The notes under the pieces were generated by a model. It did no database searches. It was not told the DNA's origin and was given only the letters and a program-made list of their open reading frames with translations. This document shows positions 1 through 64,000 of a stretch of 64,000 nt of DNA, one piece after another. The position numbers were made by a program, and so were the translations under genes. Within the stretch, counting starts at the first letter, position 1. Every line of letters starts with the position of its first letter. This stretch comes from Myroides oncorhynchi (GTDB taxonomy: Bacteria; Bacteroidota; Bacteroidia; Flavobacteriales; Flavobacteriaceae), in contig NZ_JAJJMP010000001.1 of assembly GCF_020905415.1 (NCBI RefSeq), positions 3,173,501 to 3,237,500 of the forward strand. The letters run 5' to 3'.

Positions 1-1016
1 CGCTATTCTTTATTTTTTCCTTGTATATCGTCAGTACAGCAGATCAGTATCAGATTGTATCCTTTGAGAGTGGATATACATTCACTGCAGATGTGATATG
101 GTTCATCGTTATAAGTTGGGTAGTGACTACACTGGGGATATTTATATCTGATAAGTTACCGATGAAGACCTATTCTATTAAAGAACTAGCGCGCTTATGG
201 ACGTTACAGATACTTATAGGCGTACTTATCTTCTTGTCATTAGTGATTATAACGGACTATTATCTAATCGATGCAGATTATGTAGCTAAAGATGATTGGG
301 TAGAGGTTAGACAGTTTTTATTTATTGGTGTTTGTCTAATGATTATTATTATGGTTATCCACAACGGGAGAAAACTTATCAGGCTATGGAAAGACTCTGT
401 TTATGAAAACTCACAGATGAAAGAGATTATGTTACAATGTCAAGTAGCTTCTCTAAAAGCACAGCTAGATCCTCACTTTATGTTTAACAACTATAGTGTG
501 CTAGGAAGTCTAATCAAAGAAGACAGTGAGAAAGCAAGCCAATTCTTAGAACGATTATCGGATGTACACCGTTACTTACTTAGTAATCTAGAACACGACT
601 TGGTCAGCTTAGCCAAAGAAATACAGTTCTTAATAGACTATTTTTACCTGATGAAGATACGCTTCGGTGATAGTATACAAGTTGATGTAAGTGTCAAACC
701 CGAATTATTGGGGATGAAGATACCGCCGATGACCTTACAACTATTGCTAGAGAATGCCATAAAATATAATAAAGCAACTAAGAAAAGTCCCCTCAATATC
801 AAGATTTATGGGGAAGAAGAATATTTAGTGATTGAGAATAATTTGCAACTACTAAATAACCTTCCTCATTCTTCTAAATTAGGACTGACTAATATAAGGA
901 AGAGATACCAACTCGTCGAAGATAGAGAAGTGGTGATAGAACAGACAGAATCAGTATTTAGAGTAAGAATCCCTTTGTTACAAGATTATGATAAGAGCAT
1001 TAATAGTAGAAGATGA
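1..1016 (+). CDS. LytS/YehU-family sensor histidine kinase, 5' end outside window
   Basis: The reading frame is open to the left edge (frame starting at base 3), so the start lies outside the window; the TTG at 21 is only the first possible start seen here. The visible N-terminus has membrane segments (around residues 25-45, 60-85 and 100-120 counted from that TTG), consistent with an integral membrane sensor. A His_kinase-type phosphoacceptor motif follows, QLDPHFMFNNYSVLGSLI, then an ATPase region with an N-box (LLENAIKYN) and a glycine box (KLGLTNIRKRYQL). This is the LytS/YpdA architecture. Its frame overlaps the downstream LytTR regulator by 29 bases, so the two are almost certainly translated together as a two-component system. 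The signal is not apparent. Confidence 0.88.
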   Translation, partial: LFFIFSLYIVSTADQYQIVSFESGYTFTADVIWFIVISWVVTTLGIFISDKLPMKTYSIKELARLWTLQILIGVLIFLSLVIITDYYLIDADYVAKDDWVEVRQFLFIGVCLMIIIMVIHNGRKLIRLWKDSVYENSQMKEIMLQCQVASLKAQLDPHFMFNNYSVLGSLIKEDSEKASQFLERLSDVHRYLLSNLEHDLVSLAKEIQFLIDYFYLMKIRFGDSIQVDVSVKPELLGMKIPPMTLQLLLENAIKYNKATKKSPLNIKIYGEEEYLVIENNLQLLNNLPHSSKLGLTNIRKRYQLVEDREVVIEQTESVFRVRIPLLQDYDKSINSRR

Positions 1017-1746
1017 ACAGTATAATGCGCAGCACCTAATAGGGCTGTTAAGTGAGATAGACCCTACTATAGAGATAGTCGCTGTGATAGAAGGGGTAGA
1101 AGACTGTATAGAACGCTTAGAGACTGATCATAACATAGATCTTATCTTTATGGATATCAGGCTGTGTGACGGTGTGTGCTTCGAGATATTTGATGCAATA
1201 GAGGTAGAGATACCTATTGTATTCACTACTGCGTATGATCAATATGCCTTACAGGTATTCCAAGTTAATAGTATAGATTATTTGCTAAAACCCATCAAGA
1301 AAGTTGCCTTGGCACAAAGCATAGACAAGTACAAGAAACTACATAAACTACAAGCCTTCGACAAGAGTATCTTAAACAATCTGAGTGAAGTAATGCTCGG
1401 CAAAAAAGAAAACTATAGAATGCGCTTCCTCTTGAGTAATAACGATCGTTATAAAGTTATCCAAACTCAAGATGTCGCTTATATCTATACAGAGTTTCGC
1501 TTGTCAAAAGCAGTGATGTTCGACAAATCAGAACACGTGCTACCCTTCACAATGGAAGAGCTAGAAACCGAACTTGATCCAAAGCGATTCTTCAGAGCCT
1601 CTAGACAATATCTAGTCAGCTATGAAAGCATCAAAACAATACAAAACAACCTTAATAGCAAGGTCAGTATTATCCTAAATAACAATGTAGAAGTTGATCT
1701 AAGTAGAGAACGCACAAGAGCTATAAAGCAATGGCTAGACACCTAG
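988..1746 (+). CDS. LytTR-family response regulator
   Basis: 252 residues. The N-terminal receiver domain has the acidic pocket (VEDE, residues 8-11), phosphoacceptor Asp56 in LIFMDIRL and the conserved Lys101 in LLKPIKK. The C-terminal LytTR DNA-binding domain covers roughly residues 140-250, with the typical end motif in which a Ser/Arg-rich strand precedes the final helix. It belongs to the AlgR/LytR/YehT group and is the partner of the overlapping LytS-type kinase upstream. The ATG at 988 lies inside the kinase gene, giving translational coupling. The targets cannot be read from the sequence; no obvious partner operon follows on this strand, as the next gene is on the other strand after an intergenic repeat. 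Confidence 0.9.
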   Translation: MIRALIVEDEQYNAQHLIGLLSEIDPTIEIVAVIEGVEDCIERLETDHNIDLIFMDIRLCDGVCFEIFDAIEVEIPIVFTTAYDQYALQVFQVNSIDYLLKPIKKVALAQSIDKYKKLHKLQAFDKSILNNLSEVMLGKKENYRMRFLLSNNDRYKVIQTQDVAYIYTEFRLSKAVMFDKSEHVLPFTMEELETELDPKRFFRASRQYLVSYESIKTIQNNLNSKVSIILNNNVEVDLSRERTRAIKQWLDT

Positions 1747-1751
1747 GCCCT

Positions 1752-1871
1752 TCAGGGAGTTAGGAGTTATAAATTAGGAGTTAGGAATTTTTTGCCCTTC
1801 GGGCAATAGGGACAGCCATCGCGATGGTAAAACTATCTGTCCCCTGTATTTGCTCACACCATCATGGTGTC
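1752..1871. repeat. hairpin-rich intergenic element, copy 1
   Basis: It begins with two near copies of GGAGTTAGGA(A/G)TT, followed by a GCCCTTCGGGC hairpin. A longer inverted repeat follows, GGGACAG...CTGTCCC, enclosing the palindrome CATCGCGATG, and then ACACCATCATGGTGT. Similar TTAGGAATTAGGAAT starts with short GC-rich hairpins occur after the genes ending at 8322 and 58734. This suggests a dispersed family of REP/BIME-like or miniature palindromic elements. The rest of the gap up to 2211 contains no gene I can support. Confidence 0.5.
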
Positions 1872-2211
1872 TTTATCTAAACAATTCTGAGTGTGTGCCT
1901 AGTGATTATAAAGCCCTCTGTCAAGTCTGAAAGAGCCTGCTTTTTTCGTTTCTTTAGTATTCATAAGTATATAAATGTATTTATATGTAATACAAAAATA
2001 TACAATAATTAGATGTAATACTGTTTCTTAAGACATCTTTTAACGCTTTAGAAGGGTGTTTTTCAGCTACTACGCCCTCTTGAGGAAGTCTGCCAAAGCA
2101 GAGTATATGAGAAGAATCTCATCAGGAACTCTACAATCCCTACCATGTATTTCCATACAGTAGCCACAATCCACATCCCCTCTTGCAGAAGGCAAAAAAT
2201 TCTTAATTTCT

Positions 2212-2664
2212 TTATTCCTTCAGCTGTATCGCTAATATTTCACCAGTAGCACAGACCACACCATTAGCTTCTAGCGTCATATCCACCCATACTTTGCGTC
2301 CTTCGATACTGCGAAGTCTTCCTTTAAGCGTTAGTTCCTCTCCCATAGGAGTAGAAGCCTTAAAGTCTACCTTAAGTGATGCAGTCACACATCTCACAGG
2401 GATAGTGCCTTCTAGTGGTATCTCATTATGTTTACATAAGAATGCCGCTGCAGATCCTGTACCGTGGCAGTCTAGTAGTGATGCCACTAGTCCACCATAC
2501 ACACTACCCGCAATAGCAGTATACTTAGCATCAGGAGTGAAGTAAGCGATAGTCTTATCACCCTCTAAGTATGTTTTTAATTGATGCCCATCAGGGTTGT
2601 TCTTACCACAACCATAGCAGTGCGCTAAACTCTCAGGGTATAAGTCTTGAATTGCTTTTGTCAT
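2212..2664 (-). CDS. PaaI-family hotdog thioesterase
   Basis: About 150 residues from the ATG at 2664. A start at 2718 is possible, but it would add 18 residues (SLNLGLFVYNQSITI) atypical for this family, so I use the internal methionine. The N-terminal CYGCGKNNPDGHQL motif is characteristic of PaaI-like acyl-CoA thioesterases. The hotdog core follows, with GGLVASLLDCHGTGSA matching the helix that carries the catalytic acidic residue, and then the strand ending in TGEILAIQL. Likely activity is hydrolysis of a cytosolic acyl-CoA thioester; the substrate is unknown. It stands alone between two gaps of about 450 bases, so context gives no pathway. Confidence 0.85.
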   Translation of the reverse strand: MTKAIQDLYPESLAHCYGCGKNNPDGHQLKTYLEGDKTIAYFTPDAKYTAIAGSVYGGLVASLLDCHGTGSAAAFLCKHNEIPLEGTIPVRCVTASLKVDFKASTPMGEELTLKGRLRSIEGRKVWVDMTLEANGVVCATGEILAIQLKE

Positions 2665-2718
2665 AATAGTAATTGATTGGTTATATACAAATAAACCTAA
2701 ATTTAATGAGGAAGTCAA

Positions 2719-3170
2719 ATAATATAGCTCTATAATACTTTTCTAATCTGAATCAAGATGCCTCTTCCATTCTTGCTATACAGTGCCTAATCCTTGCGGT
2801 ATGTCAGCAGTGTTCTACCTCAGGAGGGGTTTTTCAGTACCAATACCTCAAGTATAGTACTATCATTGGGCTACCAAAGAGTAAGATGTCAAAGAACGAA
2901 GTAGAATTCTATAACAGCAAAATTAGCGTTCTTCAAAACTAGGATAGGAGGAAGTTCGGTAGTTGCAGAACTAACATTTTGAGAATAATAAAAGACCATA
3001 ACTGATATTCTCAACCAAAGAATAATTGGGGTAAGTAGCCTATTTCATAAGCTAAAATGCGAAGAATTTTTTATCATATGATAAAAAAATACCTTTTCTA
3101 TATCCCAATCTTTGCATCCTAAAAATAGGACGATAACGAATACCAAATATAATTAATAAATACAGATAAA
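2719..3170. other. intergenic region with one long AT palindrome
   Basis: No gene is supported in this 450-base gap between the divergent thioesterase and DHS-like genes. The one striking element is a near-perfect AT palindrome at 3066-3090 centred on ATCATATGAT and flanked by T and A runs, which could act as a bidirectional transcription stop or a binding site. No TAnnTTTG promoter box with a good -33 partner was found for either gene. Confidence 0.3.
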
Positions 3171-4148
3171 ATGGAAAATAGAGGACCTATTTCTCAATTT
3201 ATGGCGCATAACTACCGCCATTTCAATGCAGCGACAGTAGTAGATGCCGCTCAGGGATTTGAAAAGTTTTTAGATGAAGGAGGGAAGATGCTTATTTCTC
3301 TTGCAGGTGCGATGAGTACTGCTGAGTTAGGGATCTCATTAGCAGAGATGATTAGACAAGATAAAGTGGCTATTATCTCGTGTACAGGAGCGAACTTAGA
3401 AGAGGATATTATGAACTTAGTAGCGCATTCTCACTATAAGAGAATACCTAATTATAGAGATTTGACCCCACAGGATGAGTTAGAATTACTAGAGAATAAA
3501 TATAACCGTGTGACAGATACTTGTATTCCTGAAGAAGAAGCATTCAGAAGAATACAGAGCCATATTGAGAAGATTTGGAAAGACAGTGAAGCGGCAGGTG
3601 AGAGCTATTTTCCACACGAATATATGTATAAGTTATTATTAAGCGGAGTGTTAGAAGAGCATTACGAGATTGATCCAAAGAACTCTTGGATGCTTGCTGC
3701 TGCCGAAAAAAACTTACCAATCGTAGTTCCGGGTTGGGAAGACTCTACGATGGGGAATATCTTCGCTTCGTATGTAATCAAGGGAGAACTAAAATCAAGA
3801 ACAGTAAATAGCGGTATCGATTATATGGTTTGGCTTGCTGACTGGTATAAGAACAATGCAGTAGACCACGGAGTTGGTTTCTTCCAAATCGGAGGGGGAA
3901 TCGCAGGAGATTTCGCAATGTGTGTAGCACCGATGTGGGCACAGGATTTAGAGGATGACTCAGTATTAAGATGGAGATACTACTGTCAGATCACTGACTC
4001 GACTACTTCTTTTGGATCATACTCAGGATGTATTCCTAATGAGAAAATCACTTGGGGAAAATTAGATGTAGACACTCCTAGTTACGTAATTGAATCAGAC
4101 GCTACTATCGTTGCACCATTAATATTCTCGTGGGTATTAAAACAATAA
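3171..4148 (+). CDS. deoxyhypusine synthase-like protein
   Basis: 325 residues, within the deoxyhypusine synthase fold family (PF01916), an NAD-dependent aminobutyl transferase family. The catalytic lysine that forms the enzyme-intermediate imine is preserved as Lys297 in WGKLDVD, following the SGCIPNEKIT segment that aligns with the eukaryotic SGARPDEAVS region. The eukaryotic and archaeal GGGxxKHH motif reads GGGIAGDF here, so the histidine important for eIF5A-directed chemistry is missing. Bacteria lack eIF5A; characterised bacterial DHS-like proteins include homospermidine synthases, so a polyamine-forming role is plausible but not shown. It stands alone and ends in a clear rho-independent terminator. 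Confidence 0.85.
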   Translation: MENRGPISQFMAHNYRHFNAATVVDAAQGFEKFLDEGGKMLISLAGAMSTAELGISLAEMIRQDKVAIISCTGANLEEDIMNLVAHSHYKRIPNYRDLTPQDELELLENKYNRVTDTCIPEEEAFRRIQSHIEKIWKDSEAAGESYFPHEYMYKLLLSGVLEEHYEIDPKNSWMLAAAEKNLPIVVPGWEDSTMGNIFASYVIKGELKSRTVNSGIDYMVWLADWYKNNAVDHGVGFFQIGGGIAGDFAMCVAPMWAQDLEDDSVLRWRYYCQITDSTTSFGSYSGCIPNEKITWGKLDVDTPSYVIESDATIVAPLIFSWVLKQ

Positions 4149-4152
4149 ATAA

Positions 4153-4178
4153 GAAAGAGCTTTAGGGCTCTTTTTTTT
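4153..4178 (+). terminator. rho-independent terminator after DHS-like gene
   Basis: Stem AAGAGC/GCTCTT with a short TTTAGG loop, followed by eight T residues, starting a few bases after the stop codon. Confidence 0.85.
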
Positions 4179-4204
4179 GTGGGATGGTGTTGCAGTCACA
4201 ATGT

Positions 4205-4405
4205 TAATCACGCTCTGTCGGCATAGTGTGGATGTGATTTGCAGGGTGTATAGTAATATACCTGTACCGCGGTAGATGTGACCTGTGGATTTGGATTGTG
4301 GTTACTGTGTGGGGCGTATTTAGCCTTTGCGCCGCCTGTCCCATTCGCTAAAACTGTCCATAGGACACTTTTTTAACGCTCTGTCCTGCCCGTACCGTGG
4401 TAGAT
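4205..4405. repeat. dispersed intergenic repeat, copy 1
   Basis: The core at 4311-4404 (starting GGGGCGTATTTAGCCTT, passing GTCCATAGGACAC and TTTTTTAACGCTCT, ending CCGTACCGTGG) recurs with few changes at 17018-17110 and in degenerate form at 60206-60296. Upstream are a shared CTCTGTCGGCA segment and a hairpin GGGTGTATAGTAATATACC, of which a better copy lies at about 60457-60477. It is non-coding, sits between genes and contains several short palindromes, as expected of an interspersed miniature element. Confidence 0.65.
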
Positions 4406-4569
4406 TTGGATTGCGAAGTTGGAGAGTTGTGATGATGTTGTAAGCAAAGCAAAAAACCGAAAAAAACCAACTTAACAACATTTCCGTAACTATAATTTAA
4501 CTTAGGCTTATAATTGAGTGGATGTAATGAGAGTACTTTTACAGGCATATACAAGTTTATATATTATAC

Positions 4570-7500
4570 ATGCGTTGGTTATTACTCTTATTATTCGTTC
4601 CTTTTTTATCATTGGGACAAAGCGTTCACTTTAAAACGATTACTACACGAGACGGTCTGTCTAATAATTCTATTAACTGTATTGCTAATCACACAGACGG
4701 ATCTGTATGGCTAGGTACGTGGGATGGGTTAAATCTCTATGACGGCAAACAGATAAGGGTGTTTAAACATAATCCTCAGGATAATAACTCTATTGGTGGG
4801 AATGATATTTATGCCTTATTAAGAGACAAGCAAGACCGCTTATGGGTATTAACAGATGGTAAACAATTGAGTCTTTATTTAGATGATAATACGTTTGAGA
4901 ACTTCAGGTTTAAAGGAACTCCGCAGGTTTTAAGTATAGATGCAAAGGGAAATATTCTCGTGCAGTTAGATACAAAACAGTGGTATAGGTATGATGGGGA
5001 ACGCTTTATTGTTGCTCACCAAAAACAAGCGGGTGAAGTGTCTAAATTCTTAGTGTCTGATGCGCGTAAGAAATCACCTCAACACGCTGATAATGCTGTA
5101 TTCTTAGGACATGTAAGAGACTATTTTAAGGAGTTAACCATCAATGCGATAACCACTGAAGACAATGGTAATATCTGGATAGGAACGAAAACACAGGGTA
5201 TTTATCTTGTGAAGAAGATAGGTCAGTCGTATAGTATTATAGAGCATCATAAAGTAGATCCACAAAACCCGTTTAGTCTATTGAGTAACGAGGTTATGGT
5301 TTTGCACAACGATCAATATGGCAATATCTGGGTGGGGACTAAAGATGGTGGGGTATCTATTTTACCACGTATTAATGCAAGTGTAGATTATATCTATGCA
5401 CATCCATCAAAACAACCTCATCTGCCTTACGAAACTATTAGAGCTATCGCTGTAGATCAGTTAGGAGGTAAGTGGCTAGGGTTTTACACGCAAGGATTGT
5501 ATTACCAAAAGGACAAAAACAGCCCATTTAAACCTATCGTCATTCGCAAGCAACAGGAGAACGAAGATTGGAAACGAGTTCGTAGTATTTACGCCGATAC
5601 GCAAGGAGCTCTTTGGGTAGGAACTTATGGTGGTGTGGTTAGAATTAACGGGGATAAACAAGAGTTTTTCCAAGAGGGAATCACTCCTTGTTTTTACAAA
5701 AATAGAACGTATACCTTTGCAGAAGATGCTAATCACGCCTTATGGATGGGGAGTTGGGGAGGCGTGAGCAAGTTTAATATGTTAACCCATACCTTTGAGC
5801 CGATTATCAATCAAGATAAACTGAGCAAGTATCACATTAGACATATTTCTATTCTAAATAATCAATTAATCTTATCAACAGAGGAGCATGGCGTAGTCTT
5901 TTATAACTGTCTATCGGGAGAGATAAATACACTAAACCAAACCAATGGATTACTTGGTAATAGTGTGTTCTCTACTTATGCAGATGCTTTTACAGGAGAC
6001 TTGTGGGTAGCGACATTAGGTGGGATATCGGTATTTGACACAGATAATAAGTTAAAACAACAGATTAAAGAACAAGATGGTTTGCCAAGCCATTTGATTT
6101 ATAGTTTGACTCCCTTTAGAGAAGATATTTGGATTAGTACCACGAAGGGAATTGCGACAATAAATAAGAAGACCTTTGATGTGCTCAACTATAGTAATTA
6201 TATAGGTTGGCAAGGATTAGAGTTCTCTGAAGGGGCATATAGTCAAAACAAGGCAGGCTTGCTACTTTATGGAGGGAACAAGGGATTGAATATCATTGAC
6301 CCTACACAAATCAATCAGTATGATAACATCCCACAGTTTAAGGTATTATTTAATGGGATGAGTGTGTCTAACGAGCATATCGTTCGCTTTAATCCCGAAG
6401 AGAATAAATTACAATTGGCTTTATATCCCATTGGTTTTAATCAATATCCGATTAATCAGTTTGAGTATAGAATTGTTGGTCTATTTGATGATTGGAGAGC
6501 TTTACCACAGAAGGATATTCACCTAGATGATTTGGATCACAAGTTTTACCGAATAGAGATAAGGGATACTGTAGATAGTGAGAATAAGGTTATTTATACC
6601 TTGTCTTTTGACATAGAGAAGCCTTATTTCTTACAACCTTACTTTATTATTGCTTTTGTAGTCTTATTAGGGCTCCTTATTCTATGGCGTGTGCGTGTGA
6701 AACAACGAGCAATGCGCAAACGTGAGGTGGAGTTAAAGAAGCAAGTTCGAGATCGCACCCGTGAGGTAGAAGCGCAGAAGACTAACTTAGCCAATAAGAA
6801 TAGCCAATTAAGCGAGTTAAATCAAGCGATTAAACAACAGCAAGAGGAATTGTTAGCATTACACAGCAAGCTAAAGAATGAAGATATCGAGATGGAGAAC
6901 TTCAGGATATTTTTGCTTTCTCGTATTAAGAAACCCATTGTCAATACACTTGCCACTTTAGAAGAGCTAAATGTAGATGCGAGTAAGAAAGAGGAATTGG
7001 TTAAAGTCTATGATCTAGTAAGAGAATGGGATTATATCGAGCAGGTTAACGACTTTGATAGCGGTGAGCTAGTAAGTGTTGATTTGTTTGTCTTTATAGA
7101 ATATCTAAAAGAAGAGTGGTCTACAGTGAGGGAGAAGTTTGGTATTACCTTAAATATAGAGAATGACTTAGTATCTAAATGGGTAGAGGTAGATCTACTA
7201 CGCATTAAGTTACTATTGCGCTATTTGCTATTTGAATGCTGTAAATATATGGATATAAATCAGGTAATAAATGTGCGATTCTCTATCAGAGAAAGCCTAG
7301 TATGTATAGATATTCAGTCTGATAGTAAGACACTATTGACGTTCTGGAATGATAACAGAAGCTTTAGTCCTTATTACAGAGCCTTTGATTCTCTATTGCA
7401 AAGTCTAAAAGGAACTATTGAAGGGAATGAGGTAGATACTTTTGATCTTGGGCTGACGATACCTGTGCTGTGTTCTTCTAATGAAAGCAAGCAGGGTAAA

Positions 7501-8322
7501 GAGGCAAATTGGAACGAGTTTTTAGAAGAACTTCAAGTCTTGCCAAAAGACAAAATGAACATATTAGTGTATTCGAAAGAAGAAGATAAGCCTATCGTTA
7601 AACAATTAATAGGGTTTAATCAAGAGGCTAATATCGTGTATAATCACAGTGTTAGTAGGGTAGTAGGGAATATAGAGCATTATAAGTATGATGCACTAGT
7701 GCTGTATAACACTTCTTTGTCAGATCGCTCTTTATCTCTGTTCTCACAGATTAAGAAGTATGCTCATAAGCAACGTCTGATTATCTTCTATATAGCTGAA
7801 GAGGTAGATTATTTCCTTCAAGAGCAACTAAGTCAACTAGGAGTAAGTGATTTTATCCATCTACCTGTGAGCAAATCTACTCTAGAGAATAAGATATATA
7901 AACGCATTGGATACGATAAACAAAACAAAGAGAGCAATACTGTCTTGTGGAAGACAAATTTATCTGACGATATCGCTGCACATCTATCTCCTAATGAGAA
8001 ACTGTTTAGAAAGGGGATGGAAATTATGAATGCACAGTTTAGTGATGCGAGTTTTGGCATCGAGCAGTTGACCTCTGATTTGGGAATTTCAAAAATGAAG
8101 TGCTATAGATTATTTAAGGAGTTCTTAGACCAATCACCGTTAGAAATATTAATCGAAATGCGATTACAGAAAGCCCGCTTACTTATAGAAAAAGGAGACT
8201 TGACGATATCAGAGGTTGGTTTTGAATGTGGATTTAACGACCCTAAGTACTTTAGTAAATCGTTCAAGAAACGCTATGAGTGCAGTCCTTCTTATTTTAG
8301 AAGTGAAGGCACTGAGCTATAA
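4570..8322 (+). CDS. hybrid-type (HTCS-like) AraC regulator with degenerate kinase and receiver
   Basis: 1250 residues with a signal peptide (cleavage near LSLGQ). Periplasmic Reg_prop two-bladed propellers and a Y_Y_Y-like segment run to about residue 685. One membrane helix lies at about 690-710, then a coiled coil (715-775), a histidine-kinase-shaped region, a receiver-shaped region from Met996 and a C-terminal AraC helix-turn-helix (about 1145-1250). The order is that of hybrid two-component systems controlling SusCD loci. However, the H-box reads FLLSRIKKPIV with Arg785 where His is expected, no N or G boxes are clear, and the receiver site reads DALVLYN with Asn1047 in place of Asp. Signalling by phosphotransfer therefore looks lost, while ligand sensing and DNA binding look intact. 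It probably controls the downstream susC gene, 424 bases away. Confidence 0.88.
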   Translation: MRWLLLLLFVPFLSLGQSVHFKTITTRDGLSNNSINCIANHTDGSVWLGTWDGLNLYDGKQIRVFKHNPQDNNSIGGNDIYALLRDKQDRLWVLTDGKQLSLYLDDNTFENFRFKGTPQVLSIDAKGNILVQLDTKQWYRYDGERFIVAHQKQAGEVSKFLVSDARKKSPQHADNAVFLGHVRDYFKELTINAITTEDNGNIWIGTKTQGIYLVKKIGQSYSIIEHHKVDPQNPFSLLSNEVMVLHNDQYGNIWVGTKDGGVSILPRINASVDYIYAHPSKQPHLPYETIRAIAVDQLGGKWLGFYTQGLYYQKDKNSPFKPIVIRKQQENEDWKRVRSIYADTQGALWVGTYGGVVRINGDKQEFFQEGITPCFYKNRTYTFAEDANHALWMGSWGGVSKFNMLTHTFEPIINQDKLSKYHIRHISILNNQLILSTEEHGVVFYNCLSGEINTLNQTNGLLGNSVFSTYADAFTGDLWVATLGGISVFDTDNKLKQQIKEQDGLPSHLIYSLTPFREDIWISTTKGIATINKKTFDVLNYSNYIGWQGLEFSEGAYSQNKAGLLLYGGNKGLNIIDPTQINQYDNIPQFKVLFNGMSVSNEHIVRFNPEENKLQLALYPIGFNQYPINQFEYRIVGLFDDWRALPQKDIHLDDLDHKFYRIEIRDTVDSENKVIYTLSFDIEKPYFLQPYFIIAFVVLLGLLILWRVRVKQRAMRKREVELKKQVRDRTREVEAQKTNLANKNSQLSELNQAIKQQQEELLALHSKLKNEDIEMENFRIFLLSRIKKPIVNTLATLEELNVDASKKEELVKVYDLVREWDYIEQVNDFDSGELVSVDLFVFIEYLKEEWSTVREKFGITLNIENDLVSKWVEVDLLRIKLLLRYLLFECCKYMDINQVINVRFSIRESLVCIDIQSDSKTLLTFWNDNRSFSPYYRAFDSLLQSLKGTIEGNEVDTFDLGLTIPVLCSSNESKQGKEANWNEFLEELQVLPKDKMNILVYSKEEDKPIVKQLIGFNQEANIVYNHSVSRVVGNIEHYKYDALVLYNTSLSDRSLSLFSQIKKYAHKQRLIIFYIAEEVDYFLQEQLSQLGVSDFIHLPVSKSTLENKIYKRIGYDKQNKESNTVLWKTNLSDDIAAHLSPNEKLFRKGMEIMNAQFSDASFGIEQLTSDLGISKMKCYRLFKEFLDQSPLEILIEMRLQKARLLIEKGDLTISEVGFECGFNDPKYFSKSFKKRYECSPSYFRSEGTEL

Positions 8323-8600
8323 TTAGGAATTAGGAATCTGTGCCTTCGGCATTAGGGGGATATCTATTTCGCAATCGATATAAGGTACAGACGCACTGAC
8401 TGGTTTTTTTGTGATTTTGGTTTTTCGGTTTTTTGTTTTGTCTTTCAGGCATGAGGTGAAGAGTATTCTGCTTTTATTAGAGAAAATAGTCTTTTAGAAG
8501 CTAATTTGCTTAACGACTTCACGACATCACAAACAAACAACATCACAACTCCACAAAATCACAAAAAAAATAACATTACAACATCACGCCAGTGTTAACT
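8323..8600. repeat. intergenic repeat region between regulator and susC
   Basis: It starts with AATTAGGAATTAGGAAT and a GTGCCTTCGGCAT hairpin, similar to the elements at 1752 and 58764. GGTTTTTCGGTTTTTTG at about 8416-8436 is an inverted counterpart of bases 4446-4466 on the other side of the regulator gene. At 8522-8590 the short unit ACATCACAA recurs three to four times with variation, again resembling the reverse complement of bases 4427-4440. No gene is supported here. Confidence 0.45.
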
Positions 8601-8711
8601 AAAGGTTATTGTACAAAATAGACACTATTCTGATACAAGATTAGGGGATAAATGAAAGAAATGTCTACTTCTCTGAAAGATTAACACCCCTAGTTTTTAT
8701 CAAGTGGAAGT

Positions 8712-8723
8712 ACTTTCGAAAGT
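8712..8723. promoter_or_regulatory. perfect palindrome upstream of susC, candidate operator
   Basis: ACTTTCGAAAGT is a perfect 12-base palindrome ending 23 bases before the susC start codon. Its place between an AraC-type regulator and a SusC gene makes it a candidate binding or regulatory site. This is inference from symmetry and position only. Confidence 0.3.
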
Positions 8724-8746
8724 GAAATATCAATGTAATTAAACTT

Positions 8747-11700
8747 ATGAAAAGACATTTCTTAGTCTGGATGCTATGTATAGGAGGCAGCACATTCCTA
8801 CATGCACAAGTAATAGTAAAAGGAAAAGTAACAGGTAAAAGCGATGGCTTACCAGTTTCTTTTGCTACAGTAATCGCTAATAAGGATAATTCTACTTGGG
8901 CAACAACAGATGCCGATGGTAATTTTATGTTAGAGCTAAAAGCTGATGCAGGTACCTTAGCTGTAGAGTATTTAGGATATCAGCCTAAAACAATTAACTA
9001 TAAAGGTGCACAACTAGTAAGTATCGTACTTGAGCAAGATAGCAATATCTTAGATGAGGTAGTACTAATCGGTTATGGAGCTTCTAAGAAGAAAGACATT
9101 ACCACATCTATCGCTACAGTGGATAATATCGATAAGCTAGCTTCTAGACCTGTGTCTAATTTAAGTGATTTCTTACAAGGACAAGTAGCAGGGGTGACCG
9201 TTACACAACAAGGTGGAGATCCATCAGGTACAAGTAAGATGGTTATTCGTGGTTCAGGTTCATTAGCTAATGAGACGCCGCTTACTGTAGTAGATGGGGT
9301 TCCTTATTATGGTCCTGCGATTAGCCCAAATGATATAGAGTCTGTATCGATCTTAAAAGATGCAGCTGCAGCTGCTATCTATGGAGCACAAGCTGCTTCT
9401 GGGGTAATCGTGATTACAACTAAGAAAGGAGTAAAGGGTGACCCTAGTGTTACATTGAATATGTATACAGGTTTCTCTAATGCTACTAATCTACCTACAC
9501 CATTAGATGCTAAAGGTCAGGCTTGGGCGTATAATACCGCTGCTGACAACTCTGGTGCACCTAGACAGTCTGCTCATAACGCAGCACTTAATCCTTGGGG
9601 TCAAGAAACTAGAACCAATTGGATGGATGAAATATTTAGAACAGCGGCAATGTATAACGCTGATGCTAGTATCTCTGGAGCTACAGATAAAAGTAATTAC
9701 TTAGTATCATTTGGTTATAATAAGAAAGAGGGAACACTGATAGGGACTTTCGCAGAGCGTTATAATTTCAGAGTAAAGACAGATACGAAACTTACAGATA
9801 AAGTCACAATAGGAGAGAATGTATATTACTCTAATACCAATGCCATAGGGACTAATACAAGTAGTTCTTACTCAGGAAGTGTGATTAGCGCTTTATATAT
9901 GCCTTCTGCAGCGCCTGTATATGATGCAGATGGAAAGTTTGGAGGGGTAGTACCTCACGAGTTAGCTCAGTTCGCAGGAGCATATGGAGATGTATTTAAT
10001 CCGGTTGCGTTGTTATTAAGACCTACAACGTCTAATCCTACTAATTTCCTAAATGCCAATGTATATTTAAACTACGAAATCGTAGATGGACTATCGTTCA
10101 AAACATCTTATAGCTTTGATTATACAAGTAACAAATACAAGAAGTTTACACCTAAAGCACCTGAGTTAGGAAGAACAAACTTAAACAACTACTTATTTGA
10201 AAGTAATTACGAGAAGACACATTGGATTTGGGATAACCAAATAACGTATCACAAGACTTTTGGCAAGCACGACATTAATGCTACAGCTATTCACTCTGCT
10301 CAAAAAACGAACTATGACTTCTATTCTATACAAGGGGAAGGCTTTAGTAGTGAAGAGTCTTTTAATCAATATATGGGGAACGCCTCTATTATGCGTAAGC
10401 CTGTTACAGAAACATACGAAGACGCATTGACTTCTATCATCGGACGTGTGATGTATAACTTTGACGATAAATACTTCGTATCAGGGAGTTTGCGTAAAGA
10501 TACTACTTCTCGTTTAGCTAAGAATAATCAGTCTGAAGTATTTCCTTCTGCTTCTGTGGGATGGAGAATTTCACAAGAGAATTTCTTTAATGTACCTGCG
10601 ATTAGTGAGTTAAAACTAAGAGCGTCTTGGGGACAGATAGGTAACGTTAACTCAGTGGGGTATTACTCTTTTGACGTGCCATTGAGTACTACAGATATCA
10701 TTATGGGAGAAGATGGTATGCTAACAGGTAAGGGAACTTATATTAATAGACAGTCTAACCCTAACCTTAAATGGGAAACATCAGAGTCTGTGGATATCGG
10801 AGTAGATGCGGCATTCTTTAACGGGCGTTTAAACTTGGTAGCGGATTACTTTAGTAAGCGTACAAAAGGGATGATTATTCCTGGATTAGAAGACGCGCAC
10901 CACGGTACTGCAGCAGCAGATGTTAACGGTGGAGAAGTATTAAATAAAGGATTAGAGTTGTCATTAAGTTATAATGATAATATCGGTGATCTTAACTATA
11001 AGTTGTTTGGTAACGTGAGTTTCTTAAAGAACGAATTAGTGAATTTGAACGGATATAATCAGAGTGGAATTGATTATATCGCACACACAGATAACGTAAG
11101 AGGTATACTTAACCCTTATCGTTCAGTAGTGGGCAAATCACTTTATTCAACTCACTTGGTTCCGTATTTAGGAATCTTCCAATCACAAGCTGAAGTAGAC
11201 GCTTACAGAGGAAAGAACGGTAATTTAATCCAACCTAACGCTAAACCAGGTGACTTCAAGTTTGCTGATTCTAATGGGGATGGTAAGATAGATAATAATG
11301 ATAAAGAGTTTATGGACGCTTATATGCCTAAGATCACTTATAGCTTTGGTTTAAACCTAGAGTATAAGAATTGGGATGTGAGTATGTTCTTCCAAGGTGT
11401 AGGTGATGTGAAGGTATTTAACGGATATAAGTTCACTGCTTATAACGCGTCATTACAAGGGTACAACTTAGATAGTAGAGTACAGAATGCATGGACACCT
11501 GAGAATACAAATACGAATATCGCTAGATTATCTACTAAAGATGACAACCAAAACTACGGTACTACTTCTAGCTGGTATTTAGAGGATGCGTCATATTTGC
11601 GCTTAAAGAACTTAACGATAGGATACACTTTACCAAAGAGTATTATGAATGCCTTATCTACTAAGTCTAGCTTGAGAATCTTTATGTCAGGAGATAACTT

Positions 11701-11815
11701 ATTTACTATTACAGGATATAAAGGTTTAGATCCTGAAGTAGGTGGAATAGGTCTAGATGTAGCAACATATCCTATCTCTCGTACCATATCAGGTGGTTTC
11801 TTATTTACTTTTTAA
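8747..11815 (+). CDS. SusC/RagA-family TonB-linked outer membrane transporter
   Basis: 1022 residues. Signal peptide (cleavage near FLHAQ), then a carboxypeptidase-regulatory-like domain (about 22-100), a linker with DEVVLIGYGASKKKDIT, a TonB plug domain (about 115-225, including LQGQVAGVTVTQQGGDPSG and VVDGVPYYG) and a beta barrel ending in aromatic FLFTF. SusC proteins import ligands across the outer membrane using TonB energy, with the paired SusD as lid. The susD gene follows after 12 bases, and phosphatase genes follow that, suggesting an organophosphate-containing substrate rather than a plain glycan; no glycoside hydrolase is present. Confidence 0.95.
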   Translation: MKRHFLVWMLCIGGSTFLHAQVIVKGKVTGKSDGLPVSFATVIANKDNSTWATTDADGNFMLELKADAGTLAVEYLGYQPKTINYKGAQLVSIVLEQDSNILDEVVLIGYGASKKKDITTSIATVDNIDKLASRPVSNLSDFLQGQVAGVTVTQQGGDPSGTSKMVIRGSGSLANETPLTVVDGVPYYGPAISPNDIESVSILKDAAAAAIYGAQAASGVIVITTKKGVKGDPSVTLNMYTGFSNATNLPTPLDAKGQAWAYNTAADNSGAPRQSAHNAALNPWGQETRTNWMDEIFRTAAMYNADASISGATDKSNYLVSFGYNKKEGTLIGTFAERYNFRVKTDTKLTDKVTIGENVYYSNTNAIGTNTSSSYSGSVISALYMPSAAPVYDADGKFGGVVPHELAQFAGAYGDVFNPVALLLRPTTSNPTNFLNANVYLNYEIVDGLSFKTSYSFDYTSNKYKKFTPKAPELGRTNLNNYLFESNYEKTHWIWDNQITYHKTFGKHDINATAIHSAQKTNYDFYSIQGEGFSSEESFNQYMGNASIMRKPVTETYEDALTSIIGRVMYNFDDKYFVSGSLRKDTTSRLAKNNQSEVFPSASVGWRISQENFFNVPAISELKLRASWGQIGNVNSVGYYSFDVPLSTTDIIMGEDGMLTGKGTYINRQSNPNLKWETSESVDIGVDAAFFNGRLNLVADYFSKRTKGMIIPGLEDAHHGTAAADVNGGEVLNKGLELSLSYNDNIGDLNYKLFGNVSFLKNELVNLNGYNQSGIDYIAHTDNVRGILNPYRSVVGKSLYSTHLVPYLGIFQSQAEVDAYRGKNGNLIQPNAKPGDFKFADSNGDGKIDNNDKEFMDAYMPKITYSFGLNLEYKNWDVSMFFQGVGDVKVFNGYKFTAYNASLQGYNLDSRVQNAWTPENTNTNIARLSTKDDNQNYGTTSSWYLEDASYLRLKNLTIGYTLPKSIMNALSTKSSLRIFMSGDNLFTITGYKGLDPEVGGIGLDVATYPISRTISGGFLFTF

Positions 11816-11827
11816 TCCAAGACAATT

Positions 11828-13417
11828 ATGAAAAAATACAACTTATCTAAATATAGTCTAGTATTAGGTTTTTCGACTATTTTATCACTAGGCGCGTGTA
11901 GTTCTGATTTTACAGAATTAGATCCAAAGGGAAGTACATCGTATGAGAACTATTGGAAAAGTGAGCAAGATGCAGTAGAAGCAGCCAATAGCTTATACCA
12001 AATGATGAATCAGGACGAAATGTTCGGTAGAGGGTTCTTCTGGTATATTAATGCTTCTGATGATATGGTGACAGGACGTCTAAATGCAACTGCTGATAAT
12101 ATCAAGAACTTTAATATGAATGGGGATGAAAACTATGTCAATGGTATTTATCAGAATGCATATAAAGTAATCCGCAGAGCGAATGACATTATCGTGAATG
12201 TTCCTGGGATGAAAATAAGTGAGTCTCTTAAAACTAGGATTCTAGGGGAAGCGTATTTTATGAGAGGGTTCTTTTATTTCTGGTTAGCGCACACTTATGG
12301 AGATAATGGACAGAATGGTGGAGTGCCTATTATTACAGAGGCTAATATGTCTCAGCCTGCGGGTAGTTTTAAAAGACCTGCTAGTGTAGTGGAGAACTAT
12401 GATCATATCGTTAAGGACTTGACTAAAGCAGCGGAATTATTGCCATTGTTTACGTCTTATTCTGCTGATAATTATGGTAGAGCACATAAAGATGCAGCCC
12501 TTGCTTATATCGCTAAGACTAACTTATACTGGGCACAGTATGACAAATCTAGATATGCTGAAGTAATTAAGTATGCAGATGCAGTTACTAATTCTGGATC
12601 TAATAGAGCTTTAGTGAATACAGGTAATCCTGCGAAAGATTACAGAGAACTGCACAGTTATAAAAACAACTGGAAAAGTGAGTATATCTGGTCTGTGAAC
12701 TCAGGTATCGAAGGAGGAAGTATCTTGCCAGGATGTATGCTTGAGAATAAAGGATGGGGTGCTTATAACGGTTGGGGATATTATACACCAACAGAAGGGT
12801 TATTCCAAGAATTTGAGAAAGGGGATGCACGTAGAAAGGTAACTTTATTGACTTTCGGAGATGAGTTTTCTTACTTTGGAAAAACAAGAAGATATGCATC
12901 AGAGAATTCATTATCAGGACTTCAGTTTAATAAGTATATGGCAGAGTATGCTACAGAAGATGCTCTAGGGAAGTTTATCAATACCAATGGGGATAAACCA
13001 ACAACGACGTATAATGTGCCTTTAATGCGTTATGCGGAGATCTTATTAATAAAGGCAGAAGCACAGATTATGTCTGGACAGAGTGGGGATGATGCGTTAA
13101 ACCAAGTGCGTGTACGTGCAGGGCTACCAACTAAAACTGGAGCTACTATGGCTGATTTAAAACACGAAAGACGAGTAGAGTTAGCAGGGGAGTTTGCAAA
13201 TAGGCACTTTGACTTAGTGAGATGGGGTGATGCTAAGGAGGCTTATGGCAAGCCACTTTATGGACGTGTTCACAAGGACCGTTCTAACCCTGATTCACCA
13301 TACACAGTATCAGAAGTATGGAAGGCAAGAAACTTTGATACAAGTAAAATGCACGTATGGCCTATTCCTAATAGAGCAGTACAATCATCAGGTATCAAAC
13401 AAAATGTAGGTTGGTAA
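11828..13417 (+). CDS. SusD/RagB-family substrate-binding lipoprotein
   Basis: 529 residues. The lipoprotein signal ends in SLGACSS with Cys24 as the lipidation site. The rest is the TPR-rich alpha-helical SusD fold: EQDAVEAANSLYQ near the start, EAYFMRGFFYFWLAHTYGD in the middle, then MRYAEILLIKAEA and RRVELAGEFANRHFDLVRWG, the conserved end region. It is surface exposed and acts with the SusC protein 12 bases upstream to capture the ligand. A strong hairpin with a T run directly after the gene suggests that much of the susCD transcript ends here, giving higher susCD than phosphatase expression. Confidence 0.95.
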   Translation: MKKYNLSKYSLVLGFSTILSLGACSSDFTELDPKGSTSYENYWKSEQDAVEAANSLYQMMNQDEMFGRGFFWYINASDDMVTGRLNATADNIKNFNMNGDENYVNGIYQNAYKVIRRANDIIVNVPGMKISESLKTRILGEAYFMRGFFYFWLAHTYGDNGQNGGVPIITEANMSQPAGSFKRPASVVENYDHIVKDLTKAAELLPLFTSYSADNYGRAHKDAALAYIAKTNLYWAQYDKSRYAEVIKYADAVTNSGSNRALVNTGNPAKDYRELHSYKNNWKSEYIWSVNSGIEGGSILPGCMLENKGWGAYNGWGYYTPTEGLFQEFEKGDARRKVTLLTFGDEFSYFGKTRRYASENSLSGLQFNKYMAEYATEDALGKFINTNGDKPTTTYNVPLMRYAEILLIKAEAQIMSGQSGDDALNQVRVRAGLPTKTGATMADLKHERRVELAGEFANRHFDLVRWGDAKEAYGKPLYGRVHKDRSNPDSPYTVSEVWKARNFDTSKMHVWPIPNRAVQSSGIKQNVGW

Positions 13418-13434
13418 TATTATTTTCAAGATTC

Positions 13435-13466
13435 AGAGGGGCGTAAGCTCTATGCCCCTCTTTTTA
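13435..13466 (+). terminator. terminator or attenuator between susD and phosphatase fusion
   Basis: Perfect 8-base stem AGAGGGGC/GCCCCTCT with an 11-base loop and a run of five T residues, 18 bases after the susD stop and 11 bases before the next start codon. It probably gives partial read-through into the phosphatase genes. Confidence 0.75.
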
Positions 13467-13476
13467 CACACAAAAC

Positions 13477-15270
13477 ATGAAAAGATTCTTTCTATCGATA
13501 GCACTGCTAGCAAGTGTATTCACTGCTAATGCGCAATCAAAAACATATAAAATACACTCTCATAACGACTATCAGCAAGCTACGCCATTCTGGACAGCGT
13601 ATACTAATGCGAGTCAGTCTATTGAGATAGACTTAGTACTTGATAAAGGGGCGTTATACGTAGCGCACGAGCAAAAGAGTATTGATAAAAACAAAACAAT
13701 TGAGAGCTTGTATCTAGACCCATTAGCCCAAGCGGTTAAACTAAATATAGGACAGCCCAAAGGGCTTAACTTCTTACTTGACCTAAAGTCGAATGCAAAT
13801 CAGTCATTAGAATTGCTATTACCTGTGCTAAAGAAATATGAGCAGCTAATTAAAGAACAACAAGTAATCTTCGTTATCTCAGGTAACAAGCCTGATGATG
13901 CGACATTTAAGAAGTGTCCTGCTTACATACAGCTAGATCATCAATCACTTACACCTATTGCAGATCAAGCAGTTTGGAGTAGAGTTGCGATGGTTAGTCT
14001 AAACTTTAGAGAGTATTCTGTTTGGAATGGTAAAGGGCGTATCGTGGAAGCTGAGAAAGTGAAGTTGCAGCAAGTGATTGATCTAGTTCACAGCCAAGGG
14101 AAGGCTATTCGATTCTGGGGAACTCCTGATGGGAAGACTGCTTTTAAGGCTTTTGCAGATATGGGAATAGATGTTATTAATACTGACAATCCTTATTTGG
14201 CTAATGCGTATTTGTCAAATCTACACAAGACTGTTTATACCAATAAAGAAGTGTCTAAGGTATATAAACCAACCTTTGCAAATGATGATAAAAATATACC
14301 TATTAAGAACGTTATTCTGCTAATAGGAGATGGTAATGGATTGTCACAAATATCTGCTGCTGCATTGGCAAATGGCGGTGATTTAAGTTTGCTGCAATTA
14401 AAAAGTGTAGGGTTCTTAAAGACACAAGCAGGAGATGATTTTACGACGGATTCTGCGGCAGGTGGTACAGCTTTAGCAACAGGTGAGAAGACGTATAATC
14501 GCTCTATCGGGATGAGTATGCAAAGAACGCCATTAATGAATATCACAGAGTATCTAGCACCCTTTAAATATAAAACAGGAGTGATCAGTACAGATGAATT
14601 GACTGGGGCAACGCCTTCTTCATTTTACGCACATCAGTTAGATAGAGATGATGATAAATTAATAGCAAAGGATTTGCTAAGTAGTAATTTGTCATTGTTT
14701 GTAGCTGCTGGTAAAAAGACATTTAACGACATTGACTTAAAGAAAAAGTTTACATTAGTTAACGACCTAAAAGAGCTTGGTAATTCAAAAGAATCTAAGG
14801 TAGGAATGTTCTTAGCTGACGGAGGATTAAAGGGAATTATAGATGGTAGAGATGATGTGTTAGCTCAGGCAACTAAGCATAGTTTAGACTTCCTATCTAA
14901 AGATAAACAACCTTTTTTCTTAATGGTCGAAGGTGCGAAAATAGACTCTTATGGTCACTTTAATAATACGGGAGGTATCGTGACTGAAGGTATTGACTTT
15001 GATAGAGCGATTACAGAAGCATTGAAGTTTGCAGATAAGGATGGGCAGACATTAGTGATTATCACTGCGGACCACGAGACAAGTGGTTTTGCAATACCAC
15101 AAGGGGATGTTAAGAAGGGAATAATAGAGGGAGATTTTATCTCTAATGACCATACAGGAACGATGATTCCTATCTTCGCTTACGGGCCTAAATCAGGCGA
15201 GTTTAGAGGAGTGTATGAGAATAATGAAGTATTCCATAAGATAGTTAAGCTTTTAAATCTAAAGAAGTAA
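13477..15270 (+). CDS. secreted PI-PLC/glycerophosphodiesterase-like and alkaline phosphatase fusion
   Basis: 597 residues with a signal peptide (cleavage near FTANAQ). Residues about 24-255 form a phosphodiesterase TIM-barrel of the PI-PLC/GDPD type: HSHNDY at 27-32, the acidic IEIDLVLD strand, AHE, and an end region RFWGTPDGKTAF...GIDVINTDNP typical of GDPDs. Residues about 275-597 form an alkaline phosphatase: metal-binding Asp285 in LLIGDGNG, nucleophile Ser326 in TTDSAAGGTA, VEGAKIDSYGH, ITADHETSG and NDHTGT. The two activities would first cut a phosphodiester and then release phosphate. It is 59 bases after susD and 3 bases before the metallophosphatase. Confidence 0.88.
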   Translation: MKRFFLSIALLASVFTANAQSKTYKIHSHNDYQQATPFWTAYTNASQSIEIDLVLDKGALYVAHEQKSIDKNKTIESLYLDPLAQAVKLNIGQPKGLNFLLDLKSNANQSLELLLPVLKKYEQLIKEQQVIFVISGNKPDDATFKKCPAYIQLDHQSLTPIADQAVWSRVAMVSLNFREYSVWNGKGRIVEAEKVKLQQVIDLVHSQGKAIRFWGTPDGKTAFKAFADMGIDVINTDNPYLANAYLSNLHKTVYTNKEVSKVYKPTFANDDKNIPIKNVILLIGDGNGLSQISAAALANGGDLSLLQLKSVGFLKTQAGDDFTTDSAAGGTALATGEKTYNRSIGMSMQRTPLMNITEYLAPFKYKTGVISTDELTGATPSSFYAHQLDRDDDKLIAKDLLSSNLSLFVAAGKKTFNDIDLKKKFTLVNDLKELGNSKESKVGMFLADGGLKGIIDGRDDVLAQATKHSLDFLSKDKQPFFLMVEGAKIDSYGHFNNTGGIVTEGIDFDRAITEALKFADKDGQTLVIITADHETSGFAIPQGDVKKGIIEGDFISNDHTGTMIPIFAYGPKSGEFRGVYENNEVFHKIVKLLNLKK

Positions 15271-15273
15271 ACC

Positions 15274-16779
15274 ATGAAGCGATTAGTAGTCTATCTGATG
15301 GCTGTAATGGGGACTAGTCTTTATGCCCAAAATAAAAATATTAGCGGTAAGGTATTTGAAGATGTCAATAAAAATGGGCAATACGATAAAGGAGAACCGC
15401 TGCTAAAAAATGTTTTGATCAGCAATGGTCAAGACCTTGTAAAGACAAATCAAAAAGGAGAATATAAGATAAATACGATGGCAGATATGCAGGTGTTTAT
15501 TGTAAAGCCTAATGGTTATCAGTCTTCTTTGTCTAAAGAGAATAAGGTGAACTTTTACCTGCCTTATGCTGATTTAGGAAAAGTGAGTACATATGATTTT
15601 GCCTTGTATAAACAAGACGAGTCAAAGCCTTTAAATGCAGTACTTCTAGGTGATTTACAGTCTGATGTATTAGATGATATTCATCACGTAGAGAAGTTAG
15701 TAGTCAGCGAATTGTCAAAGACACCGCCTGATCTAATCTTTCCTTTAGGGGATTTGGTATTTGATCGATTGGAAGTATTTGACCCTTTGTCTAAATCATT
15801 GGGATTGATTGGAAGCCCGATATATTATGTGGTTGGAAATCACGATCTAGACTTCGGTAAGGACAAGAAGGTTAAGGACAGAGATATTAGTTATAAGAAG
15901 GTCTTTGGGCCTTCGTATTATGCCTTAGAGTATGGAGATGAGCTAATTATCGTGCTTAATAATATCTTGCCTATTGATGAGAAGGGATATATCGGCAAGA
16001 TAGATGAGGTACAAAAAATCTTTCTAAAGAATATTCTAAGTCATTATGCACCCACGCATCAAAAGGTAAAAGTAATGATGCATATTCCTATCGAATTTAT
16101 GAAGGATAAGCAGGAGTTTGTAAGCTTATTTGACAGTTATAAGCAAGTATTTGTTGGGGTAGGGCATACTCACACCCAATATCACAATCATTACTCTAGA
16201 AAGACTAATGCGCCTATTCACGAGTTAGTAGCAGGAGCAGTATGTGGAGCTTGGTGGCAAGGACCTCACGATATCGAGGGAATACCATTTGCGATGATGT
16301 ACGATGGTACTTGGAAGGGATATTGGCATTTGAACTCATCTCCCAAAGATTATACGTTATCATACAAAGTGTCAGGTAGAGCTGCCGATAAACAGATACA
16401 AGTTTGGGCACCTGAGGTAAAAGAGTGGGACAAGAGTCTAGAGCATCTAAATGATGGCTATATCTACGCAAACGTCTTCGCAGGGGATCAAGATACTAAA
16501 GTGCAAATCAGTTTTGATGGTACTACGTGGCAATCGATGGATTATTATCAGGGAGTAGATCCTCATTATACAAGATTAATTGAGTTACAAAAACAAGGTA
16601 GATTTAAAAATATGAATACCTCTTCTGCCGTCGATGCCAAAAGAGTAAGTAAACATTTATGGCGTATGCCAATTCCTGAGGGGCTTCAAGAAGGACCTGA
16701 GTTGATTAAAGTAAAAGCTATTGACATACGATACGGTCTTAATCATGTGGAGAACCGTGTCCTGTGGACCCCAAATTAG
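15274..16779 (+). CDS. secreted calcineurin-like metallophosphoesterase with N- and C-terminal accessory domains
   Basis: 501 residues, signal peptide (cleavage near SLYAQ). The N-terminal beta domain (GKVFEDVNKNGQYDKGEPLL, about 22-110) matches the MetallophosN type found in Bacteroidota. The catalytic domain has the series GDLQSD, GDLVFD, GNHD, MMHIP and GHTHTQ, which together make a complete dinuclear metal site. The last about 150 residues form a MetallophosC-like beta domain. It is 3 bases downstream of the phosphatase fusion, so co-translated, and ends the locus. It is probably a periplasmic or surface phosphomonoesterase or diesterase. Confidence 0.9.
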   Translation: MKRLVVYLMAVMGTSLYAQNKNISGKVFEDVNKNGQYDKGEPLLKNVLISNGQDLVKTNQKGEYKINTMADMQVFIVKPNGYQSSLSKENKVNFYLPYADLGKVSTYDFALYKQDESKPLNAVLLGDLQSDVLDDIHHVEKLVVSELSKTPPDLIFPLGDLVFDRLEVFDPLSKSLGLIGSPIYYVVGNHDLDFGKDKKVKDRDISYKKVFGPSYYALEYGDELIIVLNNILPIDEKGYIGKIDEVQKIFLKNILSHYAPTHQKVKVMMHIPIEFMKDKQEFVSLFDSYKQVFVGVGHTHTQYHNHYSRKTNAPIHELVAGAVCGAWWQGPHDIEGIPFAMMYDGTWKGYWHLNSSPKDYTLSYKVSGRAADKQIQVWAPEVKEWDKSLEHLNDGYIYANVFAGDQDTKVQISFDGTTWQSMDYYQGVDPHYTRLIELQKQGRFKNMNTSSAVDAKRVSKHLWRMPIPEGLQEGPELIKVKAIDIRYGLNHVENRVLWTPN

Positions 16780-16834
16780 CTTTATATAAGGAGTTGAGGT
16801 GTCAACTTTTTAGATTAGTAGTGTTTGTATTGAG

Positions 16835-16867
16835 AGGTAGCCCATCGTGGGCTACCTTTCTGTTTTT
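16835..16867 (+). terminator. rho-independent terminator ending the phosphatase locus
   Basis: Stem AGGTAGCCCA/TGGGCTACCT with a TCG loop, followed by a T-rich tract (TTCTGTTTTT). Confidence 0.8.
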
Positions 16868-16973
16868 AAGACGCTGTATTTTTATTGAAAGATTAAAAGG
16901 GAAATATTTTAAAAATGGATTGGATAATTTTGGTTAAGCAGAGTTCGTAAGATTAATAGATAATACTAATCAG

Positions 16974-17113
16974 GTTCTGTCGGTACAGTGTGGATTAGGA
17001 TTGTGTGCCAGTATTGCGGGGCGTATTTAGCCTTTCGTTGCCTGTCCCATTGGCTAAAACTATCCATAGGACACTTTTTTAACGCTCTAACCTACCCGTA
17101 CTGTGTTAGATGT
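16974..17113. repeat. dispersed intergenic repeat, copy 2
   Basis: The core 17018-17110 matches the core at 4311-4404 (GGGGCGTATTTAGCCTT, CCTGTCCCATT, CATAGGACACTTTTTTAAC, CCCGTACTGTG). The upstream TCTGTCGGTACAGTGTGG also matches, but this copy lacks the roughly 70-base piece that copy 1 carries between the two blocks. A short open frame across it is not a gene. The remainder of the gap to 17774 holds only the promoter noted below. Confidence 0.65.
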
Positions 17114-17643
17114 GACTTTTGGACGTGGTTTATGAATTTTATCTTATGGATTACTGTTAATGACTACTACTCTTAACTTACTCAGAGAATAAGAAAAATG
17201 GTAGTACGACTGGTTTGCTTTTAAAGTTTACTGGGTAGGCAGGGGACTTTTCTTTAAGGGGAATGATATTTAGGTACTTGATAGTGGCTTGACCATTGCT
17301 GGAGAATCCTACTCTCTTGTATTTTGGAAGAAAAAGTAAGGGTATAGTTCTCGGGAAGTTGTTTATTAAGTGTTATAATTGTCCAATGTTTGTTTTTTTT
17401 CCTGTTAGTTTGTAAAATTTCAGTATTTACATCCTGTGAGTAGGTCTGTTTTTACTGATGTTTTTAGCTGTACTAGAGCGTGTTATTATCTGCAGAACCA
17501 CAGTTAATAAACTGAAGATAAAGGAGTATAAAAAGATTTGAATTTCGCCTTGTCAATAGTGTAGGTAATTATTTTGCAAGTTTAACGCTTTCAAAATAAT
17601 AAAATATCTTTTTATGTGTTATAATATACATACTAGTGAATGG

Positions 17644-17674
17644 TTGTGAAGATGAGAGCTATGTTTTATCTTTG
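17644..17674 (+). promoter_or_regulatory. Bacteroidota-type promoter for the S41 protease gene
   Basis: TTG at 17644 and an exact TATCTTTG (TAnnTTTG) at 17667-17674, separated by 20 bases, match the flavobacterial -33/-7 consensus. The start of transcription would lie about 95 bases upstream of the ATG at 17775. Confidence 0.55.
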
Positions 17675-17774
17675 TAGACTGAAAAATAAGGTTTCATTAG
17701 AGAATATGTTTTAGTTTTATGTTTTTTAATGCTAAAGATTCTTTATTTTTAAAATAATTAAATCGAGAAAAGGA

Positions 17775-19283
17775 ATGATTAAAAGAGGTTTATTATTAAT
17801 TGCCTTACTATTGAGTAGCTCCGTTGTTATAGGACAGAAGAAGTACTCAGAACTAACGAAAGAAGATTATTTACATGATTTTGATATTCTTATAAATATT
17901 ATAAAAAACCAACACCCTAATCCATTCCGTAGTATTACTGCGAAAGAATTTGACAAGAAGGTGGCTGAGATTAGAAGTAACCTTGAGAAGAATCCTTCTT
18001 ATGGGAACTTTTTGTTGTCTAATCCTATTCCGCTAATTCACGATGCTCATTCTTCTCTAAGTACAGATAGTACGATATTTGAGGATTTTACTAAAGAGTC
18101 TACATTCTTTCCAGTGAATACAATTGTGTATGATGGTAAGGTATTTGTGAATCAACATAACCCTGTTCTACCTGCTGGTAGTGTTATTACAGCTGTTAAT
18201 GATATTAAATCTAAAGCCTATTTAGATAAAATAAATGTGACTACAGATGGGCAGATAGTTGCCAATGATGCGAAGGATTTCTCATTCTATGTATCACTTA
18301 TGAACCCAGGTGTAGAGGAGTTTAAGATTGCTTATCAAGATACATTGAATGCTCCAGAGCACAAGGAAGTAGTAATGAAGTCTGTTGACTATTCTCGTAA
18401 TTACTATAATGTGCAGAAGGCAATATTACCTGTAGATGTTATTAGTTATTCTTATGGGATTTATGGACGCAAGATTACAGATGAGACTTATTATTTAACA
18501 ATTAAGACATTTGCTTTCTCAGAAGAGTTTGCCTATCAGAAGTTGAGTACTTTCTTTGAAAAGCTAAATGCTGATGGAGTAAAGAACTTAATCATCGATA
18601 TCAGAGGCAATGGAGGAGGTTTTCTGAGCAATATTCCTTTATTTTACTCCTTTATATCTAAGGACAAAGTATTTAAGAATAGCTATCGCTATGCTACTAA
18701 AGTAGTGGAAATTAATGTGCGTGAGAACTTAATCGATGCTAGTGGTAGACAGTATTCTGATATGGACATCAAAAACATGAATAACTTTATGTTCCAACGT
18801 TATGACAAGAGTACGGTAGAGGGGGATGAGTATTACTATGGTAATAATCGCCTAGATGAGTCTTATGTGGAGAATTATCCTCGTGATCGTTATTTCTTTG
18901 AAGGAAATACAATGTTATTAATAGATAATAATACGGTGTCAGCTGCGGCATACTTTGCTTCTCTATTTAAGGAGAATAACAGAGGAGCTATTATTGGTCA
19001 AGAGACTCGTACATGTAGTAACTTCACAACGGCTTCTTGGTTTATTAACTATAAATTACCTAATACACAGACAGTGGTAGATTTGCCTCGTTCAGAAGTA
19101 TTCTTTAATAATTTGATTAGTACTAAACAGGGGTGTCGAGGAGTGCTACCTGATTATAGTGTAGATGAAAAGGCATTTTATAAAAGTTTAATCAATGAGC
19201 AAGATCCAGAGCTGACCTTTGCCTTAGATTTACTAAGAAGACAAGCACAGAACGTAGAGTTAAAGAGTATAGACGTTAATTAA
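17775..19283 (+). CDS. secreted S41-family peptidase
   Basis: 502 residues with a signal peptide (cleavage near SVVIGQ). The C-terminal half carries the S41 (C-terminal processing/tricorn-like) core: NLIIDIRGNGGG, then LLIDNNTVSAAAYFASL with nucleophile Ser389, and IIGQETRT. The N-terminal half is a helical cap; a clear PDZ domain was not recognised, although VITAVNDIKSKAY may be a degenerate one. It acts in the periplasm or at the surface, substrate unknown. The fatty-acid-hydroxylase-like gene starts 48 bases downstream on the same strand and may be co-transcribed. Confidence 0.88.
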   Translation: MIKRGLLLIALLLSSSVVIGQKKYSELTKEDYLHDFDILINIIKNQHPNPFRSITAKEFDKKVAEIRSNLEKNPSYGNFLLSNPIPLIHDAHSSLSTDSTIFEDFTKESTFFPVNTIVYDGKVFVNQHNPVLPAGSVITAVNDIKSKAYLDKINVTTDGQIVANDAKDFSFYVSLMNPGVEEFKIAYQDTLNAPEHKEVVMKSVDYSRNYYNVQKAILPVDVISYSYGIYGRKITDETYYLTIKTFAFSEEFAYQKLSTFFEKLNADGVKNLIIDIRGNGGGFLSNIPLFYSFISKDKVFKNSYRYATKVVEINVRENLIDASGRQYSDMDIKNMNNFMFQRYDKSTVEGDEYYYGNNRLDESYVENYPRDRYFFEGNTMLLIDNNTVSAAAYFASLFKENNRGAIIGQETRTCSNFTTASWFINYKLPNTQTVVDLPRSEVFFNNLISTKQGCRGVLPDYSVDEKAFYKSLINEQDPELTFALDLLRRQAQNVELKSIDVN

Positions 19284-19331
19284 ACTAGAATAGAGGGTGC
19301 TGTCTACACCAAATGCTTTGAGAATATAAAT

Positions 19332-20042
19332 ATGTTAGAAAGAATTATCACATTATCTATTAGTGAATTGATTGCCTTTAGCTTATTGCTAAACCTCTTT
19401 CTCTATGGGCTTTCTATAGGTTTATATCTCCTACTACAAAAGTACACGTGTAGTACTTATATACAAGAAGAGCAGCAGGCTATCACAAGTAGAGATATTC
19501 GTTTGTCTCTGTTTACTATTGTGTGTAATGCCCTTGTGTTTTTGTTAGGTATATGGCTTTATAAGAATGAGATCATTAATGTCAGTGAGGATAATACGAT
19601 ATTGATTATCATCCTACAAACTATTGGATTAATTATAGGTATGGACTTCCTGATGTATGTATTTCATCGCTTAGCACATATCCCTTTTTTTTATTCTTTA
19701 GCACACATAAGACATCATGAACACAGTAGTGTGAATGCAATTAGTCTATTTGTTCTACATCCGATCGAAGCTATTGGTTTTGGTCTTTTGATAGTGGTGT
19801 TGTTATATCTATTTCCATTTGATGTGATTGCTATTGTATTATACCTAATTGTTAATTTATTATGGGGTACAATAGGACATATCGATAAGGATATCTTTAA
19901 GGGAACTTTATTTGAGCGCATCAGCCGCGATGTTCTGTGTCTAACGGTATTTCACAATATTCACCACCAAGATCCCCATAGCAACTACGGTTTTTATACT
20001 TTATTTTGGGATAAATGCTTTAAAACATACCGAAAAGAGTAA
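19332..20042 (+). CDS. sterol desaturase/fatty acid hydroxylase family membrane protein
   Basis: 236 residues with four or five hydrophobic segments. The di-iron histidine clusters of the family are present: HRLAH after segment three, HIRHHEH shortly after, and HNIHHQ near the C-terminus. Family members hydroxylate or desaturate lipid or carotenoid chains in the membrane; the substrate here is unknown. It follows the S41 protease by 48 bases and is followed by a 431-base gap. Confidence 0.87.
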   Translation: MLERIITLSISELIAFSLLLNLFLYGLSIGLYLLLQKYTCSTYIQEEQQAITSRDIRLSLFTIVCNALVFLLGIWLYKNEIINVSEDNTILIIILQTIGLIIGMDFLMYVFHRLAHIPFFYSLAHIRHHEHSSVNAISLFVLHPIEAIGFGLLIVVLLYLFPFDVIAIVLYLIVNLLWGTIGHIDKDIFKGTLFERISRDVLCLTVFHNIHHQDPHSNYGFYTLFWDKCFKTYRKE

Positions 20043-20473
20043 TACCATAAATTAGTAATTTCCATTTACAATAGATACTAGCTTTTATCATATTGAGGAG
20101 TTTTTAAAACCTCTTTTATAGCTTGCTTGAGACACTGACTTCACTTTGTTTTGTATAATTGATGCTCTTTTAAGTGTTGTTTCCGGATTTAAAATAATAT
20201 ACGCTTGTAAGTTGTTGATTTATAGCTGTAAACTTTTTTTTAAGTAACTGTTATTTTTAATTTCCCTCCTTTATATCCTTGGTTGTATTACTATAAGTTG
20301 TTGGAATGTAGTAGTTAATGATAAACAAAGTGTTAGAATGGTTAGATAATATAGCTTGTTTTATGCATGTTGGAAACGAAAAATAGGTAAATAATCAATT
20401 GAAATGTGTAAATTTGATAGTCACGCCTTACTATATAGTATTATTGTAATGTGATTATAATTAAAATGCTATT
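20043..20473. other. AT-rich intergenic region
   Basis: No gene or convincing hairpin terminator is seen. An exact -7-like TAAATTTG occurs at 20409-20416, 58 bases before the next start codon, but without a -33 box at normal spacing. Confidence 0.25.
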
Positions 20474-21601
20474 ATGAAAAAGAGTATTGTTGTATTGATG
20501 TTAGGAATCGGCGGAGTTATCTACGCTCAAGATTCTATTGCATTACGTGATCTTTCTACAAAAGACACATTGAAACTAAGGGATGTCACTTATGTTTTAG
20601 ATACATATGTTCTTAATGATTCTCTAGATATTGTAGAAAAGAGAAGTGCAATGCCTGCCATACATACACCGCTAAATAACCGCCTAAAATATATAGCTAG
20701 TACTGACGAAGGATTTAAGCCATTTATTAGTTTAGATAGTAAAAAAGATAGTATAGTACTTGTGTCTAAGTATATCAAAGGAGAGTTAGAGAATGGGGTA
20801 GTGGTAGAAGATAATGGAGCAGAGGATTTAGCAGTGGTGCATTACACAGATTTTAAACCTGTGACTAGATATACAACCAATAGTGACTATCACTTCTATA
20901 TGTATGCGAGTAGTGAAATAGAAAAAAATGATGGGCTAAGGGATCAGTTTGACAATCTAGAAGAAGGAGAGTTGCTTCCATATAAACAAGATTATGTAGA
21001 TGGCAAATGGACATCGTGGAATGGTGATCTGACAGTGAGTCAAGTGAATATAGATGGATTATCTACTGCTGCTACTTTATACAGTTCTTTAGATGAGAAT
21101 AAGGAGAGAATGATGTGGAAAATACTAGACAAGGACAATGTACTGTCTTATGTCTTCATCGAGAAAGCAAAAGGGATAACGACTGTGTATGAACAATCTT
21201 TTAGAAAAGAAGGAGATAAACTAGTACCATTACCACTGAATACTGCTTCTATGATTAATGTAGGTTTTGATAAAAAGCGTATAACAACGAAGACAGAGAA
21301 AGGAAAGAGTATCTCGGACATCTACTTTGAAACTTTCGGTAAGAGAGAATGGAAAAAACCGAATCAATATATCTTTGATTACAAGAGAAAATCAGATAAG
21401 AAAGATACGCGTGCTAGAGTGGTATTAGATAAGAGTATCACTCCTGATACAATCTTCTTTGATTTTATCGTGGCATTAGCGAATAATCCAGAATTATTTA
21501 GAAGAGATGTACACTTAAAGGATTTCTCTTATGAACAGCTATTAAACAAAAAGATTATAGTACTTAATACCTCTGTAAAGGCACTGTACATATTAGAATA
21601 G
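20474..21601 (+). CDS. secreted protein of unknown function
   Basis: 375 residues, signal peptide (cleavage near GVIYAQ). I do not recognise a family. The mature protein is hydrophilic and mixed alpha/beta with no cysteine pairs or metal motif. Residues about 120-200 contain the most structured region (VVHYTDFKPVTRY...YHFYMYASSEI). The C-terminal half resembles a beta-rich domain. It probably resides in the periplasm or at the surface. It is monocistronic with a double hairpin after the stop codon. Confidence 0.8.
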   Translation: MKKSIVVLMLGIGGVIYAQDSIALRDLSTKDTLKLRDVTYVLDTYVLNDSLDIVEKRSAMPAIHTPLNNRLKYIASTDEGFKPFISLDSKKDSIVLVSKYIKGELENGVVVEDNGAEDLAVVHYTDFKPVTRYTTNSDYHFYMYASSEIEKNDGLRDQFDNLEEGELLPYKQDYVDGKWTSWNGDLTVSQVNIDGLSTAATLYSSLDENKERMMWKILDKDNVLSYVFIEKAKGITTVYEQSFRKEGDKLVPLPLNTASMINVGFDKKRITTKTEKGKSISDIYFETFGKREWKKPNQYIFDYKRKSDKKDTRARVVLDKSITPDTIFFDFIVALANNPELFRRDVHLKDFSYEQLLNKKIIVLNTSVKALYILE

Positions 21602-21631
21602 TACCTTAAATCTGCTGATAACATTTAAGGT

Positions 21632-21661
21632 AATAAAGCCTGCTATTTAGCAGGCTTTATT
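21632..21661 (+). terminator. rho-independent terminator
   Basis: AATAAAGCCTGCT/AGCAGGCTTTATT hairpin with an ATTT loop. It is preceded by a second inverted repeat TACCTTAAAT/ATTTAAGGTA just after the stop codon. Confidence 0.75.
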
Positions 21662-21771
21662 CGTTTAGGATACTAAGGGATTGTAAATATCTATTTGTGA
21701 TTAGCGTTAAGGCATTCTTTTATAGTAAATAAGAGGAAAGAAAGGAGCTTGCTATTTTAACAGATTTATCT

Positions 21772-21801
21772 TTTGGTAGTAAGTGCCATTTTGTATCTTT
21801 A
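21772..21801 (+). promoter_or_regulatory. candidate promoter for the aminopeptidase P gene
   Basis: TTTG at 21772-21775 and TATCTTTA at 21794-21801, 18 bases apart, fit the Bacteroidota -33/-7 pattern with one mismatch. The position would give a short leader, and it supports the start at 21825 rather than 21783. Confidence 0.45.
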
Positions 21802-21824
21802 GCTTGAAAAATTTATTAGCAAAA

Positions 21825-23603
21825 ATGACATATTTAGAAAAACTATCAGAGATACGTTCTTTAATGAAGAGCAAGGGTATAGATGGATATATTATTCCTT
21901 CGTCAGATCCTCATATTAGTGAATACTTACCAGATTATTACAAGTGTATATCTTGGACATCTGGTTTTAGAGGTTCTGCAGGAACATTAGTTATTACACA
22001 AGACTTCGCTGGATTATGGACAGATTCTCGTTATTTCGTACAAGGGCCTGGACAGTTAAAAGGATCAGGTTTTGAGCTAGTAAGGTTAAAAGTACAACAT
22101 GCACCGGAGTATGTTAATTGGTTAGGAGATAAATTATCTGCTGGGAGTACAGTAGCATTTGACGGTAACTTAGCGTCACTAGCTGTAGCTAATTCGGTAA
22201 AAACAATCTTAGAGCCTCTTAATATTAAGATAGATGGACATGTAGATTTGTTAGATTTGATTTGGAAAGATAGACCTGGACTACCTACAGAGCTTGCTTA
22301 TACGCTTCCAATATCTATTACGGGACAATCTACTCCTGATAAAATAGCAGCTGTACGCAAAGTATTAAAAGAAAAAAGAGCCACATCGCATTTGATCTCT
22401 TCATTAGATGATCTTGCTTGGGTATTAAATATAAGAGGAACAGATGTGAAGTGCAACCCTGTTACACTTGGATTTGTTTTTATTAGTCAAGATAAATCAA
22501 TCTTGTTTATTGACTCTAAAAAGTTAGATAAAGGAACAGCTGAAGAGTTACAAGGTTATGGTATTCTTATCAAGCCTTATGAAGAGGTAAGAAATTACCT
22601 TAAATCATTAAGCGCAAGTGAGACAATTTTGTTAGATCCTAAGCGCACTTGTTTTGCTACGTATGACTCAGTACCTACTAATGTAAAAATATTAGAAGAT
22701 ATGAATCCGTCTACGATGCTTAAAGCTGTTAAGAATGAAGTAGAGCTTAACCACGAGAGACAGGCAATGGTGAACGATGGTGTAGCTTTAACGAAGTTCT
22801 TCAAATGGATTGAAGAGAATGTTGCTTCAGGACAGTTATCAGAGATGAGTATAGCAGATCACTTAAGAGATTTGCGTGCAGCTCAACCAGGGTTTAAAGA
22901 TATCAGCTTTGACACTATTGCAGGGTATAAAGACCATGGAGCATTACCTCATTACAAAGCAGAGTTAGATAGCAATTACATATTAGAAGCAAAAGGATTA
23001 TTATTAGTAGATTCGGGAGGACAGTATGAGACTGGTACTACAGATATCACTCGTGTAATCTCTTTAGGTCAACTAACTCAAGAAGAAAAAGAAGACTATA
23101 CTTATGTGCTAAAAGGTACAATAGAAGGGTCAATGGCGATCTTCACTAAAGGAACTAGAGGATATCAGATAGATGCTATCACTCGTCGCCCTATCTGGGC
23201 GTCTATGCGTAACTATGGACATGGTACAGGACATGGGGTAGGATTCTTTCTTAATGTGCATGAAGGACCACATACTTTTAATGGAGCAGCAGTAGATATC
23301 GCTATTGAGACAGGTATGGTGAGTTCTATCGAGCCGGGTCTATATAGAGAAGGTAAGCACGGTATCCGTATTGAAAACTTGGTGGTATCTAGAGATATTA
23401 GCTCTAATCAGTTCGGAGACTTTATGGACTTTGAGACCATTACAATCTGTTATATTGCAACTGATTTAGTAGATAAATCTCTATTAGAGCAAGTACATAT
23501 TGACTGGTTAAATAACTATAACCAATGGGTATATGAATCGTTAGAATCTAAATTATCACCTGTAGAAGCAGCGTGGTTAAAAGAGAAAACAAAGGCAATT
23601 TAG
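21825..23603 (+). CDS. Xaa-Pro aminopeptidase (M24B, aminopeptidase P family)
   Basis: About 592 residues from the ATG at 21825; the in-frame ATG at 21783 overlaps the likely promoter and adds a non-conserved stretch. Two creatinase-N-type domains precede the pita-bread catalytic domain, as in eukaryotic-type cytosolic APP. Metal ligands are visible in LLVDSGGQYETGTTDITR (two Asp), GHGTGHGVGFFLNVHEGPH (His) and SSIEPGLYREGKHGIRIEN (Glu, with a second Glu after). The enzyme removes an N-terminal residue preceding proline and has no signal peptide, so is cytosolic. It is monocistronic with a terminator shared with the convergent gene. Confidence 0.92.
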   Translation: MTYLEKLSEIRSLMKSKGIDGYIIPSSDPHISEYLPDYYKCISWTSGFRGSAGTLVITQDFAGLWTDSRYFVQGPGQLKGSGFELVRLKVQHAPEYVNWLGDKLSAGSTVAFDGNLASLAVANSVKTILEPLNIKIDGHVDLLDLIWKDRPGLPTELAYTLPISITGQSTPDKIAAVRKVLKEKRATSHLISSLDDLAWVLNIRGTDVKCNPVTLGFVFISQDKSILFIDSKKLDKGTAEELQGYGILIKPYEEVRNYLKSLSASETILLDPKRTCFATYDSVPTNVKILEDMNPSTMLKAVKNEVELNHERQAMVNDGVALTKFFKWIEENVASGQLSEMSIADHLRDLRAAQPGFKDISFDTIAGYKDHGALPHYKAELDSNYILEAKGLLLVDSGGQYETGTTDITRVISLGQLTQEEKEDYTYVLKGTIEGSMAIFTKGTRGYQIDAITRRPIWASMRNYGHGTGHGVGFFLNVHEGPHTFNGAAVDIAIETGMVSSIEPGLYREGKHGIRIENLVVSRDISSNQFGDFMDFETITICYIATDLVDKSLLEQVHIDWLNNYNQWVYESLESKLSPVEAAWLKEKTKAI

Positions 23604-23635
23604 TGCTATTACATTGTAATTCTATCTTTAGATTA

Positions 23636-23673
23636 TAAAAAAAGGTTGGTTCATTAAGAGCCAACCTTTTTTA
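23636..23673. terminator. bidirectional rho-independent terminator
   Basis: AAAAAAGGTTGG/CCAACCTTTTTT stem with A and T runs on both sides, between the convergent aminopeptidase and AraC-like genes. Confidence 0.8.
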
Positions 23674-23693
23674 TTACTAAATTTAAAAAACAA

Positions 23694-24557
23694 TTATGTG
23701 TGTATAACATTTGAATAGCGAATAATAGGTGCATGCCCATTGCTCTCGAATGTCTGATACTGCTTAATTAAAAAGTCTGAAGATTGATACCCACAAGTAT
23801 CAGCTATCTCCTTAAATGAGTTTTTTGTAAAGAATACCATTTCTAAACTTTGTATATATTTTCTCTTTTCGTGGAAAGATAAATATTCTTCCCCAAAGAA
23901 ATATACGAAGTCATTATTAAAGCTCTCATGTGTTAATCCTTTTGCTGATAAAGCAAGAACTAAACTCTCTTTGTTATTAACTCTATTAGCTGCTAACTCT
24001 TTATATAAGGTTACATATTTAGCCTTATCTTTCATGTAAAAGTCTATATCTAATAAAGAATCAATGTGTTCATTGCTAAGATTTAGATAAAACAAATTAA
24101 GTACTATCTCTCCTCGTTTAGAATCTTTAAAAAATGTTCCTCCTAGTCCACATAATCTATTCTGTCTGTTTAAGCAGTTGAATTTGATATAATGGTATTG
24201 ATCGCTACTTAGATTTTTGAACAAGTTAGGTAAGTCGCTAGATAGTACCTTCTTTATTTGTTCTTTAACGTCAGGAGTAATCTTCTCGAAGTTAACTTCT
24301 CTTATCTGATTAAAGTTGTCATCTAAGATCAAAGAGAAAGATTGAGCATATTGTATATTTTGCTGATGCTCTTTAATTGTAGCATAGTTGATATGCATTA
24401 ACGATTCGAATAACGTGGTGGTCATAGAATCAAAATAGTTGTAATGAAATCTTTGCCAAGCTAAAGAATGCTTGTTAGCACTAATGTTAAGTTTTGCGAA
24501 TTTCTCTATGAACTCTCCAAACACATCGGTGAGTTCTTCAAATAATTCAAGTGTCAT
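23694..24557 (-). CDS. AraC-like helix-turn-helix protein, uncertain
   Basis: 287 residues without a signal peptide. The N-terminal 200 residues are mostly helical and unrecognised. The C-terminal segment KRKYIQSLEMVFFTKNSF, followed by KEIADTCGYQSSDFLIKQY, resembles the second helix-turn-helix of AraC proteins (fluctuating A..CG..S...F..F pattern). I therefore call it AraC-like with moderate confidence. A single-cysteine motif (CGLGG) near residue 136 has no known meaning. It lies alone on the minus strand. Confidence 0.55.
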   Translation of the reverse strand: MTLELFEELTDVFGEFIEKFAKLNISANKHSLAWQRFHYNYFDSMTTTLFESLMHINYATIKEHQQNIQYAQSFSLILDDNFNQIREVNFEKITPDVKEQIKKVLSSDLPNLFKNLSSDQYHYIKFNCLNRQNRLCGLGGTFFKDSKRGEIVLNLFYLNLSNEHIDSLLDIDFYMKDKAKYVTLYKELAANRVNNKESLVLALSAKGLTHESFNNDFVYFFGEEYLSFHEKRKYIQSLEMVFFTKNSFKEIADTCGYQSSDFLIKQYQTFESNGHAPIIRYSNVIHT

Positions 24558-24880
24558 AATTAAGTCGTTTGATTAGTTAGGTTTTGTTTTGGAAATTTAT
24601 ATAATTTTTTAATAAAAACAAACAAGTTTTTTTTAATTCTTTTATTCGTATTGATGTAAAAATTATACATAGCAATAAAATTCTTTAATTCTATTGCATT
24701 ATAGTTAAAATAAGGATAGTGTGCTAAAGTCAGCAATACCACGTTTTAAGAAGGGTATGGTATAAGTAGGAAAGGTTGTAAATAGAAGTAATTTGCAAGG
24801 ATTAGGAAGTGTCTGTTACATCTAAATATTTAACATTTGAAAGCGGTTATTGCCTATTTGTGACAGAGAAAAACAAACAA
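24558..24880. other. AT-rich intergenic region
   Basis: No gene is supported; a 60-codon open frame at 24560-24742 is low in complexity and has no recognisable features. Confidence 0.2.
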
Positions 24881-24910
24881 AAAAGCCGATTACGTGAGCA
24901 ATCGGCTTTT
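24881..24910 (-). terminator. terminator of the GNAT gene
   Basis: AAAAGCCGATT/AATCGGCTTTT stem, 8-base loop, with T-rich ends on both strands, just after the stop codon at 24916. Confidence 0.8.
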
Positions 24911-24915
24911 AAAAA

Positions 24916-25419
24916 TTAATACTTTTTAAAACCTGTAAAATTCATTTGTTTGGTAAACCATAGTTTGCCATTGGGTAAATCGAAACTACGAGGGGGAACA
25001 TCTGCAAAGGTGAAGCCAATCTTCTCATAGCATTTAATTGCTCCTTCATTCCAATCGAATACGTTTAGTATTATATTCTCTCTCAATAGTTCTTTATGAG
25101 CATATCGTACAAAAGATATCATCATGCGTTGACCGTAACCTTTACCACGACTCTCTCTATCGCCTATCACGATACGTGCTAATTTAGCTATGTTATCATC
25201 CATGAGTACTATTTCACCTACACCGATGACGACATTATTCTCTGTGTCTATCGCTTTAAAGAACATTGAGTTATCTGTATTTAAGAAAGATACTATTTGT
25301 TGCTCTGTTAAAGGATGAGTGAATGCAGTTCCTCCGAATTGGACTAATTCATCATCAGAGAAATTCCAATTAAGCATAACAGGAATGTCATTAGTAGTAA
25401 ATGGTTCTAGTTTTATCAT
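24916..25419 (-). CDS. GNAT-family N-acetyltransferase
   Basis: 167 residues, one GNAT domain. Motif A reads RIVIGDRESRGKGYGQRMM, giving the acetyl-CoA pyrophosphate loop (RGKGYG). The C-terminal part has the usual NVFDWNEGAIKCYEKIGF segment (N..A..CYEK.GF). The acceptor substrate is unknown. The gene stands alone and is divergent from aroC with a 165-base gap. Confidence 0.88.
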   Translation of the reverse strand: MIKLEPFTTNDIPVMLNWNFSDDELVQFGGTAFTHPLTEQQIVSFLNTDNSMFFKAIDTENNVVIGVGEIVLMDDNIAKLARIVIGDRESRGKGYGQRMMISFVRYAHKELLRENIILNVFDWNEGAIKCYEKIGFTFADVPPRSFDLPNGKLWFTKQMNFTGFKKY

Positions 25420-25584
25420 AAATTCTTATTAAGTAAAACAAAGATATTAATTAATAAGATTGGATGGCAATATAGTTTATAATGGTTTGTTTAACTGAAG
25501 GAATTGTGATTTTAAGATAAAAAACACCTAAATAAAGGCATGGATAAAATAGAAAAGTGGTAAACTTGTATAAAATACAATAAT

Positions 25585-26646
25585 ATGGCAGGTAATACTT
25601 ATGGCAATAGGTTTAGAGTAACTACATTCGGTGAGTCACACGGTGTAGCGATAGGTGGTATTATAGACGGCTGTCCAGCAGGTGTAACGTTAGATTTAGA
25701 GGCTATCCAACAGGAACTAGATAGACGTAAACCTGGGCAGTCTAAGATAGTAACACAGCGCAAAGAAGCTGATGAAGTAAAGTTTCTTTCAGGGATATTT
25801 GAAGGGAAGACAACAGGTACTCCGATAGGCTTTATGATAGAAAATACAAATTCGAAGTCTAAGGATTACGACCATATTAAAGATATTTATCGCCCTAGCC
25901 ATGCGGATTATGTATATGATGAGAAGTACGGTCACCGTGATCACAGAGGTGGAGGACGTAGCTCTGCTCGTGAAACGGCAAGTAGAGTAGTGGCAGGTGC
26001 TATCGCAAAACAAGTATTGAAAGACTTGAATATAACGGCTTATGTAGCTTCTGTAGGAGATATCACAGTAGATAAGCCTTACCAAGAGCTAGATTTTAAT
26101 CAAATAGAGTTGAACCCTGTACGCTGTGCTGATCCTGTAAAGGCAGTGCAAATGGAGGAGCTAATTAAAGACATAAAGAAAGATGGTGATTCTATAGGAG
26201 GGACTATTATCTGTGTGGTACAGAACGTGCCTGTAGGGTTAGGAGAACCTGTATTTGATCGTTTAGATGCTGATTTGGCAAAAGCTATGCTAGGGATTAA
26301 TGCTGTAAAAGGAGTAGAGTTTGGTAGAGGATTTGAAGGAACGAAGATGAGAGGGAGCGAGCATAATGACTCTATCTTACCTGATGGCAGTACTACAACA
26401 AATAATGCAGGGGGTATAGTAGGGGGTATTAGCAACGGTATGGATATTTACTTTAGAGTTGCCTTTAAACCAACAGCCACTTTAATGAAAGATCAACAGT
26501 CTATTAATACAGCACACGAAGTAGTAACTGTACAAGGAAAGGGAAGACACGACGCCTGTGTATTACCTCGTGCAGTGCCTATTGTGGAAGCGATGACTGC
26601 AATCACGTTACTAGATTTTTATATAGAACAATTCGGAAGGAAGTAA
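25585..26646 (+). CDS. aroC: chorismate synthase
   Basis: 353 residues, full family length. The N-terminus [20 protein letters not shown] carries the first family signature (GESHG), with [19 protein letters not shown] and the late [20 protein letters not shown] also matching. It catalyses the last common step of aromatic amino acid biosynthesis, EPSP to chorismate, using reduced FMN. It is monocistronic here, with its own terminator; other aro genes are absent from the window. Confidence 0.97.
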
Positions 26647-26654
26647 TATAAAAG

Positions 26655-26703
26655 AAGAGTTGAAATGAAGGTTATTGATTGCCTTTACTTCAACTCTTTT
26701 TTA
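26655..26703 (+). terminator. terminator after aroC
   Basis: AAGAGTTGAA...TTCAACTCTT imperfect stem followed by T residues, between convergent aroC and the histidine kinase gene. Confidence 0.75.
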
Positions 26704-26753
26704 TATTTATAGTAGGGTTATTAACACCCTGATTAAGAATGAATATTCTTGAG

Positions 26754-28103
26754 TTAAAAACTCAAAGTAATAACCGTTCCCAACTGTAAATTAGAAGAGA
26801 TATCAAAGTCGATATGATGTTGTTCGAAGATAATCGTAGCTAGGGATAGCCCTATACCACTGCCTTTAATCGTACCTACATTCTTACCTCGGTAGAATGT
26901 CTGCTTAATAAACGCAAGTTCGTCCTCTGCGATGCCCTTTCCGTTATCAGCGACGATTACCTGTAGTCGATTATCTCTGACAGTTAAAGTAATAGCGATA
27001 GGGTTATTATTAGAGTACTTTACAGCGTTCTCAATGATATTATAGAGTGCCAAGTGAATAAGTGTCTCATTTGCTCTAAATTCTAGTTTAGAGAAATCCT
27101 CTACTTGTATATCTATTTGTATCGTGGTTTTAAACTCGATTAGCTTCTCTTGAAGTGCTTCATAGATATTCCAAATTAGTTCATCTATTCTAATCAACCC
27201 GTGGTCTTTCTCCGCGTTCTTTAACCCTGATAAGAGCAATAGATTACTTAGAATATTTTCTATTTTATAGACGTTCTCTAAAGCGTCATGTGCTACCTGC
27301 TGATACTCCTCAGGAGTGCGTTCTTTCTGTGCAAAAACTTCAAGGTTCCCGCTGATAGCAGTCAGCGGTGTTTTAAACTCATGAGAGACATAATTAATAA
27401 AGTTTTTCTGTATTAGGAATGTCTCAGATAAGCGAGTTAAGAGGTTGTTATAGGTAGAGATAAGCTCTTCTAGTTCATCATTTGATTTAGGTACCTCTAT
27501 ACCCTGTTCTAGGTTAGAATAATTGACTTGATTGACCTGTTTTACGATGTTTTTAATTGGCTTGTAAGCGATGTTAGAGATGTATCTACTCAGGAAGTAT
27601 ATCGCTAATAAACCTCCGATTAATACTGCAGATAGGATAAGAATTAAGGTTCTCATTTGCCCTGTAAAATCAACTGTAGATTCTCTCGTAAAGACTACAA
27701 AATCTCCTTGATTATCGGGGTAATATATTCCGTAATAGAAGTGCTCTTTATTCTTAAAATGGTAACTCTTAAGCGTTCGTACCTTATTTAATTCTTCTCT
27801 CGTTAAGATGGGATCTTCTGTCAAAGCGCCATAAGCTAGTTCGCCATTATCGTTATAGACAGCGACGTTCTTAGACTGTATAGCAGCTCTAAATTCTTCT
27901 TTGATTACAGAGTGTTCACTTTGAGACAACTCGTCTTGTTCTAAGTAATAGATAGCTGATAGCAGGGTAGTGTTTTTAAGTGATCTATTAATCGAGTCTT
28001 GCGTCTTCGAGAAGTAGGCAAAGAAAATCAATAAAGAAGCAACCAAAAATACAATACCAAAGGCAATCGTGCTATAGGTGGTAAGACGAGTTCGTAAATT
28101 CAT
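26754..28103 (-). CDS. OmpR-type sensor histidine kinase
   Basis: 449 residues with membrane segments at about 12-32 and 152-172 flanking a 120-residue periplasmic sensor, then a HAMP-like linker. His241 in FINYVSHEFKTPLTAI is the phosphoacceptor. N-box (NIIENAVKYSNN), G1 (VADNGKGIAED) and G2 (GSGIGLSLA) are complete, so it should be active. It starts 3 bases after the response regulator stop codon and is the last gene of a likely four-gene unit hutI-hutG-regulator-kinase. Confidence 0.92.
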   Translation of the reverse strand: MNLRTRLTTYSTIAFGIVFLVASLLIFFAYFSKTQDSINRSLKNTTLLSAIYYLEQDELSQSEHSVIKEEFRAAIQSKNVAVYNDNGELAYGALTEDPILTREELNKVRTLKSYHFKNKEHFYYGIYYPDNQGDFVVFTRESTVDFTGQMRTLILILSAVLIGGLLAIYFLSRYISNIAYKPIKNIVKQVNQVNYSNLEQGIEVPKSNDELEELISTYNNLLTRLSETFLIQKNFINYVSHEFKTPLTAISGNLEVFAQKERTPEEYQQVAHDALENVYKIENILSNLLLLSGLKNAEKDHGLIRIDELIWNIYEALQEKLIEFKTTIQIDIQVEDFSKLEFRANETLIHLALYNIIENAVKYSNNNPIAITLTVRDNRLQVIVADNGKGIAEDELAFIKQTFYRGKNVGTIKGSGIGLSLATIIFEQHHIDFDISSNLQLGTVITLSF

Positions 28104-28106
28104 AAG

Positions 28107-28781
28107 TTATTCTTGTAGCATATAACCCGTTCCTTTAATGGTGTGGATTAGTTTACCATCTGATTCATTAATCTTATTTCTCAGATAAGAGATATAGACG
28201 TCTACCACATTTGTATTAGTGTCAAACTGAATACCCCATACACGCTCTAGTATCTGCATACGAGAGACTACGCGGTCTTTATTCTCCAGTAAGAATAAGA
28301 GTAGTTTATATTCACGTGGAGAGAGATCTATCTGTTTATCATTCTGAGTGACCAAGTGTTTCTCAGGGTCTACTTTCAGGTTGCGACAGATATATACTTG
28401 TTCTTTCTTTTCGTAATTAAACTTAGTTCGTCTTGTCAGTGCATTAATACGAGATAGTAGTTCACTAAAGTGAAAAGGTTTAGTCAGATAATCATCTGCA
28501 CCACTGTCTAGTGCAGATATTTTATCCGATGTTTCACTAAGCGCACTTAACATTAAGATAGGAGTATAGTTCTTCTTAAAACGGATCATTTTAGTCAACT
28601 GTATACCATCTATACCAGGTAGCATAATATCCATAAGAATAAGGTCCCAATCATTATTTAAGACTAATTCTCTGGCTTCTTCTCCAGTTGAAGCAAGTTC
28701 TACTTGCATTCCGTTCTCTTCTAAACCCTTGACGATAAAGTCGCTAATACGCGAATCGTCTTCCACAAGTAATATATTCAA
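28107..28781 (-). CDS. OmpR/PhoB-family response regulator
   Basis: 224 residues. Receiver with acidic pocket VEDD (7-10), phosphoacceptor Asp51 in LILMDIMLPGIDG and Lys101 in LTKPF. The C-terminal winged helix is of the Trans_reg_C type (LSPREYKLLLFLLENKDRVVS to YISYLRNKI and the final IKGTGYML). The start is 2 bases from the hutG stop codon and the kinase gene follows by 3 bases, so expression is coupled with the histidine-degradation genes. Confidence 0.93.
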   Translation of the reverse strand: MNILLVEDDSRISDFIVKGLEENGMQVELASTGEEARELVLNNDWDLILMDIMLPGIDGIQLTKMIRFKKNYTPILMLSALSETSDKISALDSGADDYLTKPFHFSELLSRINALTRRTKFNYEKKEQVYICRNLKVDPEKHLVTQNDKQIDLSPREYKLLLFLLENKDRVVSRMQILERVWGIQFDTNTNVVDVYISYLRNKINESDGKLIHTIKGTGYMLQE

Positions 28782-28783
28782 GG

Positions 28784-29827
28784 CTAAATTCTTTCTGTAT
28801 TTGATTTCATAAAATCGGTTACTAAGTACGCAATTAGTTTACCTACTAATGCTGTATTCTGTTCTGCATCTAGAGAAGGCGCACCTTCACAAATGTGGAT
28901 ATATCCTGCATATCTAGATTTGGCAAAGTAGTGAATAAACTGTCTCAATCTTTCTGCTGAGAACCCTGTAGGAGTTATTGCGCTACTTGCTACTAATGGC
29001 ACTGCGTCTAGATCTATTTCGATTCCGTACGTATTGTTGTCTATGTGTTTTTGAGCAGTAATTAATTCCGTATCAAAAGACTTCTCTTTTCGGATGCGTA
29101 TCTGCTCGTATGTATTATACTTTACTCGATCTGCATTTAACTTTATTTCACTAAAGACTGTCTTAGAAGTATAGTTTTCATGTAGCCCGAAGATAAAGTA
29201 GTTCTTTAAGAACCCTTCTTCAAAAGCGTAAGAGAATCCATTTCCACTATGACGTCCCTCTAGTGGTCTGAAGTCTGTATGTGCATCAAAGTTAACTACG
29301 TTAATAGGTTTGCCCTTTGCTAGAGCAACTCCTTTGATATTGCCATAAGAGTTGTTATGTCCACCGCCGATTATAATAGGAATTTTACCTGCCTTAACGA
29401 TATTTGCTATCGTATGTGATACTTCCTTATCTATAAGAGAGACAAGTTCAAATAATCTTTTGCGATCCTCTCTATTGTTTGGATCTAGCTTATTTGCTTC
29501 TTCTTGTTCTTCACTAAAGTCAAGATGCCCTAATAGGGTAACCCAACTTCCTTTGCAAAAGCGGTTATGTTGAATATTTAAAAAGCTATTTAAAAAAGAC
29601 TGCCATGCAGACGAAGCTCCAGTGCGGCCTAGGTTAGCTTTAACGCCAATATCTTCAGGAATACCTACTACGACATAACGCGCGTCTAAAGTAGTTAGTT
29701 CATTCTGCCAGTTGTCATCAGATTCTAATATATGTACTCGCTCTCCAAACTTGATTTCACCACTTCTAAATTTAGTTAGTGAAGCAAGGTCACTTTTTTT
29801 GAATAGTTTGAGTTTTTGTTTAGTCAT
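28784..29827 (-). CDS. hutG: arginase-family hydrolase, probable formimidoylglutamase
   Basis: 347 residues of the ureohydrolase fold. Manganese-binding motifs are visible: GGGHNNSYG, NFDAHTDFR and GIEIDLDAV. The family also contains arginase and agmatinase. I favour formimidoylglutamase, which converts N-formimidoyl-glutamate to glutamate and formamide, because the neighbour 52 bases upstream is hutI, the preceding step. hutH and hutU are not in the window. The GGGH form, rather than GGDH, is seen in divergent HutG proteins, so the assignment carries some uncertainty. Confidence 0.75.
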   Translation of the reverse strand: MTKQKLKLFKKSDLASLTKFRSGEIKFGERVHILESDDNWQNELTTLDARYVVVGIPEDIGVKANLGRTGASSAWQSFLNSFLNIQHNRFCKGSWVTLLGHLDFSEEQEEANKLDPNNREDRKRLFELVSLIDKEVSHTIANIVKAGKIPIIIGGGHNNSYGNIKGVALAKGKPINVVNFDAHTDFRPLEGRHSGNGFSYAFEEGFLKNYFIFGLHENYTSKTVFSEIKLNADRVKYNTYEQIRIRKEKSFDTELITAQKHIDNNTYGIEIDLDAVPLVASSAITPTGFSAERLRQFIHYFAKSRYAGYIHICEGAPSLDAEQNTALVGKLIAYLVTDFMKSNTERI

Positions 29828-29879
29828 AATCAGTAGAGTATTGTGCTGTTTTACTTATGTTGTCGCTTTAATGATAGTC

Positions 29880-31124
29880 TTATATATTTTGTACTTTTCC
29901 ATTTAGAATTACCTGATCGATATTATTAGTACCGAATGCGTAAGGTAGTTCATAGAACGAATGTAATGGTTTTGTTATAATTATACTTGCTTTTTTGCCT
30001 TTAGTTATACTTCCATACTCTTTTTGTACTCCCATAGCATACGCGCCATTGATTGTAGCAGCATTAATAGCCTCTTCAGGAGTCATTTTCATTTTAATAC
30101 ACGCTGTCGCTACTACGAAGTTCATATTACCTGAAGGAGTAGTCCCCGGATTAGAATCAGAAGCTAAAGCTAGTGGTAGTCCCGCATCTATCATCTTACG
30201 AGCAGGAGTATAAGGGATAGAAATAAAGAAAGAACATGTAGGTAGAGCTACAGGCATCGTCTTACTTCCTTTTAATATTTCGATATCTTCATCCGTTACG
30301 ATTTCCAAGTGATCTACTGATAAGGCGCCATTCTTAACACAAGTCTCTATACCACCGATAGCAGTGAATTGGTTAACGTGTACTTTAGCGATTAAGCCAT
30401 AAGCCTGTCCCGCTTGTATAATGCGTTCTGTCTCTTCACAAGAGAAATATCCAGTCTCTAAGAAAGCATCTACATACTCTGCCAAGTTCTCTTTAGCGAT
30501 AGCAGGTATCATCTCGTTTACGATAAGATCTATGTAGCCCTGATGATTATCTTTGTATTCAGTAGGGAAGGCGTGAGCCCCTAAGAATGTAGCTTTGATT
30601 GCGATAGGATAGTTGTCTTTTAGCCTCTTGATTACTCTGAGCATCTTTAGCTCGGCTTCTAGTGTTAGTCCGTATCCTGACTTAATTTCTACAGCTCCAG
30701 TTCCTTGACTGATAACTTCTTCTAATCTTTTGCAAGATTGTTTGTATAGTTCTTCTTCTGTAGTCTCTTGTAATTTCTTAGCAGAGTTTAATATTCCACC
30801 CCCTCTATTAAAAATCTCTTCATAGCTAAGCCCGTTGATTCGATCTACGAATTCTAGTTCTCGGTTACCTGCATAGACTAGGTGAGTATGGCTATCAGCC
30901 CATGTAGGTAAGACAGTCTTACCAGTGGCATCTATCACTAGATCTATATTATCTGTACTAGGGCATTCATCCATTACTCCATAGTCTAGGATGATATCAT
31001 CTTTTATTAATAGATAAGCATTATCTAGCTTAGGAAGTATCCCCATTGCTGCTCCCTCTAGTTTATCTATAGATTCTTCTCTAACTTGAAGTATTTCTTT
31101 AATATTTATAAGTAGTGTTTTCAT
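29880..31124 (-). CDS. hutI: imidazolonepropionase
   Basis: 414 residues of the amidohydrolase superfamily. DSHTHLVYAGNRELEF (metal-binding HxH), the family-specific INGLSYEEIFNRGGGI, VDAFLETGYFSCEETERI, KVHVNQF and ASDSNPGTTPSGNM all match HutI. It hydrolyses 4-imidazolone-5-propanoate in histidine catabolism. It is the first gene of a unit with hutG and a two-component system and is divergent from corA with a 78-base gap; the region has a -7-like TAAATTTG on the minus strand (31189-31196). Confidence 0.94.
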   Translation of the reverse strand: MKTLLINIKEILQVREESIDKLEGAAMGILPKLDNAYLLIKDDIILDYGVMDECPSTDNIDLVIDATGKTVLPTWADSHTHLVYAGNRELEFVDRINGLSYEEIFNRGGGILNSAKKLQETTEEELYKQSCKRLEEVISQGTGAVEIKSGYGLTLEAELKMLRVIKRLKDNYPIAIKATFLGAHAFPTEYKDNHQGYIDLIVNEMIPAIAKENLAEYVDAFLETGYFSCEETERIIQAGQAYGLIAKVHVNQFTAIGGIETCVKNGALSVDHLEIVTDEDIEILKGSKTMPVALPTCSFFISIPYTPARKMIDAGLPLALASDSNPGTTPSGNMNFVVATACIKMKMTPEEAINAATINGAYAMGVQKEYGSITKGKKASIIITKPLHSFYELPYAFGTNNIDQVILNGKVQNI

Positions 31125-31202
31125 GACTGTTGATGTTGTTTTTTTAGTTTTAAAATAGAATAAAAGTCTAAAATATTTTACCTTTAAGCAAATTTACAAA
31201 AT

Positions 31203-32288
31203 GTGAGACGAGTTAAATATAAGAAAACTAGAAAACTTCAGCCCAATTCTCTTGAATATTCAGGTTCTTTTCCTGATGTTCCTATTTCAATGCAGCTATT
31301 TATCTATAATGAAAATACTTTTGAAGAGTATAATGATTTAAGCTTGAAAGAGATAGAGCAAATAATGGAGACTGCTTCGCCTAGCGCTATAAAGTGGTTT
31401 AACTTACATGGTTTGCACGATATTGAGTTATTAAAAGAAGTTGGTAATTTCTTTAGTATAGAATCTTACATTATGGCAGAGATACTTAACTTTTCTAGGA
31501 GAACTAGGGTAGAAGAGTTAGAAAATACGTTGTTCTTTAGTGTTAAGGCTATTTTACCTTATAGTAATGAGGAAACTACACTCGATGTAGAACAAATTAG
31601 TTTTATATTACAAGATAATGTGCTACTGTCTTTCCAAGAGAAAAGAGGCTCGTTCTTTAATCTAATTAGAGAGAGAATTCGCACTAAAACTGGTCAAACA
31701 AGAAAGAAAGATTCTGGGTATTTATTATATGGGTTACTAGATTCGCTTATGGAAAGCTACTTTACAGCATTGGATTTTATAGAAGATAATGTAGAACATG
31801 TATTAGTAGAAGCTAGAACAAAGTATCACAAAGATGTCTTAATTCGAATAGAAGAGTACACACAACAACTTCAAGAGGTGAAGCGTGCAATTATCCCATT
31901 AAGAGAAGTGCTATACAATCTAAAAACACAACATGATAAGAAGAATGTGGACTGTGTGATTAGTAAGAGTAGTATCGGATTCTTTGATCGACTACAATAT
32001 AAGAGTTTCGAAATGTTAGATCAGATCGACTATAATCTAAATAAATTAGATAGTGCAACTAACTATTTTTTCTCTTCACAGAGCAATCGTATGAATGAGA
32101 TTATGAAAGTGCTAACTATCGTGTCTGTTATCTTTATCCCGTTAACTTTTATTGTAGGAGTATACGGAATGAACTTTGAGAATATGCCTGAATTAAAAAC
32201 AGAGAACGGTTATTTTTATACGATAGGGGTGATGGTCACGCTTGTTTTTGTGATGATTAGCTATTTTAAATGGAAGAAGTGGTTTTAA
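31203..32288 (+). CDS. corA: CorA-family magnesium/cobalt transporter
   Basis: 361 residues from a GTG start (the overlapping ATG at 31201 runs into TGA). The large cytoplasmic domain contains the conserved FSVKAIL and LLYGLLDSLMESYFTALDFIED stretches. Two C-terminal membrane helices are joined by the YGMNFENMPEL loop, the ion-selectivity signature of CorA. It probably imports Mg2+. A small membrane protein follows 13 bases downstream. Confidence 0.93.
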   Translation: MRRVKYKKTRKLQPNSLEYSGSFPDVPISMQLFIYNENTFEEYNDLSLKEIEQIMETASPSAIKWFNLHGLHDIELLKEVGNFFSIESYIMAEILNFSRRTRVEELENTLFFSVKAILPYSNEETTLDVEQISFILQDNVLLSFQEKRGSFFNLIRERIRTKTGQTRKKDSGYLLYGLLDSLMESYFTALDFIEDNVEHVLVEARTKYHKDVLIRIEEYTQQLQEVKRAIIPLREVLYNLKTQHDKKNVDCVISKSSIGFFDRLQYKSFEMLDQIDYNLNKLDSATNYFFSSQSNRMNEIMKVLTIVSVIFIPLTFIVGVYGMNFENMPELKTENGYFYTIGVMVTLVFVMISYFKWKKWF

Positions 32289-32301
32289 CTTCTTGTGAAT
32301 T

Positions 32302-32877
32302 ATGATTGTAGTTATACTGTTTGTTTTAGTTAGCCTTCTTTGTTTTGTTTTTTATAAGAACCCATGGCTGTATAGAAGAGGTGGTGAGCATGTCAAGTTA
32401 GTGATGTGGATGAAAGATAATCTACATTTAACTACCTCAAAAGCAGTAGGGTATATCCGATCACTTGTGCTGTTTTTATTTATGGGAACGCTGATTGGCG
32501 CAGTATATTTAAACTATTTTTATTTGCCTGAATATCAGGTTAATTTAGATTCTGAAGCTGATGTATTCGTACAGATTCGGGAGATTGGGGGGGATATAGC
32601 TGATAGAATAGCCTTATTTTTTAAAGAGAACACATGGGCTGTTTATATACTGTTCTTATCGATTGCTATTTATTGGAACTACAGTAGCTTTAAAGATAAG
32701 GAGTGGGTATATGAGCACAGACACCCTTCTAGAAGAACGACAGTGTATATAATCCGAGAGCTTTTTGGTAAGGGAGTATCTCGTATCATTAATATTATTA
32801 TGTCAACGTCTTTCTTATTGATGATCTTAGGAGCAACGATATATCATTTTTACGAAACTTATTTTATCACAAAGTAA
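32302..32877 (+). CDS. small integral membrane protein of unknown function
   Basis: 191 residues with four hydrophobic segments (about 1-20, 52-75, 112-130 and 160-182) and two short charged loops. I do not recognise a family. It lies 13 bases after corA and is very likely co-transcribed, so a role connected with ion transport or the membrane is possible but unproven. No terminator hairpin is apparent after it. Confidence 0.75.
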   Translation: MIVVILFVLVSLLCFVFYKNPWLYRRGGEHVKLVMWMKDNLHLTTSKAVGYIRSLVLFLFMGTLIGAVYLNYFYLPEYQVNLDSEADVFVQIREIGGDIADRIALFFKENTWAVYILFLSIAIYWNYSSFKDKEWVYEHRHPSRRTTVYIIRELFGKGVSRIINIIMSTSFLLMILGATIYHFYETYFITK

Positions 32878-33198
32878 GTTCAACTAGTTATAGAGACGGG
32901 GTATCTTGACTTTTTAAAGAAGATTCCTATTCTAGCCTACTAACAAATGATATGATTATTTTTAAATATTGACCTAGAAGAATGGTCTGAAAAATCCCAA
33001 TAAAACTGATATTCATTGCTTTGCAAAGGTAGGTGTTAAAAACCAAACCTTTTTAATACATCCGTATATTTTGCTATAAATTAAATAGACTAATATTTGA
33101 TTTACTAACTTTCGTTGTTTAAGCAATAGAATTGATATGCTTTTAATTAGCTATTTTACTGGATCAAAGTAAACTAGAAAGTTAAGATGACTTTAAGA

Positions 33199-33235
33199 CA
33201 AAAAAAAGCTCTATCAACAACAATAGAGCTTTATA
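33199..33235 (-). terminator. intrinsic terminator of the candidate ncRNA
   Basis: Minus-strand stem AAAGCTCTATTG...GATAGAGCTTT followed by eight T residues; on the plus strand the T run is only three bases, so the direction is minus. Confidence 0.8.
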
Positions 33236-33431
33236 ATAGGAAACAACATTATAACTTAAATAGAACATAGTTCTATGATAGTTCATATCGCGAATCTCCG
33301 TTTGTTTGTCTAAACAAAGAGGAGTGATATTGGTTCTATGTGTTATACTCTGAAGATACATCTATGTATTTATCAAATCTTTATCACAAGAACTAAAGTT
33401 TTTTAAGAAGGAATATCTTCTTATAAACTCA
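33199..33431 (-). ncRNA. candidate structured non-coding RNA with own promoter and terminator
   Basis: On the minus strand an exact -7 box TACTTTTG (33437-33444) precedes a region of dense pairing. There is a 5' hairpin (33404-33423), a small hairpin (33356-33369) and a long interrupted stem built from nested pairs 33251-33255/33342-33346, 33260-33266/33333-33339, 33285-33289/33326-33330, 33296-33299/33321-33324 and 33301-33307/33312-33318. It ends in a terminator with eight U residues. A local hairpin TAGAAC/GTTCTA (33261-33275) competes with the long-range pair. No open frame fits. A 6S-like RNA is one possibility; identity is unknown. Confidence 0.5.
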
Positions 33432-33479
33432 CAGGACAAAAGTATACAAAAGCCTTTGCATTATTTCCTAAATAGACGC

Positions 33480-33835
33480 TAAAACTTATTAAAAGGGTGC
33501 TTTTTGCGAATAAAAGATAGGGAATGTTAATCTATATTGCTTACATCTTCAAATTATACTAAAAGCAATATACTTTTCTAATTAAATAATAAAAATCCTA
33601 GGCGTATTAGTTTGACAGTGAATGTCTTTTTTAACTTTTTAGTAGTTTTAGGTAATATTCGTTGAATAATATTTAACAACTATGCGGTAAACCACTTGGA
33701 TAATACCGAATGTCTACTTCTTAATCTACATTAAGCAATCTCCATTTATTAAGTTGTAATTTTATACTACTTCAAAGCAAGAGTGTTTGGGAGTTTAGAG
33801 TTTATAAGAAAGTTACAAAATTAAAGAAAGAAGAT
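33480..33835. other. AT-rich intergenic region
   Basis: No gene, repeat or strong hairpin is seen between the ncRNA candidate and the LLM oxidoreductase gene. Confidence 0.2.
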
Positions 33836-34870
33836 ATGGAAATAGGAATAAGCATGTTTGGAGATTTAAGATTTGACAAACAAAATAACAAGTATCAATT
33901 AGCAGGACAACGTATAAAAGAGATTATAGAAGAAGTGAAGTTGATGGATGAAGTGGGATTAGATGTATTCGGAATAGGAGAGCATCATCGCGAGGATTAC
34001 GCTGTATCGGCACCTGATATTATATTAGCAGGAGCTGCTACGGTAACTCAGAATATAAAACTAACTAGTGCAGTAACAGTATTGAGCTCTGATGATCCTG
34101 TACGTGTATATGAAGCATTCTCTTCTATAAACGCCTTATCTGGTGGAAGAGCAGAGATAACAGTAGGTAGAGGTAGTTTTATAGAGTCATTTCCACTGTT
34201 TGGATATGATTTAAATGATTACAATGAATTGTTTACAGAGAAATTAAATCTACTTTTAAACGTTAACTTGGTAGAAGGTCCTTTGACGTGGACAGGTAAA
34301 CACCGCCCTTCTTTAAAAGAGCAAGAAGTATTCCCCCGAAGTGAGAATCCACTAGATATATGGATAGCAGCTGGTGGAACACCAGAGTCTGTGTTAAGAG
34401 CAGCTAAGCTAGGATTGCCATTGGTATTTGCTATTATAGGAGGAATGCCTGAGCAGTATAAACCTTTCTTTGACTACTATAAAGCAGAGTATATTAATGC
34501 TGGACATGATATTAGCAAAATGCAAGTAGCAACACATTCACACGGATTAATAGGCGTAGATGGTACTGCATTCTCTAAAGCGTATTATCCTACATATAAG
34601 GAACAAATGGATCGCATAGGCGCTTCTCGTGGATGGCAACCTTATACTTATGAGCAATATGAGGGAGGAAGAAGTAGAGATGGGGCATTATTTATAGGAG
34701 ACCCTAATCAAGTAGTGGATAAAATATTATATCACCAAGAGATGTTTGGATTGACAAGATGGTTAATACACAGTGATTTAGGTGCACCAGATCATTTGAC
34801 TCAAATGAAATCAATAGAGTTATTAGGGACAAAAGTAGCACCTGAAGTTAGAAAGGCATTGTCTAAATAA
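33836..34870 (+). CDS. LLM-class (luciferase-like) flavin-dependent oxidoreductase
   Basis: 344 residues, single bacterial-luciferase-like TIM barrel. The N-terminal strand MEIGISMFGDL, the DVFGIGEHHREDYAVSAP segment, TSAVTVLSSDDPVRVYE and LSGGRAEITVGRGSF are typical of the F420/FMN-dependent monooxygenase family found widely in bacteria. In this phylum FMN is the likely cofactor. The substrate is unknown. It is convergent with the MocR regulator and has no obvious partner gene. Confidence 0.9.
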   Translation: MEIGISMFGDLRFDKQNNKYQLAGQRIKEIIEEVKLMDEVGLDVFGIGEHHREDYAVSAPDIILAGAATVTQNIKLTSAVTVLSSDDPVRVYEAFSSINALSGGRAEITVGRGSFIESFPLFGYDLNDYNELFTEKLNLLLNVNLVEGPLTWTGKHRPSLKEQEVFPRSENPLDIWIAAGGTPESVLRAAKLGLPLVFAIIGGMPEQYKPFFDYYKAEYINAGHDISKMQVATHSHGLIGVDGTAFSKAYYPTYKEQMDRIGASRGWQPYTYEQYEGGRSRDGALFIGDPNQVVDKILYHQEMFGLTRWLIHSDLGAPDHLTQMKSIELLGTKVAPEVRKALSK

Positions 34871-34879
34871 TACTATATT

Positions 34880-34913
34880 ATCCCTCTTCTGTAAATTAGA
34901 AGGGGGATTTTTT
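34880..34913 (+). terminator. terminator between convergent genes
   Basis: TCCCTCTTCT.../AGAAGGGGGA imperfect stem followed by six T residues, after the LLM oxidoreductase gene and overlapping the end of the MocR gene on the other strand. Confidence 0.75.
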
Positions 34914-36324
34914 ATAAGTATTTTTTTAGAATCAAGATAGACTCTTCTATCTGCTGCGTCGTTAAAGACCCGAAACTAAAACGTATTCCTTGAAGTTCAG
35001 GTAGATAAGAGAACCTACTAGGTCCCATAATCTTAATGCGTTCTTTTTGTAGTTGCGCTTCTAGAGTTGACCACTTAATCTTTTTAAGAGGAACTAGCCA
35101 TATCGCTAGACCACCATCTGCAATGGTATGCTCTACTATGTCTTTTAGGTGTATGTCTAATAGGTTAGCTGTAAGATCTCTTTTGTCTTTGTAGTAATTA
35201 TGTGCTTTTTTGAGGTGTTTTCGGATTGTGCCGTCCTCCATTAATTGTAGTACAGCTTGTTCCATAATATTATCTCCTTGTACATCTATGATGCTTCTAA
35301 GTTCACCTATTTTAGCGATTAGCTGGCTATCTGTAGCGATATATCCTATACGAAGTGATGGCGCAACTACCTTACTCAATGTTCCTATATACACATAATT
35401 AGCGATATTAGGAAGGCTGCTGATAGGCATAATGGGTCTATGTCCATAGTGAAACTCATAGTCATAATCATCCTCTATAATCGAAAAGTTGTATTGATTA
35501 GATAATTCGATCAGTTTATACCTTCTTTGTAAACTTAATGTAGCTGTCGTAGGGTATTGATGATGAGGAGTTAGATAAATAGCCTTGATGTTCTTGTATT
35601 TCTTTAGATAATCTTCCACCTGATTGATATTGATACCTTGACTATCTACATCAGCATATAATAGCTGCGCTCCTGCGTGCTCAAATGTGTTCCATGCTTT
35701 TTTATATCCTGGATGTTCTACTATGACGTAATCATTAGGCTTAAGGAGTACTTGTGCCACTAAGTACATCGCCATCTGACTACCACGTGAGATACAGATC
35801 TCCTCGGCTGTTACCTGCATTCCTCTTAGGTGATTCAGCATCTTACTGATGTGTTCTCTAAACTCATATAACCCTAATGGAGAAGAATATCCCATCATCT
35901 GCCACTTGCCTTTTCTCTTAAATATTTGGCGATAAGCGCGAGCCAACTCCTCTACTGGAGCGATAGAGGTATCGGGGTTACCATCATCCACCATAATGGT
36001 ATAATTGATTTGGTTTTTGTTCTCCTCGATTACCTCTTTTGATTTCTTCTTGATTGTTTCTTTTCCTGATAATTTAGATACATAAGTCCCACTGCGCGAC
36101 TTAGACTCTATCCATCCTTCACTTAGCAGTACGTCATATGCTTCTATAACTGTATTTCTATTTACCCCAATAATCTCTGCTAGTTTTCGACTACCAGGTA
36201 GAGCCTCTTCTTCTTTTAATTGGCCAAGCTGAATAGCTTCGATAATTGCATCAGCTATTTGAAGATAGATAGCTTTGTTATTTGTATTGTTTAACTGTAT
36301 TTGAAGAGGCCATGGTCTTAGCAT
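34912..36324 (-). CDS. MocR/PdxR-type GntR regulator with aminotransferase domain
   Basis: 470 residues. The N-terminal GntR winged helix (about 10-80, LPGSRKLAEIIGVNRNTV, then the wing SGTYVSK) is followed by a fold-type-I aminotransferase domain with RGSQMAMYLVAQ and the PLP lysine in YIGTLSKVVAPSLRIGY. Members typically sense PLP or amino-acid-related ligands and regulate adjacent genes such as pdxST or GABA genes. None of these is adjacent; the upstream region (36325-36608) is the presumable autoregulatory site, but no clear direct repeat was identified. Confidence 0.92.
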   Translation of the reverse strand: MLRPWPLQIQLNNTNNKAIYLQIADAIIEAIQLGQLKEEEALPGSRKLAEIIGVNRNTVIEAYDVLLSEGWIESKSRSGTYVSKLSGKETIKKKSKEVIEENKNQINYTIMVDDGNPDTSIAPVEELARAYRQIFKRKGKWQMMGYSSPLGLYEFREHISKMLNHLRGMQVTAEEICISRGSQMAMYLVAQVLLKPNDYVIVEHPGYKKAWNTFEHAGAQLLYADVDSQGININQVEDYLKKYKNIKAIYLTPHHQYPTTATLSLQRRYKLIELSNQYNFSIIEDDYDYEFHYGHRPIMPISSLPNIANYVYIGTLSKVVAPSLRIGYIATDSQLIAKIGELRSIIDVQGDNIMEQAVLQLMEDGTIRKHLKKAHNYYKDKRDLTANLLDIHLKDIVEHTIADGGLAIWLVPLKKIKWSTLEAQLQKERIKIMGPSRFSYLPELQGIRFSFGSLTTQQIEESILILKKYL

Positions 36325-36608
36325 AACTGGACTAGAATTTGTTTTATATTTATGATATTGATATTAGTCCAAATATACGAGTTAAAAATGAGCTCTTATG
36401 CTAAGAATATTTATTTCTTAGTATTGATTTTGGTACAATTAGATTGCTTATTTATACAGTTAAATCCATCATATAACGGATAGCACAAAGGAGAGGAAAT
36501 AGGAATAACACAATGATTACTTCCCATGATCAAAAATCTAACATTTATTCTGAGTATAAAGACTATATGAGCTAATGATACGATAGTTTTTGTTTGTTTG
36601 TTATTGTC

Positions 36609-36851
36609 TTAGAATTGAACCATAAAGTATTTCTTTTTCTTTTTTCTAAGCAAGTAATCGTATTTGTATTTAAAAATAGGAATTATAACATATCCTTTAT
36701 TTGTAAGCTTGCGATATAGTGGCTCTGGTAAATCATCAGTTATATATGAATTTTTACCTTGAGCAGCGGATTCTTGTAGTTTTGTTATTATTAGAGTATA
36801 TTTTTCTTCTAAAGCATTTTCTGCAATAGAATTAAGTTGATCGGCAGTCAT
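36609..36851 (-). CDS. small hypothetical protein
   Basis: 80 residues from the ATG at 36851. An upstream ATG at 36902 would add MYDKFVISFLIKTNKYQ, which looks like untranslated AT-rich sequence. The MTADQLNSIAENALEEKY start, a helical middle and the LPEPLYRKLTNKGYVIIP pattern resemble small proteins of unknown function that are common in Bacteroidota chromosomes and prophages. The lysine-rich tail is notable. No neighbour hints at a function. Confidence 0.5.
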   Translation of the reverse strand: MTADQLNSIAENALEEKYTLIITKLQESAAQGKNSYITDDLPEPLYRKLTNKGYVIIPIFKYKYDYLLRKKKKKYFMVQF

Positions 36852-37271
36852 TTGATATTTATTTGTTTTTATTAAAAACGAAATTACAAATTTATCATAC
36901 AAATACAGGTATTACTGTCGTTAATTTGTTATAATTGGTTTTAATTTTATTAATTATGATTGACTATTGATTTTTTACTCTGATATATTTAAAGTTGGTT
37001 CTTTAATAGGTTTTAATGGTTAAAAAATAGATTATAATTGAATTATATACATTAAAACATTTTATATAACTTATAAATTAGTATATTTTATTATTGTATA
37101 GTGGAGATTGTTGTGTAATTATGATATATTATCGACTTTAAAATCATGAATTGTATAAAATAAAACTTAAAGAATTAAATAAAATGACAGGAGTGTTAAA
37201 AATTATAAAATAATATGTATTTTTGTCTTTGTGTAACTAACAAATTTGATTTGTGTTTACTATAAAAGGAT
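36852..37271. other. very AT-rich intergenic region
   Basis: No gene is supported. A possible -7 box TATTTTTG at 37218-37225, 47 bases before the next start, lacks a good -33 partner. Confidence 0.25.
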
Positions 37272-38009
37272 ATGAAGAAATTGTATTTAACTACTTTAGG
37301 AGTAGCTTTATTGAGTTTTGTGTCTGTATCAGCGCAGAAGATAGAAGGAAGAGTTTTTGATAAAAAAACGAATACTCCAATTACAGAAGGTGAGGTAACG
37401 TTTTTTAATAATACAGGCGAGAGAATCGCTACAGTATATACATTAACAGATGGGACATATTCATTTGAACCGAAGAAAATAAGTGATATACACAAGGTTT
37501 CTACTGCTGCTAAAAGTTATAGTAAAGCTGAAGTAGTTATAAATCAAATGGATAAGGGAGTTATAGCAAACTTTGGACTAACTGCAAGTACTGGAAGCAC
37601 TGATAGAGCATATACTTCTGGAATGCCTAACTCATCGGAGCAAACTAGTGTAACTAGAGCTAGTTATGATGGTAGTACATTACCTTCTTTTTACTATGAT
37701 TTTAATAGTTCTTATTTGACACCTGATAATAAAGCATCTGTAGATCAGATCGTAGCTTATATGTATAATAATCGCGATGCTAGAGTTAGAATTCACGTTT
37801 ATTTTGATACTAGAGGGAATGCTAAATACGACGAATGGTTATCAGATCGTAGAGCTGATAGAGTGATTAATTATATGATAATGAAAGGTATAGATCCTTC
37901 AAGACTATTGAAGTGGATAGAGACTATAGGTAGTAATATCGCCCCAAAAGGCATGGGTAGTAAAGGTGGTGCAGCAGAGAGTAGAAGATGTGATTTTGAT
38001 ATAATATAA
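37272..38009 (+). CDS. OmpA-family protein with carboxypeptidase-regulatory-like domain
   Basis: 245 residues, signal peptide (cleavage near SVSAQ). Residues about 22-95 form a CarboxypepD_reg-like beta domain (IEGRVFDKKTNTPITEGEV). The C-terminal about 110 residues are an OmpA/MotB peptidoglycan-binding-like domain: YYDFNSSYLTPDNKASVDQI, then VYFDTRGNAKYDEWLSDRRADRVINYMIMKGIDPSRL, where the usual HTD is FDT. It probably links the outer membrane or periplasmic assemblies to peptidoglycan. It is monocistronic with a terminator. Confidence 0.85.
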   Translation: MKKLYLTTLGVALLSFVSVSAQKIEGRVFDKKTNTPITEGEVTFFNNTGERIATVYTLTDGTYSFEPKKISDIHKVSTAAKSYSKAEVVINQMDKGVIANFGLTASTGSTDRAYTSGMPNSSEQTSVTRASYDGSTLPSFYYDFNSSYLTPDNKASVDQIVAYMYNNRDARVRIHVYFDTRGNAKYDEWLSDRRADRVINYMIMKGIDPSRLLKWIETIGSNIAPKGMGSKGGAAESRRCDFDII

Positions 38010-38027
38010 TAATATACTATTTTAAGG

Positions 38028-38061
38028 AAGCTCCAAGACATTGTGTTTTGGAGCTTTTTTT
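38028..38061 (+). terminator. rho-independent terminator after OmpA-family gene
   Basis: AAGCTCCAA/TTGGAGCTT stem followed by seven T residues. Confidence 0.85.
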
Positions 38062-38154
38062 ATGTTTGCTGATAGACTAATAAAATTATCAATAAATAAG
38101 GAGAGTTGGGACATTTGTCTTACTTTTGAGCTTTAATAACAACACTAACATAAC

Positions 38155-38838
38155 ATGACACTAAAGTATCAAGGAAAGACGAAAGATGTTTATAGTCTTT
38201 CAAATAATCAGGTTCTTTTAAAATTTAAAGATGATGTAACTGGAGAGAATGGAGTATTTGACCCAGGCGCAAATACAGTAGGACTTACAATAGACGGAGC
38301 AGGTAGAAGTGGTCTGAAAATGACAAAACACTTCTTCGAAGTCTTAGCAGAAAAACAAGTGGAGACGCATTATGTATCTGCTGATTTGGATGAAGTATCT
38401 ATGGTAGTTAAAGAGGCTACACCATTCGGTAAAGGATTAGAAGTAATCTGTAGATATAGAGCTGTAGGTAGTTTCTTTAGAAGATATGGGGCTTACTGCA
38501 CAGAAGGACAGCCATTAGATAGTTTCGTAGAGGTAACAATCAAAGATGATGAGAGAGCAGACCCTACGATCTCTGATGATGCACTAGAAATGTTAGGTAT
38601 ATTATCTAAAGAAGAATATAATATCCTTAAACAACGCACAAAACAAATCTGTCAAATCATTAAAGATGAATTAGCTACTAAGAACTTAGAGCTATATGAT
38701 ATCAAGTTAGAGTTCGGTAGAGATAAGGCGACTAATGAGATTATCTTAATCGATGAAATATCAGGTGGAAATATGAGAGTATATAAAGACAATACATATA
38801 TCGCTCCTCTTGATTTAGAGAAAGAGTTCTTAAAATAA
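38155..38838 (+). CDS. purC: phosphoribosylaminoimidazole-succinocarboxamide synthase
   Basis: 227 residues, the short bacterial form. The N-terminus LKYQGKTKDVYSLSNNQVLL (K.KD.Y), then VICRYRAVGSFFRRYG matching the family's EVV.RN..AGS...R region, ADPTISDD and the C-terminal LEFGRDKATNEIILIDEISG are SAICAR synthetase hallmarks. It catalyses the ATP-dependent joining of CAIR and aspartate in purine synthesis. It is monocistronic and convergent with tatA with a shared terminator. An exact -7 box TACTTTTG at 38121-38128 lies upstream, without a well-spaced -33. Confidence 0.87.
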   Translation: MTLKYQGKTKDVYSLSNNQVLLKFKDDVTGENGVFDPGANTVGLTIDGAGRSGLKMTKHFFEVLAEKQVETHYVSADLDEVSMVVKEATPFGKGLEVICRYRAVGSFFRRYGAYCTEGQPLDSFVEVTIKDDERADPTISDDALEMLGILSKEEYNILKQRTKQICQIIKDELATKNLELYDIKLEFGRDKATNEIILIDEISGGNMRVYKDNTYIAPLDLEKEFLK

Positions 38839-38844
38839 AAATAT

Positions 38845-38877
38845 AAAAAGGGATATTACACTGTAATATCCCTTTTT
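38845..38877. terminator. bidirectional terminator between purC and tatA
   Basis: Near-perfect palindrome AAAAGGGATATTACA/TGTAATATCCCTTTTT with A and T runs at both ends, serving both convergent genes. Confidence 0.88.
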
Positions 38878-38891
38878 CGCTTAAAATCCTA

Positions 38892-39128
38892 TTATACAGA
38901 CTCGTTTTGTGTGTCTGTAACTTTCTTAGGTTCTGTAATGGACTCTTTAGCCATTGCAGTTTCTGTATTAGTTTCTCTAGTAGCTTGTTTGAATTCTTTA
39001 ATTCCTGTTCCAAGTCCTTTCATTAATTCTGGAATTTTCTTACCTCCAAAAAGTAATAAAGCTATTGCAACAACAACTATTAATTCAGATGGAGCTACCC
39101 CTCCTAATGGGATGATTGTTGAAATCAT
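38892..39128 (-). CDS. tatA: twin-arginine translocase subunit TatA
   Basis: 78 residues. One N-terminal membrane helix ([30 protein letters not shown]) followed by the amphipathic helix with the FGGKKIPEL and [10 protein letters not shown] motifs of TatA/E, and a charged tail. It forms the pore of the Tat export path for folded proteins. tatC is not nearby. A -7 box TAACTTTG (39133-39140, minus strand) with TTTG 16 bases further upstream would place transcription initiation almost at the start codon, suggesting a leaderless or nearly leaderless mRNA. Confidence 0.88.
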
Positions 39129-39132
39129 ATTG

Positions 39133-39160
39133 CAAAGTTATTTTGATTGAGAAAAACAAA
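39133..39160 (-). promoter_or_regulatory. candidate near-leaderless promoter of tatA
   Basis: Minus strand TTTG at 39157-39160 and exact TAACTTTG at 39133-39140 with a spacer of 16 bases; the ATG follows only four bases after the -7 box. Confidence 0.4.
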
Positions 39161-39233
39161 TGTAATTAAGAGAATGGTTATTGAAATACTTTTTAACACT
39201 ATTTTAATTGTGAATTTGCAAATTAATAATTCA

Positions 39234-40304
39234 CTATAATACTATTTTATCAATGTAATAAGAGTTCATTATTCGCAATATTCCCATATAACTCATGTGA
39301 AAAGAAATAGTATCACCTACCTTTAACCCATCTGGATTATCGGCTAGATCTATAACCATCATATCTGAACTAGACCCTACGAAAGTGATTTTTTTGTTAA
39401 TAGGAGTGATGTGATCTTCTTCTATGTCAAGTAATCCTAAATCAATAATAGCTCGATAGTTCACACTATTCTCCCATTCTGGATCTAGTTCTACTTTTTC
39501 TCCTGTCATTTTAAGCCCTATTTCTCCATCTGGCATCATGGGCTTCTCGTGTAGCTCTATTATTTCGGCATGTAGGGTAAATACATTTTGCTTATAGTCA
39601 TCATACTCTGTGTTATCATAAGCATTAGTTCCCATAAATAAGGTTTCACCTATGCGAAAATGATTGATAGCAGACGGCAGACTACCATTTAACAACAAAG
39701 GAATGGTCACTGAGGCGCCACCAGATAGATAAGGGATCTTTTGGTTAAACTTTAGCTCTAATAGTTCTTTATATAATGCTAACTGTATAAGCTTATCATT
39801 ATTGGGAAGTACACCATACATACAGGTCAGGTTAGTTCCTAATCCGATAATCTGAATGCCAGGTAGTGTAAACACTTGCTGATAGAAGTCTATTAAATCA
39901 TCTCTTAAGACTCCCTCTCGCAGTTCGCCTAATTCTACCATAATGACTATCTGGTGTATCTTACCCTGTTTGATAGCTTCTTTAGACAGTAGTTTTATGG
40001 TTTCTAGTTCTGTATTAAAGCTGATATCTGCAAACTCAACTATCTCATCAATACTCCCATTAGGAGCAGGTTTTATGTAAATAGTTTCAATATTAGGATC
40101 TATAGATTTGATAGTCTTTAGATTAGAAACTCTAGAGTCACATATTTGTTTGGGTTTTAACGCTAAAACTTCCTTTAAGAAAGTCTCGTTACCACATAAT
40201 AACTTACCTACGACAGCCCACTGAGTATTATTATTTGCAAATAATACACTGAGGTTGTCGTAATTGTGTTTTAGCTTGTTTCTATCTAAGGTTATATAAG
40301 CCAT
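39234..40304 (-). CDS. alanine/ornithine racemase-family PLP enzyme
   Basis: 356 residues, type-III fold PLP enzyme. The N-terminal MAYITLDRNKLKHNYDNL and WAVVGKLLCGN, with the likely PLP lysine of GK at residue 34, match the alanine/ornithine-racemase group (usual form VTK.FCG). Later motifs are MVELGELREGVLRDDL, GLGTNLTCMYGVLP, SGGASVTIPLL and HFRIGETLFMGT. The C-terminal beta domain carries FVGSSSDMMVIDL. Likely role is racemisation of a basic or other amino acid; the substrate is not clear. A GNAT gene is 3 bases upstream, so the two form an operon. Confidence 0.85.
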   Translation of the reverse strand: MAYITLDRNKLKHNYDNLSVLFANNNTQWAVVGKLLCGNETFLKEVLALKPKQICDSRVSNLKTIKSIDPNIETIYIKPAPNGSIDEIVEFADISFNTELETIKLLSKEAIKQGKIHQIVIMVELGELREGVLRDDLIDFYQQVFTLPGIQIIGLGTNLTCMYGVLPNNDKLIQLALYKELLELKFNQKIPYLSGGASVTIPLLLNGSLPSAINHFRIGETLFMGTNAYDNTEYDDYKQNVFTLHAEIIELHEKPMMPDGEIGLKMTGEKVELDPEWENSVNYRAIIDLGLLDIEEDHITPINKKITFVGSSSDMMVIDLADNPDGLKVGDTISFHMSYMGILRIMNSYYIDKIVL

Positions 40305-40307
40305 CTT

Positions 40308-40751
40308 TTATCTTGTTAATCTCATTTCGATATACTTCTTCTCAAATCCCAATCTTTCGTATAGGTTTTGAGCAGGATTATCTCTATCAACATGAAGTGC
40401 TATCGAACCTTGGGCTTCTGTTTTTACTCGTTCTAGTAATTGTTTTCCCAGTCCTTGACCACGTACACTCGCATCTATAGCGATGTAGACTAAGATATGT
40501 TCGGGGATGAAGCCATCCATTAGGGTATCTAATACTACTGCGATACCAATAATATCCTGTTGTTGGTCAAATGCTGATAGTATAAAACCTCCAGGCTTAT
40601 TATTTCGTGCTAATGCATAGTCTATTGCCTTTCTGATATCTTCTTCTTTATCTCCATATTGTTCAAGATGTTGATGTAGAAAGGTGATATATTGATTAAT
40701 TTGCTCGTCAGTAACGGATGTTCTTTGGTCTATTTTATGAATTGTAAGCAT
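40308..40751 (-). CDS. GNAT-family N-acetyltransferase
   Basis: 147 residues, single GNAT domain. Motif A is VYIAIDASVRGQGLGKQLLERV, containing the acetyl-CoA loop RGQGLG. The C-terminal DRDNPAQNLYERLGFEKKYIEMRL is the usual N.AQ..YE..GF end. It is directly upstream (3 bases) of the racemase-like gene on the same strand, so it may modify the same amino acid or its product. Confidence 0.88.
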   Translation of the reverse strand: MLTIHKIDQRTSVTDEQINQYITFLHQHLEQYGDKEEDIRKAIDYALARNNKPGGFILSAFDQQQDIIGIAVVLDTLMDGFIPEHILVYIAIDASVRGQGLGKQLLERVKTEAQGSIALHVDRDNPAQNLYERLGFEKKYIEMRLTR

Positions 40752-41097
40752 AAAAATGATGTTTTTTTAGATGCTTATTTAGGCTTTAAACAAAGATGAA
40801 GACAAAAAAGAAAAGGTGCGTACTAGACCTTTGATTTGAAAGTAAGAAAACAAAAACGATTAGTCGTTTTTGTTGAATATCTCTTCTAATAAAACAGCTA
40901 AATAAGCTTGATTAAATAAATTCGATTTCTGTAAAAGTAATAAAACAATGCCGTTTTGGCAAATTAAAAAGGAATTTATTGATAAAAGAGCAGTGAAATA
41001 TAGTTGTATTTACGTATAATTCTTTAAAATAAAAGAGGGAAGTAACGGAGTGATTTTTAACAAAGAAAGGAGACAGCTTAGTAAGAATAGTGGAGAT
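40752..41097. other. AT-rich intergenic region
   Basis: No gene supported between the two acetyltransferase genes; the downstream edge holds the terminator described next. Confidence 0.2.
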
Positions 41098-41142
41098 AAA
41101 CAGAGAAAGCTATTCATCTTAGATGAATAGCTTTCTCTGTTT
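41098..41142 (-). terminator. long-stem terminator
   Basis: A 21-base perfect inverted repeat (arms AAACAGAGAAAGCTATTCATC and complement, given here as 41098-41118 and 41122-41142) with only a TTA loop, just after the stop of the acetyltransferase gene at 41155. Confidence 0.75.
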
Positions 41143-41154
41143 ATTATCAATAGA

Positions 41155-42270
41155 TTATAGGTCTAATCTATATGTTTTTCTTTCTTTGTGAATCTCTGGA
41201 TTTAGTTGTTTCCAAAGTTGTTGAATCTTATTGTTTTCTACTAACAGAGGATTGGTTTCTATGAAAGAGATATTATGCTTTGTAAAACATTTGTAAATTT
41301 CTTCAAATATTACTGCTGTTACACCTTTATTTCTATATTCAGGGTCTACGCCGATTAGGTAAAACTCTGCGTGGTCATTCTTTTTGACAGCCTGAAGTAA
41401 ATGCCAAAAGCCAAAAGGAAACAGCTTGCCATTTGCTTTCTGGAATGCTCTAGAGAAAGATGGCATTGTGATAGCAAAAGCAATCATCTTATTATGCTCA
41501 TCCATAATACAAGAGATATAATCAGGATGTATAAACTTCAAGTATTTCTGTTTATAGTGCTCTACTTGGAAAGGTTCGATAGGGACGAAGCTCTGTAGAT
41601 CAGCATACGTTTTATTTAGCAAGGCAAACATCTCATCTACATAAGGCATCAGCTCTTTAATAGTTTGAAATTCCAGAACTTTTACTTTATAGCGTTCTCT
41701 GACTAGTTTAGACATTTTATTGATCTTCTCCTTTTCGTATAGTCCTAGATCAAGTTTGTATTCTATCCATTCTGCTTCAGGCTTAAAACCTAGTTGTTCT
41801 AGATGCTTAGGGTAGTACTGGTGATTATATAACCCAATCATCGTAGCTACATAGTCAAATCCCTTAGTCAGCATGCCAGCTTTATCCATATTAGAGAATC
41901 CCATAGGTCCCTCTATATATTCCATGTTTTTGCTTTTACCAAATTCAATTACCTTATCAAGTAATGCTTTGGTAACAGTAATATCATCAATCATCTCAAG
42001 CCATCCAAAACGCACTTTAGGTTTGTGCAAATCGTTGACTTCGGTCCAGTTAATACAACAAGCTACTCGACCTACGATTTCATTGTTTTTATAAGCAAGA
42101 TAAAAGTGTACATCCACTGTCTTGAAAATGTCATTGTTTTTATCAAAACTTTTGACCTCTTCTTTTATCATAGAAGGCACCCAGTACTTGTTGTCTTTAT
42201 ATAATTTAAAAGGGAACTTGACAAACTCTATGATTTCACTCTTTGTCTTCGCTTCTCTAATCTCAATCAT
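41155..42270 (-). CDS. two-domain GNAT-like acetyltransferase family protein
   Basis: 371 residues. The N-terminal half (FVKFPFKLYKDNKYWVPSM, RFGWLEMIDD, EGPMGFSNMDKAGML) and a C-terminal GNAT domain with EFYLIGVDPEYRNKGVTAVIFEEI (RNKGV acetyl-CoA loop) and FIETNPLLVENNKIQQLWKQL match the widespread bacterial family related to YghO. Function of the family is unknown. It stands alone and ends in a long hairpin terminator. No signal peptide. Confidence 0.82.
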   Translation of the reverse strand: MIEIREAKTKSEIIEFVKFPFKLYKDNKYWVPSMIKEEVKSFDKNNDIFKTVDVHFYLAYKNNEIVGRVACCINWTEVNDLHKPKVRFGWLEMIDDITVTKALLDKVIEFGKSKNMEYIEGPMGFSNMDKAGMLTKGFDYVATMIGLYNHQYYPKHLEQLGFKPEAEWIEYKLDLGLYEKEKINKMSKLVRERYKVKVLEFQTIKELMPYVDEMFALLNKTYADLQSFVPIEPFQVEHYKQKYLKFIHPDYISCIMDEHNKMIAFAITMPSFSRAFQKANGKLFPFGFWHLLQAVKKNDHAEFYLIGVDPEYRNKGVTAVIFEEIYKCFTKHNISFIETNPLLVENNKIQQLWKQLNPEIHKERKTYRLDL

Positions 42271-42359
42271 TTTATCTAGATATTTTATTAACCACTGTTG
42301 TTACAAAGATACTTATTTGTGATATTGGCTTATTGTTTTTATGTAATTAAAACAGACTT

Positions 42360-43028
42360 TTACTTTCGTTTTTTGATGGTAAGAAGTTCATTGTATTTTT
42401 GTTGTTTAGGATAGGCCCTAATAGAGTAGTATTCCTGAGGAAAAAGAGTATGAAGTTTTTGATTTCTCACTTGATCTTCTTGATTTAGGACGATGGTATT
42501 AAAGAGGATAAAACCCTCAGTATTCAATATGGTATGTATCTTCTCTATAAAATAACTTTCAAACAGAAAGGCAGGCATCTTCGCATCTTGAAAGATATCA
42601 ATGATAATCAGATCATAATGTTCTATAGAGCGCAAGACAAATTCAAAAGCATCCATATTATGGATAGTGTGCTTCTCACTATAGTCTTGTAAACCAAAGT
42701 ACTTATTTCCTACAAAAAGAATAGCTTGATCTAGTTCTACACTATCGATATGATTAGCATATTTGACCTCATCGCGCAATGTTTTTAAAATACCGCCTGC
42801 ACCTAAGCCTAAAATTAGTACATTATTCATTCGTTTGATTTTCTCAAAACCAATGAATAAAAGTCCGTTTTTTAAGACCTTCTCTAAATTGCCATAAGAG
42901 TAGTTGGTGTGTTTAGTGTCTACAACTAAGCGCCCTTCTGTCCAGGTTACTTCTAATTGATGACTGACTTTAGACGGGATTCTCTTTTCTATAATAGGGG
43001 TGAAATAACTCAGTATTCTCTTTATCAT
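42360..43028 (-). CDS. spermidine-synthase-like SAM-dependent protein
   Basis: 222 residues, class-I methyltransferase fold of the spermidine synthase type. Glycine loop VLILGLGAGG, then SVELDQAIL (acidic ribose ligand), IHNMDAFEFV and IIIDIFQDAKMPAFL, with FLFESYFIEKI following. Spermidine synthase active-site residues of the D-x-x-x-P type are partly seen (DIFQDAKMP). It could transfer an aminopropyl group, but many such short proteins have unknown roles. Together with the DHS-like protein at 3171 it is a second possible polyamine link in this window, though not adjacent. Confidence 0.75.
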   Translation of the reverse strand: MIKRILSYFTPIIEKRIPSKVSHQLEVTWTEGRLVVDTKHTNYSYGNLEKVLKNGLLFIGFEKIKRMNNVLILGLGAGGILKTLRDEVKYANHIDSVELDQAILFVGNKYFGLQDYSEKHTIHNMDAFEFVLRSIEHYDLIIIDIFQDAKMPAFLFESYFIEKIHTILNTEGFILFNTIVLNQEDQVRNQKLHTLFPQEYYSIRAYPKQQKYNELLTIKKRK

Positions 43029-43313
43029 TTTTTCTAGCTCAACTTTAACATCAAAGATAAATTAAATATTGCAGAGAATAAGCCTAGAATATTCATCACA
43101 AACAAAAACTAATTAAGGAAGTCTATTATTCTTGTGGTTTCTTGCTTTTTCACTGCCGATTTATTGAGCAATGCTTGCTCAGAAAGGCTCTTTCAATAAC
43201 AACACTTCAATAGATCTGCTCGTATTCCTTAAGCAAATAAAGGAGGTGGGGTTTCCCCTGTTTTATATAGTGACGTATAAGAAGATTGTTATAAGTTAAA
43301 ATAGAGTGCATTC

Positions 43314-43826
43314 CTAACGAGGTTTGAACTGGCTAAAAGTTCCATCTTTATAAAAAATCACCACTTGCTCTATGTCTCCTTTATTTGATCCAAATGGAAA
43401 ATTAGAGAAGTGTTGTTCCATTTCTTTCTCTTCTTTTTCCTCTTGAATTTCTCTCTTTATTTCAGTGTGAAAATGTTCGTTTTCTTCTTTCTTTTTTGGT
43501 GAATTAACGACAGTGTCATCTGTCGAAAAAAGATCATTTGAATATGGATTTCCAACAGGAGGAGAGGGTGGAGTTTGGATAATTTTAGTGATCGTAGTCG
43601 TGTTATCTTTCTCTAAATAATTACCTGTTCCCTTGAGAAGCCACTCTAAACTTAGCTCTGAAAAAGCATCGTTAATCTTTAGAATAAAATCTAAACTAGG
43701 TTTGTTTCTACCTGACAGGAGGTGGGATAAACTCGACCTCTGAACACCAATCTTGTCAGCAAAAGAAGAGGCTGTATAGTCATAGTTGTGAAGTATAAAT
43801 TCAAGTCTGTTTACAAAGTTATCCAT
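43314..43826 (-). CDS. XRE-family helix-turn-helix regulator
   Basis: 170 residues from the ATG at 43826. The N-terminal XRE/Cro domain (about 1-65) has FADKIGVQRSSLSHLLSGRNKPSLDFILKI, including the recognition helix, then LEWLLKGTGNYL. The remainder is a low-complexity, Glu/Lys-rich linker (EEKEEKEMEQ) and a conserved C-terminal IEQVVIFYKDGTFSQFKPR. Longer frames upstream run through the operator region and are not believable. Its promoter and 5' region lie within a dense array of palindromes, so it is very likely autoregulated and also controls the divergent carboxypeptidase gene. Confidence 0.88.
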   Translation of the reverse strand: MDNFVNRLEFILHNYDYTASSFADKIGVQRSSLSHLLSGRNKPSLDFILKINDAFSELSLEWLLKGTGNYLEKDNTTTITKIIQTPPSPPVGNPYSNDLFSTDDTVVNSPKKKEENEHFHTEIKREIQEEKEEKEMEQHFSNFPFGSNKGDIEQVVIFYKDGTFSQFKPR

Positions 43827-43833
43827 GGCAATT

Positions 43834-44111
43834 TGTTTATAAAAGTAAATAGTTCTATTGTTTACAAATGTAATATTGAATAGAATATTACAAATGTATA
43901 CATATTTATACTTGTAAACAATAGTAAAGTTTAGGTTTATATAAAAGTACATAACTTATTGATATACAATAATTAGACATTACTTGTTTATAAATGTAAA
44001 CTTCTGAAGCATCACTAGTAGAGATGTAAGTGCATATTGGTTACGGATGTAAACAAAAATAAAAAACAATGTGTTTACAGATGTAAAAAATAAGTTGTTT
44101 ACATTTGTAAT
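43834..44111. promoter_or_regulatory. array of at least eight TGTTTACAnnTGTAAA-like palindromic operators
   Basis: Copies at 43834-43849, 43859-43874, 43885-43900, 43905-43920, 43985-44000, 44038-44053, 44072-44087 and 44096-44111 fit TGTTTACAnATGTAAA with zero to four mismatches. The closest are TGTTTACAAATGTAAT, TGTTTACAGATGTAAA and TGTTTATAAATGTAAA. Several neighbouring copies are 20-26 bases apart. Weaker matches lie at about 43808 (inside the XRE coding start), 43935 and 44015. The array fills the gap between the divergent XRE and M14 genes, so the XRE protein is the probable binder. Confidence 0.75.
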
Positions 44112-44129
44112 ATCAAATATAAATACACA

Positions 44130-45281
44130 ATGAACTATACTTCTCTAGTAAATAACTATACCAATAAATATGTGTTTGGCAGATATGTCACCCTTAAGAA
44201 TATCACTCCATTTCTAGAAGACTTGAATCAAAACTTTAAGGTAGAAGATAGGGGAAAATCTGTAGAAGATCGATCGATTAAGACCGTGACTTGGGGTGTT
44301 GGATCTACGCGTATTTTTATGTGGTCACAGATGCACGGTAACGAATCAACCACTACAAAAGGAGTTCTTGATTTCTTATTGATGTTGAATGAAAACACGG
44401 AGAGTTTTATAAGGGATTGGCATAGTAAGTTTACCTTTTTAATCGTGCCTATTTTGAATCCTGATGGAGCACATAATTACACCCGTGTCAATGCTAATCA
44501 AGTAGACTTAAATAGAGATTCTATAGATCTATCTCAGCCAGAAAGTAGATTGTTAAGAAAGTTATTCGACGACTTTAAGCCCGATTATGCTTTTAATCTT
44601 CACGATCAGCGTACTATCTTTGGAGTAGGTGATACAGGTAAGCCCGCTACGCTCTCTTTTTTGGCTCCATCATATAATGAGGAAAGAGAGATTAATGCAA
44701 ATAGACTTGAGGCAATCAAGCTAATCGCGGAGATCAATAAAGAACTTCAGGAAGTTATCCCTGGACAAGTAGGGCGTTTTGACGATGGATTTAACATGAA
44801 CTGTATAGGGGATTATTTTCAGTCTCAGGGTGTTCCGACCATACTATTTGAAGCAGGTCATTATCCTAATGATTATGATCGAGAGATAAGCCGTAAGCTT
44901 GTTTTTAGAAGTCTTATTGTGGCAGTTTATGCATTGTATCAGGGGAATTATGTTAATAACAGCTTAGATTCGTATTTAAATGTTCCAGAAAATGAAAAAA
45001 ACTTCAACGATGTTAGTATAGAGTACGTTAAATGCAAGGAAACTAGAGAAGAGTATATTGTGAAAATTCAATATTTAGAGCAATTAGAGAAAGAATGTGT
45101 TAAATTTTATCCTATTATTGTTGATATTCTTAAAAAAGAAAGTAAATTTGTCCATCACGCTATTAAGAGAGAGCTCTTTTTTAAAGATAACTTGATTAAT
45201 GTAAGTGAAGTAATCAATAAGGAATTGACAGATTATGTTGAAATAGACAGTGTAATGGTTAGTGAATTATTAAAAAAATAA
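44130..45281 (+). CDS. M14-family zinc carboxypeptidase
   Basis: 383 residues without an evident signal peptide. Zinc ligands are His69 and Glu72 (QMHGNES) and His158 (FNLHDQRT); the catalytic Glu241 is in LFEAGHYPND. NPDGAHNYTRVNANQVDLNRD is the characteristic arginine/asparagine substrate-binding segment. It would remove C-terminal residues from peptides in the cytosol. It is divergent from the XRE regulator; its ATG lies 18 bases after the last operator copy, so binding there should block its transcription. No hairpin terminator is clear after it. Confidence 0.9.
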   Translation: MNYTSLVNNYTNKYVFGRYVTLKNITPFLEDLNQNFKVEDRGKSVEDRSIKTVTWGVGSTRIFMWSQMHGNESTTTKGVLDFLLMLNENTESFIRDWHSKFTFLIVPILNPDGAHNYTRVNANQVDLNRDSIDLSQPESRLLRKLFDDFKPDYAFNLHDQRTIFGVGDTGKPATLSFLAPSYNEEREINANRLEAIKLIAEINKELQEVIPGQVGRFDDGFNMNCIGDYFQSQGVPTILFEAGHYPNDYDREISRKLVFRSLIVAVYALYQGNYVNNSLDSYLNVPENEKNFNDVSIEYVKCKETREEYIVKIQYLEQLEKECVKFYPIIVDILKKESKFVHHAIKRELFFKDNLINVSEVINKELTDYVEIDSVMVSELLKK

Positions 45282-45369
45282 TAAAGTTTGTTTTTTTTTC
45301 AGAAAATATAAATTTTATTTAGTATTATTGTACAGAATTATAGATTATAATAAGATAAATAATTGATTT

Positions 45370-45849
45370 ATGAGTAAATTTCGTTTAGATGAAATCGATC
45401 ACCAAATCTTAGATATGTTGATTGACAATACGAGAGTTCCTTTTACAGATATAGCAAAGAAACTATTAATCTCTGCAGGTACTGTTCACGTTCGTGTTAA
45501 GAAAATGGAGGACGCTGGAATTATCCAAGGATCTTCATTAACTTTAGACTACGAAAAATTAGGATATGCATTTATTGCATACATTGGAATTTTCTTACAT
45601 AATACGTCACAAACTAAGTTTGTATTAGAGCGTATTAATGAGATTCCTTTCGTTACCGTGGCTCACGTTACTACAGGTAAGTTTAATGTATTCTGTAAAA
45701 TTAGAGCAAAAAACACACGTCATGCAAAAGAAGTTATTTACATGATTGATGATATTGAAGGAGTTTACAGAACTGAATCAATGATTTCTCTTGAAGAAAG
45801 TATCAATGATAAAAAACGCTTAATGCACACGATCTTTAAAGAACTTTAA
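45370..45849 (+). CDS. Lrp/AsnC-family transcriptional regulator
   Basis: 159 residues. N-terminal AsnC-type winged helix (IDHQILDMLIDNTRVPFTDIAKKLLISAGTVHVRVKKMEDAGII) and C-terminal RAM ligand-binding domain (FIAYIGIFLHNT to RTESMISLEES). These proteins form octamers and respond to amino acids. It is 88 bases after the carboxypeptidase gene on the same strand and has its own terminator. Confidence 0.94.
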   Translation: MSKFRLDEIDHQILDMLIDNTRVPFTDIAKKLLISAGTVHVRVKKMEDAGIIQGSSLTLDYEKLGYAFIAYIGIFLHNTSQTKFVLERINEIPFVTVAHVTTGKFNVFCKIRAKNTRHAKEVIYMIDDIEGVYRTESMISLEESINDKKRLMHTIFKEL

Positions 45850-45869
45850 GATTAGGCGATAAAAATAAT

Positions 45870-45906
45870 AAAAAGGCATTCATTTAATTATGAATGCCTT
45901 TTTTTA
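45870..45906 (+). terminator. rho-independent terminator after Lrp-family gene
   Basis: AAAAAGGCATTCAT/ATGAATGCCTTTTT stem with a TTAATT loop and T run. Confidence 0.85.
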
Positions 45907-46155
45907 TACAACCTTGTGGGATTGCCTTATATTCTCTAGCAAGTAAACTACACTAGGGATACTTCTCTTTATCCCAAAATCAGCGTTAGCCAAATACCAC
46001 AGAGTAATTCTACTTTATGGCTTTTTCATTAGCTCCGCTAGCATACTGTGAGATGGTTTAGTTGCTAATCCAGAGCTATTTTATATAATTACTTTTCGTT
46101 TATATCTTTATCATTTATTCTTGGTTAATTTTATTTGTATTTTTGAAAAAAAAAC

Positions 46156-47160
46156 ATGGATTCTTTAACACAAATTATACTAGGTGCTGCAGTAGGTAAT
46201 GCCGTTGTAGGGCGAAAGATTGGTAATAGAGCTATACTATATGGCGCTATAGCTGGTACAATACCTGATTTGGATATTTTGTCTATGTTTTTTACTGATC
46301 CTATTACAGCAGTAGAGATACACAGAGGATTTACGCATTCTATTATATTCGCTGTTTTTGGAGCGCTTCTCTTTGGTTATTTTCTTTATTTTATAGAGAA
46401 GAAGAACAAGGTGACTTACGAAGAAGGATTTTGGTTGTTTTTCTGGGGCTTTTTTACACATGCCTTATTAGATATGTTTACTACATGGGGTACGCGATTA
46501 CTTTGGCCTCTTGATTACTCTTTTGCCTTTAAATCTATATTTGTCATTGATCCCTTATATACATTACCTTTTGCTTATTTCTTAGTGCGTTCGATGCGCG
46601 AGAAGACAGATATGAACAAAAGGATGTTCTTTAACCGTATGGGGTTTTATGTCAGTTCTTTCTATCTGTTCGTTACCCTATTTTTAAAAGCAGTAGCATT
46701 CTATAGTTTTACAGACTCTTTGTCTAAGCAAGGTCTGAAATATACCGAAATGTCAGTAAAACCGACTGTTATGAATACGATTCTTTGGAATGCTATAGTA
46801 GAGACTGAAGATTCTTTTCTGATAGGAGAGTATTCGTTCTTTGATCAATCAGATATTACATATCAACAGTTTTCAAAGAACCACGATTTAATTAAGTCGT
46901 TAGAGAATCATCCTTTAATTATAAGATTGATTAAGATAAGTGAAGGATACTATACTTTCTCAGAAAAGAATGAGGGTATTTACTTTAATGATTTGCGTTT
47001 CGGATTACTTAAAAATGAAGGAGAAGAAGTACAGTTTGCTTTTAGTTATCGCTTTTATTTAGATGACAAAGGAGAGTTACAAGCAGAAGAGGTTAAAAAG
47101 GAGCGAAAAGACGGACTTCTATTGCTAAAGAAGCTTTGGATACGTCTTCAGGGGAAATAG
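46156..47160 (+). CDS. YdjM-like membrane-bound metal-dependent hydrolase
   Basis: 334 residues. The N-terminal part matches the YdjM/LexA-regulated membrane hydrolase family (PF04307): MDSLTQIILGAAVGNAVVGRKIG, GTIPDLDIL, HRGFTHSIIF and HALLDMFTTWGTR, giving the conserved His and Asp residues. There are four or five membrane helices in the first 190 residues, then a soluble C-terminal region of about 140 residues. The substrate is unknown. An exact -7 TATTTTTG at 46138-46145 lies 10 bases before the ATG with TTGG 14 bases upstream of it, an imperfect promoter match. Confidence 0.87.
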   Translation: MDSLTQIILGAAVGNAVVGRKIGNRAILYGAIAGTIPDLDILSMFFTDPITAVEIHRGFTHSIIFAVFGALLFGYFLYFIEKKNKVTYEEGFWLFFWGFFTHALLDMFTTWGTRLLWPLDYSFAFKSIFVIDPLYTLPFAYFLVRSMREKTDMNKRMFFNRMGFYVSSFYLFVTLFLKAVAFYSFTDSLSKQGLKYTEMSVKPTVMNTILWNAIVETEDSFLIGEYSFFDQSDITYQQFSKNHDLIKSLENHPLIIRLIKISEGYYTFSEKNEGIYFNDLRFGLLKNEGEEVQFAFSYRFYLDDKGELQAEEVKKERKDGLLLLKKLWIRLQGK

Positions 47161-47217
47161 CTTCTTAGACGTTATTATTTGCCTTATTGTCCTTGTGATT
47201 TTCAATAACTTTTATTT

Positions 47218-48162
47218 ATGAGTTCATACCAAAAACATTTTATTAATATTATCTCTGAGCAACTCCCTGAAGGGGTAAAGCTCGTAGACTTTCTCTCTGA
47301 TCTAGTACATCTGAGTAAAGAAGCTTGTTATAGAAGGATAAGATGTGAGGTAGAGTTTACCTTGTCTGAGGTAGTTCATATCTCTAAGGCATTGAATATT
47401 AATCTAACTTCTTTAGTTATTCGAGAAGCAGGAGAGAAAGTCACTTGTAATCTGCGTATAATAAAGGAGAACAACGTAGTAGATGGCTATTCTAAGAAGT
47501 TAGAAGCTGAATTAAACGTTTTAGAGGGATTTGAATCTAAAAGTAAACATTCCTTGCTAATGGTGAGTAAAGAGTTGCCAGAACTACTTTATTTTGGATC
47601 TAGTGGATTGATGAAACTGCGTTTAATGAAGTTACAACTCAATCAAGGTGTGAGTAGCCCTAAAGTATTTGACCAGATAGAGTTGTTGCCTAGCTTGAAG
47701 AAGGTTCAAGACGCTTATTGGAAGGCGATACAACAGTTTAATATTGTCCTTTATCTAGGGCCAGAACTGTTAACGGGGATGCTTTATGATATAGAGTACT
47801 TCTATAAGACAGATATGTTATCCTTAGAAAACAAGAATGTACTGATCGCAGAGATAGCTGAGATATTAGATTTAATCCGTGATATAGGAAGTACAGGAGA
47901 GTATAAAGGAAAGAAAATAGAGCTATATATCTCTCATTTGGCACTAGAGTTATCACATACATGTTTGGTCTCAGATGGATTAGAAGCAACAGTTTTAGAT
48001 TTAAATTACCCCAATACACTGCTTTCCTTTGACCGAACATTTAACCAAGCACAGACACATCGACTACAAGTCATCAAGCGTACCTCAACACTGATTAGTC
48101 AATCAGGAGAAATACAGAGGACTACCTATTTAAATAAACACAGAGAATTATTACAATCTTAG
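47218..48162 (+). CDS. helix-turn-helix protein of unknown function
   Basis: 314 residues, no signal peptide. Residues about 20-60 (LVDFLSDLVHLSKEACYRRIRCEVEFTLSEVVHISKALNINL) have the shape of an XRE-like helix-turn-helix; the remaining 250 residues are helical and not recognised. Proteins of this layout are common in Bacteroidota and are presumed transcription regulators. It sits 57 bases after the YdjM-like gene on the same strand and ahead of kynU. Confidence 0.7.
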   Translation: MSSYQKHFINIISEQLPEGVKLVDFLSDLVHLSKEACYRRIRCEVEFTLSEVVHISKALNINLTSLVIREAGEKVTCNLRIIKENNVVDGYSKKLEAELNVLEGFESKSKHSLLMVSKELPELLYFGSSGLMKLRLMKLQLNQGVSSPKVFDQIELLPSLKKVQDAYWKAIQQFNIVLYLGPELLTGMLYDIEYFYKTDMLSLENKNVLIAEIAEILDLIRDIGSTGEYKGKKIELYISHLALELSHTCLVSDGLEATVLDLNYPNTLLSFDRTFNQAQTHRLQVIKRTSTLISQSGEIQRTTYLNKHRELLQS

Positions 48163-48322
48163 ATAAGAAAAAGAACAATTAGTAGCTCTTTTTTTGATTT
48201 AATTTTCATTAAGAGACAAAAACAGTTATTTATGTTTCAGTTTTAGACACAAATCAACTGATTGATTTAAAAACTTAGTTGTTACTTGCTATTGTTGCAA
48301 ATAATTTGATAAGAAGTATAAT

Positions 48323-49612
48323 ATGGCAAATAAAGATTTTACACTAGGTATAGAACAAGCAAGAGCTTTAGATCAACAAGATATTTTACGAACGTTTAAA
48401 GATAGATTCTATCCATTAGCTGATCACAAGGTGTATATGGATGGCAATTCGCTAGGGTTAGCTTCTGTAGATGCAGAAAAAGCATTGTTAAAGGTAATGG
48501 AGGTATGGAAGAGCCAAGGGATTTTGATTTGGAATGAAGATGATGGGCATTACTTTAATTACGGAAAGAACCTCGGGGGGCGCGTAGGAAAACTAATCAA
48601 TGCTGGAGAAAATGAAGTAATGATTACAGCTAACACTACAATGAATATTCATCAAGCAATAGCTACTTTCTGGAAGCCTACTAAAGAGCGCTATAAGATT
48701 TTAATAGACGATTTGAATTTTCCTACAGATCGCTATGCTATAGATAGTCAAGTGTTATTAAAGGGAATGAATGTAGACCAGGTAGTCAAAGTAGTCAATA
48801 GTCATAGCGGAGTATTTATAGATCAGAATGCTATAATAGAAGCAATGACAGAGGATGTGGCAGTTATCTTATTGCCTTCTGTGTTATACCGCAGCTCACA
48901 GCTCTTAGACATGGAACGCTTAACTGTAGAAGCTCATAAGAGAGGTATCTATATAGGATTTGACTTATGTCACTCTATAGGAGCTGTAGCTCATGATTTT
49001 CAAGCCATTCAACCTGATTTTGCTGTATGGTGTAATTATAAATATCTATCAGCAGGACCTGGTTCGACAGCAGGTATTTATGTCAATAAGAAACACTTCG
49101 ATAAACAAGTTGGTTTGGCTGGTTGGTTTGGAAACAAGGATGAAACTCAGTTTCAATTAAAGCATCAGTTTGATCAAGCTTTAGATGTTACAGCATACCA
49201 AACAGGAACACCTAATATTCTTTCTATGGCACCTTTAGAGGGAGTGTTAGATATATACGAAGAGGCTGGAATGGAGAATATAAGAGCCAAATCTCTTAAT
49301 CTTACAGCCTATATGATGTATCTAATAGATAGGCGTCTAAGTGCTTATGGATACTCATATAATAACGAAACAGAGGATGCTAAACGAGCAGGACATGTAG
49401 CCTTAGTACACGATGAAGCTTATCGCATCTGTTTAGCTTTAAAAAAGCACAATATTATACCTGATTATAGAGAACCTAATGTTATTCGATTAGCTCCAGT
49501 AGCTCTTTATAATTCATATCAAGAAGTATATCACTTGATAGAAACATTAGAGATAATTGGGGAAAATAAGGAATGGAATGACTTTAGTACTGAAAGAGCG
49601 ATAGTTATCTAA
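48323..49612 (+). CDS. kynU: kynureninase
   Basis: 429 residues, fold-type-I PLP enzyme. YMDGNSLGLAS near the start, NTTMNIHQA, VILLPSVLYRSSQLLDM, FDLCHSIGAVAH and AVWCNYKYLSAGPGS, with the PLP lysine in NYKY, are kynureninase signatures. It cleaves kynurenine to anthranilate and alanine (or the 3-hydroxy forms) in tryptophan breakdown and NAD synthesis. Other kyn genes are absent from the window. It is monocistronic with its own terminator. Confidence 0.93.
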   Translation: MANKDFTLGIEQARALDQQDILRTFKDRFYPLADHKVYMDGNSLGLASVDAEKALLKVMEVWKSQGILIWNEDDGHYFNYGKNLGGRVGKLINAGENEVMITANTTMNIHQAIATFWKPTKERYKILIDDLNFPTDRYAIDSQVLLKGMNVDQVVKVVNSHSGVFIDQNAIIEAMTEDVAVILLPSVLYRSSQLLDMERLTVEAHKRGIYIGFDLCHSIGAVAHDFQAIQPDFAVWCNYKYLSAGPGSTAGIYVNKKHFDKQVGLAGWFGNKDETQFQLKHQFDQALDVTAYQTGTPNILSMAPLEGVLDIYEEAGMENIRAKSLNLTAYMMYLIDRRLSAYGYSYNNETEDAKRAGHVALVHDEAYRICLALKKHNIIPDYREPNVIRLAPVALYNSYQEVYHLIETLEIIGENKEWNDFSTERAIVI

Positions 49613-49643
49613 GTAAAGATATTACCACTAAATAGATACGGAT

Positions 49644-49680
49644 AAAAAAGCCTTTAAAACTTAGTGTTTAAAGGCTTTTT
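49644..49680 (+). terminator. rho-independent terminator after kynU
   Basis: AAAAGCCTTTAAA/TTTAAAGGCTTTT stem with T run. Confidence 0.85.
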
Positions 49681-49715
49681 ATCGTTAATTTTACTACAAT
49701 ATTTACTTATACGAG

Positions 49716-50300
49716 ATGGTTATAGATATTAATCAACATAAAATCTCTATCGGCAGCAAGTATGATATCTTCATTAATAAGGAGAAGAAATACTTTGGAG
49801 AGCAGAAACTATTCAAGTTATTTGCAGAGATTCATTTGTTTTCTGATAAAACAAAGCAACAAGCCTTTGTGATAAAGAAAAAGTTTGCTTTTGTGTATCC
49901 TACTTATGTTTTGACTGACAAGGGTGGAAAAAAAGCAGTGCTAGAGATGAAATCTTACTGGAAGACACATTATCAATGTACCTATCATCATAAAGTATAT
50001 GATATCTATCCTCATCGTGGACGCAAATGTTCTGTTTTTGAGAATGGCAAGCAGATAGCATGGTGGGATAAAGCAGCTGTTTCTTGGTTTGCGGGTGATA
50101 ATTACCAAATCATAGCGAATGACGATGCTAATGAGCAAGTATTGATTGCCTGTTGTCTAGCTTATGATAATTATACTTTTAGATCAGGGGATAAAGGATT
50201 GATTAATATTGATGTAGGTAATGTTTTCCTTCAAAAGAGGCGTTTTGATCAAGAGTGGAAGCCTAATAATAAAGTAGTAAAAATAGATTATACTAAATAA
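49716..50300 (+). CDS. hypothetical protein, possibly LURP-one/tubby-like
   Basis: 194 residues, no signal peptide or membrane helix. Many alternating beta strands and a central HHKVYDIYPHRGRKCSVFENG...QIAWWDK suggest a single beta-barrel such as the LURP-one-related/tubby C-terminal fold, but this is a tentative assignment from strand pattern. It begins a run of small accessory genes on this strand extending to 53291. Confidence 0.6.
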   Translation: MVIDINQHKISIGSKYDIFINKEKKYFGEQKLFKLFAEIHLFSDKTKQQAFVIKKKFAFVYPTYVLTDKGGKKAVLEMKSYWKTHYQCTYHHKVYDIYPHRGRKCSVFENGKQIAWWDKAAVSWFAGDNYQIIANDDANEQVLIACCLAYDNYTFRSGDKGLINIDVGNVFLQKRRFDQEWKPNNKVVKIDYTK

Positions 50301-50344
50301 TTTATCTAAATTTAAAGAACATAAAAAACTTAATATATATCGGT

Positions 50345-50992
50345 ATGGATATTATCAATGCAACACAACAAGAACAAGATAACTTCTTCTGGAAGGTAAT
50401 TGAACAATCAAATAATGAGAAAGACTGTAACTGGGAAGACTATGATCAGGATGAGCATATTGATCAGATGATAGAGCAGTTGAGCAAAACAGATAAGAAT
50501 CACCTAATTGTTTTTGAAAAAGTGATGCAACAACAATTGCATAAATTATATACAGCAGAAGTAGCAGAGTTATATATTATCTTAAATAATGATTTTGATG
50601 TAGCAGAGGGAGTTATAGATTTTGACGATACTATCTCTGACGATGCTTTTATTTACTTTAGATGTTGGTTATTACTTAAAGGTAAAGACTTTGTAGATGC
50701 AATAACAAAAGATATCCAGGAGTTCGTTAATGGAGACTATAGCTTTGATATTGGCGATTGTGATGGAGAAGAGTTGTTATATGTAGCGGATTTAGCTAAT
50801 GAAGAGATGAATGGTGTAGATGAATCAGAAGAAATTAGAGATGCTATCTATGAGACGTTCCCTGAAGTGGTTAATTATGATGATGCAGAGGTAAAGATGA
50901 ATAGAGAAGTAAAAGGCGGAACAGAATTACAAAAAATGTACCCAGACTTGGTCGAAGAGATTTGTGATGTTCGCTCAGATGTTGAAGAATAG
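50345..50992 (+). CDS. DUF4240-like protein
   Basis: 215 residues, cytosolic. The start (QQEQDNFFWKVIEQSN) and the KVMQQQLHKLYTAEVAELYIIL and DDAFIYFRCWLLLKGKDFVDAI segments match the DUF4240 family, whose function is unknown. The protein is highly acidic (calculated by eye from numerous Asp and Glu), as is common for immunity or toxin-binding proteins. It lies 44 bases after the preceding gene and ends in a strong terminator. Confidence 0.72.
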   Translation: MDIINATQQEQDNFFWKVIEQSNNEKDCNWEDYDQDEHIDQMIEQLSKTDKNHLIVFEKVMQQQLHKLYTAEVAELYIILNNDFDVAEGVIDFDDTISDDAFIYFRCWLLLKGKDFVDAITKDIQEFVNGDYSFDIGDCDGEELLYVADLANEEMNGVDESEEIRDAIYETFPEVVNYDDAEVKMNREVKGGTELQKMYPDLVEEICDVRSDVEE

Positions 50993-51012
50993 TTCCTTTT
51001 TGCTAGATAAAT

Positions 51013-51049
51013 TAAAAAAAAGTTTAAGGAAATCCTTAAACTTTTTTTT
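51013..51049 (+). terminator. rho-independent terminator after DUF4240-like gene
   Basis: AAAAAAAAGTTTAAGGA and its complement with a two-base AA loop and a T run. Confidence 0.85.
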
Positions 51050-51105
51050 AGCACTAAAGCCAAGTATTTATTACCTTAACCTAGTTTTGTAAAAGAACAC
51101 TATAT

Positions 51106-51783
51106 ATGACACAACCTTTTAAAACACTATTCGGTATCTTATTGTTATCTACTACTTTACTTACTGGAGGTTCTATTAAAGCCCAGAAGATAGATGTGGA
51201 TTATAAGAATAATCTAACCTATTATCATTATGGCTATTCAGCAAAACTAGAGAAGAGCTTCTTTGAAGGCTTTGTCTTTTCTGATAATAGAAGTAATAAA
51301 GTAGAATACTCAAAAGAATATGTCGAGAAAGAGTATCCTGAACTACTAGATCAAGAGGAAAAAAGAAAGTTATTCTTAGTAGATCACGTTGCTAGATTTA
51401 AAAATGTATTAGGCTACGAAGCAGGTTATAAAATAGACTTCTCAGGTAAAACGATTATTGAAGATAACAGAGGAAATAAAGTAGAGTATAGTACAGACTT
51501 CTTTGGAAATAAAGTATACGAAGACAAATCTAGACAAATCAAAAGGACAATCGGTAAAGATATATTAGGAACCTATAACTATAAATCAGGTAGGGAATCA
51601 GCCTTGTTTAAAAAGAATATTTTCGGTGCCTGGGAATATCAGGATAGCGAGAAAAACAAGGTAGAGCTAAGTAACAATACTTGGAACAAATACTTAGTCG
51701 AATATCGCAGTGAAGAAGCTGTATTCTTATATTTAATCAATCAATATTTAAGCAAAGGGCAGGAGTGGAACTGGTATTTTTAA
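51106..51783 (+). CDS. secreted protein with internal NKVEYS repeats
   Basis: 225 residues, signal peptide (cleavage near SIKAQ). The mature part contains a repeating motif: SNKVEYSKEY (about 63), GNKVEYSTDFFGNKVYED (about 123) and KNKVELSNNTWNKY (about 183), each about 60 residues apart. This suggests a beta-repeat periplasmic or surface protein. No family was recognised. It is located among accessory genes, directly upstream of two decayed genes. Confidence 0.75.
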   Translation: MTQPFKTLFGILLLSTTLLTGGSIKAQKIDVDYKNNLTYYHYGYSAKLEKSFFEGFVFSDNRSNKVEYSKEYVEKEYPELLDQEEKRKLFLVDHVARFKNVLGYEAGYKIDFSGKTIIEDNRGNKVEYSTDFFGNKVYEDKSRQIKRTIGKDILGTYNYKSGRESALFKKNIFGAWEYQDSEKNKVELSNNTWNKYLVEYRSEEAVFLYLINQYLSKGQEWNWYF

Positions 51784-51849
51784 TATAAAGTATCACTTTA
51801 TATAGAATCCTTAAGTTGCTTTATTCTAGTTGTTTTTGAATTTTTTAAT

Positions 51850-52422
51850 ATGGAATAAATAGAGGCAAATAAGAAACAAGATGTTATCATTGCGTTTAAG
51901 CATCTAGGTGATCCACAATGGGAAGTAAATACAAGGTTAATCATAGAATCTTTAGCTTATAATTGGAGTAAAGCAAGTGCTGTGCCTTGTACAAAACCAG
52001 AGATAGAAGAACTAGAAAAAAGACTAGAAACTACTTTACCTGTTTCTCTAAAGCAGTTCTATCTTGTGTTTGGGGTAGCTGGTATAGGAGAAGAACTTAT
52101 GGAATTAAAAGAGATAGAATATTTAGAAAAAATATGGCACCTGATCCACAGTATGGACCAAGATTTAGGTGTTACCTTATTTGATAACTTTTAGCGATTA
52201 TTTAGGTAATTGTAATATGTTTTGTTTTTATAAAAATACCAAGCAGATTTATTACTTTGATCACGATACGATACTCGACCTTATATAATAAAGTTCTTCC
52301 TTGACTTTGAGGGTTATCTTAAATGCTGTTTAATACTAGCACAAACAGACCTGTTTGGTGATATTGATCGGAAACAGACCATCCGTTGGACAGAGGATAT
52401 AGTCAATAAATGGACATATTAA
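51850..52422 (+). pseudogene. decayed SUKH (SMI1/KNR4) immunity-like gene
   Basis: Joining three frame pieces gives a SUKH-like protein: ME, a stop (TAA at 51856), then IEANKKQDVIIAF...KPEIEELEKRLETTLPVSL, KQFYLVFGVAGIGEELMELK, then a frame change near 52194. GDY-like residues, CNMFCFYKNTKQIYYFDHDT and another stop follow, then a return to the first frame with FLDFEGYLKC...QTIRWTEDIVNKWTY ending at 52422. The EIEELEKRLETTLP and DFEGYL pieces are typical of SUKH proteins, many of which are immunity proteins against polymorphic toxins. Confidence 0.72.
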
Positions 52423-52437
52423 TAAATAGAAAAAACA

Positions 52438-52953
52438 ATGGCAGAAACACTTAGTTGGAGTGCATTTCAGAAGGAGTATCAATTTTGAACAAACAGTGTA
52501 TTTATTGACAAACAAGTCTATAAAGCTAATCGCTGATTCAACATTAAAAGAAGAGCAGTTCTGTTTATTCGCCTATAACTACCATTCTTTCTATGGGTAT
52601 ATATTACTTAGCTTTGATACAGATCAGATCAATAAGGCTAGGGGGTATTATCCTGCTAACTGAAGGTATGTAGAGATACAAGAATATATCCCTGAGATTA
52701 TTGTACCATGGGAAGAAGTATACAGACCTATAGAGGATGAATACTTCAGGATAATGGATAGTATAGATGCCCCTATTATTTGATAGATATTCTACAGGCT
52801 TTCTTACTTGTCTAAGAAGAATCATGGTCAGGATAGAAACAAGAAGGTCTATTAGCTGGTTATTTTAAGACAACACCTAGTGTTTGGACACTGGTGACAT
52901 AAGTAGATGCTGATGAAGAAGACCAAGAGCGATTAGCAATCAGTCCACCATAA
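52438..52953 (+). pseudogene. decayed gene of unrecognised family
   Basis: Starts MAETLSWSAFQKEYQF; an extra T in the T run at 52483-52486 shifts the frame, after which FEQTVYLLTNKSIKLIADST, EEQFCLFAYNYHSFYGYILL and YYPAN follow. A TGA (52661), then VEIQEYIPEIIVPWEEVYRP...MDSIDAPII, a second frame change, and ILQAFLLV, TAA (52813), TAG (52834), GLLAGYFKTTPSVWTLVT, TAA (52900), VDADEEDQERLAISPP. The pieces clearly come from one protein of about 170 residues. Family not recognised; context with a SUKH relic suggests another immunity-like protein. Confidence 0.65.
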
Positions 52954-53021
52954 TAAACAGCTGTTAGTTAGTGTGTTCTGTTTGTTTTTTGTAAATTGTG
53001 ATATACTTAATCATTTTTACT

Positions 53022-53291
53022 ATGGCACAAGCAACACAAGACACTAAGTTTATTAGAATATTAGGCATTGTTGCTACAGTGATGGCTATGGCGATGTATG
53101 TATCCTATATTCCTCAGATTATTGGTAATCTAAACGGAAATAAGAGTGATTATATTCAGCCTTTAGTTGCAGCGATTAACTGCACCTTGTGGGTGATGTA
53201 TGGCTTTAAGAAAAAAGATTGGCCTATTGCACTAGCCAATGCTCCAGGGGTATTGTTTGGATTGTTTGCTTGTATTACAGCTTTAGTATAA
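53022..53291 (+). CDS. SemiSWEET sugar transporter
   Basis: 89 residues from the ATG at 53022 (an ATG at 52998 adds eight hydrophobic residues not expected in the family). Three membrane helices form the half-transporter unit: ILGIVATVMAMAMYVSYIPQIIGNL, with the PQ motif, then YIQPLVAAINCTLWVMYG and LANAPGVLFGLFACITALV. Two copies would pair to transport a sugar down its gradient. It lies alone after the decayed genes and has its own terminator. Confidence 0.85.
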   Translation: MAQATQDTKFIRILGIVATVMAMAMYVSYIPQIIGNLNGNKSDYIQPLVAAINCTLWVMYGFKKKDWPIALANAPGVLFGLFACITALV

Positions 53292-53308
53292 GGGAAGTAG
53301 AGACAATA

Positions 53309-53344
53309 TAAAAGGGAAATAAACTTAACTGTATTTCCCTTTTA
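53309..53344. terminator. terminator after SemiSWEET gene
   Basis: AAAAGGGAAATA/TATTTCCCTTTT stem with A and T runs on either side; shared with the convergent MFS gene. Confidence 0.75.
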
Positions 53345-53387
53345 TATTTATTTATAGAGTTTTGGTATTATTGTGTGACACTGTTTA

Positions 53388-54635
53388 TTAATCATTGTCC
53401 ACTACTACATACCTCTTTTGAACCAATTTATTGACTCTACTCATTAAGATAATACTTAATATAGATACTCCTACTAATACATAAGCAACAATATCATAGT
53501 TGATCAGTGGGCTATTCTCGTGTTCTTGATAAACAATCATACCTGCTATAGCAGCAGCTATACCACCTGATATCTGTTGCAAAGAAGAAGTAATACTCAT
53601 ATATGCTCCTCTATCTTGTGTGTCTGGCACAGCACTATTTAAGGCAGAAGATGGTACCATACGACTCATAATACCGATCATCATTAAGATATTGATAGCA
53701 ATCACTAGCCAAAATGGAATGTGAAATAGATTAGTATATACCACACATACGGTCATTAACCATATAGAAGCAACAGCAAATAACTTAAACTTGCTCACTC
53801 TATCACTTAGGCGACCTATAAAAGGCATTAGCGTTAGTGAAGCTACGCCTGATATCATAAACATAATAGGCAGTTGGTCAGGATGCACACCGAGGTTATT
53901 GACCGCGAAGATTGTTCCGAATGGCATCATCATAAATCCCCCTACAGATAACATGGTGATAGACATAAATCCGATGCGGTAATCTTTATTCTTAACAGTA
54001 TGCCATAAGTGAGCGATAGCTTTCTTCTGAGGTTGTGTATTTAGGTGTTCATTTACAGGTTTTAAATATAGACCTATTGCCATAGCGATGATTACTGATA
54101 AGCCTACAATCATAAAGAAAGGTGCTTCCCAATACCATTTGTTAGCGATATATAGTCCTATTGGAATACCTAATACTTGACTTGCTCCAAAACCCATTTG
54201 CACAAAACCCATTACTCGACCTCTCTGCTTTAAAGAGAAGATATCTGTGATAATAGCCATAGAGATAGAACCGATCACACCGCCAAATAGTCCTGTGAAT
54301 ATACGGGCTAGCACTAAGGTTATATAGGAGTTAGCTAATCCACACAATAACGTGCCTATGATAAAACCGATATAGAAGAATAACAATAGTTTCTTACGGT
54401 CATATTTATCAGCGAATCCTGCTGTAAGTAATCCTGCTGCTCCTGCACTAAAGGCATAAGCGGATACAGCTATCCCAAAGTCCTTGGTACTCATAGAAAG
54501 ACTTTTTAGCAGTAGATCTCCTAAAGGAGCCATAACCATAAAATCTAAAATAACGGTAAACTGTGTAATAGCTAAAATGAAAATTACAAATTTCTCATAA
54601 CTACTAAATGTCTGAATTTTTATTGTGTTACTCAT
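53388..54635 (-). CDS. MFS transporter (DHA1-type)
   Basis: 415 residues with about twelve membrane helices. The loop between helices two and three reads GFADKYDRKKLLL, the classical MFS A-motif (G.LADRYGRR), and RIFTGLFGGVIGSISMAIITDIF and LKQRGRVMGFVQMGFGASQVLGIPIG match drug:H+ antiporter-1 type transporters. It probably exports a sugar, arabinose-like compound or drug. It stands alone on the minus strand. Confidence 0.9.
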   Translation of the reverse strand: MSNTIKIQTFSSYEKFVIFILAITQFTVILDFMVMAPLGDLLLKSLSMSTKDFGIAVSAYAFSAGAAGLLTAGFADKYDRKKLLLFFYIGFIIGTLLCGLANSYITLVLARIFTGLFGGVIGSISMAIITDIFSLKQRGRVMGFVQMGFGASQVLGIPIGLYIANKWYWEAPFFMIVGLSVIIAMAIGLYLKPVNEHLNTQPQKKAIAHLWHTVKNKDYRIGFMSITMLSVGGFMMMPFGTIFAVNNLGVHPDQLPIMFMISGVASLTLMPFIGRLSDRVSKFKLFAVASIWLMTVCVVYTNLFHIPFWLVIAINILMMIGIMSRMVPSSALNSAVPDTQDRGAYMSITSSLQQISGGIAAAIAGMIVYQEHENSPLINYDIVAYVLVGVSILSIILMSRVNKLVQKRYVVVDND

Positions 54636-54901
54636 ATTATTGTTTAAAATACAATGCTATTAGAATTGATAATAGATTGAAGATATAGCATTAAATAACT
54701 CGTTGTAATCTACTGGGAATGTTGCAAACTCTATGTTTGAAGTATAAAGAGTTTTTAATATATTCTAAATTAGCAAAATGCAAATATAAGCGATTATTCT
54801 TTTTCTTATCTTTGGACTGTGAAAAACGATTAGTTGTTTTATATAATTAACATTAAATATGTTTTTTTAAATATTTTTGATGTGAAATAATTGAAAAAAA
54901 A

Positions 54902-55657
54902 ATGAATATTAACTCATATAGTGTAAGGTATAATGATCTTTCAAGTAGATTTAGAGAGAATTATAATAACAATGAAATTTCGACTGAACTATTTGACTTG
55001 CTTTATGAACTACAGGAATTAGAGCAAACAAAAGAGAATAAAGAAATACAATGTCATATCTATGCTTTGCTTGAGCATTGGCAAAAAGCATATAACTTAT
55101 TGTTAGAGATAGTAGATAGTAATGACAAAAAAGCTACGTCTAAACTATTCGTTTTTTCTCAAAAAGCCAAAACACATAAGGATACTTTCGGACTAAAAGA
55201 TATTAGAGAAGCAAGAAAGATAAAAGAAGTTGTTCACTTGTCAATAGACGACTTTAGTTTGAAGAATGATTTAGCCCATCTTTATTATGTGAATTGTGAT
55301 AAAGTTGTTGTGTTTAATAAGTATTGTTCAGGGAATAGATTTATGATTAAGGCTTCAGCTATACTTACTGTAGATGATAAACAGGAGTTAATTAAGTATA
55401 TCTATTGGTTAGCTGATTTGCGCACTTCTCTTATTAATTTTTACAATAGTGAGAACAATAAATATTTATTGTTATTAGAAGCAAAAGCGGATAGTGATTG
55501 GTATGATACTTTGGAGGTTTATAGTGTAACTATCCATTACTCTAGCGCCAGGGAAATAGAAACGACTATCTCTATAGGAGATCAGGTTTCTTTAGACCAT
55601 ATTGTTGATTTAGAACTATACAACAAAGAATTTGTTGATTTGAATATAGATGGATAA
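54902..55657 (+). CDS. hypothetical cytosolic protein
   Basis: 251 residues without a signal peptide. The N-terminal 85 residues are helical (ELFDLLYELQELEQTKENKE, HIYALLEHWQKAYNLLLEIV), resembling a TPR-like unit; the C-terminal 150 residues are mixed. I do not recognise a family. The type of gene (helical cytosolic, poorly conserved in feel, near a transporter, preceded by a TATCTTTG -7 box at 54807-54814) is like the accessory proteins between 49.7 and 52.9 kb. Confidence 0.7.
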   Translation: MNINSYSVRYNDLSSRFRENYNNNEISTELFDLLYELQELEQTKENKEIQCHIYALLEHWQKAYNLLLEIVDSNDKKATSKLFVFSQKAKTHKDTFGLKDIREARKIKEVVHLSIDDFSLKNDLAHLYYVNCDKVVVFNKYCSGNRFMIKASAILTVDDKQELIKYIYWLADLRTSLINFYNSENNKYLLLLEAKADSDWYDTLEVYSVTIHYSSAREIETTISIGDQVSLDHIVDLELYNKEFVDLNIDG

Positions 55658-55693
55658 AGCCTGTATTATGTGGTAACACAGGCTTTGAGTTTT
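55655..55693 (+). terminator. terminator after hypothetical gene
   Basis: AAAGCCTGT/ACAGGCTTT stem then GAGTTTTT. Confidence 0.65.
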
Positions 55694-55710
55694 TAAAGAA
55701 GATATTTGGG

Positions 55711-56460
55711 CTATAGTAAAGTCATGTGTTTTGAGGCAGTAGATAATTGCTGATATTCCTCTACTAATTTATCAAGAAACGTAAATAAAGCCCAATTCAT
55801 CGTGGTATAGTCAAAAGCTTTCATTTCTTGTGGTGTTTGAACATAAGGTTTATGTGCATTTTCTTGGAGAACTTTACTCTCATTTAGAATTAGAAGTTCA
55901 ATAACTTCGGGGGTAAACTCTAGATGACATTGAAATCCATATACTAAATTAGTGTATTCTATTATTTGTCTTGGACATCCTGCGCTTGTAGCGATTACTT
56001 TAGCATCTGGTGTTAAGCCAGGCATATCATTATGCCAATGGCCTACATCTAGTGTATCGCCGAAGTGTTTAAACTTGGAATGCTGTCTACCTATTTCAGT
56101 TAATAGAATGGGAAATACACCTATTTCTTGCTCAGGGCTGTGGCTAAAGGCATTGCATAATGCCTCTGCTATAAGTTGTGCGCCTAAGCAGACTCCTATA
56201 ACAGCCTTATTTGCGTTAATACACTTTAAGATTAATTCTTTTTCTTTCTGAGCATTGAAGTAAGGGCATTCTTTTACTGTTGTAATGGGATCTTGAGGAC
56301 CACCTAATACAATTAATAAGTCAATATGTTCTGCTGAGGCAGGTAGTGTATTGTATTCATATATTTTAGTCATACTGACACTATATCCTTTTTTAATTAC
56401 CCAATCTAAATATGCTCCTGGAGCTTCAAATTCCTCGTGTATTACAAAGTGTACATGCAT
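55711..56460 (-). CDS. class I glutamine amidotransferase-like protein
   Basis: 249 residues from the ATG at 56460 (MHVHFVIHEEFEAPG fits the family's start; the ATG at 56487 adds MPTTKQRKT). It has the GMP-synthase-like glutaminase triad Cys91 in IGVCLGAQL, His179 and Glu181 in GFQCHLEF. LLIVLGGPQDP before it is the usual entry loop. The family hydrolyses gamma-glutamyl amides or gamma-glutamylated compounds; substrate here unknown. It is alone. Confidence 0.88.
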   Translation of the reverse strand: MHVHFVIHEEFEAPGAYLDWVIKKGYSVSMTKIYEYNTLPASAEHIDLLIVLGGPQDPITTVKECPYFNAQKEKELILKCINANKAVIGVCLGAQLIAEALCNAFSHSPEQEIGVFPILLTEIGRQHSKFKHFGDTLDVGHWHNDMPGLTPDAKVIATSAGCPRQIIEYTNLVYGFQCHLEFTPEVIELLILNESKVLQENAHKPYVQTPQEMKAFDYTTMNWALFTFLDKLVEEYQQLSTASKHMTLL

Positions 56461-56698
56461 TGTTTTTCGTTGTTTTGTTGTGGGCAAAGGTAAAAGCCTA
56501 TCTAAATAGCATCATAGTCCAGAATAGTTAAAACTACCTAGTCCAAGCTTTTATAAGTAAAGAATAAAATGTAATTGTTAAAAATAATTAAATAAATGTA
56601 TTTACTAATTAAATAGTGATTAGTATTTAAAAATAGTTGTGTATAAAAGTATAAAATAAAAGATAAGTAGTATTATTAATAGCCTGCGTGCTGTTTTA

Positions 56699-56730
56699 TT
56701 GTGTTTTTGACAATACTTAATGTAGTTTTG
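56699..56730 (+). promoter_or_regulatory. candidate promoter of the OmpA-family gene
   Basis: Exact -7 TAGTTTTG at 56723-56730 and a TTG at 56699-56701, 21 bases apart. The -7 box lies inside the longer 5' frame starting at 56701, which supports the start at 56767. Confidence 0.5.
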
Positions 56731-56766
56731 TATGAAGTGATTAACCCCACATTCGCAATCAAAAGT

Positions 56767-58734
56767 ATGAGAAAACAATTACTAAAAACAAGTTTACTAA
56801 GTCTCTTCTTATTAGCCTTAGGTACTGATGTACAGGCACAACGTGTATCTGAGAAGAAAGCTGATAAAGAGTATGAAAAATTAGCTTACATTGATGCTAT
56901 TAAGATATATGAACGCATGGCTAAAAATGGATATATCAATGGAGATATATTAATGAAGTTAGGAGATTCTTACTATTTTAATGGAAAACTTCTTGATGCT
57001 AATAAATGGTATGGAGAATTGTTTAATGGGAAGTATGATGATAAGGGAACGGTAATCATTCCTTCAGAATATTACTATCGATATGCACAAACATTAAAAG
57101 CAGCAGAGCAATATGAGCAGTCAACTAAAGTAATGGAGCAATTCGTTAAATTAGAAAAAGATGACTCTAGAGCTCAACTGTATGCTGCAAATAAAGATTA
57201 CTTAAATAGTATTGAGGATAAAACATCTCGCTATAATTTAAAACACGCTTCTATTAATAGTGCTTATTCTGATTATGGCGCGGCTGTGATAGGAGATCAA
57301 CTGATATTCACATCTGCTCGCCCTGAGGCAAAGTTATCTAGTAAGAAATTACACGAATGGACTAATGAGAGTTTTACAACTTTATATAGTAGTACTATTT
57401 TACCAGATGGTAAAATGGGTGAACCTGTGGTTTATGCCCCTGAGTTGAGTTCTAAAGTGAATGATGCTACAGCAGTATTTACTAAAGATGGTAAGACGAT
57501 GTACTTTACTAGAAACAATTCTAACTTAAAGGGAAAACGCAAGAACAATAAAAAGAATTCTTCTTTATTAAAAATATTCAGTGCTACAAAACAAGCTAAT
57601 GGCAAATGGGGAGATGTTAGAGAATTGCCTATTAACTCTGATAATTTTAATACTGCTCACCCAGCATTAACACCTGATGATGGATGGTTATACTTCTCAT
57701 CAGATAGAGAAGATAACCAGGGACAATCTGATATTTACAGAGTAGCGCTTTATCCTAATCACGTATATGGAGGAGTAGAGAATATCGGCAAAAAGGTAAA
57801 TACAGCAGGTAGAGAGACTTTCCCATTTATATCATCAGATAACTATTTATTCTTTGCTTCAGATGGGCATCCTGGACTAGGAGGATTAGACATCTTCACA
57901 GCTAAGATAGACCGCAATGGAACTATCGGAGAAGTGACTAATATAGGTGCTCCGATTAACAGTCCATTTGACGACTTCTCAATTTATATCAATAGAGAAT
58001 CAAAGTCGGGGTTTGTTAGTTCTAATAGAGCAGAAGGATTAGGAGGAGATGATATTTATTCATTTATAGAAAAATCTTGTTTACAGCATATCGTAGGAAC
58101 GGTATATGATATTAAAACACAGAAGGGGATTCCTAATGCTACTGTAGTAATTTCTGATGCGCTATATGAGAAGTCAAAGACTATACAAACTGATGATCAA
58201 GGGAATTATAGCTCGGAGACTCTAGATTGTGATCATAAATATAGAGTGAAAGCTGAGGCTCCTTCATATAGTACTGTAGAATTGGTATTTGCTTTAGAAG
58301 ACATTACAGGGGATAAAAAAGTAAACATAGGATTAGACAAATCATACGAAACAGTAGGAGTAAACGATGACTTGTTTAAGAAACTGAAGTTACAACCAAT
58401 ATACTTTAACTTTGACAAATCATTTATCCGTCCAGATGCTTCGATTGAATTAATGAAAGTAGTCGAGGTAATGAGAGAATACCCAACGATGAAGATAGAT
58501 GTACGTTCACATACAGATAGTAGAGGTAATGATAATTATAACCTTGCACTATCTGATAGACGTGTGAAAGCAACTATCCAATGGATGATCTCACAAGGTA
58601 TAGAACCAAGTAGATTAACAGGTAGAGGATATGGAGAATCTCAACTTCAAAACAGATGTGCTAACGGCGTACCGTGTAGCGAAGTAGATCACCAACTAAA
58701 CAGACGTAGTGAATTTATCATAACAGAAATGTAA
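56767..58734 (+). CDS. OmpA-family protein of the PorE-like layout
   Basis: 655 residues from 56767; the 22 residues from 56701 overlap the promoter. The signal peptide ends near VQAQ. Residues about 25-140 form TPR-like repeats (YLNSI, LKAAEQYEQ), 150-450 a PD40/WD40-like propeller with several LFFASD/LYFSSD repeats, 455-540 a carboxypeptidase-regulatory-like domain, and 545-655 an OmpA peptidoglycan-binding domain (YFNFDKSFIRPDASIE, SHTDSRGNDNYNLALSDRR). The order is that of PorE, a peptidoglycan-anchored component of type IX secretion, but many flavobacterial paralogues share it and no PorP/SprF partner is adjacent. Monocistronic with a terminator. Confidence 0.9.
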   Translation: MRKQLLKTSLLSLFLLALGTDVQAQRVSEKKADKEYEKLAYIDAIKIYERMAKNGYINGDILMKLGDSYYFNGKLLDANKWYGELFNGKYDDKGTVIIPSEYYYRYAQTLKAAEQYEQSTKVMEQFVKLEKDDSRAQLYAANKDYLNSIEDKTSRYNLKHASINSAYSDYGAAVIGDQLIFTSARPEAKLSSKKLHEWTNESFTTLYSSTILPDGKMGEPVVYAPELSSKVNDATAVFTKDGKTMYFTRNNSNLKGKRKNNKKNSSLLKIFSATKQANGKWGDVRELPINSDNFNTAHPALTPDDGWLYFSSDREDNQGQSDIYRVALYPNHVYGGVENIGKKVNTAGRETFPFISSDNYLFFASDGHPGLGGLDIFTAKIDRNGTIGEVTNIGAPINSPFDDFSIYINRESKSGFVSSNRAEGLGGDDIYSFIEKSCLQHIVGTVYDIKTQKGIPNATVVISDALYEKSKTIQTDDQGNYSSETLDCDHKYRVKAEAPSYSTVELVFALEDITGDKKVNIGLDKSYETVGVNDDLFKKLKLQPIYFNFDKSFIRPDASIELMKVVEVMREYPTMKIDVRSHTDSRGNDNYNLALSDRRVKATIQWMISQGIEPSRLTGRGYGESQLQNRCANGVPCSEVDHQLNRRSEFIITEM

Positions 58735-58735
58735 C

Positions 58736-58762
58736 AAAAAAGAGGCTTTCGCCTCTTTTTTT
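58736..58762 (+). terminator. rho-independent terminator after OmpA-family gene
   Basis: AAAGAGGC/GCCTCTTT stem, TTTC loop, T run. Confidence 0.85.
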
Positions 58763-58763
58763 A

Positions 58764-58925
58764 ATTACGAATTATTTGCCCTACGGGCAATATGTACATA
58801 CCATACCACAATCATTATCCGCAATCGTAGGGATGTATGTAATACATCCACATAAAACATCAAATGATGTTTTCTCTACATGTGTGGTATAATGTATTAG
58901 GTGATATGTATTTGCCCTTCTTCTC
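58764..58925. repeat. hairpin-rich intergenic element, copy 3
   Basis: Starts ATTACGAATTATTTGCCCTACGGGCAAT (hairpin GCCCTACGGGC), followed by TACATACCATACCACA near 58795 and its inverted match TGTGTGGTATAATGTA near 58880-58897, enclosing a GGATGTATGTAATACATCC hairpin and ACATCAAATGATGT. Related in design to 1752-1871 and 8323-8400. Confidence 0.45.
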
Positions 58926-59031
58926 TTAGCTTATTTGCTCATTGTGTACCAAAATAACTTGACTGATATTAAGAATAATCAACTTTTAAATGTAAAGTAA
59001 ACACTGTTCACTGTCAAATATAATTTTCTAA

Positions 59032-60021
59032 TTATAGTATTTCTCTTCTTAAGTCCTCTGCTGATTTAGGAGATAATGCTCCTAATGGAATATCATATAC
59101 CGTTACAGCACCTGTCTGTCCTTGAGCTGCTAATTTATATACTGCACGTGAGAATGCAACCAATACACTAGCTGTAAATTCAGGATTGCTCTCTAGGGCA
59201 AGACCGAACTCTATATTCTGTTTCGTATCAGTACCTGTGATTCCAGATCTGAATACCTTACCACCGTGAGGCATTGCACTGTGATTAGCCTTTAATTCCT
59301 CTTCAGAGATAAAGTGAACAGTAGTATTGTAATCCGCGAAATAGTTAGGCATCGTCTTGATAGTAGATTCTATAATCGCTGTATTAGCGCCCTCTTCAGG
59401 CACCACATAACAAATACGCTCGTGCTTCTCAGCTGTTGTTAACACAGGATTCTCTCCTTGGCGAACACGCTCAAGTGCTGATTCGATAGGAATAGTGTAC
59501 TGAACACCACCTTTAACGCCATCTATACGTCTAATCGCATCAGAATGCCCTTGACTAAGTCCTTTTCCCCAGAATGTATATGTTTCGCCCTGTGGTAAGA
59601 TACTCTCTCCTAATAAGCGAAGCATAGAGAACAGTCCTGGATCCCATCCTGTAGAGATAAGACTTAAAGTATTATGCTCTCTAGCAGACTTATTCACTGT
59701 GTGGAAATACTCAGGTATCTTAGCATGTGTATCAAAACTATCCACAGTGTTAAACCATTGAGAGATATAAGGTACCTGCTCAGGTAAGTCAGTAGAAGAC
59801 CCACCACAGATGATCATTACATCTACGATAGCTCTATAATCTGTTATTTCGTCTATATGCACCACCTTAGTTTTTGTCTCTAAGTCTTGAGGGTTTCTTC
59901 TAGTGAAAATAGCGATTAGTTCTAAATCAGGGTTTTGGCGAATAGCTAGTTCAACTCCTTTACCTAAATTTCCATAACCTACAATACCTATTTTGATTGT
60001 ATTGTTACTGTCCGTATTCAT
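59032..60021 (-). CDS. ddh: meso-diaminopimelate D-dehydrogenase
   Basis: 329 residues. Rossmann start IKIGIVGYGNLGKGVELAIRQN, IICGGSSTDLPEQ, VDSFDTHAKIPEYF, LISTGWDPGLFSMLR and GKGLSQGHSDAIRR are family signatures. The enzyme forms meso-diaminopimelate from tetrahydrodipicolinate, ammonia and NADPH in one step, serving lysine and peptidoglycan synthesis. The presence of this shortcut is common in Flavobacteriia. Monocistronic; the upstream 630 bases hold a dispersed repeat and no further gene. Confidence 0.94.
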   Translation of the reverse strand: MNTDSNNTIKIGIVGYGNLGKGVELAIRQNPDLELIAIFTRRNPQDLETKTKVVHIDEITDYRAIVDVMIICGGSSTDLPEQVPYISQWFNTVDSFDTHAKIPEYFHTVNKSAREHNTLSLISTGWDPGLFSMLRLLGESILPQGETYTFWGKGLSQGHSDAIRRIDGVKGGVQYTIPIESALERVRQGENPVLTTAEKHERICYVVPEEGANTAIIESTIKTMPNYFADYNTTVHFISEEELKANHSAMPHGGKVFRSGITGTDTKQNIEFGLALESNPEFTASVLVAFSRAVYKLAAQGQTGAVTVYDIPLGALSPKSAEDLRREIL

Positions 60022-60169
60022 ATGTTTATTATTGTTTTAAAAAGTGTGTCATCCCCTGTGAATTGGGAGGATATGTATAAACGGGCTAATTTAACCAAAA
60101 CTTTAGACTTACTGTATAATAAATAAATTATCCGAATTAGGTTAACACATCTTTTCTCAGGTATTATAC

Positions 60170-60480
60170 CCAAAGTCATTAACCATATCCCGCAAGTCAA
60201 TTTTGCGGGATGTATTTGCTCTTGCGCCATCTGCTTTATCCATTAAAAAGCCCATTGGACTTTTTTTAACGCTTTGTCCTACCTGTACTATTGCGGAAGT
60301 GGTTGATGGTTAGAATTCCTCGACAGCGCAGTATTGTGGATATTGATTGCATTCTATAATGCGCAATCATACCTTACATAGAAAGTCAATGCAGAGGCGC
60401 AATATTTTGCGTCTCCACAAACTGAATAACGCCCTGTCGGCACGCAACGGTAGGGGTGTATAGTGATACACCCGCATAAA
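60170..60480. repeat. dispersed intergenic repeat, degenerate copy 3, with several hairpins
   Basis: The core at 60206-60296 shares GCGCCATCTGC-TTTATCC, CCATTGGACTTTTTTTAAC and GTCCTACCTGTACT with copies at 4311 and 17018. Extra hairpins are ATCCCGCAA/TTGCGGGAT (60187-60211), GAGGCGCAA/TTGCGTCTC (60394-60415) and GGGTGTATAGTGATACACCC (60457-60477). CCCTGTCGGCA at 60432 matches CTCTGTCGGCA at 4210. No gene is supported in this gap. Confidence 0.55.
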
Positions 60481-60652
60481 TATCGTTAGGTATTTTCATT
60501 AATAATATATTGGGGGTATTTACATGAAGTCAGTAAAACAAGTAATGACTTAAATCACTTTATAAAACACCATTTTCCTTACCTTAGCAACTTAGTCTTT
60601 AATTCAAAAATTCTATTTATCTCTTATTCTGGATTTATAATAACACAACACT

Positions 60653-61579
60653 ATGGAAGATGCGCATATCGTAATTGATCGTATATATAATTACTTGGAT
60701 AAATATGGCTTAAAAACCAATACGAAGACTTTAGAGGAGTTTATTGCTTATGTTGAAGGACAGTGGGCTATAGCTGATGATCGTAAATACTGTATATACA
60801 ATGCCTCTATTATTATAGGGCGTATGACTAATGAGTATATTGGCTTAAAGCAATTTGATAAGATGATATTTTGGTTAGATGAGGATGATAAACATATTAA
60901 TCGAGATAGAAATCCTGAGTATGTACGCAATTATTATAAAGGACAGTGTTGCTTAGAATGTGGAAATGAGCAGGAAGCATTGCGTTATCTGAATTTGTGT
61001 TATGCTGTAGAACCTGATTATATCTTTACTAGAGCTCCGTTTTGTTACGAGTTTTTTAATCAACATTTAGAAACACCTAGAGAGTTGCTTGTGAATGAGG
61101 ATTATGATGATGAGATCGAGGTAGAGTGTGAGTTCGAATTGCCATTATGGGCAGCATTCTTTAAGATGGAAAATAATATTCGATGCAAGGTATTATTGGA
61201 TTATCTAGAGGATGAGGTAGATCAAGAGGGGGCAGAGGCATTAATGGATCGCATTTTAGCCAATATACAAGCGAACGAGCAGGCTATCTTAGAGGAGTTA
61301 TTAGCTAAGTTAGTCATTAAGTATAGAGAATGGCAACCGAGATATGATTATAGCCAAGAGGATAAAGCATCTTTTATGCCTGATGTTACTGATGTAGAAC
61401 AGTTCGGTATGTTGATTACACCACTGGTTATTTACATTATTCCAGAGTCATTAGAAGATACACCTTCTGTGGGATATTTGTTTAATTGCTCTTGGGATAG
61501 TGAACATGCACTAGGATTTATGACTTTAAATGATCAGGTGACCTCAATAGGTGGTGCAGATAATGCTTTTTGTTTATAA
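60653..61579 (+). CDS. TPR-like protein with DUF6985-like C-terminus
   Basis: 308 residues, no signal peptide. The N-terminal 150 residues resemble helical repeats with a CCLECGNEQEALRYLNLCY segment typical of TPRs. The C-terminal about 130 residues, ending ITPLVIYIIPESLEDTPSVGYLFNCSWDSEHALG...VTSIGGADNAFCL, look like DUF6985-type domains found alone in other bacteria; both assignments are tentative. Function unknown. It is followed by a long hairpin. Confidence 0.6.
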   Translation: MEDAHIVIDRIYNYLDKYGLKTNTKTLEEFIAYVEGQWAIADDRKYCIYNASIIIGRMTNEYIGLKQFDKMIFWLDEDDKHINRDRNPEYVRNYYKGQCCLECGNEQEALRYLNLCYAVEPDYIFTRAPFCYEFFNQHLETPRELLVNEDYDDEIEVECEFELPLWAAFFKMENNIRCKVLLDYLEDEVDQEGAEALMDRILANIQANEQAILEELLAKLVIKYREWQPRYDYSQEDKASFMPDVTDVEQFGMLITPLVIYIIPESLEDTPSVGYLFNCSWDSEHALGFMTLNDQVTSIGGADNAFCL

Positions 61580-61608
61580 TATATTTTAGATTTTTCTGGG
61601 AGACATTG

Positions 61609-61655
61609 ATATACCCGCTGTGTGAAGTTGAGAAACTTCGTACAGTGGGTATATT
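61609..61655 (+). terminator. long hairpin after DUF6985-like gene
   Basis: ATATACCC.CTGT..GAAGTT and complement with a GAGA loop; the following TTGTTTATAG is only moderately T-rich, so it may be a terminator or a structured element. Confidence 0.5.
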
Positions 61656-61765
61656 GTTTATAGGGATGTCTTTGTATTAGTCTTTACATTAAAGATACAA
61701 TTCGTTTAAGTTAGGAGGTAGGAATGGTTGAATTGTTAAAGCTTTAATAATTTGTTAGTAATGAT

Positions 61766-61791
61766 TTGCTTAAATAGGGAGGGTAAGTTTG
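61766..61791 (+). promoter_or_regulatory. candidate promoter of the PhoX-type gene
   Basis: Exact -7 TAAGTTTG at 61784-61791 with TTG 15 bases further upstream, slightly short of the usual spacing; 22 bases before the ATG. Confidence 0.35.
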
Positions 61792-61813
61792 CATTAACAA
61801 AAAATATAAACTA

Positions 61814-63304
61814 ATGAAAATTAACTACAAACTACCTACTTGGGTTTTAGGTCTTATTATGACTGCCTCAGTTGTAGGATGCAATGACGACAACTCAATT
61901 GACAATGGAGGAGACGGTAACAAAGGCGACAAAATTGAATTAAAGAATCATTCAAAGACACCAGCATTTGTATATGCTATGCCTGGTTTTGAAAAATTAG
62001 AGATATTCTCTCTTATCTCAAGTGAAGATAAGTTAAGTGAATCACCTGATTTTGTCTTCGGAGGACAACCTGATGGAGCTGGTTTTATGAAAAATCCAAA
62101 AGGAGAAGGGTTTTTAATGATTACGAATCACGAGATTATGCAATCTGTGTCTCGTGTGACATTAGATAAGAATTTTAAACCTGTAAAAGGAGAATATATT
62201 GTAGATGGTATAGGGGGAATCACAAGGTTATGCTCGGCGACACTTGCTAAACCTGAGATTCACGGATTTGGACCTGTATTTTTAACAGCAGGAGAATCTG
62301 GACAAGAGAGTATGGTACATGCAGTAGATCCATTAGGGTCAACAGATCTTAAGTCTAATACAGATCGCGTATTGCCTGCATTAGGTAAAGCAAGTATGGA
62401 GAATGCTGTGCCATTGCCATCAGATGTGTCTAATGGAAAGACTATTATCTTAATCGGAGAAGATCAAGGGTATAGTTCAAGTCATCAGAGTGCTGGACAG
62501 TTGATTATGTATGTAGGAAATAAAGGAGATCTTACTGGAGGTAAACTATATGCGTTAAAACGCAAGACTGGTGGGTATACTGAAATGGATATGGAGAAAG
62601 GGAAAGAATATGATGTAGAGTTCGTAGAGATACCTGGTGCTAAAGATATGACAGGAGCACAAATCAATCAAAAGAACATGGATTTAGGTGTAATTCGCTT
62701 TTCTCGTGTAGAGGATGTGGATTACAGAAAAGGAGCAGGTAAAGGGAATGAAGTTTACTTCACAGCAACAGGTCAAGCAAGTGGTGGTAATCCTGTAAAA
62801 GGATATACAATGTGGGGACGTGTGTATAAACTAGTAATGGATAAGAATGGCATGATGACTGGTAAACTTTCTGTGGCAGCTGAGGGAGATAGTAAGCCAG
62901 GTAGAGATTTAATCAACCCAGACAACTTATGTGTAACAGAGAACTATGTATATATCCAAGAAGATGGTGACTCATACTACACTGATGCGAAACATGACTC
63001 GTATATCTGGCAATACAAGATGGCTGATGGATCATATAAACCATGGTTAAATATGAAACACAACCGCGAAGATGCTGAATGGCAAAAGAATTACAATCAA
63101 TCAGGAAACTTACAGAAGTTTGGTTCTTGGGAATTTGGAGCAATGGAAGATATCTCTGATTTAGTGGGTATTCCGAATACATTCTCTGTAAATATTCACT
63201 CTCACACTTGGCAAAAATCAGAATTTGCTAATGCTGATAAAGCAGGAGTAAATAAGAATAAAGAAGGAGGTCAAGTAGTGATTATCCGCAATGTAGAAAG
63301 ATAG
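61814..63304 (+). CDS. PhoX-type (DUF839) phosphatase-like lipoprotein
   Basis: 496 residues; lipoprotein signal with Cys23 in SVVGCNDD followed by an acidic/Gly linker that favours surface export in Bacteroidota. The body is a beta-propeller of the PhoX/DUF839 kind: FLMITNHEIM, ICSATLAKPEIHGFGPVFLTAGE region, GEDQG, RFSRVEDVDYR, KPGRDLINPDNLCV and MEDIS near the end. PhoX is a calcium/iron-dependent alkaline phosphatase; whether this protein keeps the full metal site cannot be judged by eye. It may share a transcript with the following cytochrome-c-peroxidase-like gene, with a terminator between them. Confidence 0.82.
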   Translation: MKINYKLPTWVLGLIMTASVVGCNDDNSIDNGGDGNKGDKIELKNHSKTPAFVYAMPGFEKLEIFSLISSEDKLSESPDFVFGGQPDGAGFMKNPKGEGFLMITNHEIMQSVSRVTLDKNFKPVKGEYIVDGIGGITRLCSATLAKPEIHGFGPVFLTAGESGQESMVHAVDPLGSTDLKSNTDRVLPALGKASMENAVPLPSDVSNGKTIILIGEDQGYSSSHQSAGQLIMYVGNKGDLTGGKLYALKRKTGGYTEMDMEKGKEYDVEFVEIPGAKDMTGAQINQKNMDLGVIRFSRVEDVDYRKGAGKGNEVYFTATGQASGGNPVKGYTMWGRVYKLVMDKNGMMTGKLSVAAEGDSKPGRDLINPDNLCVTENYVYIQEDGDSYYTDAKHDSYIWQYKMADGSYKPWLNMKHNREDAEWQKNYNQSGNLQKFGSWEFGAMEDISDLVGIPNTFSVNIHSHTWQKSEFANADKAGVNKNKEGGQVVIIRNVER

Positions 63305-63325
63305 ATTAGAATATAGTGTTTTGTA

Positions 63326-63368
63326 ACCTCTGGTGGTGTAGTTAATATACTGCTGGAGGTCTTTTTTT
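63326..63368 (+). terminator. terminator between PhoX-type gene and next gene
   Basis: ACCTC...GTGTA/TATAC...GAGGT interrupted stem followed by CTTTTTTT, ending exactly where the next gene's ATG (63369) begins. Confidence 0.65.
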
Positions 63369-63374
63369 ATGCCT

Positions 63375-64000
63375 ATGAAGATTTTAAAATATATATCTGT
63401 ATTTGTATTGACCTTGAGTATATTAAGTTGTGCAAACAAAGAGAATAAATATGAAGATATAACGTATAACAACTACTTATTAACTAAAGTAGATAGTCTA
63501 GAGTCCAAAGTAGATCAATTAGTTGAATCTGTAAGTACAGAAAAAGATAGTACATCTGTGCGAACAGCATTTGTCAATAGCAGATTAGCATATAAAGAGA
63601 TAGAATGGGCTGTATCATACTTTTTACCTCATACTAGTAAGGCGATTAATGGTCCTGCTTTAGATCAATTAGATTTAGATGAGAATAAATTTATCCCTGC
63701 AGAGGGATTTCAGGTGGTAGAAGAGTTTCTTTATCCAATATATGACACGACAAGTAGAGAGGACTTACTATTAGAGGTAAAAAGGTTAAAGAGCTTTGTA
63801 CACGCAATGAGAAAGAACTTTGAGGTTATTACTATTTCGGAAGCCCTAGTTTTAGAAGCCTTAAAGATGGAGGTTTTTCAGATTACAGCTTTGGGCATTA
63901 CAGGATTTGATACACCAGCGAGTAAATTGCAATTCGTAGAAGCTACAGCTAGTTTAAAAGGAGTTAAGCAGGCTCTTTTATTAAATAAAACTTGGGCTGA
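63375..64000 (+). CDS. cytochrome-c-peroxidase-like lipoprotein, 3' end outside window
   Basis: Open to the right edge; over 200 residues visible. The lipoprotein signal MKILKYISVFVLTLSILSCANK starts at 63375 (an ATG at 63369 adds MP and abuts a terminator T run). The visible part is a helical domain: FVNSRLAYKEIEWAVSYFLPHTSKAINGPALDQL and FIPAEGFQVVEEFLYPIY resemble the N-terminal region of Bacteroidota di-haem cytochrome-c peroxidases. The haem motifs are beyond the edge, so the call is provisional. Confidence 0.6.
   Translation, partial: MKILKYISVFVLTLSILSCANKENKYEDITYNNYLLTKVDSLESKVDQLVESVSTEKDSTSVRTAFVNSRLAYKEIEWAVSYFLPHTSKAINGPALDQLDLDENKFIPAEGFQVVEEFLYPIYDTTSREDLLLEVKRLKSFVHAMRKNFEVITISEALVLEALKMEVFQITALGITGFDTPASKLQFVEATASLKGVKQALLLNKTWA

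Follow-up and report, generated by a model that had tools for sequence, protein, structure and literature searches.

What is known of repression through DNA looping comes mainly from a small number of model systems. The lambda CI repressor loops the DNA between OR and OL, which lie kilobases apart, repression loops assisted by IHF or HU act at the gal operon and others, and Lrp proteins wrap phased sites. Here we describe a locus within a 64,000-nucleotide stretch of the Myroides oncorhynchi genome (that is, the window) in which a 303-bp gap (43827–44129) separates the genes for an XRE-type regulator and an M14 metallocarboxypeptidase and carries an array of short palindromes. On the basis of the comparisons below, we propose that the XRE protein is probably an autorepressor that bridges the promoters of both genes in a loop, with assistance from an IHF/HU-like bend. 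A search of the open literature (titles and starts of abstracts) turned up no paper dealing with this gap, the XRE regulator family or IHF looping in Bacteroidetes.

The XRE regulator (43314–43826, minus strand; 170 amino acids) falls among the HTH_3 regulators (Pfam PF01381, E 9.6e-8; 32.4 bits against a gathering cut-off of 23). Its single-chain AF2 model predicts a five-helix HTH (helices 4–65; pLDDT 85–95), a low-confidence linker (45–57) and a C-terminal beta hairpin at 155–167 (85–87), with an HTH fold near those of 434 Cro/repressor, SinR and DdrO; the best Foldseek match, to 3op9, has an E of 4.2e-3, and all matches lie above an E of 0.001 and cover about the HTH only. No Pfam match to an S24 or CI-like C-terminal domain was found in the protein, which carries the linker and hairpin instead. 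The M14 protein (44130–45281, plus strand; 383 amino acids; PF00246, E 7.8e-11) has H69, E72, N128, R129, H158 and E241 invariant in 37 aligned sequences, residues of the zinc site, with its ligands and catalytic glutamate, that together with the PF00246 match and the model place the protein in the M14 family. Its predicted structure (AF2 mean pLDDT 95.5; best Foldseek match 4b6z, E 5.7e-16) is a confident carboxypeptidase fold, no signal peptide was seen by eye, and NCBIfam points weakly to murein peptide amidase MpaA, with 19.9 bits where the cut-off is 157. An Lrp/AsnC-type regulator gene (45370–45849, plus strand; PF13412, PF01037) begins 88 bp after the M14 gene (45282–45369) and may share its control.

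The sites in the gap are TTAC-N4-GTAA palindromes. Three perfect copies of TTACAnnTGTAA, seven with at most one mismatch and nine with at most two are present, against means of 0.01 (maximum 1), 0.20 (maximum 3) and 1.43 (maximum 7), respectively, in 2,000 dinucleotide shuffles, none of which reached the counts of the gap at the three levels. At the XRE end, a weak operator-like site with two mismatches (43837–43848) is followed by a perfect TTACAAATGTAA operator (43862–43873; the XRE-side anchor site) and by two operators with one mismatch each (43888–43899 and 43906–43917). The M14 end comprises an operator with one mismatch (44041–44052), a perfect operator 213 bp from 43862 (44075–44086; the M14-side anchor site) and a further perfect operator (44099–44110) that lies 24 bp past this anchor and is separated from the M14 start codon by 19 bp, so that the spacing within this end, 34 then 24 bp, is the commonest among relatives. 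Between the two ends lie one operator with one mismatch (43988–43999) and one very weak site with two mismatches (44018–44029), which is absent from the list for a close relative (L031) and is probably due to chance. The earlier note, which was made from the window alone, had read eight copies here, and all are present, the 16-mer starts (43834, 43859, 43885, 43905, 43985, 44038, 44072 and 44096) agreeing with the 12-mer cores within 2 bases. Its spacing of 20–26 bases holds for part of the array only (start-to-start distances are 25, 26, 18, 82, 53, 34 and 24), and its remark that good copies are missing from the rest of the window stands, as there are no perfect and five one-mismatch 12-mers outside the gap, never two within 300 bp.

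Relatives were gathered with the XRE protein, which gave 60 genomes, and with the M14 protein, for which 80 named loci were retained out of 582 that were confirmed; the nearest named relative is Myroides sp. N17-2 (89% in M14). The two genes occur together in 72 loci, divergently in all, with a gap of 270–330 bp in 67. The same palindromes are found at similar places in these gaps (expected counts there were taken from single-base shuffles), and across 68 distinct XRE–M14 gaps of 250–330 bp the commonest site spacings are 24 and 33–36 bp; comparison of related gaps, which the earlier note had called for, thus finds the divergent pair and its sites recurring in the same layout. The XRE gene is part of the locus in 44 of the 80 M14 loci and missing from the other 36. 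Two or more sites (at most one mismatch, within 450 bp before M14) are present in 43 of the former, whereas 29 of the latter have no site (including L082, which has just 98 bp upstream), six have one and a single locus has four (L088, whose contig begins 356 bp before M14, so that an XRE gene may be cut off there). Being present with XRE and absent without it, the sites go with XRE. Many of the M14 genes in loci without XRE (L053, L060, L062, L065 and others) are preceded by a same-strand gene of about 183–193 amino acids with an MKKxLYxFIF-like start, as if M14 had moved into another transcription unit there.

A strict search for two close sites in the 60 genomes (182 Mb) gave 62 places, 49 of which lie within 800 bp of an XRE gene; the remaining 13 are the background of the pair search. 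Such a pair is found at XRE in 32 of the 46 genomes that have the gene (14 are without), and somewhere in 2 of the 14 genomes that lack it. Within the order, 175 of 296 genomes carry a member of the XRE family at an E of 1e-15; at the level of the class, an XRE relative at an E of 1e-12 is found in 29 of 119 genomes (our own included), with a pair at the gene in 11 and none in 18, and 43 of 61 pair places lie away from XRE. Given the association of sites with the gene, the array is very probably a dedicated operator array for the adjacent XRE protein, as the earlier note had predicted. Its further description as a switch controlling a peptidase appears too narrow: XRE loci of other orders have at least two upstream sites (at most one mismatch) in 17 of 26 cases (a raw count, with no shuffle comparison), M14 is present in the fetched stretch of none of the 26, and the Lrp/AsnC gene may fall under the same control. 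Since sites are kept at XRE in other orders in the absence of M14, self-regulation looks older than the tie to M14.

The sites also coincide with predicted promoters. In flavobacteria, sigma-A promoters have TAnnTTTG as their -7 box, located between -12 and -5 (PMC9723704), and matches to this consensus, both reading TACATTTG, lie within the XRE-side anchor operator for the XRE promoter (43865–43872, minus strand) and within the last operator for the M14 promoter (44100–44107, plus strand). Among the relatives, the last operator contains TAnnTTTG directed toward M14 in 55 of 67 gaps, and in 55 of 67 there are 13–24 nt between its end and the M14 start codon. Its sequence is TTACTTTTGTAA in 34 of 67, a form that deviates from the palindrome but keeps the box. 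Toward XRE, the box is present in the XRE-side operator in 54 of 55 cases. Because 65 of 158 inner sites also contain TAnnTTTG, the box partly comes along with the motif. Of the 67 gaps, 43 have an additional site lying over the XRE start codon, with the ATG at its centre as read from the gap sequences. The suggestion that XRE is under part of the array and M14 under its other end is supported by the overlap with both predicted promoters, and, as the sites overlap both -7 boxes, XRE binding should repress both XRE and M14.

The array is best described as two ends. Among 92 distinct gaps in which the distance between ends could be measured, 80 have no site (at most one mismatch) between the ends, and 12, including that of the window (43988), have one; the middle spans 123–222 bp (median 167). 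At least two sites are present at the XRE end in 75 of the 92 and one good site in 17, two sites at the M14 end having been the entry condition for measurement. The end-to-end distance, taken from the XRE-side to the M14-side anchor site, is 213 bp or about 20 helical turns in the window. A first measurement of 53 gaps gave 190, 201, 212–214, 223–225 and 231–236 bp, and the full set of 92, for which 20 loci were fetched in addition and others came from the search of the order, gave 178, 190, 200–201, 211–215, 219 (once), 222–225, 231–236 and 244 bp. The fitted period is 10.59 bp, and 91 of the 92 gaps fall within a quarter turn of this grid, which was fitted on the same 92 gaps; none of 20,000 random sets of 21 values was as periodic as the observed one, a significance that is overstated because the rows share kinship. 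On a grid preset from the first set (213 bp, 10.7), 36 of 39 distinct gaps outside that set lie within a quarter turn, the misfits being L172 (219 bp), L287 (231 bp) and L311 (178 bp), of which L172 is off phase on every grid tried. Two operator groups at a helically constrained distance, as would be expected of a CI-type looping repressor, are thus found on both the fitted and the preset grid.

A pattern search of the genus with the distance left open between 187 and 247 bp found a match in 235 of 398 genomes (163 are without). The same distance steps appear in the 148 genomes listed of the 235 matching, and 129 of the 130 with new handles fit, although some of these 130 repeat earlier loci (the gaps of G395 and G434 are those of L051 and L031, respectively) and six matches (G012, G032, G415, G200, G395 and G307) start at the second XRE-side site. 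The independent support for the phase is accordingly the 36 of 39 gaps given above. Altogether there are 113 distinct gaps of 200–360 bp, with 33 duplicates and three gaps of other length excluded from the distance set; 21 of the 113 could not be measured (eight have no 24-bp pair, two no XRE-side site and 11 neither), and as these gaps, which include those of Zobellia, Arenibacter and Maribacter, have no usable anchors, the layout is not universal. On a tree built quickly from XRE and M14 pieces joined together, which carries long-branch warnings, the turn class changes 18 times, and the starred branches alone force six changes for each of the three commonest classes. The quantised end-to-end distance and the empty middles point to looping rather than to a continuous filament.

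The middle of the gap carries a further conserved element. The E. coli IHF consensus is WATCARNNNNTTR (PMC8421141), and a match is present at 43952–43964 (minus strand), the weight of which comes from the comparison of gaps only, as the window alone has 15 matches to the consensus where 14 are expected (that is, no excess). The element is about 40 bp long, and its core, YAANNNNYTGATW, is the reverse complement of this consensus. A profile of the element, whose seed was the matches at 70–95 nt but which was free to match anywhere in the middle, places its best match 75–79 or 87–90 nt away from the XRE-side site in all 92 gaps; from the element to the M14-side site, the distance takes steps of 90, 103, 112–113, 120, 122–124, 131–135 or 144–145 nt. 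The E. coli consensus in its published form (with Y) occurs exactly in the window and in 43 of the 92 gaps, with all 44 matches at 70–95 nt, against four and four for altered spacers, four for the reversed and three for the complemented consensus, and 3.0 (maximum 7) for shuffles; the narrower form (T only), which was tried first, occurs in 25 of 92 against 2.3. In the other orientation the consensus is found in 3 of 92 gaps, with no excess. The 21 gaps outside the distance test contain seven exact and ten relaxed matches and none in the other orientation (raw counts, with no shuffles), so that 49 of 92 measured gaps and 14 of 21 left-out gaps are without an exact match. Two proteins of the HU/IHF family (PF00216) are encoded in the genome, neither of which reaches the cut-off of any IHF or HU model that it matched; the second is closest to IHF alpha, with 69.9 bits where the cut-off is 111. 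The mid element may be bent by a protein of the IHF/HU family.

A genome-wide search for the palindrome, a check that the earlier note had recommended, finds that single copies are not confined to this gap. The pattern TTTACAnnTGTAA has 12 strand matches at 10 places in the genome, three of them in the gap, against three matches for the reversed pattern, and the looser 14-mer TTTACAnnTGTAAA with at most one mismatch is found at no fewer than 75 places against 15 for its reversed control; with the looser 14-mers scattered over the genome, single sites are not rare and it is the cluster that is. Fifteen of 20 scattered sites picked for reading in our own genome lie inside reading frames. In 52 stretches (chosen partly among the matches listed), 36 of 49 perfect 14-mers lie within reading frames and 13 outside, one of the 13 being an XRE–M14 array (L266). 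No large regulon was seen among the 20 scattered sites read in our own genome and these 52 stretches. In our own genome, a perfect TTACAAATGTAA (G000:C1:154053-154066; L202) precedes an AhpC-like gene, so named by eye, by about 40 bp; it could mark a remote XRE target or be a -7 box that arose by chance. A perfect TTTACAnnTGTAAA is located about 250–270 bp upstream of a transketolase-like gene (also named by eye) in two genomes, G010 and G003 (L224 and L271); both genes stay leads that may prove to be targets. Two other repeats were encountered: TTACACGTGT is repeated at G122:C71:766-985 and on C59 of this class-level relative, which has no XRE match at an E of 1e-12, and TTTACACAAGTAAA or its reverse complement occurs in at least nine places in our own genome (for example, C1:83480, 475152 and 540196), possibly as a separate repeat or operator.

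Several readings of the array other than a loop were weighed. Plain autorepression, in which XRE would act at each promoter separately and the phasing would stem from, for example, supercoiling-coupled divergent promoters, draws on the overlap of the operators with the -7 boxes, where repression would need no loop, and on the XRE loci of other orders, 17 of 26 of which keep sites in the absence of M14; in-phase distances over several turn classes and an oriented, phased mid element are nevertheless not what it predicts, and we consider it rather unlikely, if still to be reckoned with. The earlier note had instead envisaged cooperative or filament-like binding across the array. Such a coating of the whole gap would suit the density of sites in M. 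oncorhynchi, with its one good mid site, and the dozen gaps that have a middle site, yet it fits poorly with the 80 of 92 gaps that have none, with spacings that are fixed inside the ends (24 and 33–36 bp) while the middle varies by whole turns, and with the helically quantised end-to-end distance; we therefore regard filament-like binding as very improbable.

The binder itself could also be another protein. The Lrp/AsnC protein encoded after M14 is matched in 80 of 80 M14 loci, but the array is not kept wherever this gene is, as 35 of the 36 M14 loci without XRE have fewer than two sites despite Lrp, and sites occur at XRE genes even where the locus lacks M14; the constant presence of Lrp alongside sites that occur only where XRE does argues against Lrp as the binder, which we hold to be highly improbable. 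A LexA-like S24 repressor of Bacteroidetes has the attraction of an identical TTAC/GTAA half-site, the Elizabethkingia protein binding TTAC-AAATT-GTAA according to PMC8565304. The spacer, however, is N4 here and N5 there, changes to the spacer are reported in that paper to have abolished binding for two other non-canonical LexA members, the local XRE protein has no S24 match, and the clustered sites sit at the XRE gene. With neither an S24 peptidase domain nor an N5-spaced palindrome found, the locus does not belong with the non-canonical LexA systems, and we give binding by such a repressor almost no credence. Hardly more credible is a role in chromosome structure, as a partition or replication landmark, in place of gene control: clustered palindromes are indeed found mostly at one place per genome, but they lie over promoter boxes and, in many cases, over the XRE start codon, and they are not seen where XRE is absent.

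Returning to the looped autorepressor, we suggest that the gap would control a divergent switch that regulates itself, with XRE dimers binding the TTACAnnTGTAA palindromes over the predicted -7 boxes of the XRE and M14 promoters and keeping both genes, and perhaps the lrp gene downstream, off or low. The operators of the two ends, about 20 turns apart here, would be held on the same face of the DNA, so that XRE oligomers could draw the ends together into a loop, as lambda CI does at OR and OL, and bending of the oriented mid-gap element by an IHF/HU-family protein would make loop closure easier. What can be read directly in the genomes is the presence of the sites, the way they go with XRE, the overlap with promoter-like boxes, the helical quantisation and the mid-gap element. 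The broader proposal is of a three-part, phase-locked nucleoprotein switch in many Flavobacteriaceae (that is, XRE operators at two promoters with an IHF-like bend between them, and arms that vary almost only by whole turns through repeated length changes) that would control XRE and a carboxypeptidase with Lrp; this we put close to an even call, and if anything slightly short of one. If true, it would place an IHF-type looping repressor in Bacteroidota, with a loop geometry that is readable straight from genomes. In this one gap, evolution appears to have performed the classic helical-insertion experiment anew, given 18 class changes on the quick tree with phase kept in 91 of 92 gaps, and this record of phase makes looping directly testable in Bacteroidota and offers a testable function for an uncharacterised family of XRE regulators.

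Set against known systems, the locus resembles lambda CI at OR/OL and 434 repressor/Cro in its HTH_3-type fold, in short palindromes grouped over two divergent promoters and in having two distant groups of sites. Unlike lambda CI, however, the XRE protein has a linker and short hairpin in place of the CI C-terminal domain, and the groups lie about 180–245 bp rather than kilobases apart; the likeness is limited to the HTH, and we claim no homology past it. The non-canonical LexA of Bacteroidetes, as described in PMC8565304, is likewise a self-regulating repressor, with TTAC/GTAA half-sites in one member, yet it differs in its S24 peptidase domain, N5 spacers and DNA-repair regulon. The M14 protein is similar to bacterial M14 carboxypeptidases, with 4b6z (Burkholderia cenocepacia) as its best Foldseek match, 4a37 (Pseudomonas aeruginosa) among the best 50 and the zinc-site residues kept, although its identity to these two is about 14–20% with a TM of about 0.5. 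As in gal-type loops assisted by IHF or HU, two phased operators flank a site for an architectural protein; in contrast to them, the bender is predicted from a consensus only, XRE appears to control itself as well, and the layout is seen across many Flavobacteriaceae genomes.
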